Part shown: positions 1 through 28,478 of the stretch, one piece after another
How the letters are laid out: every line of letters begins with the position of its first letter
Numbering within the stretch: position 1 is the stretch's first letter
Virus record (IMG/VR): IMGVR_UViG_3300030085_000218
Span: 1 to 28,478 of that record
Strand: one strand, 5' to 3'
Source: a virus
Length of the DNA: 28,478 bases
Position numbers and translations under genes: made by a program
The notes under the pieces: generated by a model
Seen by the model: the letters and a program-made list of their open reading frames with translations, nothing else
Databases searched by the model: none
What the model was told of the DNA's origin: nothing

Positions 1-1
1 G

Positions 2-943
2 TTTGCCACTGCTGTTGGTGCGCAAGCCTTACAAGGGATGAACAGTAGTGGAACGGGTGTTACTGGTCTAGGTTATGGTGCATTTCAAAGCAGCACGGGC
101 TTTATTTATGGCACTGCAATTGGTTATACTGCAGGGAGTAGACAAAACGGATCATATAATACTGCAGTTGGCGCACTGGCGTTGACAGGTCAATCTACAG
201 TACAAGTTTCGGACCATACGGGTAGATATAATACAGCAGTTGGATATGAGTCTATGGAAGACCTTACTACCGGCGATCATAATACTGGTCTAGGAAATTT
301 TACGCTTCCAAATATTACATCTAGTGATGGCAATACTGCTGTGGGTAGTACGTGTTTAGTAGAGGTAACTTATAACCAATACAATACTGGTGTAGGTTAT
401 CAGGCTTTAAGAAATTGTCGGGCTGGCACCGGCAGTGAAGGAGATAATAATACTGCTTTAGGGGCTTTGGCAGGAGATGGTGTAACTACTGGTGAAAATT
501 TAACTATTATAGGTTATAATTCTGAAGCATCGTCAGCGACAGCCAGTAATGAAATTACTTTGGGTAATAGTAGTATTGCCACTCTGCGCTGTCAAGTAAC
601 AAGTATATCATCTCTATCTGACAAAAGAGATAAGAAAAACATTGAACCACTAAATGCTGGTATTGACTTTGTAAAAGGTTTGAAGCCTGTTGCATTTGAT
701 TGGAACATGCGTGATGGTGGTAAAGTTGATATTGCTGACACGGGATTTATTGCACAGGATTTGCAACAAGTTCAGCAAGATACAGGAATAACTATTCCAT
801 ATCTTGTGTCAGACAATAACCCAGACAAGTTGGAAGCGGGATATAGTAAACTACTCCCAGTTCTAGTTAAGGCTATACAGGAACAACAGCAAACCATTGA
901 GGCATTAGAGGCCCGTATTGCAGCACTAGAAGCAGGTAACTAA
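2..943 (+). CDS. Tail fibre / appendage protein, C-terminal part with S74 peptidase (intramolecular chaperone) domain; 5' end outside window
   Basis: The reading frame is open from the first bases, before the first ATG at 38, and the upstream codons already match the repeat pattern, so the gene starts outside the window. The visible part has repeats of the type NTAVG-x-x-AL spaced about 20-35 residues apart (YNTAVGALAL, YNTAVGYESM, NTGVGYQAL, NNTALGALA), as in trimeric fibre shafts. Next comes an S74 domain beginning SDKRDKKNI and containing DTGFIAQDLQ. In this family the domain trimerises, folds the fibre and then cleaves itself at a serine near the SD motif. The last 25 residues form a short coiled coil (QQQTIEALEARIAALEAG). 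Its probable role is host-receptor binding at the tail. The stop overlaps the next start as TAATG. The family call is strong; the receptor is unknown. Confidence 0.88.
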   Translation, partial: FATAVGAQALQGMNSSGTGVTGLGYGAFQSSTGFIYGTAIGYTAGSRQNGSYNTAVGALALTGQSTVQVSDHTGRYNTAVGYESMEDLTTGDHNTGLGNFTLPNITSSDGNTAVGSTCLVEVTYNQYNTGVGYQALRNCRAGTGSEGDNNTALGALAGDGVTTGENLTIIGYNSEASSATASNEITLGNSSIATLRCQVTSISSLSDKRDKKNIEPLNAGIDFVKGLKPVAFDWNMRDGGKVDIADTGFIAQDLQQVQQDTGITIPYLVSDNNPDKLEAGYSKLLPVLVKAIQEQQQTIEALEARIAALEAGN

Positions 944-1143
944 TGAAGATGTCAATGGAACCGGCACTCAAGACACAGATGGAACTAGAGGCGCATGAAA
1001 AAGAATGTGCCATCCGGTATGCTAATGTGCAGGAAAAGTTAGAGGCACTTGATAAACGCATGTGGCGATTAGAAGCAATGATTATGGGTAGCACTATTCT
1101 TGTAGTAGCAATGGTGGTATCAGTATTTATGGGATTTAGATAA
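943..1143 (+). CDS. Small coiled-coil plus C-terminal membrane-anchor protein (XhlA/holin-like candidate)
   Basis: The 66-residue protein has a charged amphipathic N-terminal half (about residues 8-44, heptad-like: NVQEKLEALDKRMWRLEA) followed by one hydrophobic helix (about 46-64, GSTILVVAMVVSVFMGF). This layout resembles the XhlA-type small phage membrane proteins encoded near lysis genes. No catalytic motif is present. It sits between the fibre gene and a large virion gene, joined to both by TAATG overlaps, so it is translated with the late operon. It could be a holin, a spanin-like helper or a virion membrane protein. The membrane topology is well supported; the lysis role is a guess from layout and timing. 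Confidence 0.6.
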   Translation: MKMSMEPALKTQMELEAHEKECAIRYANVQEKLEALDKRMWRLEAMIMGSTILVVAMVVSVFMGFR

Positions 1144-3014
1144 TGGCAATGTTCAAAGCATTTAAGCCTAGCGGCATGGAAAAGATAGCACGTGCTATGG
1201 GCTATCAGGGTAATATGCAAGGGTTTCAAGATTATCTTGCGCAAGACCCCATGCGTCAACAGCAGATGCAGACGTATCAAAATAAAGCTATGCAGATGGC
1301 GAGAGGCGGCGTGGTGAAGATGCAGGAAGGTGGGACGACACCTATCACTATTCCAGATTCCACTGTGCAGCGCATGTATGATCCGGGTATTCCACAGGGT
1401 GCCGTAACGCAAGCCGCATTTACTCCTAGTGATGCGGGTCAATATGTACCACCTAGTAGTGGCACAGTTACTGGTGCAGTAGCAGTGCCTACTGCTATGG
1501 CTGCAACGCAAGAGGCGGCAGCACCACAAGAACAGCAAGCAAATATCATGGAAGCCGCACAAGCCGCACCAGCGGTTGATGCTGCAGTTCTAGCTACCCA
1601 AGCAGCACAGGGTACTGTAGACCCTCGTGCAGAGGTCACAGCGGCCCAGCAAACGGCATCTAGTGTGGGCAATGTCACTGCCGCACAGGGTAACGCCATT
1701 CTGATTGACAATCCTGTACAACGAGATATCCAAGCTGGTGAACTTATCTCTGGTGCTGCTGATGCACAAACTGCTGCACAGTTTACTGAACAAGTACAGG
1801 CTGCAGAAGCTACCCCCTCCACACAAGCTACCGTTCAGGGTCAGCTTGCTTCTCTCACTGCAAACTTTGACGCTGCTAATCCACCTGCGTGGGCTGCTGG
1901 CGCACTTCGCAATGCAACAGCAAAGATGGCTGCACGTGGACTTGGTGCATCTAGCCTTGCTGGTCAAGCTATTGTACAGGCTACGATGGAGTCAGCTTTG
2001 CCTATTGCGCAGGCAGATGCTGCTATCATTGCACAGTTTGAACAGCAGAACTTGTCAAATCGCCAACAACGTGCTATGCTGGCTGCACAACAACGCGCTG
2101 CATTTATGGAGATGGAGTTTACTCAAGAGTTCCAAGCACGTGTACAGAATGCTGCCAAGATTAGTGATGTAGCTAACATGAACTTTACTGCAGAGCAGCA
2201 GGTGCAGCTTGAGAACAGCCGTGCTGCTAACACTATGAACTTGAACAACCTGTCTAACTCACAGGCTATGGTCATGGCAGAAGCTGCTGCACTAGCACAG
2301 ATGGATGCAGCTAATCTAAACAATCGGCAACAAGCTGCTGTAATCAATGCACAATCATTCCTGAACATGGATATGGCTAACTTGTCTAACAGACAGCAGA
2401 CTGATTTGTTTAAGGCGCAACAGCGTATTCAAAGTCTGTTTACTGACCAAGCCGCAACCAACGCTGCGCGTCAGTTCAATGCATCTAGCCAGAACCAAGT
2501 GGATCAGTTTTTCGCTAATCTGGCTACGCAAACTTCACAGTTCAACGCTACACAGTCTAACGCACAGGCACAGTTCAATGCGGGGCAGGCTAATACAGTC
2601 AACAGGTTCAATGCTGAAATCAACAATCAGCGTGACCAGTTCAACGCACAGAACCAGCTTGTGATTGCGCAGAGCAATGCTCAGTGGCGTCGTCAGATTG
2701 CTACCGCTGACACTGCCGCAGTCAACCGGGTAAATGAACTGAACGCTGCTGCAGTGCTTGACATTTCCAAGCAAGCGTACGATAATCTGTGGAACTACTA
2801 TGCTGACACAATGGAGTGGGCATGGACTTCGGCAGAGAACGACAAGGATCGTGTTGTACAGATGGCACTTGGTGAACTGTCTGCTAAGACACAATCTAAT
2901 CTGGCACAACTGAAACTGGATGCAGAAGAAAGTGGTGCTATTGGCGGTTTCTTTGCAGATGTCCTCACAAGTCAGGCTGGTAGCGTTGCAAGTAAATTGA
3001 TTTTTGGAGCATAA
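1143..3014 (+). CDS. Large Gln/Asn/Ala-rich repeat virion protein with 11-residue (hendecad) repeats
   Basis: The 623-residue protein is rich in Ala, Gln and Asn, with no enzyme motif that I recognise. The N-terminus (FKAFKPSGMEKIARAMGY) is followed by a low-complexity Ala/Gln/Thr/Pro region (about 55-230). Repeats of the form NLSNRQQ recur about every 20-35 residues through the middle. Residues 444-520 are seven back-to-back 11-residue units beginning QFNA or a close variant, which suggests a right-handed coiled coil. The C-terminus has an aromatic stretch (YDNLWNYYADTMEWAW) and a glycine-rich hydrophobic tail. I recall similar QFNA/SNAQWRR proteins in marine phages, as structural or unknown proteins. 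Its place in the late operon suggests an internal virion or tail protein. The start overlaps the preceding stop as TAATG. Confidence 0.7.
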   Translation: MAMFKAFKPSGMEKIARAMGYQGNMQGFQDYLAQDPMRQQQMQTYQNKAMQMARGGVVKMQEGGTTPITIPDSTVQRMYDPGIPQGAVTQAAFTPSDAGQYVPPSSGTVTGAVAVPTAMAATQEAAAPQEQQANIMEAAQAAPAVDAAVLATQAAQGTVDPRAEVTAAQQTASSVGNVTAAQGNAILIDNPVQRDIQAGELISGAADAQTAAQFTEQVQAAEATPSTQATVQGQLASLTANFDAANPPAWAAGALRNATAKMAARGLGASSLAGQAIVQATMESALPIAQADAAIIAQFEQQNLSNRQQRAMLAAQQRAAFMEMEFTQEFQARVQNAAKISDVANMNFTAEQQVQLENSRAANTMNLNNLSNSQAMVMAEAAALAQMDAANLNNRQQAAVINAQSFLNMDMANLSNRQQTDLFKAQQRIQSLFTDQAATNAARQFNASSQNQVDQFFANLATQTSQFNATQSNAQAQFNAGQANTVNRFNAEINNQRDQFNAQNQLVIAQSNAQWRRQIATADTAAVNRVNELNAAAVLDISKQAYDNLWNYYADTMEWAWTSAENDKDRVVQMALGELSAKTQSNLAQLKLDAEESGAIGGFFADVLTSQAGSVASKLIFGA

Positions 3015-3017
3015 AAA

Positions 3018-3251
3018 ATGAGTATAGAACGTCAACCCGGAGTATTAGCTAGTCGTAACTTACGACGTGAAGTAGGCACACTTCAAAGACAAAAGGCTAT
3101 GGCAAAGTCTCCCAAGCGCGGTGGGCTTCTTGTGTCTAATAAAATTGCGCAGTCTCGTGCAGATAGTGAAAATCAAACTAAAACACAAATTGAAGTGGTG
3201 ATGCAGGCTATGGCCGCTATTCGTGAAGGCATGTCAGGAGGTACGGTGTAA
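3018..3251 (+). CDS. Small hypothetical protein of the virion operon
   Basis: The 77-residue basic protein has no motif I recognise. The N-terminal half is Arg/Lys-rich (ASRNLRREVGTLQRQKAMAK) and the C-terminal half is predicted helical. A GGAG lies about 10 bases upstream of the ATG, only three bases after the previous stop. The stop overlaps the next start as TAATG, so translation is coupled on both sides. Composition and codon use look like the neighbours. A minor virion or assembly protein is plausible from position only. Confidence 0.62.
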   Translation: MSIERQPGVLASRNLRREVGTLQRQKAMAKSPKRGGLLVSNKIAQSRADSENQTKTQIEVVMQAMAAIREGMSGGTV

Positions 3252-3742
3252 TGGCATTTAGAGAAACATCAGATTTTGATATGCCTATTCCGGGCATGGC
3301 TATGACCCATGAACTTGGCGCTAGGCCGTGGCAATCTCCTCCGCAGATGAACACTGTGGAAGAGGGTATTGATTTTTACATTTCACGTCTGGTAGATAAC
3401 AAAATGGCAGGTCGTCTACTTGACATCATTGAGACAGGTGTGCCACTTACTGCTATTGCGGAAACACTTACACTTGGTGGTGTTATGCAGGGTCTACACA
3501 CAATCGACGTGGCTGTGCTGGTAAATCCTGTTCTCGTAGAACTGATGGAAGGACTTGCCAAAAACGCAGATGTGCCGTATACTGTAGGAGATGAAGATGA
3601 AACTACAGAGCCTGATCCTGTGCTACTAAAAAAAGCAATGACTATGATGAGTGAAGCCGAAGCAGCATCTGAACCTGAAGAAAAAGATGAAACGCCTGAA
3701 GAGGAACCCAAAGGGTTGATGGCACGTAGAGGAGCAATGTAA
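3251..3742 (+). CDS. Conserved-looking virion-operon protein with acidic C-terminus, function unknown
   Basis: The 163-residue protein starts with a loop-like segment (MPIPGMAMTHELGARPW). A helical region (about 36-110) follows, containing several hydrophobic segments too polar to be membrane helices. The tail is very acidic (EPEEKDETPEEEPKG). I recall marine phage proteins with the same IPGMxxTHExGARPW opening, but no function for them. The Shine-Dalgarno AGGAGG upstream is strong. Start and stop both form TAATG overlaps with neighbours. An acidic-tailed scaffold, chaperone or tail-assembly role would fit the position but is not shown by the sequence. Confidence 0.66.
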   Translation: MAFRETSDFDMPIPGMAMTHELGARPWQSPPQMNTVEEGIDFYISRLVDNKMAGRLLDIIETGVPLTAIAETLTLGGVMQGLHTIDVAVLVNPVLVELMEGLAKNADVPYTVGDEDETTEPDPVLLKKAMTMMSEAEAASEPEEKDETPEEEPKGLMARRGAM

Positions 3743-5466
3743 TGGCATTTAGATTACAATCTGCAATTGCGGGTGCAGGTAAGAAGTTGTCTGAAAAGAT
3801 GACAGCTTTCGATGAGAACTATGCTGAGACCCTGAAAAACACAGCATCCAATCTTGCCCAAGAAGCTGCTGACATCCGTAAAGAGCGGATGATTGCTGTA
3901 CGTGACTACAAGTCTAAGGGTCAAATCCTTATGGATGATTATGGTCTTAGCGAAGCACAGGTTGCTTCTCTCTTGCAGGGTGGTACAGACAGGTATGACA
4001 AGTTTCTTGCAGATGTAGAGTCTGGTGCGATGCAACATATTCGTGCTGGCAATAAGATTAAAGATTTTGATAAAAACAATTATATTCAAAATACACTGTT
4101 TTCCTCACAACCAACCGCTGAAGGCGGCACTCAACCTACTTACATGTCTCTGGATGAACAGGCTGCTCTGTATGGTAAACTTACTGTGCCTAGCACGATT
4201 GACATGGGTGAGCAAGTTGCTTCTGTTGTAGCGGGTACGCAACGTGGCATATTTAAGATGGACCCTGAAACTGTGCGGTCTGCCCTTGGTGATGTTGGAA
4301 CTGGGGCTGAACAATATGAAGGACCGGGCTTCACACCGACAGGTATTTCGTATACTTCACCAGCACTTTCTGCAGCACAGCAGCTTGCATTTGAGACTGC
4401 AGAGGCGCAGAAAAAGAAAATTGAAACGGAAACCGCTGCTACTGAAACTAACATGGCTGTTGCAATTCAAAGAATGGGTCTTGATACTGAAGCTGGTAGA
4501 CGTGCAGAGCGTCAGCTTGTAATTGCAGAGAATGCAGAGAAACGCGCCGCTGCCCTTGCACCTCTTGAACTAGAAAAGTTACAAACACAAATTGATGGTT
4601 TGTATCAGGGTATTCAAAATGATGTATTAACAGGCGCAAGATTGGCACAACAAATTGAAGTAGCCGCCCAAACGGGATTGGATAATGCACTACTTAATAA
4701 TCAACTGCTTCAGGCAAAAATTATTTCAGAGGGAACAGTTGCAGATGCAGAAGCACTATGGGCAACAAGTGTTGCTGCTCTTGATGTGCAAAAACTTGAA
4801 CTTGAAAGACTACAAGCAGCAGGTGCTGATGCTGAAACAATAGAAGCACAGCAAACAGTAGTTGATGCTGCAGCAACAATTGCAGATGAAAACTGGAATC
4901 TTGTTGTTAGTGACAACAAATCAGAACTGTTTAGTAAGGTTAATCTGGACACATCCTTGAACCGGCGTATTAAGCAAGCTGCCCTTGGGTTTAATGTAGA
5001 ATTGAAATTTAGCAGCTTCAATGAGGCTATTGAAAAGTTTGGTGAGAACCAGCTTCCTGCTTTCTTAACAGCCACAGATGCTGCAATTGCACAAATAAAT
5101 GAGGAGTATGGAGATCAATCAAGGGCGAAAAAGTTTGTGCGTACCCAAACAAACACACTAAGTCAACAGATAATAGCCTACGCCGCACAGAAGAAGGGTG
5201 ATTTCATTACGGAGAAAACGAAAAATTTCGTACAAGCTGTTAGAAATAAAGAACGGGATGTGGCCGTTGACTTTGGTGTGTTGGAGGTGACGTATCCAGT
5301 GAATGAAGGGGATATACCTGCATTTGAAAACGCCCTAAAAGCAAAAGCGCGAGATGAAAATAATAATGTTATCGCAAAACCCGGCGATATTATTCGTGTG
5401 AAAACTCAAAACGGCGGTGAAAAAATGTATATGTGGGGTGTAGCTAACGACTGGATAGGATATTAA
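3742..5466 (+). CDS. Large helical/coiled-coil internal virion protein candidate
   Basis: The 574-residue, mostly helical protein has long charged Ala/Glu/Gln-rich stretches (about 210-400, for example AQKKKIETETAATETN) typical of extended coiled coils. There is no signal peptide or catalytic motif. The last 90 residues look globular and include a beta-rich segment (KPGDIIRVKTQNGGEKMYMW). GAGGAG lies upstream of the ATG, which overlaps the previous stop. The bases TGTAATGGCATTTAGA around its start also occur at the start of the preceding gene. It sits between a repeat-rich virion protein and a 1263-residue protein. In podoviruses this place is usually taken by internal core/ejection proteins, which is my inference. 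Confidence 0.66.
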   Translation: MAFRLQSAIAGAGKKLSEKMTAFDENYAETLKNTASNLAQEAADIRKERMIAVRDYKSKGQILMDDYGLSEAQVASLLQGGTDRYDKFLADVESGAMQHIRAGNKIKDFDKNNYIQNTLFSSQPTAEGGTQPTYMSLDEQAALYGKLTVPSTIDMGEQVASVVAGTQRGIFKMDPETVRSALGDVGTGAEQYEGPGFTPTGISYTSPALSAAQQLAFETAEAQKKKIETETAATETNMAVAIQRMGLDTEAGRRAERQLVIAENAEKRAAALAPLELEKLQTQIDGLYQGIQNDVLTGARLAQQIEVAAQTGLDNALLNNQLLQAKIISEGTVADAEALWATSVAALDVQKLELERLQAAGADAETIEAQQTVVDAAATIADENWNLVVSDNKSELFSKVNLDTSLNRRIKQAALGFNVELKFSSFNEAIEKFGENQLPAFLTATDAAIAQINEEYGDQSRAKKFVRTQTNTLSQQIIAYAAQKKGDFITEKTKNFVQAVRNKERDVAVDFGVLEVTYPVNEGDIPAFENALKAKARDENNNVIAKPGDIIRVKTQNGGEKMYMWGVANDWIGY

Positions 5467-5469
5467 ATT

Positions 5470-8400
5470 GTGGCAAACAGACTTTATCTTGATCTTGAAG
5501 AAGACAATGAAGATGTACGGGAGGAAACCCCTGCTTCTACTCGTTTATATTTTCTAGACGAAAAAGATGATACGCCTTCTGAATTATCGACTCCATCTAC
5601 TCGTCTTTACTTAGACCTTGAAGACGACGAAGATGTGCCGCCCGACACTACAGTTGCGGCACCTGCTGCTACACCTAGTGTGCAGCCAGTAATACAAGCA
5701 CCTCAAGGCTACGAGTACAAAGATGTACCGGGCTTTGATGATGAGGGCAATCCCATTGTCCAAAGAGAACTTGTAGAAATAGACGCAGAACCTGCGCCAA
5801 AACCCCCTGAATCTGATTTTACATATGAACAGACTGCTGCTGCGTTTGGCCAAGCTGGACGTGATTTGCTTGACACGCTCACATTATATGATAATGACCT
5901 GCACAATGTATTTGGTAAAGAGTTTACTGTGACTCACGTGCCTGAGTACCTGCGTCCCTTTGTACGAGTAACAGGTAAAACAATTGACGGTCTACTTGTA
6001 AAACCTTTCACAGAAGTTATTCCCGGTACTGCCGAAGATTTAACTCGCACCGCTGTAAGTGGCGGCACAGCAGGATTAATGTTCCTAAAAGAAACTGCTG
6101 AAGGTATTGGTGCCGCCCTTACTCGTGCTGTTCGAGACAACATTACTAGTGAGTCCGACGCAATTGAAACTATAAAATCCATGCCCGGTTTGAGTGGTCA
6201 GATGTTAGGTCTTGTTCAAGAGGCAGCAAAAGCAGCAGACATTGAGGGTAAAGATATTTTGCCATTTGAACCTGAGACGGCGGGTCAAAAGTTTACCAAA
6301 GACTTAACAATGATGGCAGAAACAGAAGTGGGTCTTCCTATCACCCGTGCGGTGGTTACTGCTAAAGCACTCAATGCACCACTAGATGAGACAGTGGGGG
6401 CTGCAAATAGACATCGGCTGCAAAGAGAAAAACTGGCCAGTCGTCGTATCCGTGTAGATGAAGCAAAAGAAAATGCAGCGCGTATCAAGGCAGAGCGTCG
6501 TGCTGAAGCATCTAAGCTGGCCCGTGAACGTGCAGCAGAGGCAGATGAGGTGGCACGTGAAGCGATTGACGAGGTAGAACAAAACCTGCTAGATGGGGCA
6601 AGCATCTCCCGTGAGACTGCAAGTGGTCGCATTGCTCTAGACTTTGAGAAGAGTGCAGAGTTAGGCCGCAATAAAGTTGATGATCTGTTGGATGAAGCAG
6701 CCGAAGAAGGTCTGGATGCTACGCAGGAAATTGTAGGCACCCAAAGCAAAATCCTACACCCTATCCTTGATCCTGATAAGTTTGAGCCTGTAGTCGCTGT
6801 ATTGATTAACCTCAAAGATAAGTTTCCCACGCACTTCAAAAAAGAAAAGCACTTGTCTGGGCCGTTTAAAGGACAGAAAGTGACGTTTGGACAACAGTTG
6901 CTGAAGCTGGTTGCTACTGGTGATGAGCAAGTTATCCGTGAACTTGGTGAAATCTATGCAAGATATGGCTTGAATGCTGCTGACTTAGCCAACATGACTA
7001 TCGCAGGTGACAGACGCGCTGCACAAATTCTACGGTCAAAGCGTACTATACTAGAAAAGCTGCGTGGCAAAGACGGACAACCCACTGCTGCCAGTAAACT
7101 GGACGATCTACAGAAAAAAGAACAAAAAGATTTTGATGAAGCTGTAGAATCAATGTCTACTACAGTTAAGAATATCAAGCGCGTAGAAAATATTGCTCTT
7201 GGTGCATTGACGGGTACATTAGCTACAGCAATGCGTAACCTTGAGTCATACATTATCCGTTCACCTCAAGAGGGACTTATTACTGCTATGGAAACTGCAG
7301 TTATCCAAGCAGCTAAAAGACGTGAAGCACGTATGGACGCCAGAAAAATTGGGCCACCTGAACCTCCTGTCACAATGACAGATGAGCAAAGGGCTGTTGC
7401 CGCTACACGCAATCCTTTTGCTACCGATCTTGAAGCAGTGTCAAATGTATTTAATATTACAAATGGCAATCCCAAGCAAATGCAGGAACTCATTGACTAT
7501 CTTTTTGAAGATGATAGCCTTACAAAATTCTACCAAAAATTATATGGCAACTTAGATGAACTAGGGGTTGCTATGGGCAGAGGAGAAGGTAAGTTTCTTG
7601 ACGCGCCATTGTCTGCCTTAGAAGATTTGGTTCAAGTTCTTAACGCACCAAACAGATGGCAAGAATTTCACATTAGAAATGGAACATTTTTAGGTAAGAT
7701 ACAAGCTGATATACAACGGGAATGGGGCATTGATTTTGTTGAAGCTGTAAACAAGGGCATGATAAAAGACATTATCAATGATTCCCCTCGTCTTAAACCT
7801 AAAGGTGGCAAAGCATTTGTTGACATAATGACGGACGCTACAGAGGCAGCACTAGAAGCTACGTATGCCTCTCAACCTAAAATTGGTTTGTTCAAAGATA
7901 TCACAAAGATGATTAGAACAAAACCCGGTGGATCATTACTCATTGCATTCCCTCGTTTTATGTTCAAGGCGATGGAGTATCTGGGGCAGAGTGCTGTAGG
8001 TATACCCTTTGTATATGGTAGAAGAGCCTTATCAGGTGGTAAAAAACGTCCGACAGATAGGGCGATTATACAAAGAAATATTGCTGGTCTTGCGGGTATT
8101 GGTGCTGCCACTGCATATCGTATGTCAGAGGATGCACCTGCCGACTACACAAAAGTATACTCTCCAAGTGGAGACGAGATTGACACCAAGCCTCTCATTC
8201 CACTGCCTCAAGCATTGTGGGTAGGAGAAGCAATAGCACAGGTAATAAAGCCAGATGGAGATTTTTCTGATTTCTGGAGTGGTGGCGGCGGTAGACAATT
8301 TGGAGAGTTGTTTACTGGAACTAACTTTAAAGCCGGTCAAACACTTGGCCCTGTTGCAAACGGTTTGGTCGATGCTTTTGGTGGTGGAAGAAGTGAACTG

Positions 8401-9261
8401 TCTAGAAAACGTATAGAAACTTATCTAGGTGAGTTCGTTGGCAGCGCAGGTTTTAGACCATTCCGTCCTCTCGTACAGGCTGTTGATCTTGAGCGGGGTC
8501 TTGGTGGTCGCCCTCTTGAGTATCGCTCATTTTCTTCTGATCCCGTGCTTGATTTTGCAAGTGGCTTTAAGAAAGCAGCGGGAAAACAATTCCGTGCGCA
8601 GGGCTTGACTACAAGCGCAGCAGAGGAAGCGGCACTTCCACCAAGGGTGACTCCATTCAGGACAGAGCCTATGGCTAGAGTACAGCCGCTATTTAAGTTA
8701 CTTGGTGGTATCACTATAACAACACCTCACAACGATGTTCAAGATTGGTTGCTTCGTCACAACTTTAGGCAGCAGTATTTGTTTGAAGGACGCACAGGTA
8801 TTGACACTGTAGATGATGCAATTACAGAGACATTCAACGCAATGGCTATTCCTGTGGTCGAGGCTGTGATGGAAGCTGAAGCGGCTGCTATGGCTGAAGC
8901 CACAACACGCGCCGAAGAAAGAGAAGCGTACAAAGATGCCAGAGACAAGGTAGAAGTGTTTCTAGAGGAAGTAAAAAGTAATATTGGTGACATTAGATAT
9001 CGTGAAGCAGAAGTAGGTGAAGATGGAATTAGAAGTGTAGGGACGTTTGATCCTGCATTTGTTCGTGCGCTTACTCGTGCAAGGCGTCTATCCAAAGCAG
9101 GATTTAATCAAGGCGTTAAAGCCTACAGAATTGCAATGGACATGGAACCCGGAGAACAACTTGATTTCAGTAAAACAGAAGTCTTAAATGGTATTGCTAC
9201 GGCGGGTGAACTCTGGATAAATACTAATAGAGACGCTTTAAGGAAAGCGTTGGGAAACTAA
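5470..9261 (+). CDS. Giant virion protein (1263 aa), probable internal/ejection protein, with N-terminal RLYLDLE repeats
   Basis: This is the longest gene of the window and the last of the late operon, just before the terminator. It begins with GTG, preceded by AGGAT, three bases after the previous stop. Three acidic repeats open the protein (RLYLDLEEDNEDV at residue 4, TRLYFLDEKDD at 24, TRLYLDLEDDEDV at 44). A Pro/Glu linker follows, then a helical Arg/Glu/Ala-rich coiled coil (about 310-385). A later part has hydrophobic or glycine-rich segments (about 860-885, IAGLAGIGAATAYRM; FWSGGGGRQFGELF). I see no lysozyme or protease motif. Size, helical content and place agree with podovirus ejection proteins such as T7 gp15/gp16. 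Homology to those is not visible by eye. Confidence 0.7.
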   Translation: MANRLYLDLEEDNEDVREETPASTRLYFLDEKDDTPSELSTPSTRLYLDLEDDEDVPPDTTVAAPAATPSVQPVIQAPQGYEYKDVPGFDDEGNPIVQRELVEIDAEPAPKPPESDFTYEQTAAAFGQAGRDLLDTLTLYDNDLHNVFGKEFTVTHVPEYLRPFVRVTGKTIDGLLVKPFTEVIPGTAEDLTRTAVSGGTAGLMFLKETAEGIGAALTRAVRDNITSESDAIETIKSMPGLSGQMLGLVQEAAKAADIEGKDILPFEPETAGQKFTKDLTMMAETEVGLPITRAVVTAKALNAPLDETVGAANRHRLQREKLASRRIRVDEAKENAARIKAERRAEASKLARERAAEADEVAREAIDEVEQNLLDGASISRETASGRIALDFEKSAELGRNKVDDLLDEAAEEGLDATQEIVGTQSKILHPILDPDKFEPVVAVLINLKDKFPTHFKKEKHLSGPFKGQKVTFGQQLLKLVATGDEQVIRELGEIYARYGLNAADLANMTIAGDRRAAQILRSKRTILEKLRGKDGQPTAASKLDDLQKKEQKDFDEAVESMSTTVKNIKRVENIALGALTGTLATAMRNLESYIIRSPQEGLITAMETAVIQAAKRREARMDARKIGPPEPPVTMTDEQRAVAATRNPFATDLEAVSNVFNITNGNPKQMQELIDYLFEDDSLTKFYQKLYGNLDELGVAMGRGEGKFLDAPLSALEDLVQVLNAPNRWQEFHIRNGTFLGKIQADIQREWGIDFVEAVNKGMIKDIINDSPRLKPKGGKAFVDIMTDATEAALEATYASQPKIGLFKDITKMIRTKPGGSLLIAFPRFMFKAMEYLGQSAVGIPFVYGRRALSGGKKRPTDRAIIQRNIAGLAGIGAATAYRMSEDAPADYTKVYSPSGDEIDTKPLIPLPQALWVGEAIAQVIKPDGDFSDFWSGGGGRQFGELFTGTNFKAGQTLGPVANGLVDAFGGGRSELSRKRIETYLGEFVGSAGFRPFRPLVQAVDLERGLGGRPLEYRSFSSDPVLDFASGFKKAAGKQFRAQGLTTSAAEEAALPPRVTPFRTEPMARVQPLFKLLGGITITTPHNDVQDWLLRHNFRQQYLFEGRTGIDTVDDAITETFNAMAIPVVEAVMEAEAAAMAEATTRAEEREAYKDARDKVEVFLEEVKSNIGDIRYREAEVGEDGIRSVGTFDPAFVRALTRARRLSKAGFNQGVKAYRIAMDMEPGEQLDFSKTEVLNGIATAGELWINTNRDALRKALGN

Positions 9262-9270
9262 AATAAAAAA

Positions 9271-9290
9271 AGGGGGCCGCGAAGCCCCCT
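9271..9290. terminator. Bidirectional rho-independent terminator between convergent operons
   Basis: A perfect 7-bp GC-rich stem (AGGGGGC at 9271-9277, GCCCCCT at 9284-9290) has a 6-base loop. The left flank (9261-9270) is nearly all A, giving a near-perfect U-tract for minus-strand transcripts. The right flank (CTCTCATTTT) gives a weaker T-rich tail for plus-strand transcripts. It lies 10 bases after the late-operon stop and 9 bases beyond the end of the minus-strand transporter gene, so it serves both convergent transcripts. Confidence 0.88.
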
Positions 9291-9298
9291 CTCTCATT

Positions 9299-9775
9299 TT
9301 AGAACCTGCCTAGCCATCGTGCTATGTGTGATACAAACGGTAGCAAGGTAGCTGCCATAAACAAGTTCACACCTGTGTGTGCCATTGCAATACGCAACGT
9401 ATCTCCTTTAGGCATACCGTCTGACACAAACAAACCTGCCAGCCATATTGTACCTGTTGTACCTATGTTCGCGCCTAACACTGCGGCGATGGCTGCTGGT
9501 AAAGGCAAGGCACCAGAGGCAACCAGCGCAATGATGGCTGTAGTAGACAGGCTAGACGATTGCCACAGCAGTGTCATTATGATACCACCTGCAAACATGT
9601 ACAACGGGTTGCCCAAGAACCATGAAAGATGTTCTATGTTGCCCATAGATTTCATGCCACCAGAGAATGTCTTCAAGCCTACGTAGAATATAATCAAGCC
9701 TACTAAAGCTGTTATCACAGGGTTTCCTAAGTCCATCTTACTGACTCTCTTCCATAGTTTCTTTCCCTCCGTCAC
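9299..9775 (-). CDS. Na+/phosphate cotransporter family protein, half-length (single QSSS repeat)
   Basis: The 158-residue membrane protein has about four hydrophobic segments. It carries the signature of the Na/Pi-cotransporter family (NptA/PF02690 type): WQSSSLSTTAII followed by VLGANIGTTGT. Full-length cellular members have two such repeats in inverted topology; here only one is present. It would act in the host inner membrane, as an oligomer or with a host subunit, and may raise phosphate uptake during infection. The GTG start is chosen because AGGTGA lies 7 bases upstream and it forms a GTGA overlap with the MazG stop. An internal ATG at 9736 is the alternative. It is the last gene of the minus-strand set. 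The family call is strong; transport activity is inferred. Confidence 0.85.
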   Translation of the reverse strand: MTEGKKLWKRVSKMDLGNPVITALVGLIIFYVGLKTFSGGMKSMGNIEHLSWFLGNPLYMFAGGIIMTLLWQSSSLSTTAIIALVASGALPLPAAIAAVLGANIGTTGTIWLAGLFVSDGMPKGDTLRIAMAHTGVNLFMAATLLPFVSHIARWLGRF

Positions 9776-10155
9776 CTGTTATCACCTGACCCACTGATTT
9801 TCCCACGCTTGTGTCTGTCCGCTAGTTTCTCTAAGTTCTTCTCCATTATATGTCCAAGGTTCATCTCAAGTTCCTCTGCCAGTACAGCGCAATACCATAG
9901 CACATCACCAATCTCGTATCCAATCTCAATACGCTTGGCAAGATACTCGTCCTTGGCTGCACCATCACGAATGAACTTCTTCACTTTGTTTGCAATCTCC
10001 CCTGCCTCTCCGGTCAGGCCCAGAGTAAGATACTCCATAGCCTGTTTCTTTGGGAAGATTGCTGTCTCACACGCGCGAGACTGATACTCTGCTGCGGTAA
10101 TACTACTCAACTGCCTCTCCTTCATCCACTGTTTAGCTTCTAGTTCCAAGTCCAT
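9772..10155 (-). CDS. mazG: MazG-like nucleoside triphosphate pyrophosphohydrolase
   Basis: The 127-residue all-alpha protein has the MazG metal-binding signature: E50-x-x-E53 in GLTGEAGEIANK and E81-x-x-D84 in EIGYEIGDVLWY. Family members hydrolyse NTPs or dNTPs to the monophosphate and pyrophosphate. Phage versions are thought to act on the nucleotide pool or on (p)ppGpp-linked starvation signalling, which is debated. GGAG lies 9 bases before the ATG. The start overlaps the Rmf-like gene and the stop overlaps the transporter start. Placement beside ribonucleotide reductase and a phosphate transporter fits a nutrient/nucleotide theme. Confidence 0.9.
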   Translation of the reverse strand: MDLELEAKQWMKERQLSSITAAEYQSRACETAIFPKKQAMEYLTLGLTGEAGEIANKVKKFIRDGAAKDEYLAKRIEIGYEIGDVLWYCAVLAEELEMNLGHIMEKNLEKLADRHKRGKISGSGDNR

Positions 10156-10345
10156 TTAGTTGCTCCAAGTTCTTAAAGTAGGCAGCTTCCCACCCCCGCT
10201 GCCACTCCCGATAAGGAGTGGTTTTGGGTTTCATTGGGTTGGCTATCTGCCGATAGCGTTTGCCAAAACGTGGGCTATCGAACTGCTCTACTCTGCCAAA
10301 GGCTTTAAAGCCTGCTGCAAAGTTGTCAGCTAGATTCTTGTTCAT
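10133..10345 (-). CDS. Small ribosome modulation factor (Rmf)-like protein
   Basis: The 70-residue basic protein has a C-terminal half reading NPMKPKTTPYREWQRGWEAA. The P-Y-x-x-W-x-x-GW-x-x-A pattern matches the core of the Rmf/CrpP-type small proteins, which many phages carry. Cellular Rmf binds 30S/70S ribosomes and promotes 100S dimers in stationary phase; what phage versions do is not established. I chose the internal ATG (MNKN) because TGGAG lies about 10 bases upstream. The longer start at 10363 has no ribosome-binding site. It overlaps both neighbours. The family call rests on a short motif only. Confidence 0.6.
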   Translation of the reverse strand: MNKNLADNFAAGFKAFGRVEQFDSPRFGKRYRQIANPMKPKTTPYREWQRGWEAAYFKNLEQLNGLGTRS

Positions 10346-10562
10346 CCTCTTTAGTCTCCACATTAGTTTGCCACAGGTTCAACATTGATAGTCTATCTTC
10401 GTGCATAGCCATCTTATCTAACTCTGCTTGTATAGCTTCCATTATGTCGGAGTGTTCACCAATACCTGCTGGATTAGCTAGATATATATCTATGTTAGTC
10501 CTATGCAGATTGATATTTCCAATCGCATGTTGCCTAAGAACTTCTAGCATTTGATTTTTCAT
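10326..10562 (-). CDS. Conserved small marine-phage protein, function unknown
   Basis: The 78-residue protein has a very regular core: VLRQHAIGNINLHRTNIDIY, then LANPAGIGEHSDIMEAI. I recognise this from many marine tailed phages as a conserved small protein but know no function. It is predicted to be two helices around an NPAGIGEH turn, with a charged tail (ETKEDEQESS). AAGGAGA lies 7 bases upstream of the ATG. It overlaps the GIY-YIG-like gene upstream and the Rmf-like gene downstream, so translation is coupled. Confidence 0.72.
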   Translation of the reverse strand: MKNQMLEVLRQHAIGNINLHRTNIDIYLANPAGIGEHSDIMEAIQAELDKMAMHEDRLSMLNLWQTNVETKEDEQESS

Positions 10563-11109
10563 TCTGTATCTCCTTACTCATCTCATTCATTGCATGTACG
10601 TTGAAGATGTTGATTGCCTTTATCCGGTCAATCTTGAACCACTCACCCCGACGCTCATCAGCAAAGTGTGCGAAGGCTTTGTGCATCTCTCGTTCTTTAG
10701 CATGACGATCTTCTGCATTCAAGGTAGCAATCACACTGTAGTCGCGGAAGGGTGAAGAGGTTTGATACCCATTCAGTCGATCCTCAGATGATACGGCTTT
10801 GCCAACCTTAACCCACTCAGGCCATGCATCGTTAACGATGATGTATACCTCTCCAAGTTCTGTACTCTCAATCTTGGTGTGTGACCACGCATCATCCAGA
10901 GACTTGTATCGTCCCGGTTTATGAAGTGGATGCGAACTAGGGATATACTTGCCGTTAACAAACATACGATTAGTATTCTTGGCGGCATGTGTAGATACAC
11001 GCTGGCGATAGCCGCTGGGGCTTTTGTACCACCAATCATTGTCCTCAAAGACTGCTTCACTTTTTGTGTAATTAGCGACATCATCTTTTTTGAACTTTTT
11101 CATCAGCAT
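10534..11109 (-). CDS. T5orf172 / GIY-YIG superfamily protein
   Basis: The 191-residue protein has a central segment (about 85-150) that begins VYIIVNDAWPEWVKVGKA and continues RLNGYQTSSPF, with a late EWFKI. This order (VYII, KVG, RL, YQTSSPF, E) is the T5orf172/MUG113 branch of the GIY-YIG nuclease superfamily. Such proteins may nick or cut DNA, but many phage copies are uncharacterised. The N-terminal 80 residues are basic and aromatic (WWYKSPSGYRQRVS) and may bind nucleic acid. AGGAG lies 7-8 bases before the chosen ATG; a second ATG follows two codons later. It overlaps a 47-codon microgene upstream. A sigma-70-like promoter lies about 90 bases upstream. Confidence 0.72.
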   Translation of the reverse strand: MLMKKFKKDDVANYTKSEAVFEDNDWWYKSPSGYRQRVSTHAAKNTNRMFVNGKYIPSSHPLHKPGRYKSLDDAWSHTKIESTELGEVYIIVNDAWPEWVKVGKAVSSEDRLNGYQTSSPFRDYSVIATLNAEDRHAKEREMHKAFAHFADERRGEWFKIDRIKAINIFNVHAMNEMSKEIQNEKSNARSS

Positions 11110-11224
11110 TTTCTTTCTCCTTTTCTCTTAGTTTCATCCACTCTTTGTAGCAAGGGTGGTGACGAGGAGGATTATGTTGCACCCACCCGTCACCTTGCTT
11201 CCATATTAGTATACCCTTACTCAT
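11081..11224 (-). CDS. 47-aa basic microprotein, unknown function
   Basis: This short frame runs from an ATG at 11224 to a TGA at 11081. Its ATG overlaps the stop of the 43-residue membrane microgene as ATGA, and its end overlaps the GIY-YIG-like gene by 29 bases. The protein starts MSKGILIWKQGDGWVQHNPP, continues through HHPCYKEWMKL, and ends in a Lys/Glu-rich helix. The GW-V-x-H-N-P-P-R-H-P-C-Y pattern is not low-complexity noise and looks like a small folded or peptide-binding unit. Evidence is tight packing between genes on the same strand and a sensible composition. I know no family for it. Confidence 0.55.
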   Translation of the reverse strand: MSKGILIWKQGDGWVQHNPPRHHPCYKEWMKLREKEKENADEKVQKR

Positions 11225-11231
11225 TTGTCAA
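11203..11231 (-). promoter_or_regulatory. Candidate sigma-70 promoter upstream of the GIY-YIG-like gene
   Basis: Read on the minus strand, TTGACA (11226-11231) is followed by a 17-base spacer and TAATAT (11203-11208). The -35 box is perfect and the -10 matches four of six. It lies across the junction of the two microgenes and would start RNA near 11196, so it would serve the genes from the GIY-YIG-like protein to the phosphate transporter. Because it lies inside coding sequence it may be fortuitous. Confidence 0.45.
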
Positions 11232-11352
11232 CGCTTTTCTTTTGCCTGAACCTGTGCTTGAAGAATACAACCACGTTAATAGCGGTGTTTACAGTGATGG
11301 CAAACAATAACCACCACTGCCACCAGTTAGGCATGTCTGCACCTTCAATCAT
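11221..11352 (-). CDS. 43-aa single-helix membrane microprotein coupled to ribonucleotide reductase
   Basis: This short frame starts with an ATG that overlaps the stop of the reductase gene as ATGA and ends at a TGA that overlaps the next microgene as ATGA. The protein begins MIEGADMPNWWQWWLLFAIT, so a Trp-rich interface leads into one membrane helix (about residues 13-31). A basic tail follows (KHRFRQKKS), which predicts a cytoplasmic C-terminus. Two exact ATGA couplings and a clean topology argue that it is a true gene. It could be a small lysis helper, an inner-membrane effector or a regulator. No family is recognised. Confidence 0.65.
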   Translation of the reverse strand: MIEGADMPNWWQWWLLFAITVNTAINVVVFFKHRFRQKKSVDK

Positions 11353-13289
11353 GCTGCGGCTATATCCACTACTTCACAGACACCTGCCGTACATGCCAAC
11401 TCTCGTCCGCCTGAAGTAGTATCTTCCTTCTCATACTCACGAAGCAATTCCCAGTTTACTTTCTTGGGCATTTGCTTTAGCATCTCGCCATACTCCTCGA
11501 CGGTGCAGTCCTGATAAGGTGCTTGCTTGTACGTATGCTCACTGAATGGCAGGAAGCTGATGCCCGACACTTCATCGAAGTGATTATACACCCATGCTCC
11601 TACTTCCATCCACTCATGCTCTTTCACAGAGATGGTGACAGACGGCTTGTGTTCACACCAGTGACGCTGGTACAGGAGCCACAGTTCAAGCTGTTCAATG
11701 GCAGTCATGTCGAACCGGGTGACTGCACTATGTGGTGACTTCATTGGGAAGCTGAACACTGTTGTGCTGTCTGGCTTCATCACATCTGGCTCTGCTGGGA
11801 TACCTTCAGAGACAAGGAACTGTGTGATTGGGTCTTTATTGTCACCACGTACCGTGCGAATGTAGTATGGATTGTGACGAGCATGAATACCTGACGCACT
11901 GTCCACAAGCTGTGAGACTGTACCAGACGGCTTCACGCAAGTGATAGCTGCTGACTGCGGAATGTCAAGCTGTGCCGCTATAACAGCGTTAGTAAGGATA
12001 GCCTGTTCTTTGAGTGCATTTAGAGTAGCCCCAATGTTCATGCCAAGATGTGTTGACTTACCAGACATCATAGCGTTGTCCATGATACCTGTTAGTGATA
12101 CACCAAGCAGCCTTTCCTCCTCTGTATTTTTCTTCCACACGTTACGCAGATACTTGAAGTCAGTCAGTGTGGATTGGAACGTGCCAAGAATAGTGGCTAG
12201 ACGAACCTTCTCTGTCAGAGACTGTTGCGTGTCAGAAGAACGTACTACAACCTCTGATAGATTACAGAACTGATATGGACGCAGGATGATCTCGCTACAA
12301 GGATTACACCCAAACTCTTGTTCTGCATCACGCCGACCATTAAGAGACGCTTGTTTCTTAGCAGCCTGCCTGTTAAAAATACCACGCTCACCTGACTTAC
12401 TCTCGTACAAAGCCAGCCACTCACGCATGAAGGTATCCATGTCTGGCTTGAACTTGTAGGACACGCTGTTGTTTGCAAGCGCACGTTGTCCTTCGTTCTC
12501 CCACCATTGTCCTGACTTAGCATGACGCATCTGCGTATCACCTAAGTTGGACAGACTGATGAGTGCGCTACGCCGTACCCCGCCTACGACGACAACCTCA
12601 CCAATCTTACACATGATATCGTGACACTCTAATGGGTAGAGCCTACGACCTGCAGCGTTTGTGATCTTGTCGATGACAAACTGAAACAACTCCTCAAGAG
12701 GGGCGGGTCCAGAAGCACGACCACCGAATGTCTTCAGCCTTGCACCTGCAGGTCTTACCTCTGACACATCCCACTTGGGAATCTGTCCTGCGTACAGCAG
12801 AGAGATCAACTCTCTCAATGCTCTTGCCCAACCGGGACGGCTGTCACCCACCTTGATGACTGTATCACTGTTCTCAAAGTGTTCGTTAATGATAGGCAGC
12901 TTATCGACGTTCTCACGCTCGACAGAGAAGCCTACACCTGTGCCGCACATGAGTATGTACATAGTTTCATCAAAGGCACGTGTGCTGTCCACTGGTACGT
13001 AGGAGCAATTGTACCCACCTACGTGGCAGCGATCCAACGCTGGGCCAGCGGTCATCAATGCTCTCATGCTGGGCATGATGTCTTGGTTTAAGACAGCCTC
13101 TTCTAGTTCTGCACGAAGTTCATCTGACAACGCATAGTTGTATTGTTGTCCAAGATGTTTTTCCATGTAGTCAAAGTATCTCTCAACCGTTTCACCCCAA
13201 GTCTCTCGACGTTGCTCATCATCTTTCCAACGAGCGTACCGTGAAAGGGCAATAAAGTTTTGGTAATCTGTAGGCAAATAATTGTTCAT
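11349..13289 (-). CDS. nrdJ: Adenosylcobalamin-dependent (class II) ribonucleoside-triphosphate reductase
   Basis: The 646-residue protein has all key features of monomeric B12-dependent reductases of the Lactobacillus leichmannii type. The first active-site cysteine is C95 (GGYNCSY). The radical site is N329-P-C331-S-E333, with the partner cysteine C342 (YQFCNL) at the expected 11-residue spacing. The C-terminal redox pair is C633-x4-C638 (ACTAGVC). It converts ribonucleotides to deoxyribonucleotides with a 5'-deoxyadenosyl radical, so it needs host or environmental cobalamin. It is somewhat shorter than the 739-residue Lactobacillus enzyme. CGGAG precedes the ATG. It supplies dNTPs to the polymerase encoded upstream in the same minus-strand set. 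The class call is confident. Confidence 0.95.
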   Translation of the reverse strand: MNNYLPTDYQNFIALSRYARWKDDEQRRETWGETVERYFDYMEKHLGQQYNYALSDELRAELEEAVLNQDIMPSMRALMTAGPALDRCHVGGYNCSYVPVDSTRAFDETMYILMCGTGVGFSVERENVDKLPIINEHFENSDTVIKVGDSRPGWARALRELISLLYAGQIPKWDVSEVRPAGARLKTFGGRASGPAPLEELFQFVIDKITNAAGRRLYPLECHDIMCKIGEVVVVGGVRRSALISLSNLGDTQMRHAKSGQWWENEGQRALANNSVSYKFKPDMDTFMREWLALYESKSGERGIFNRQAAKKQASLNGRRDAEQEFGCNPCSEIILRPYQFCNLSEVVVRSSDTQQSLTEKVRLATILGTFQSTLTDFKYLRNVWKKNTEEERLLGVSLTGIMDNAMMSGKSTHLGMNIGATLNALKEQAILTNAVIAAQLDIPQSAAITCVKPSGTVSQLVDSASGIHARHNPYYIRTVRGDNKDPITQFLVSEGIPAEPDVMKPDSTTVFSFPMKSPHSAVTRFDMTAIEQLELWLLYQRHWCEHKPSVTISVKEHEWMEVGAWVYNHFDEVSGISFLPFSEHTYKQAPYQDCTVEEYGEMLKQMPKKVNWELLREYEKEDTTSGGRELACTAGVCEVVDIAAA

Positions 13290-13293
13290 TGCA

Positions 13294-13452
13294 TCACTCC
13301 GTTAGTGTTTTTATGTGTTTGATTTCGGCACCGTCTACATCGTAAAAGTATTCACGTATGCCGTCTTCAATCTCTAAGCCGACATCCTCATCGGCAGGAA
13401 TGGGGTATTCATCTGGGTCTACATCAATTGTGAGGAAGACTTTAACTCTCAT
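13294..13452 (-). CDS. Small conserved acidic protein, function unknown
   Basis: The 52-residue frame lies between the DUF3310 gene (11-base overlap) and the reductase (4-base gap). The protein begins MRVKVFLTIDVDPDEYPIPA and continues with DVGLEIEDGIREYFYDVDGA. This is a beta-strand/helix pattern typical of a small globular fold, and I recall near-identical openings in other marine phage small proteins. An ATG one codon upstream (13455) is an alternative start. GAGG lies 6-9 bases upstream. Position suggests a link to nucleotide metabolism, but no function is known to me. Confidence 0.78.
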   Translation of the reverse strand: MRVKVFLTIDVDPDEYPIPADEDVGLEIEDGIREYFYDVDGAEIKHIKTLTE

Positions 13453-13777
13453 CATAGCATCCCTCTACCTCCTCAATCAGCTTGGTTAGATACCACTGTG
13501 CTTTCTTGAGGTCTTCTGTACCATTCTTGTAGCGATAACGCCATAGGTACTTTATAATATTGCCTTGCAAATAATATTCATAGCCATCACCTGTAGCTGC
13601 GGCAATGGCATCAATGCATTCGATACCCGCCTTGTTGTAGTGGGGTGGAGAGTTTACCATGTCTTCTTTCTTGGTCTGCTTTGTATACTCTTTTGAGTAA
13701 TACTCATCCATAAGTCTGTCCTCGTCTGGTTGTAACTCTTTCATCCTTGTCCGCATATACGTCTCGTAACGCATCAT
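13442..13777 (-). CDS. DUF3310 protein (T7 gp1.7-like nucleotide kinase family domain)
   Basis: The 111-residue protein has a C-terminal DUF3310 domain (about 42-105), seen as VNSPPHYNKAGIECIDAI, then YYLQGNIIKYLWRYRYKNG and DLKKAQWYLTKLI. The same domain occurs in T7 gp1.7, a nucleotide kinase acting on dTMP and dGMP, and in many phage proteins of unknown activity. The N-terminal 40 residues are a charged helix. AGGGGAG lies upstream, and either of two adjacent ATGs may be used. The start overlaps the previous stop. Together with the reductase and MazG it suggests control of the dNTP pool. Confidence 0.85.
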   Translation of the reverse strand: MMRYETYMRTRMKELQPDEDRLMDEYYSKEYTKQTKKEDMVNSPPHYNKAGIECIDAIAAATGDGYEYYLQGNIIKYLWRYRYKNGTEDLKKAQWYLTKLIEEVEGCYDES

Positions 13778-14121
13778 GCGCTCCCCTTTGTTCTGCTACC
13801 AAAGCTAAGATGCACAATGTTACCATCCTCTTTAGTGATAATCACTGCATCATCATCTTCTTCTACCACATCTTCATCGTCGTTGTCAACAACTTCCATG
13901 ACATATTCGTGAACTAAATTTCGTAGGGCATCATCCTGCTCCATCAGCGGAATGGTAGCACACATCATCTTACAGAAGTGCATGAGTTGTGTATATCCTT
14001 CGTCATTAAGCGGATTGTCAGCCTGAGAGATAATAGATATATCTACCTCACCTGTCCACTCGCCGTCTATTTCTGTTGGCCGTACTCTAATTACAAAGTC
14101 GCCTTCCCCAATTGACTCCAT
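13774..14121 (-). CDS. Acidic hypothetical protein
   Basis: The 115-residue protein has a beta-rich N-terminus (GDFVIRVRPTEIDGEWTGEV), a helical middle with paired cysteine and methionines (HFCKMMCATIPLMEQ) and an unusually acidic stretch (VDNDDEDVVEEDDD). A final strand follows (NIVHLSFGSR). AAGGAGGT lies upstream, the strongest ribosome-binding site in this cluster. It lies between endonuclease I and the DUF3310 gene, with a four-base overlap to the latter. I do not recognise the family. The acidic run could mimic DNA or bind basic proteins. Confidence 0.72.
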   Translation of the reverse strand: MESIGEGDFVIRVRPTEIDGEWTGEVDISIISQADNPLNDEGYTQLMHFCKMMCATIPLMEQDDALRNLVHEYVMEVVDNDDEDVVEEDDDAVIITKEDGNIVHLSFGSRTKGSA

Positions 14122-14124
14122 GTC

Positions 14125-14580
14125 CTACCTCCTTTTCACTTTGGTTCCATTGAACTTGATAAACTTGGGATGCTTGTTCTTTCCTTTTTCCTTCAGCCAA
14201 TCTTCAGGAATGATGCGGTCATAGTATTTAAAACCATACTTGATGCACCACTCTGCGTAGGTTGACTTGGCACCCTTTCGTAACTTCCTCCTACTATTCT
14301 CGAAAACAAAGCGAATGTCAAGACGCGGATGTTGCTTCTTAATGGCAAGGTGTTTCCTTCTATCCGCTGCCGTGAACATGCCTTTGGTCTCAATGATGAT
14401 CCCATTATACAGCACGAAGTCAGGAGTGTAAGTGCGGTACGCTAAGTCTTCCCACTCAATCTTAACCTTCTCGTAATCATAGATCACTTTCAGTTCATCT
14501 AAGTAGAGAGAAAGTTTATGTTCTAGTCCGCTCCTGTATCCATACTTTCGTGCTGCACGAAATTGTTTGTGGTTAGGCAA
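14125..14580 (-). CDS. T7 gp3-type endonuclease I (Holliday-junction resolvase)
   Basis: The 151-residue protein has the endonuclease I active-site set in order: E20 (SGLEHKL), D54 (TYTPDFVL), E64 and K66 (IIIETKG). This equals T7 E20, D55, E65 and K67. The C-terminal half is very basic, for DNA binding. The enzyme cuts branched DNA, resolving replication and recombination junctions, and in T7 also helps break host DNA. The start codon is TTG: an in-frame stop lies just upstream, there is no ATG before the catalytic Glu, and AGGTAG lies at the right distance. It overlaps the preceding coiled-coil gene by 8 bases. Confidence 0.92.
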   Translation of the reverse strand: MPNHKQFRAARKYGYRSGLEHKLSLYLDELKVIYDYEKVKIEWEDLAYRTYTPDFVLYNGIIIETKGMFTAADRRKHLAIKKQHPRLDIRFVFENSRRKLRKGAKSTYAEWCIKYGFKYYDRIIPEDWLKEKGKNKHPKFIKFNGTKVKRR

Positions 14581-14788
14581 GGCTACCTACATTGCGGTAC
14601 GAGATGAAAGGCGATTGATATCCTAATGATTTCATCTCTTCACGAATAAGAGCATCTGCCTCGTTACGTGCTTCAATGGCAGCACGTAGCCCTGCTGTTT
14701 TTTTCTCGCGATACTCCTTACGGAGTGAGGCGAGATGCTGTTCTGTTGCTTTGATTTCGTCGAGCAACGTATCCATGTCTTCACTCAT
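14573..14788 (-). CDS. Small coiled-coil protein, unknown
   Basis: The 71-residue protein is a single long amphipathic helix over most of its length (LLDEIKATEQHLASLRKEY) with a short non-helical end (GYQSPFISYRNVG). There is no motif. The start overlaps the exonuclease stop as TAATG and the end overlaps the TTG start of endonuclease I. Being placed between two nucleases, it may be an accessory subunit, but that is only position-based. Confidence 0.65.
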   Translation of the reverse strand: MSEDMDTLLDEIKATEQHLASLRKEYREKKTAGLRAAIEARNEADALIREEMKSLGYQSPFISYRNVGSLA

Positions 14789-15648
14789 TATGCATACTCC
14801 TCTGCTAGTGATACATACGCAACCGTCTTAGGTTGCTTTGCCTGTGACATAACGGCTGGGCGTTCTTCAAGCCCCGGCCAACAGGCAAAACGATAGCGGC
14901 AGAATCCACACTCCGTAGTGAGAACCATGTTGCCTGTCTCTTTACCCCGGAACTTCTCCGGTACAGCATCGAAGCAACGCTCAAACCTGTTCTCTTCCAG
15001 TGTATCTGCCGTCTGTTGAATATGGCCTACTTCCTTCTCAATGTCAAGCCCTGTAGCTGGTACATATTTAAACTGGCCATTAGCCTTGTTCACTACCCAC
15101 CATCCACCGGCTTTCTTGTCAGCAGCCTTGGCATATCCAGCAAGCTGTGCTACATACCCAAAAGCATCACCCTGTCTAAGAGTGTCGAAGGATTCAAACT
15201 TGTTATTATACGACCAATTAGATGCTGACTTGACATCATCAACAGCACCGTCAATAACAATATCATAGGTACCAGAGATGGATGTACCGTTGTCAAGATT
15301 GAGCGTAACCTTTGCATCATCTTCATACTGTACTCCTGCTTCTGTCAGTAGCCCCTTGAAGACAGCTTCAACGATGTCTCCAATCATCATGTTCATTACA
15401 AATGTTGTTGGCAGGGGTAACGCTTTCTTTGGCTCGTTCTTGTCGAACCAAAGCTGACAAGTTGGCCTACCCACGTTGGACATACGTAGACCAAACTCGT
15501 TGCGCTTGTTGCCCCCACCAAACTGACGCGCAACAGCACTCATAACATTCAGGCCAATCTGTCGGATTGTTTCTGAAGACATGGTGGACTTGCCATTGGC
15601 GGCATTCTCCATGTACTGATGCAGTGCCAGTTCAGCGGGGTGTTTCAT
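14788..15648 (-). CDS. PD-(D/E)XK exonuclease with Cas4/AddB-like Fe-S cysteines
   Basis: The 286-residue protein belongs to the RecB/Cas4-like nuclease class. Visible elements are E94, D129 (SGTYDIVIDG), D138-x-K140 (DDVKSAS) and a downstream Q168 motif (AQLAGYAKA). C64 (RPTCQLW) and a C-terminal C247-x2-C250-x5-C256 cluster make the four ligands of a 4Fe-4S site, as in Cas4 and AddB. It probably digests dsDNA ends with a set polarity. It would replace T7 gp6 exonuclease in recombination and host-DNA recycling. It is joined to the SSB gene and the following gene by TAATG overlaps. Confidence 0.88.
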   Translation of the reverse strand: MKHPAELALHQYMENAANGKSTMSSETIRQIGLNVMSAVARQFGGGNKRNEFGLRMSNVGRPTCQLWFDKNEPKKALPLPTTFVMNMMIGDIVEAVFKGLLTEAGVQYEDDAKVTLNLDNGTSISGTYDIVIDGAVDDVKSASNWSYNNKFESFDTLRQGDAFGYVAQLAGYAKAADKKAGGWWVVNKANGQFKYVPATGLDIEKEVGHIQQTADTLEENRFERCFDAVPEKFRGKETGNMVLTTECGFCRYRFACWPGLEERPAVMSQAKQPKTVAYVSLAEEYA

Positions 15649-16544
15649 TACGCTACCTCTTCATCGTCAACATCAATCACACCGTCAGTGATTGCGATGT
15701 CATCATCGTCGTCATGCTCCGTTGCTTTCTCCGCATAAGCATTGATGATGTACTCGTTGTAGTTCTGTACCCACGCCATGAAGTCAGTGAACAGTGCCTG
15801 ATCCGATTGCTCAATCTCGACAATGTTGGTCAGATTGACCGTGGTCACAGGCAGGAAGAAGCTGTTGCCATTGGGCAGCTTACGCTCTTCCGTAGCGGCA
15901 TCCACTACATGCTGGATAGGCAAACGCTTCTGCTTGGCAAAGGTAGAGAACACCTCACCCCAGCCCTTGAATGCGTCACGGTTGTCCACCTCCCAGATGA
16001 ATGGGACAGTATCCACGTCAACAGCGTTGCCCTGATCGTCCGTAGGGTTGACCAGTTCAACTGTGCCGAATATTACACGCACACGCTTGATCTGCTTAAT
16101 CAAGTCCTGTGTCTTCTCAGGCAGAGACTTGAAGTCTTGGATGTAACCCGCCGGTTTGCCACAGTTGAAGCCCCCATCATTGTCCTTGAGGTCAATGTTC
16201 AGGTTGTCAGCCATGACGGTCTTGACATAGCGGTTGGGAGCGTTACCCGATCCCATCACGAAACGCTTGTACATGAAGCGTTGCATGTATGGACGGATAC
16301 GTGCAGCAGAGGCGTAGTAGGTAGGGCCATCGGGAACTTCCAGTTTGTACTGTCCGCCCTCGACAACCTCGACATTCACCTTCTTGCCCTTCACTTCGGC
16401 AAGCCCCATGATCGGGGTATGATGGATACGCAGACGGGCAAGGGTGCTAGACTTCTTGCCCCCACTCGTACCCTCGTTGGCGATACCCATAGCTTTAGCC
16501 ATAGCGGCATAGTTGTTGGTATCAATTGTAGTGATCTCGTTCAT
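15648..16544 (-). CDS. Single-stranded DNA-binding protein, T7 gp2.5-like
   Basis: The 298-residue protein has a long beta-rich core (about 35-235) and a strongly acidic C-terminal tail (EHDDDDDIAI, then DVDDEEVA). Such a tail is the hallmark of phage and bacterial SSBs, where it contacts polymerase and helicase. It coats ssDNA and coordinates the polymerase, helicase-primase and exonuclease encoded beside it. AAGGAG precedes the ATG. A near-consensus promoter ends about 30 bases upstream, so it can be made in excess over the polymerase. Direct homology to gp2.5 is hard to see by eye; tail, size and place carry the call. Confidence 0.8.
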   Translation of the reverse strand: MNEITTIDTNNYAAMAKAMGIANEGTSGGKKSSTLARLRIHHTPIMGLAEVKGKKVNVEVVEGGQYKLEVPDGPTYYASAARIRPYMQRFMYKRFVMGSGNAPNRYVKTVMADNLNIDLKDNDGGFNCGKPAGYIQDFKSLPEKTQDLIKQIKRVRVIFGTVELVNPTDDQGNAVDVDTVPFIWEVDNRDAFKGWGEVFSTFAKQKRLPIQHVVDAATEERKLPNGNSFFLPVTTVNLTNIVEIEQSDQALFTDFMAWVQNYNEYIINAYAEKATEHDDDDDIAITDGVIDVDDEEVA

Positions 16545-16580
16545 TTATTTTATACTCCTTCTTTCGAGTTAGAATGCATA

Positions 16581-16609
16581 GTTATATCACAACACATCTT
16601 TCGTGTCAA
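16581..16609 (-). promoter_or_regulatory. Strong sigma-70-like promoter for the SSB-exonuclease-nuclease genes
   Basis: On the minus strand TTGACA (16604-16609) is followed by a 17-base spacer and TATAAC (16581-16586), eleven of twelve matches to consensus. It overlaps the 3' end of the polymerase gene. Transcription would begin near 16574, leaving a roughly 30-base leader with the AAGGAG of the SSB gene. Confidence 0.8.
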
Positions 16610-18629
16610 GCCAATTCGGCCCCATTTTAGCTTCAAGTAAGAGGGGTACATTAAAATGTATACCCCACCTACCTGCAATCAAAGCTGGCAACTCCTCGTT
16701 TGTTTTGTGGATGGCCTGCATTACAAGCCGCTCCTCGTGTGGGTGTACATCAATAACAATACTATCGTGTACGGTATTGACGATACAAGACTTAGCATAG
16801 GCTAGTTGTTCGTCTATGAATAACAGTGCAATAGGTACTATGTCGGCTGTTGCAAATGATTGCACTGGGTAGTTTTTAATTTGCGTGAAATGAGACACAC
16901 GACCACTTGCTTTGCGGACGACATCAGGGAAAGAAAACTCCCTGCCTGACGGGGTAGTAATATGCCCTGTGTTTATAGCCTCTTTAGCCAATCGGGAATG
17001 CCATACCCCGATCCCTTTGTATTTCTCTGTGAAGTGTGTGTAATATTTTGCCTCCGCTGGCGTTCTCCCAAAGCCTGTTGCGCCATAAAGCGGTGCAAAC
17101 GTGTGAGCCTTCGCAGTCTGGCGATCCGTAGGTTGACCAGCATCGGTAATAACCTTAGCGGTATATGAGTGTACATCAAACCCAGTAGATACTTCATCTA
17201 TAGCAACTCCATCTTGTGATAGGAAAGCTGCTGCACGAAACTCTAGCTGGGCAAAGTCAGCTTCCATAATCTTGCCACCTTCCCACCGGGATACAAACAC
17301 CTTCTTCACAGGGAAGGTGCCACCACGTGGCATGTTCTGCATGTTAGGCTCTGCACCCGACAGTCTCCCTGTCGCAGTGCGATGCTGTAGCAAACGCACA
17401 TGCAGCTTACCATCATGCTTGGTGAACATCTTGATGCCCTCGACAAACGAGGACAGGTATGTATCCACAGCAGATAGTCGGCGGACTTTTGACAGGAAGT
17501 CCACAGCCTCTGTCATTCCTTTGACACGTGCTGCTTTCTCCAAGGTCTCAAGGTTCAGCTTGCTCGTGCTGAAGCCATTGGCACTAGCCCACTTTGCTGA
17601 TGGTGGCTTGAACTTCAACCCAGCCACGGCATTGGATGGTGATAGAAGATAGCCAGCAGTATCACAAGTAGGGCAGCGATTAGGTTTCGCAAACGGCTCT
17701 CCATTCTTCTTTACCTTTCGTATGTAGCCTGTGCCATTACAGGTCTTGCATTGCGTTGCTCTGGTCTTGGCCAGCTTGGTGGTATGCGCATTGACTAACC
17801 TACGGAAGTCGTCTTCAGGCATGTATGGGTCAATCTGTGTAGCCCAGAACTGCTTGTCATTTACCTTGCGGCTATAAATCACCCAAGACAATTGCTCTGG
17901 GCTGTTAAGGTTGATAGGGGTATCACCCATCAGCCTACGCACATGGGCCTGTAGATCGTCAGTAAGCTGCTTACGCTCCTGCTCAAACTCTGTTCGCACA
18001 TCGTCCAGTGCTTGCTTGTCCACGGTAAACCCTCGCTGATATATACGAGAAAGACATACTGCCACCTGATTGGTCAGGTCAACGGTACCCATAAGTCCGC
18101 TATCTTTTGGTGTGTTCAGGCGATACATCAGCTTGTCTGCCAGTTGCTGCGTAGCCTCAAGGTCAGCAATCAGGTACTCCGTCAGTTCGTCAATGGGAAT
18201 GGTGCGTGTGCTGTAGCCTCGCTTGAAATATTCCTTGAGAGTGTCCTGCTTCTTGGTATCAAGATCATAGCGTTCTGCACACGCCTCAAGCGACAGCGGC
18301 TCCTTGATGCCACGCTGTAGCACATACTCAGCCAACATCGTGTCGAACACAGGGCCATTATACTTGAAGCCACTCTCCCACAGCCACAGCAAGTCGTGTG
18401 CTGCGTTGTGCATAATAAGAACAGTAGCCTCATCAAGAAACATCTGCACACGCTCACTGTAGTCATGCCCACTTTCATGCTCTTCATGGTCAAATGGGAA
18501 TGTGTAACATGCCCCTTGGTCAGTCAGTATACCCACCATCGTTAGGCTGTTGTTCACCTCAAATGGATCAAGGTGCATCTTGCCGTCACGATGTGTGACT
18601 GTATTCTCTACATCTAGTGTTATCTTCAT
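16587..18629 (-). CDS. polA: Family A DNA polymerase with 3'-5' exonuclease and a zinc-ribbon insert
   Basis: The 680-residue protein is the phage replicase. The exonuclease domain has D6-x-E8 (LDVENT), an HNAAHDLLWLWE motif and YLIADLEAT. The polymerase domain has the TATGRLSG segment, motif A with D458 (EADFAQLEFR), motif B R503-x3-K507-x3-F511 (the E. coli 762 position is Phe) and motif C V-H-D622-S623. The usual HDE glutamate is Ser here. Between the exonuclease and palm sits C294-x2-C297 plus C319-x2-C322 with DnaJ-like CNGTG spacing, a probable zinc ribbon. I recall a DnaJ-type domain reported for the HMO-2011 phage polymerase. An ATGA overlap couples it to the helicase gene. Confidence 0.96.
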   Translation of the reverse strand: MKITLDVENTVTHRDGKMHLDPFEVNNSLTMVGILTDQGACYTFPFDHEEHESGHDYSERVQMFLDEATVLIMHNAAHDLLWLWESGFKYNGPVFDTMLAEYVLQRGIKEPLSLEACAERYDLDTKKQDTLKEYFKRGYSTRTIPIDELTEYLIADLEATQQLADKLMYRLNTPKDSGLMGTVDLTNQVAVCLSRIYQRGFTVDKQALDDVRTEFEQERKQLTDDLQAHVRRLMGDTPINLNSPEQLSWVIYSRKVNDKQFWATQIDPYMPEDDFRRLVNAHTTKLAKTRATQCKTCNGTGYIRKVKKNGEPFAKPNRCPTCDTAGYLLSPSNAVAGLKFKPPSAKWASANGFSTSKLNLETLEKAARVKGMTEAVDFLSKVRRLSAVDTYLSSFVEGIKMFTKHDGKLHVRLLQHRTATGRLSGAEPNMQNMPRGGTFPVKKVFVSRWEGGKIMEADFAQLEFRAAAFLSQDGVAIDEVSTGFDVHSYTAKVITDAGQPTDRQTAKAHTFAPLYGATGFGRTPAEAKYYTHFTEKYKGIGVWHSRLAKEAINTGHITTPSGREFSFPDVVRKASGRVSHFTQIKNYPVQSFATADIVPIALLFIDEQLAYAKSCIVNTVHDSIVIDVHPHEERLVMQAIHKTNEELPALIAGRWGIHFNVPLLLEAKMGPNWLDTKDVL

Positions 18630-19849
18630 CCTTCATACCTCGCTGTCAAATAGTCCAGTTCACAGTTTACCATACCGTGCCAGCCATTCAACTTGTTTTT
18701 TACAATGTTCATGTGCCGCAGTGGGCTGTCCTCCTCCTGTCCCTCGACAGTAGGCGACTTACCGATCAGGATCATCAGGTCAGCCTCTGCTGCCTTACCT
18801 GTACGTGAACCCTCCATCATGCTCTGGTTAAGCTGTGACCTACCCTCTGCCTCTGCGGAAAGCTGGGACATGTAGAACACAGCGCAGTCATACGCCTTGG
18901 CTATCTGTCGTGCGTGGATAGCACACGCCTTGAGTGCCTCGTCCTGTCGGGCGAAGCCACCCTCTGCCTTGAACTTGTCACCCATGTCAAGCACGAGGAC
19001 ATCGGGGCGATAGGTCTTGGCTACGCTCTCAACCCAATTCATGTCGCGGCCTGACGCCTCTTTGATTTTGATGTTGCTCATCACAGGTTCATACAGGGAC
19101 TTGGCTTTACTCATATTCTCTTTGACCTCACGCGCCGACATACCGGCAGCAGCGGTCAGATATCGTGCGCCAACCCTGTGCGTTGGCTCCTCGTTACAGA
19201 GGATGACACACTTGGCACCCTGATGTGCAAAGCCATTGGGAGCGGCGATCAGGCTGGCATGGAACGATGTCTTGCCAGTGTTGGGACGCGCACCCACTTC
19301 GATAAGCTGACCGGCACTGACACCCTCTATCTTACGAGCGACAGTGGGGATGTTGAAAGACCAACGTGCTTCCAGTTCAGCCTTTGCCATCAGCGTCTCA
19401 ATGGTGATATCGTCCCATTCGATATTGAGATTGGGGGTGAAGTCATCACCATACCGCTCAAGAAGATTACGCAGCGTCTCCATCGTACCGCCTGTGCCAC
19501 TCACCATGTCGAAGCCAATGTTGGCGACATCTTCACCAACTACCTTCTGGAACAGCTTGGACAGAACCTCCTGTGCAATGTCGTTGCCCATCGGCTCCTC
19601 ACGCTTGAGTTGGGTGAAGAGGCTATCGAAGCCCGTCTTCTGTGCCGTCGTCATCGTGGGGTTGCCAGATACAAACAGGGCTTGCACCTCATCGGGTGTG
19701 ACACTACGGTTGTAGTGATCCATAGCCTTGTCAATCGTCTGTTTGATCTTGCGATTGTCTGAACTGAACAGTCGATCAGGACACTTGGCACCACGATGGT
19801 CATCGTAGAAACCCTTGTCCATCAGACTGCGTAGCATTGATACTTCCAT
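18626..19849 (-). CDS. Replicative DNA helicase (DnaB/T7 gp4 C-terminal type)
   Basis: The 407-residue protein has a RecA-like motor domain. Walker A is GARPNTGKTSF with K193, Walker B is VLVLDMGD, a glutamine switch lies in FYMSQLSAE, and the region before the end has an Arg-rich patch. The N-terminal 160 residues are helical, as in DnaB-type helicases, with no primase zinc finger. It would form a hexamer, unwind the fork and work with the separate primase encoded immediately upstream (TAATG overlap) and the polymerase downstream (ATGA overlap). AGGAG precedes the ATG. Confidence 0.92.
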   Translation of the reverse strand: MEVSMLRSLMDKGFYDDHRGAKCPDRLFSSDNRKIKQTIDKAMDHYNRSVTPDEVQALFVSGNPTMTTAQKTGFDSLFTQLKREEPMGNDIAQEVLSKLFQKVVGEDVANIGFDMVSGTGGTMETLRNLLERYGDDFTPNLNIEWDDITIETLMAKAELEARWSFNIPTVARKIEGVSAGQLIEVGARPNTGKTSFHASLIAAPNGFAHQGAKCVILCNEEPTHRVGARYLTAAAGMSAREVKENMSKAKSLYEPVMSNIKIKEASGRDMNWVESVAKTYRPDVLVLDMGDKFKAEGGFARQDEALKACAIHARQIAKAYDCAVFYMSQLSAEAEGRSQLNQSMMEGSRTGKAAEADLMILIGKSPTVEGQEEDSPLRHMNIVKNKLNGWHGMVNCELDYLTARYEG

Positions 19850-20613
19850 TATACATCTCCTATGTCGGCTAGGTTTGTCATATCAGTTGGATTACGATAT
19901 TTCAAATCATCTGTCAAGTAAAGGACACGCACGTCATCAACATGTCCTCGCAACTCCTTTGCCATCAGCAAAGTCTTACGCACTGCATCGGGGTCTAGTG
20001 CGATGACTGCTGTTGAGAACTGCGTGAGAAACTTTTTGTGTGCATCGGACAGTGATGTCCCTAGCACAGCAATCCCGACAAAGTTACCACCACCAACCAC
20101 AGCGGCACTCACGCAGTCCTCAACAACTACAGCGACCTTACCACAACCGTGAGCATATGGCAAGCCACTTTTTCCATATCGACGCCATTTAGGTAGCCGC
20201 TTGTTCAGCGCACGACCTGTCGCGTCTACAATCTTACCCTCGTGCATGATAGGAAACACAGCACGGTGTTCACGCACATCATACAGCAAGCCTAGTTCTG
20301 CGGCATCCAGCCCGTATGTATCGCTGGCCCACGTAATCACATCGTGATTGGCTGGCACGAGATACTCAGGGACATCAAACTCAGCACCAGCGAAACGCTC
20401 TGCATCGGATAGCTGGGTACGGATATCATCCACAGTCATACGCACACGTGTGCCACCCTTGAGATCACAGGACATACGAAAGCAGTTCCATACCAGTGAC
20501 CCCATGTTGTTGGTCACGGTGAATGTACGCTGACCACAGCTAGGACACTTAGTCCTGACTGTAGAACCCACTTGTACATTCATGTCACTTACAATGTTAT
20601 ATATATTATTCAT
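19849..20613 (-). CDS. DNA primase (zinc ribbon plus TOPRIM), separate from helicase
   Basis: The 254-residue protein begins with a zinc ribbon (C23, C26, C44, C49) that would read the template primer site. Next comes an RNA-polymerase/TOPRIM region with VVVEDCVSAAVVG and the acidic motif IALDPDA. It is about as long as the primase half of T7 gp4 and lacks any helicase part. It makes short RNA primers for lagging-strand synthesis. AGGAGAG precedes the ATG. Its stop overlaps the helicase start, so the two are made together. The C-terminus is short and beta-rich. Confidence 0.9.
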   Translation of the reverse strand: MNNIYNIVSDMNVQVGSTVRTKCPSCGQRTFTVTNNMGSLVWNCFRMSCDLKGGTRVRMTVDDIRTQLSDAERFAGAEFDVPEYLVPANHDVITWASDTYGLDAAELGLLYDVREHRAVFPIMHEGKIVDATGRALNKRLPKWRRYGKSGLPYAHGCGKVAVVVEDCVSAAVVGGGNFVGIAVLGTSLSDAHKKFLTQFSTAVIALDPDAVRKTLLMAKELRGHVDDVRVLYLTDDLKYRNPTDMTNLADIGDV

Positions 20614-20636
20614 ATATACTCTCTCCTGTGCGGCAG

Positions 20637-21533
20637 TTAAGTGCTTTTACCATGTATTTTACGTGCTGTCAAGGCTGTATTTGCACTCGCATACGTATTT
20701 TTCATATAGGGTTTGACCGATTGTGGATTAGCATGTCCTGTAACCGACATTATTTGTCCAATACCGACACCAGCTTCCACCATCTCCGTTGTGCCAGTAC
20801 GACGCAGGTCAGATAGTCGCAGTTCACTTGACAATCCAGCCTCATCCATCAGCTTACGAGCATGAAGGGGCAGTTTGTACTGGCTGTACGGAATGTACTC
20901 ACCTCCGATTGGCTTGGGGCGTGGTGCTACCCACTGCTGGAACCCAAAGTCTTCGTGCTGTTGTCTTAACATATCCAGTAGGTCATCGTCAATAGGCAAG
21001 AACACCTCCGCCCTACGCTTGGACTGTTCAATATGAACACGCGCCTTATCAAATTGTATACTTTCCCATGTCAGCAACCGCATGTCACCGACACGCTGGC
21101 ACCAAGCGTATGCCATGTGTGCTATCAGCCCTATGTTACGGGTGCTAAAATCGCTGTAGGCCACGTCTAACAGCTTCTGTATATCCTCCCTACCCCAAAG
21201 CACCTTACGTGGCGTGGACGAGCGTCTACGGACGACAGAGAAGGGGTTCAGATTGCAATGCTCCATCCGCACAGCGTAGTTGTACAGGATGCGGATGGTA
21301 GCCATGATATGATTAGCGAATGGAATGCCACGATCACACCACAAGTCATACACCAGCTTGGCTTGCTTGGTGGTAATGCTTGCATGGTTCAGAGAACCAA
21401 GGCTCGTATCGTCTACTTCTGTCTCAAATGCGACACGTAGAAAGTATTGATACGAAGCCTTAGTCTCGTCACGCAAGTTCTTGAAATCATGGGAAGAAAA
21501 GTATTCCTCCGCTATTTCTAGAACCGTTGTCAT
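20637..21533 (-). CDS. int: Tyrosine recombinase / integrase
   Basis: The protein is 298 residues from the chosen ATG at 21533, which lies two bases after the previous stop and begins directly with the SAM-like core-binding domain (VLEIAEEYFSSH). A start at 21599 would add 22 residues but overlap the DUF932 gene and has no ribosome-binding site. The catalytic domain shows R147 (CQRVGDMRLL), a Lys-rich beta hairpin (QSKRRAEVFLP), R244 in SDLRRTGTTEM, H267 (VTGHANPQS) and the nucleophile Y276 (VKPYM). The usual box II His is Ser241. It would recombine phage and host attachment sites. Its place between DUF932 and primase, inside the replication genes, is unusual. No attachment site was identified. 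Confidence 0.9.
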   Translation of the reverse strand: MTTVLEIAEEYFSSHDFKNLRDETKASYQYFLRVAFETEVDDTSLGSLNHASITTKQAKLVYDLWCDRGIPFANHIMATIRILYNYAVRMEHCNLNPFSVVRRRSSTPRKVLWGREDIQKLLDVAYSDFSTRNIGLIAHMAYAWCQRVGDMRLLTWESIQFDKARVHIEQSKRRAEVFLPIDDDLLDMLRQQHEDFGFQQWVAPRPKPIGGEYIPYSQYKLPLHARKLMDEAGLSSELRLSDLRRTGTTEMVEAGVGIGQIMSVTGHANPQSVKPYMKNTYASANTALTARKIHGKST

Positions 21534-21534
21534 G

Positions 21535-22392
21535 TTATGCTGCCCGTACAAGTGAGCGGAATTGTGGAGTGTTAACCCAACGTGCCGCATCATACTCACG
21601 CCCGATCATTGTCTTGGCTTCGGTATCGTTGCCTGTTTCTTTTATCTTGAAACCATTACGCTCGTCTGCGTAGGTTGCATAGTTTGTAAAGGCAGAGTAC
21701 AATGACCACAGGTTCTGGCCTCGTCTCTTCACCTCTTCACGATACAGAGCAAACATTTTCTCAGCTTGCTTATCGTTCTTCATAATGCTTTCAAGCAGAG
21801 CCTTCACATCTACATGCACGAGGGGGCTTTCAGCCCAGCGTTGCATCTGTTCTGCCCTAGCATAGAAGTTGTCCTTCGACTTGCCAAGTCTACGGATGAA
21901 AGCGTCCATGTCAAAGCCGCTGGTGTTTTTACGCTTCACCTTGTCATGCTCACCTGAAATCATACCGTTGAGGCAGAAGAAGTCAATTGCCCCAAAGATA
22001 GCCACGTTAGAACAGCTACCATTTACCCCATGCAGGGCAATGATACGCTGGGCTACTGTAGTCTCGTGGCGGGTGGTTGTGATCTTAGCAGACACATTGG
22101 GTAGACGCACATCCATGATGCCCATGCCATTGTTGTAGGCAGACTTCCACGTCACCACCGCACCCTCAGTTTCATGCGGCTGGAGATGTTCAGTCATGGT
22201 GGCACTCACCTTGCGGAAGAAGTCACCGTGGTTCTCACATTTGAAGCCGTCACCAACGATACCAATGTACTCATCAGTGTTGCCATTGATGACATACTTC
22301 TGTTTTTTTACCTTGGTATCCTCATATTTCACAGGGAAATCAAGGTGTTCTGGTACGTCCACAACGGACGCATTCACATAGTCAAGTGGCAT
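21535..22392 (-). CDS. DUF932 family phage/plasmid protein
   Basis: The 285-residue protein has the late-domain signature of the DUF932/TIGR03299 phage-plasmid family: GSCSNVAIFGAIDFFCLNGM, then RGQNLWSLYSAFTNYATYA. The family is widespread on phages and plasmids with no settled biochemical role; links to DNA replication or repair are speculative. AAAAGGAGAG lies upstream of the ATG. A near-consensus promoter ends about 33 bases upstream, so this is the first gene of the main replication operon. Confidence 0.82.
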   Translation of the reverse strand: MPLDYVNASVVDVPEHLDFPVKYEDTKVKKQKYVINGNTDEYIGIVGDGFKCENHGDFFRKVSATMTEHLQPHETEGAVVTWKSAYNNGMGIMDVRLPNVSAKITTTRHETTVAQRIIALHGVNGSCSNVAIFGAIDFFCLNGMISGEHDKVKRKNTSGFDMDAFIRRLGKSKDNFYARAEQMQRWAESPLVHVDVKALLESIMKNDKQAEKMFALYREEVKRRGQNLWSLYSAFTNYATYADERNGFKIKETGNDTEAKTMIGREYDAARWVNTPQFRSLVRAA

Positions 22393-22425
22393 GTTTCTCT
22401 CCTTTTGCCAGTCAAATGATACTGT

Positions 22426-22454
22426 GTTATACTACATACTCTACCCAAAGTCAA
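22426..22454 (-). promoter_or_regulatory. Strong sigma-70-like promoter of the replication operon
   Basis: On the minus strand TTGACT (22449-22454) is followed by a 17-base spacer and TATAAC (22426-22431). It lies in the 80-base gap between the lysin stop and the DUF932 start. Its predicted start near 22419 leaves a short leader carrying the strong AAAAGGAGAG site. Genes from DUF932 through polymerase follow with almost no gaps. Confidence 0.82.
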
Positions 22455-22482
22455 CATCTTCCTTCCTATTACCAGAAGATTT

Positions 22483-22902
22483 TTAGTCCCAGCGGTAGAA
22501 TACATGTTCACCTATCTGAACGACAGGCGTTTTGCTTTCTGCCCATTCGGGCAGGACATAGGTTGCGTGGTAATGTGTCGCACCCTCAACGAAATCATCA
22601 AGGTTGCCAGTGTGTACGCCCTGCGCGATTGTCAGGGCTTGTTCCCATGCTGTCTGGTCAGGCGTCTTGTCTGACTTGCCGTCACAGTACCAGCTAAACT
22701 GACAGCGGTGACGGACAGGGAAGTCGGGCTTCCATGAGTATGTCGGGCCTTGCATGACCACCTCACATACGTCATCGGGATACCTGTCATCATGCACCCG
22801 GTTCATTACAACTTGGGCTACCGCAACCTGCCCAATAAAGGGCTGGTCACGGGCCTCATGGTAGATGTTTAGTGCGAGGCATACGAGTGCTTCTGCAAAC
22901 AT
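22483..22902 (-). CDS. SleB-type cell-wall hydrolase (endolysin)
   Basis: The 139-residue protein has the cell wall hydrolase/SleB pattern: LALNIYHEARDQPFIGQVAV, VMNRVHDDRYP, CQFSWYCDG and GATHYHATYVLP. The Glu in YHEAR is the presumed catalytic acid of this lytic-transglycosylase-like fold. It would cut peptidoglycan to free progeny. There is no signal peptide, so it needs a holin. I chose the ATG at 22902, forming TAATG with the preceding stop, over a GTG four codons earlier. Unusually it lies on the minus strand with early genes rather than with the late virion operon. Confidence 0.9.
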   Translation of the reverse strand: MFAEALVCLALNIYHEARDQPFIGQVAVAQVVMNRVHDDRYPDDVCEVVMQGPTYSWKPDFPVRHRCQFSWYCDGKSDKTPDQTAWEQALTIAQGVHTGNLDDFVEGATHYHATYVLPEWAESKTPVVQIGEHVFYRWD

Positions 22903-23147
22903 TATAAATCCCACTCTTTGATTTCTACATCACGGTCAACGAGAGCATTCTTCAGCCCCCACCATGCGTCATCAAGCGCACGTATGTCATCATATGTTAT
23001 AGGACACAGTTCACTAACCCGGCTACGAACAGGAACCCACGCTTTGAGCATAGTTAGTATCTGGTCACGTTGATGCTCAGTCATATTAGACCACGTTTCT
23101 TTGGCTTCTAGGTTACGCTTTTCCCATTCATTCATGTTATCTGTCAT
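22902..23147 (-). CDS. Small hypothetical protein upstream of the lysin
   Basis: The 81-residue, charged, mostly helical protein (EWEKRNLEAKETWSNMTEHQ) has several Trp residues and a central VPVRSRVSEL loop. No family is recognised. TAGGAGA lies 7 bases before the ATG, and its stop overlaps the lysin start as TAATG, so the two are co-translated. A lysin partner is possible, but an unrelated early protein is equally likely. Confidence 0.65.
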   Translation of the reverse strand: MTDNMNEWEKRNLEAKETWSNMTEHQRDQILTMLKAWVPVRSRVSELCPITYDDIRALDDAWWGLKNALVDRDVEIKEWDL

Positions 23148-23156
23148 GTCAATCTC

Positions 23157-23339
23157 CTAATCGCAAGAGGTCTGTCGGGATATCACAGCCACCCAACATT
23201 GCTGGTCTTCATCGTAATATGCTGGCTTGTCTAGCCTAGTGCCATACCCGAATGGGTGATAGCCACGAAAGTAATCCTCTACCTTGCGTTCAAGGATGGT
23301 GCGGTCTTCATGTTTGATGTTTACCGTTATCGTTTTCAT
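23157..23339 (-). CDS. Small hypothetical protein (60 aa)
   Basis: The 60-residue protein starts with alternating hydrophobic residues (MKTITVNIKHEDRTI) and has an aromatic middle (VEDYFRGYHPFGYG), consistent with a small beta-alpha fold. AAGGAT precedes the ATG, which overlaps the end of the preceding gene by 32 bases. I know no family for it. It belongs to the run of tiny genes between 22.9 and 24.9 kb. Confidence 0.58.
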   Translation of the reverse strand: MKTITVNIKHEDRTILERKVEDYFRGYHPFGYGTRLDKPAYYDEDQQCWVAVISRQTSCD

Positions 23340-23889
23340 CTCGTATCCTTTCTAGCCAATCAGGCATGGGGTTCATCCACTGCGGCATGAACCGTCCCTT
23401 TTCATACTTGGCGAAACTCATCTTGTCAAGTGCATAGAACGCACGGTATGCACGAACAGGCCACTCCTCATCTGTCTTGCACTCATCCCACCCACTGAAG
23501 CACTGCGGGTGTGGCGTCTTGAAGTTGGACAGATCAGGTATATATTTCTCTGCCTCAACCAGTGCATCAAAGTGTCGCATAGATGCGTGTCCTGTGTTGA
23601 CAGTGCCGTCGCTACGCTTGGGGTAACGCCACATGTACTCGTCATTCATGGCTTTCATCAGACGCACAGCGAACCTGTAGTTGACACGTGTCTCCCTTGC
23701 CCACTGCGTACAGGGGTGGTTTTTGTACGCGATCTTGTACAGGCCAGCTTCCTCTGCAAACTCTGGCGCATGTAGACGCACGGCGGTGTTCAGCATCTGT
23801 GCCTCTTCCAACACCATCTTGATGATGTGCTGGTCACACAGTTGCTGTGCGATAGCTTCTGGTTCTCTGTCGATGATAAACCTATTCAT
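23308..23889 (-). CDS. Conserved marine-phage protein with CDxHxxKM...AQML motif
   Basis: The 193-residue protein begins MNRFIIDREPEAIAQQLCDQ and continues HIIKMVLEEAQMLNTAVRLH, then KNHPCTQWARE and a C-terminal AKYEKGRFMPQWMN. I recognise this pattern from many marine phages. Database copies are mostly hypothetical, and some carry a pyrimidine-dimer glycosylase label that I cannot confirm. Conserved Asp, Cys, His and Lys near the N-terminus could form an active site. I placed the start at 23889: GGGGGTG lies just upstream, and the 55 residues of a longer frame are only the shadow of the next gene. A base-excision or nucleotide-processing role is possible but unproven. Confidence 0.72.
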   Translation of the reverse strand: MNRFIIDREPEAIAQQLCDQHIIKMVLEEAQMLNTAVRLHAPEFAEEAGLYKIAYKNHPCTQWARETRVNYRFAVRLMKAMNDEYMWRYPKRSDGTVNTGHASMRHFDALVEAEKYIPDLSNFKTPHPQCFSGWDECKTDEEWPVRAYRAFYALDKMSFAKYEKGRFMPQWMNPMPDWLERIRDENDNGKHQT

Positions 23890-24076
23890 ACGGCACCCCC
23901 AATACATAATCCTCACAGGCCATCTCTGCCTGTTCTTCTGTTGGAAACTCACCCAGTCGGAATGACGTTGAACCATCCCATGCCTGTGCGGCGTAGTTGT
24001 CATGTGCCAGTGCATAGACATGCGCACGGCGGTTCTCGTAGTCACTGTGTCCATAGTATGTGGATACCTTACTCAT
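23882..24076 (-). CDS. Small hypothetical protein (64 aa)
   Basis: The 64-residue protein reads MSKVSTYYGHSDYENRRAHV at the start and ends with an acidic helix (PTEEQAEMACEDYVLG). I took the ATG at 24076, preceded by GGAGACGAGG, rather than the one 24 bases upstream. It overlaps its neighbours by 8 bases on each side, which supports a real gene in this packed cluster. No family is recognised. Confidence 0.6.
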   Translation of the reverse strand: MSKVSTYYGHSDYENRRAHVYALAHDNYAAQAWDGSTSFRLGEFPTEEQAEMACEDYVLGVPYE

Positions 24077-24209
24077 CCTCGTCTCCATCCTGTACCTCAA
24101 AGACTATGCGAACTAATCGCATGTTGTCTTGAGTGCTGTCATCAGCGACACAATCCCAGTTAAAGTGACACTCATTTAGGAACTGCCACAGTTCATCATA
24201 TTCACTCAT
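24069..24209 (-). CDS. Acidic microprotein (46 aa)
   Basis: The frame has a nearly ideal ribosome-binding site (GGAGGTG, 4 bases before the ATG at 24209) and 8-base overlaps with both neighbours. The protein reads MSEYDELWQFLNECHFNWDC, then an Asp-rich loop and a strand (LVRIVFEVQDGDEDE). Its net charge is strongly negative. A DNA-mimic or inhibitor role would fit such a small acidic early protein, but this is speculation. The longer frame to 24302 is rejected as shadow. Confidence 0.6.
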   Translation of the reverse strand: MSEYDELWQFLNECHFNWDCVADDSTQDNMRLVRIVFEVQDGDEDE

Positions 24210-24480
24210 GCTCACCTCCATTGCCTCTGCCAAGCCCACCGAAATACTGCGGCCTACGCTTGGCTGTTTCAAACACACCTGCCGTGATGAAGATGCCAGC
24301 AATCAGCAGGGCATGGGCAATCGCACTGATGCCAAAGGCTACGACACTGCCCACCCACATGCTGAAGATGATACACCACATCCATGCCAGCACCTGCATT
24401 ACCATGTGCCGTGTGTTCATGTCGGGGATGTTGGACAGCGGGTTGTACCGCCAATCCATTATTAGTTTCCATATCCTCAT
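24202..24480 (-). CDS. Conserved two-helix membrane protein
   Basis: The 92-residue protein has an N-terminal polar part (MDWRYNPLSNIPDMNTRHMV) and two membrane helices (about 28-48, VLAWMWCIIFSMWVG; 50-70, FGISAIAHALLIAGIFITAG). The tail is Arg/Gly-rich (RRPQYFGGLGRGNGG). I recall near-identical proteins in marine T4-like phages, of unknown function. It would sit in the host inner membrane. A holin role is possible from size and two helices, and the lysin is 1.3 kb downstream on the same strand. ATGA couples it to the preceding gene. Confidence 0.74.
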   Translation of the reverse strand: MRIWKLIMDWRYNPLSNIPDMNTRHMVMQVLAWMWCIIFSMWVGSVVAFGISAIAHALLIAGIFITAGVFETAKRRPQYFGGLGRGNGGEHE

Positions 24481-24653
24481 GGGTATCTCCGATTTAGGTG
24501 GTGTGCGATAGCCTCTTGTTCTGGCTGGTCGTCAAACCACTGGTCAAGCAGTGCATACTTCCTGCGCTTCGCGGTTGCGCGTTGAAGTTGCAGGTCAGTC
24601 ATCCGTCGTTTGTTTGTCCGCTTGGTGCGGAACTTGTCTGTCTTCACTCGCAT
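24477..24653 (-). CDS. Small basic protein (58 aa)
   Basis: The protein is rich in Lys and Arg (MRVKTDKFRTKRTNKRR) and ends in an acidic helix (LLDQWFDDQPEQEAIA). Two starts are possible: ATG at 24653 (weak GGAAGCGAG upstream) or ATG at 24602, just after the preceding gene's stop, giving 41 residues. The longer form overlaps the preceding gene by 59 bases. A nucleic-acid-binding role fits the charge. The stop overlaps the membrane-protein start as ATGA. Confidence 0.55.
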   Translation of the reverse strand: MRVKTDKFRTKRTNKRRMTDLQLQRATAKRRKYALLDQWFDDQPEQEAIAHHLNRRYP

Positions 24654-24765
24654 GTTTATCTCGCTTCCTGTTGTATTTCTTTTTGTTAGGCACAACCTGT
24701 GTGCGCCTGCGGCTCTGCATCATTGCCTTTGCCACAGGGTTTATTCTATTGACACGGTCAACCAT
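24595..24765 (-). CDS. Small conserved basic phage protein (56 aa, NKKKYNRK motif)
   Basis: This short frame begins at 24765, two bases after the preceding stop, behind a G-rich GGGGGG site. The protein contains NPVAKAMMQSRRRTQVVPNK then KKYNRKRDKH. The (N)PVAKA...QVV-x-NKKxYNRK pattern is one I recall from many marine T4-like and T7-like phages, always as a tiny gene of unknown role. The charge suggests RNA or DNA binding. Good packing and a recognisable motif make it a secure gene despite its size. Confidence 0.78.
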   Translation of the reverse strand: MVDRVNRINPVAKAMMQSRRRTQVVPNKKKYNRKRDKHASEDRQVPHQADKQTTDD

Positions 24766-24767
24766 TG

Positions 24768-24947
24768 TCAACCCCCCAATTCATATATCATCATTCGGAG
24801 TTCGTCTTGGTATTCCTGTACCCTTGACCAGTCATCCTCTGACAGACGATTGATCTGCCTATCAGTCAACAGATGATGGATGTTGTACAGGTCTACAATA
24901 TCTCCATTCGGATATCTGTCGAGTTCTCTAAAAGTTTTTTGTTTCAT
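24768..24947 (-). CDS. Small hypothetical protein (59 aa), first gene after an early promoter
   Basis: The frame begins at 24947 with AGAGGTG 6 bases upstream. The protein reads MKQKTFRELDRYPNGDIVDL, then a His-His-Leu turn and an acidic, Trp-containing helix (RLSEDDWSRVQEYQDE). A consensus-like promoter ends about 27 bases upstream, so this is the leader gene of the tiny-gene operon. No family is recognised. Confidence 0.68.
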   Translation of the reverse strand: MKQKTFRELDRYPNGDIVDLYNIHHLLTDRQINRLSEDDWSRVQEYQDELRMMIYELGG

Positions 24948-24973
24948 GTCATCACCTCTTGTTGTGTTCTTAT

Positions 24974-25002
24974 GTTGTACAGATAGGGTTTGATTATGTC
25001 AA
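24974..25002 (-). promoter_or_regulatory. Sigma-70-like early promoter
   Basis: On the minus strand a perfect TTGACA (24997-25002), a 17-base spacer and TACAAC (24974-24979). The start would be near 24967, with a short leader bearing the AGAGGTG site of the 59-residue gene. A perfect 7-bp dyad lies just upstream of the -35 box. Confidence 0.75.
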
Positions 25003-25617
25003 CAACAAATATGTTTTAGCGTGTTAAAACACTAGCACAGATAAGCGCGGGGCGGGGAAGGTGCCAATCCTAACTCTGGCGCACAACCACCGCCCCACTT
25101 CGACAGGCTTTCATTCTTCTTCAGGCTTACTAACCTGTCGCATGTCGAGAGATGCAGTATGCTGTCTTAACCCCCAACCCGAAAGTCTATGTGTTTCCAC
25201 AGGTCAAAGCATCTCTCTGTCCTCTGGCTACACAGGTTGACCATGAGTTACACCAGAGTATTCAAACCGGTGGGCAGTTTAACGACACTTGCCCAAGGTC
25301 GAGCGGCTTGGCTGTTACTACCCGCAAGCACGGCTGGGTGATTAATTTAATGACCAATCATTTAAGGTCTAGCCTTTACCATCGGCACCAGTGTTGATCC
25401 CGCAACTGGTATGCAGGTTGTCAGTTTTCTTGTGAGGGCGGACTGACCATTACCCACCTGCGTTCTGTTTATAGTCGTCTACAGGCTTAACCGTGTTTGT
25501 ACTCACTCGACTATGCACCACCGCTGACACTTAAAGATTGCATCTGCGTGTGGTGAATTAGGTGGGGCAGTGATCGTGTCACACGCCCCTGCCATCCCAT
25601 CACAAATTAGGGTTGGC
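25003..25617. ncRNA. Gene-free region with a run of about ten stem-loops: candidate structured RNA
   Basis: No frame here has a ribosome-binding site or protein-like composition. Consecutive perfect stems fill 25049-25589. They are 25049-25055/25090-25096 (7 bp), 25101-25107/25134-25140 (7), 25147-25155/25209-25217 (9), 25222-25227/25253-25258 (6) and 25271-25276/25290-25295 (6). A bulged ACCAG/CTGGT hairpin follows (25387-25410). Next is a nested pair, 25413-25418/25456-25461 enclosing 25420-25425/25442-25447. The last are 25471-25477/25508-25514 (7), 25516-25521/25550-25555 (6) and a GGGGC/GCCCC hairpin (25564-25589). Several 6-bp stems are expected by chance in this length, so the 9-bp and nested stems carry most weight. 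Strand is not determined; minus is likely if co-transcribed with the early genes. Confidence 0.4.
25012..25031. promoter_or_regulatory. Operator-like dyad upstream of the 25.0-kb promoter
   Basis: TGTTTTA (25012-25018) and TAAAACA (25025-25031) form a perfect 7-bp inverted repeat around GCGTGT. The A/T-rich arms and place, 10-29 bases beyond the -35 box, suit a dimeric regulator better than an RNA terminator, since no T-tract follows on either strand. The regulator is not visible in this window. Confidence 0.4.
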
Positions 25618-25806
25618 TTATCCACATTTCTCTGACAGATACTCTGCCAGTTTCTCGACTGTCATGTATCCTTCTGGGTCAGGTTCACCCTCAATCCACA
25701 CCTCACAAGCGGCTTTCCGCCTACCCATGACACCACCACCCTGCACGATGGAAACCCACCTGCCGTCTTTTGTGGTCAGGACAATCTGATTATATTTGTC
25801 TTCCAT
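25618..25806 (-). CDS. Small hypothetical protein (62 aa)
   Basis: The protein is 62 residues, beta-rich at the N-terminus (YNQIVLTTKDGRWVSIVQGG) with a helical end (MTVEKLAEYLSEKCG). AGGTAGGTGAC precedes the ATG. It is the last gene before the 615-base gene-free region. No family is recognised. Confidence 0.62.
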   Translation of the reverse strand: MEDKYNQIVLTTKDGRWVSIVQGGGVMGRRKAACEVWIEGEPDPEGYMTVEKLAEYLSEKCG

Positions 25807-25818
25807 GTGTCACCTACC

Positions 25819-26118
25819 TCAATGTTGGCGATAGAAACTCACTGCCTCTTGCATCTCAGCAAGCGTGGCACAGTCAGCAAGGACAGTCCGCGCATATGCT
25901 TTGGATGTCTTGTCTGAAATGATCTCATAGGCAGTACAGTAGTACAGATATGACTGGTACTGATCGACATTGTAGATGTCATACTCAGCCCAATGGTCAA
26001 GATCAGTTGTCATCATGCTTATCCACAGGCCGGGATTGCGTTCCATCTCAGCCTTGTGTTCGGCATTCTCAGCCTCAATATGAGCCTTGAGTTCCATCTG
26101 TTCCGCAGTGTAAGTCAT
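25819..26118 (-). CDS. Hypothetical helical protein (99 aa)
   Basis: I took the start at 26118 (MTYTAEQMELKAHIEAENAE), preceded by GAGG, over an upstream ATG that would overlap the preceding gene by 37 bases. The N-terminal 40 residues are a charged helix. The middle is rich in Tyr and Asp (DIYNVDQYQSYLYYC), and the C-terminus is helical with a Cys (LADCATLAEMQEAVSF). No function is recognised; it belongs to the first minus-strand transcription block. Confidence 0.66.
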   Translation of the reverse strand: MTYTAEQMELKAHIEAENAEHKAEMERNPGLWISMMTTDLDHWAEYDIYNVDQYQSYLYYCTAYEIISDKTSKAYARTVLADCATLAEMQEAVSFYRQH

Positions 26119-26129
26119 CACGCATGTCC

Positions 26130-26729
26130 TCACTTGATGTTGTGGATACGACGCCATGTCACCCATGTAATCGCTTGCAATTCAAACGCTTTCAGCGCAC
26201 GGCCATTGACACGAGTACGCTTGGCGGCGGCTACATATTCCGCCTGTAGTGTCCTGTATTCTTTGACACCGATATTAGTTTTGTCATCTGTCAAGCCTAG
26301 TCGCTCACCATATGCGATGTTTCGCGCATGGCCATCAATGGTGCATGTATCGTCGCCCATGATGTTGCGATAGAAGCTGGTGGTTTTCTGGCCTTTGAGC
26401 CTGTCAATAACACCCTCATGGTCAAGCATATCCTCAAGGATAGACCATGCCTTGCGCTTGTTGGCACCATAGGTGGATACCTTCACACTGTCGATGCCGT
26501 CACCGTTGATGAAGGCATGGCACAGGTCACGCGCATTGGTCACATTGCGATCCCACTTGTTGTTAGGGGATAGCGCAGACACTACACCAGTCACAATGTG
26601 AATGGGCAGGTCAAGGTCAATGGCAATGCGGGTGCAGTCACGCAATGCGTCAGCATACCACACAACACCGTCACGCTTTTCTTCTGGCGTGGCCATCTTG
26701 TAAATGGCAAGGATATTTTCTACAGACAT
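26130..26729 (-). CDS. Conserved phage/plasmid protein, possible HhH-GPD-like fold
   Basis: The 199-residue protein has strong motifs in order: NILAIYKMATPEEKRDGVVW, VVSALSPNNKWDRN, KAWSIL, LKGQKTTSFYRNI, TCTIDGHARNIAYGERLG and AITWVTWRR. I recall this family from phages and plasmids without a known role. The order resembles HhH-GPD DNA glycosylases, where an L-S-x-Q-x-x-N segment, a lysine-rich turn and a D-x-H-V-x-R-x-x-x-R-L-G segment occur, here as IDGHARNIAYGERLG. This is my inference and could be wrong. CGGAGAG precedes the ATG. Confidence 0.72.
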   Translation of the reverse strand: MSVENILAIYKMATPEEKRDGVVWYADALRDCTRIAIDLDLPIHIVTGVVSALSPNNKWDRNVTNARDLCHAFINGDGIDSVKVSTYGANKRKAWSILEDMLDHEGVIDRLKGQKTTSFYRNIMGDDTCTIDGHARNIAYGERLGLTDDKTNIGVKEYRTLQAEYVAAAKRTRVNGRALKAFELQAITWVTWRRIHNIK

Positions 26730-26731
26730 GA

Positions 26732-26920
26732 TTACTCTCCGTCAGTGAACATCTGCGCAATTCTGATCCAGCCGCCGGTAAAACACACAGCGGAAGCGAC
26801 AAGTGCCGCTATCCATGTAGCGTGTCCGCCCACTTCTGCGATCATAATTACAGCCATTGTGCCACATATTGGCGCAACAGACAGCATGAAGATAAGACCA
26901 AAAAATTCTGTCTTGTCCAT
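26732..26920 (-). CDS. Small two-helix membrane protein (holin-like candidate)
   Basis: The 62-residue protein has two hydrophobic helices (about 6-27, FFGLIFMLSVAPICGTMAVI; 33-52, HATWIAALVASAVCFTGGW) and a short acidic tail. The ATG at 26920 is chosen because AGAGGTGA lies 6 bases upstream. The upstream GTG lacks a site. The two-helix hairpin suits a class II holin or an early membrane effector such as a superinfection-exclusion protein. Being second in the earliest block argues against a classical late holin. Confidence 0.66.
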   Translation of the reverse strand: MDKTEFFGLIFMLSVAPICGTMAVIMIAEVGGHATWIAALVASAVCFTGGWIRIAQMFTDGE

Positions 26921-26947
26921 GATAGTCACCTCTTGTCGGTATGGTTA

Positions 26948-26983
26948 GGGGGAGTAATGCCCTACGGATAGAGCATTACCCCC
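26948..26983 (-). terminator. Strong hairpin after the first early gene (attenuator or processing site)
   Basis: GGGGG-AG-TAATGC (26948-26960) pairs with GCATTA-CCCCC (26973-26983): eleven base pairs with a two-base bulge and a 12-base loop. It lies between the 126-residue gene and the membrane-protein gene. No T-tract follows on the minus strand (the next bases are TAACCATACC), so it is unlikely to be a simple terminator. It may stabilise or be cut from the mRNA, or partly attenuate transcription. Confidence 0.5.
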
Positions 26984-26989
26984 ACGAAG

Positions 26990-27370
26990 TCAAGCGGACT
27001 TGCGGTGTGCTGCCGCACCTGTCGGCGCACAGGCAAGGTCTGCAATGTCAGCGACGTTGAACTCGCCCAGATCAACATTGTGGTTTTTGCGATCCAGCGT
27101 CTTGTCAATACCGGTCAGCAACATCTCGAATGTTGTGATCGAATTGGACAAAATGCGGGTGCCAAACTCTGCCTTGATCTGACGAGCCGCAACGCGGCTG
27201 GCCTTGTAGCAACGCATTTTGGACAGCTTGTTGCCCGTCTTGCGCTTGTATTTGGTAGCAACGCGAGTGAACTTGTTCTGGTTGTGTTCAGACAAGTTCT
27301 GACCGGTAAGACCGGTGCCTTGGAACCAATATGCTACGTTGACATTTACATTGATGGCTTGCTTAGACAT
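26990..27370 (-). CDS. Basic hypothetical protein, first gene of the early block
   Basis: The 126-residue basic protein has an N-terminal strand region (SKQAINVNVNVAYWFQGTGL) followed by Lys/Arg-rich helices (NKFTRVATKYKRKTGNKLSK; KASRVAARQIKAEFGTR) and a polar end. GAGGTGA precedes the ATG. It is the first gene read from the 27.4-kb promoter and so probably the first protein made from this strand. That fits a host-takeover or nucleic-acid-binding role, but I recognise no family. Confidence 0.68.
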   Translation of the reverse strand: MSKQAINVNVNVAYWFQGTGLTGQNLSEHNQNKFTRVATKYKRKTGNKLSKMRCYKASRVAARQIKAEFGTRILSNSITTFEMLLTGIDKTLDRKNHNVDLGEFNVADIADLACAPTGAAAHRKSA

Positions 27371-27395
27371 AATTTCACCTCGTGGTTGGTAGGTT

Positions 27396-27412
27396 GTCAG
27401 GTCGTGCCTGAC
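27396..27412 (-). promoter_or_regulatory. Leader hairpin of the early transcript
   Basis: GTCAGG (27396-27401) and CCTGAC (27407-27412) form a perfect 6-bp stem with a 5-base loop inside the leader between the promoter and the first early gene. It ends about 25 bases before the ATG and leaves the GAGGTGA site free. It may stabilise the transcript. Confidence 0.4.
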
Positions 27413-27419
27413 GGGTTAT

Positions 27420-27437
27420 GGGTGTGACATTACACCC
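27420..27437. promoter_or_regulatory. Operator-like dyad over the -10 of the early promoter
   Basis: GGGTGT (27420-27425) and ACACCC (27432-27437) are perfect 6-bp arms around GACATT. The dyad centre coincides with the -10 box of the minus-strand promoter, the usual place for a repressor site. No repressor gene is seen in the window. Confidence 0.4.
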
Positions 27438-27455
27438 CCTAACAACACCTGTCAA
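27427..27455 (-). promoter_or_regulatory. Sigma-70-like promoter of the first early block
   Basis: On the minus strand a perfect TTGACA (27450-27455), a 17-base spacer and TAATGT (27427-27432; the -10 match is only three of six). It would start near 27420, about 50 bases before the first early gene. Confidence 0.6.
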
Positions 27456-28217
27456 GAGTGTACCGGCGACAATGCTTAACTGCCCAAAAGGACTAGCGCA
27501 CCGTCGCCGGTATCTTGTCAATCCCGATTTTCACCTGACTTGCTATCGTCAGTTTTTCACACCTCTTGCGTCAGCGGCATGTCCAAGGACAGCTAGGGCA
27601 TCTGCGGTTGGTATAGATACTTGTCGGGTCTGAATGTAGATTTGACCGGTAGCACTGTACGCGGTAGACCAGACAACATACAAAACTGGTCTTTTGATAT
27701 TACGCCCTACCCGCATTGACCACCCCGGAGATTTTAGCTGGGTCTTGTCTTGTCATACACCTGCCCCCTTGGCGGCATGTGCTGTTTCAGGATAGTTTCC
27801 CAGCCTTGACAGACTCCGGTAGCCTACGCCCTGTCCGCATGTCAGCGGGAGTTCGTTTCTTTATAGACGGCTGGCCATTTATCGCCACCACTTTAGCCGT
27901 CTGTCGTCTTGGCCACTTTATAGTCGGATCAATTCGCCTTCCCGACTGTCCCTAGAGCATAATTCAGACCGCCCTAGAAAGTCAACAGGTTTTTTTCTAT
28001 CCTCATTCGCTCGCTATGTGGGCAAACCCTAGCCTCGCAAGCTACACTGAATTTTATGGGCCTATCAGTGTCCGGCCTAGTCCGTCTTCAAGTGCCAGCC
28101 CTACGTCGCCAATGGCAGTCTTAGGGTTATCTGGCTATCGCAGAAGGCCACTGTTGAGCCGGTTGGCTGGTCGGGTTGTCCCCTGCGATGTTTTTATCCT
28201 GCCTGAACCGGATTTTT
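27456..28217 (+). ncRNA. Gene-free region with extensive nested stem-loops: candidate large structured RNA
   Basis: No plausible gene is present. Stems are 27461-27470/27503-27512 (10 bp perfect), 27535-27539/27548-27552 followed by TTTTT, 27666-27672/27686-27692 (7 bp) followed by TTT, and 27725-27730/27814-27819 enclosing 27737-27742/27799-27804. Further stems are 27865-27872/27895-27902 (8 bp) and 27922-27927/27942-27947. One long-range stem, 28025-28031/28122-28128 (7 bp), encloses two hairpins (28044-28050/28065-28071, 7 bp; 28093-28097/28113-28117). Last is 28137-28142/28184-28189 followed by GTTTTTAT, interleaved with CCGGTT 28159-28164/AACCGG 28206-28211 followed by ATTTTTATT. T-tracts after stems favour the plus strand. 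It may be one RNA of about 750 nt or several. Some short stems will be chance. Confidence 0.45.
27956..27985 (-). promoter_or_regulatory. Possible minus-strand promoter inside the structured region
   Basis: On the minus strand TTGACT (27980-27985), an 18-base spacer and TATGCT (27956-27961). If active it would transcribe the left part of the structured region from about 27949 toward the early genes, opposite to the direction suggested by the T-tracts. The match is moderate. Confidence 0.35.
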
Positions 28218-28478
28218 ATTGCAACAAAAAAGATTGTTAATGTTTTCAATGGTTTAAGGGGTTAACCCATTGATTTTATTGATAAATAAAAATGTGATTT
28301 TGATGCATTTTATTTGAGAATGTAATGAATACAACGGGTTAGCTAGGGTAGGGGTGTGGCTTGGTGAAAAATTCGATTTTTATATATAAAGGTGTAAGGC
28401 GATTTCTGTTCTGATATGCACCGCCTTGACGTTTTCACGACAATTTCGGTGAATTGTGCTTTTGTGCTAACACATTGA
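28218..28478. other. A/T-rich, gene-free stretch with dyads: possible origin or divergent promoter region
   Basis: The region is far richer in A and T than anything else in the window (for example TTTTATTGATAAATAAAAAT). It contains a 10-base palindrome GGGTTAACCC (28259-28268) inside a larger dyad TCAATGG/CCATTGA (28246-28252/28267-28273), and an AAGGCG/CGCCTT stem (28397-28402, 28431-28436). A plus-strand TTGGTG-N18-TATAAA (28361-28390) could be a promoter for genes beyond the window. Its place next to the early block suggests a replication origin or the start of the divergent late operon. No gene is seen. Confidence 0.4.

Follow-up and report, generated by a model that had tools for sequence, protein, structure and literature searches.

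Conserved pseudoknotted RNAs with predicted promoters of their own ahead of the early genes in an HMO-2011-type phage

In this study, we analyzed a window of 28,478 bases, which comprises viral record IMGVR_UViG_3300030085_000218 and represents a fragment of a ~55-kb phage genome. Our results suggest that two noncoding RNAs are probably produced there from promoters of their own upstream of the early operon, and that they are free-standing and act in trans. RNA A (~200 nt, 27990-28191) and RNA B (~490 nt, 27461-27950) would be read from the minus strand just ahead of the early genes, each from a sigma70-like promoter of its own, and both appear to fold into compact pseudoknotted structures maintained by selection. 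All features described below are located on the minus strand unless stated otherwise.

Conserved RNA structure on the minus strand

The region had originally been described as gene-free and built of nested stems, and every stem named there is present. Absence of genes was confirmed for about 740 bases, in which almost all homologues have stop codons in almost all frames; in the window, the gene-free stretch covers at least 27371-28478. No reading frame remains open throughout the homologues, and the length of most indels is not divisible by three; together with the stop codons, this rules out conserved coding. For the comparison, 14 related loci were recruited via the protein of the first early gene and further loci via RNA-based patterns. 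Iterated nhmmer searches resulted in 45 matching loci, which reduced to 23 distinct RNA B sequences with near-complete cores; these were aligned (alignment A1).

The structure of RNA B comprises 64 base pairs in 14 helices, including one pair of crossing helices, and 95.1% of the cells are paired across the 23 homologues. Pairing drops to 28-42% of cells when partners are slid by 1-3 columns. Changes on both sides were found in 146 cells compared to a mean of 40.4 after shuffling, and in 32 pairs compared to 20.4, values that none of 500 shuffles reached in either case (the shuffle control leaves kinship in, the slid control preserves it, and neither is a phylogeny-aware test). The alignment used for testing had also served to derive the structure, with one locus, L148, held out; this sequence, outside model building, fits the structure with zero broken pairs. 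The comparison of related phages and the compensatory changes thus bear out a conserved RNA structure in this region beyond the shuffled and slid controls.

Consensus folding with RNAalifold gave -33.3 kcal/mol with covariation gain on the minus strand, compared to -8.6 ± 3.1 for shuffled columns and -21.4 kcal/mol for the plus strand of the same alignment. Single-sequence folds of the minus strand had z scores of -3.1 to -3.5. Read on the minus strand, the cells of RNA B contain 160 G-U and 16 A-C combinations; these counts would be reversed on the plus strand, which places the RNA on the minus strand. The original prediction of a plus-strand RNA with T-rich ends has to be revised: the plus-strand fold is weaker and carries A-C mismatches, promoter-like sites are absent from this strand, and the T-rich tracts correspond on the minus strand to promoter P1 and to an A-rich stretch just upstream of promoter P2 (see below). 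Plus-strand terminators were also rejected, as T-runs are no more common than in shuffled sequences.

Architecture of RNA A, RNA B and their predicted promoters

RNA B consists of a conserved 3' domain (81% mean column identity) and a 5' domain (59%) that exists in two types and is swapped as a module. Its 5' pseudoknot (27911-27947) is formed by AGTCGG/CCGACT and by the loop sequence GGC, which pairs with a downstream GCC; all 102 cells are paired, and changes on both sides were found in seven of the nine pairs. Adjacent to it, the hairpin GACGGCT...AGCCGTC (27866-27901) corresponds to the 8-bp stem that had been noted before near 27865-27902. The stem exists, but it belongs to a variable module in which 71% of cells are paired and the alignment is uncertain.

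The central pseudoknot (27725-27840) is composed of five helices. Helix 27826-27840 (ATGC/GCGT), which covaries over all 23 sequences, is crossed by helix 27808-27835 (GACAGG/TCTGTC), and this one is crossed in turn by helix 27725-27819 (CCGGAG/CTCCGG). Enclosed in the latter are GCTGGG/CCCAGC (27737-27804), which covaries, and CAGCAC/GTGTATG (27754-27784). In 10 sequences of one type, which form a clean subset, the central helices are 95-100% paired, and all but one of the five show compensatory changes; for 27808-27835 and 27725-27819, pairing amounts to 98-100% and three pairs each are changed on both sides. The long-range pair first recognized at 27725-27819 is therefore a covarying helix, present as CCGGAG/CTCCGG, CCAGAG/CTCTGG, CTAGAG/CTCTAG or CCGAAG/CTTCGG.

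Further downstream, the hairpin GACCAG...CTGGTC (27667-27691) shows changes on both sides in four of six pairs. The conserved 3' domain (27523-27628) is closed by the stem CCCGA/TCGGG and contains nested helices ending in a CUUG tetraloop as well as the hairpin CTGAC/GTCAG followed by GGTGAAAAT. The perfect 10-bp stem at 27461-27512 (TACCGGCGAC/GTCGCCGGTA; ATGGGGCAAC/GTTGCCCCAT in L016) proved to be the terminal helix of RNA B, with 97% of cells paired in the 23 homologues and compensatory changes.

RNA A is structured and mosaic between relatives. In the early sense, RNAalifold gave -17.5 compared to -2.8 ± 1.3 for shuffled alignments. Its proposed start lies near ATCGCAG, which forms a stem with the partner CTGCGAT (ATCGAAAG/CTTTCGAT in L006). 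An H-type pseudoknot (28044-28077) is built from GGCC/GGCC crossing ACACTGA/TCAGTGT, with the A-rich loop CATAAAAT. Both crossing helices covary, and relatives replace them together, for example by CCCC/GGGG with TCCGC/GCGGA in L008 and by GACC/GGTC with ACCAC/GTGGT in L017. In the stem-loop AGCTTGC...GCGAGC (28009-28043), 100% of cells are paired and three of six pairs show changes on both sides. The unit of a closing stem and two hairpins predicted at 28025-28128 contains real stems and falls within RNA A, where the H-type pseudoknot and the stem-loop covary. Taken together, covariation of crossing helices supports the presence of three or more pseudoknots in RNA A and RNA B.

The promoter pattern TTGAC[AT]-N16-18-TA...T was found 56 times in the early sense and 0 times in the opposite sense in 21 kb from 23 loci, while shuffled sequences contained a mean of 0.52. 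In the window, we propose three sigma70-like promoters on the grounds of sequence, supported by strong conservation. P1, the putative promoter of RNA A, is read as the -35 box TTGCAA (28219-28224) separated by a 17-nt spacer from the -10 box CAGGAT (28196-28201). It is weak by consensus in the window; homologues keep the 17-nt spacing with TTGACT/CAATCT, TTGCAT/TAGTCT or TTGTGT/TTTAAT. P2 (27956-27985, TTGACT-N18-TATGCT) would drive RNA B, and its spacer of 18 nt in the window is 17 nt in nearly all relatives. The A-rich stretch just upstream of its -35 box (27988-28001) is A-rich in most homologues and might be UP-element-like. P3 (27427-27455, TTGACA-N17-TAATGT) is the candidate promoter of the early operon and is conserved in nearly all homologues with a spacer of 17-18 nt. 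Instead of the single RNA envisaged originally, the region thus holds two units, each behind a predicted promoter of its own, and a third predicted promoter for the early genes. We found no intrinsic terminator on the minus strand of the region, so that transcription of both RNAs could continue into the early genes. For the same reason, the RNA ends given here are putative: those of RNA A are placed by the promoters and the 3' end of RNA B by the terminal stem at 27461.

Gene context and distribution in related phages

The window phage is an HMO-2011-type podophage. Its DNA polymerase, a family A enzyme with a DnaJ-type insert (the DnaJ_CXXCXGXG match is below the Pfam cut-off, at the expected position), shares 75% identity with the polymerase of Puniceispirillum phage HMO-2011. 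The window also encodes an integrase, a DnaB-like helicase and a B12-type ribonucleotide reductase, and its gene order is collinear with that of HMO-2011. A polymerase with DnaJ insert, an integrase and divergent late and early blocks are likewise found in HMO-2011-type genomes (PMC9038755, PMC6918029). We additionally observed a partial gene for a Na+/phosphate cotransporter (9299-9775, minus strand; Pfam PF02690, E 1.5e-15) that adjoins a MazG gene and is a possible auxiliary metabolic gene.

The early genes are located on the minus strand, and the structured region lies immediately upstream of the first one (26990-27370, minus strand, downstream of P3), which encodes a 126-aa product without Pfam or PHROG match. 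Other carriers of RNA B have unrelated genes in its place, and at least four first genes without mutual relationship follow RNA B. About 1.5-1.8 kb separate the last late gene from the first early gene between the divergent blocks of relatives; the window contig stops short of the late block.

Carriers of RNA B are mostly metagenomic relatives, which have either of two 5' domain types and exchange RNA A units while keeping the overall layout; an extra promoter-plus-RNA unit is present in some. No cultured phage carrying RNA B was found in the phage collection, which was also searched with two homologues, and bacterial genomes gave no match to the one exact pattern searched. The RNA model R1 did not detect RNA B in cultured HMO-2011-type phages; HMO-2011 and the cultured CRP phages differ from the window phage in lacking RNA B and in having a shorter or different intergenic region. 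A term search of the two main papers on HMO-2011-type phages (PMC9038755, PMC6918029), within the open-licence literature, revealed no mention of a noncoding RNA.

The intergenic regions of relatives contain further elements. Loci L019, L024 and L052 carry a strongly diverged RNA in the same place with the same promoter spacing and as many as four promoter-like sites reading in early direction; it has the terminal stem in common, and the RNA B model barely detects this group (E 3.4 for L024). Sister HMO-2011-type phages without RNA B (L083, L025, L053, L003, which is HMO-2011, and others) have an intergenic region of ~0.85-0.95 kb with another conserved element, CTATCTTCTTACGGTTTTACGGGATA..CCCCTTGAAC..TAGTGAAAGGGG.., located ~500-900 bases away from the late gene MAKKSVKL...; both its consensus fold and its G-U counts (29 vs 6) suggest an RNA from the opposite strand. 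In HMO-2011 (NC_021864), gp72 and gp73 overlap on opposite strands of the intergenic region (53665-53928), and at least one of them may be an annotation artefact over noncoding sequence. The intergenic regions of L051 and L097 (about 1.5-1.65 kb) contain repeated ATTATGTCTTATAC units and have no similarity to RNA B. In addition, the first ~400 bases beside the late gene of relatives hold iteron-like CACTTAAGTG repeats and a conserved GTGGTTAACACT..TGATCTGTGTA block, which are common to sister phages and possibly represent an origin or a late control region.

Relation to known RNAs and proposed role

Scans with Rfam 15 at gathering and permissive E-value thresholds, covering the window, six homologous loci and HMO-2011-type loci, revealed no match to any family, including GOLLD, ROOL, OLE and HEARO. 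Homology to these four RNAs, which had been considered at the outset, is thus unsupported by Infernal covariance models in the window and its homologues. The general idea of a large, multi-branched, pseudoknotted RNA in a gene-free phage region is supported by covariation across related phages. We regard RNA A and RNA B as an apparently new family among the large structured RNAs of phages; they may work like GOLLD or ROOL but are not members of these families.

GOLLD (RF01998) has a conserved 3' and a variable 5' region, and RNA B resembles it in this respect as well as in being large, phage-borne, noncoding and pseudoknotted (PMC12286853). However, many GOLLD RNAs exceed 800 nt compared to ~490 nt for RNA B and often lie within or close to tRNA clusters of phages or prophages, whereas RNA B is not located at one and precedes early genes behind a predicted promoter of its own; the 28.5-kb window, a fragment of the ~55-kb genome, contains no tRNA genes. 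ROOL (RF03087), of which the solved form has 659 nt and several pseudoknots and the function is unknown, likewise occurs in a phage setting (PMC12286853). RNA B is similar to it in size class, phage setting and the presence of several covariation-supported pseudoknots, a general resemblance only, and differs in the lack of a covariance-model match and of nearby tRNA genes and in its locus. The put RNA of phage HK022 and the CI RNA of P4, of about 65-80 nt, are structured RNAs heading an early operon. RNA A and RNA B are similarly placed but measure ~200 and ~490 nt, and a separate predicted promoter lies between RNA B and the genes.

The put RNA of HK022 controls its operon by antitermination, and RNA A and RNA B might similarly be the 5' part of early-operon transcripts, serving as a long cis-acting leader in antitermination, RNA stability or RNase processing. 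Both RNAs are co-directional with the early genes and directly upstream of them, a stable terminal stem lies just before P3, and no terminator was found between RNA B and the genes, which keeps this explanation as the main alternative. We nevertheless regard it as rather doubtful, since P3, conserved in nearly all cases, lies between RNA B and the first gene and would shorten the leader to about 50 nt, the genes that follow RNA B are unrelated to each other, and both RNAs are far larger than known put sites. The separate P3 and the variety of genes behind RNA B favor free-standing RNAs over a leader tied to a gene. Such RNAs could also assemble with themselves in the manner of GOLLD, ROOL and OLE without being homologous to them, a possibility that is compatible with action in trans. 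We consider it unlikely: similar size, phage setting, several pseudoknots and the conserved 3' and variable 5' regions known from GOLLD (PMC12286853) are set against the missing Rfam match, the absence of tRNA genes from the window and the lack of a long palindromic kissing loop. Dimerization by a palindrome was rejected, as RNA B contains none of 8 nt or more.

Two further explanations appear less probable still. P4 CI RNA is a small product of the early leader and silences incoming early transcripts, and RNA-based immunity or lysis-lysogeny control of this kind would fit the position next to the early operon, the presence of an integrase and the apparent absence of a repressor gene; immunity types would also be in keeping with the rapid exchange of modules. 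We judge it very unlikely, because the longest complementarity between the RNAs and early transcripts is 12 nt and not beyond chance, and an antisense action on phage transcripts was dismissed for the same reason. Still more remote is a DNA-level element, such as a replication origin, attP or packaging site, with inverted repeats that mimic RNA stems. The location between divergent gene blocks and the nearby iteron-like TTAAGTG repeats of relatives would agree with it, but the excess of G-U over A-C combinations is explicable only by RNA of one strand, and the promoter-like sites are strand-specific. A CsrA decoy was also discarded: ~735 nt contain only 11 GGA motifs, two of them in an ANGGA context.

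We return to trans-acting RNAs as the preferred explanation. The host RNA polymerase would make both RNAs once the DNA enters, presumably early in infection, and they would then most likely bind a host factor such as the ribosome, RNA polymerase or another protein. Their modules are swapped between phages, which would be expected if the partner differed between hosts; module exchange with a conserved layout is expected if an RNA adapts to a changing partner. More tentatively, and with somewhat less than even confidence, we suggest a previously undescribed family of large, modular multi-pseudoknot RNAs that is made at the start of infection from its own promoters and disarms or takes over a host machine, with modules matching the respective hosts.

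If true, one of the most abundant phage groups of the ocean would carry an RNA with interchangeable modules for different hosts. GOLLD and ROOL are known as large phage RNAs without established function; here, the clear gene context, with predicted promoters at the head of the early operon in an abundant marine phage group, and the natural variation of modules make timing, partner and mechanism testable. A new Rfam entry can be made from the present alignment and secondary structure, which could also reveal such RNAs in phages whose non-coding regions were passed over.
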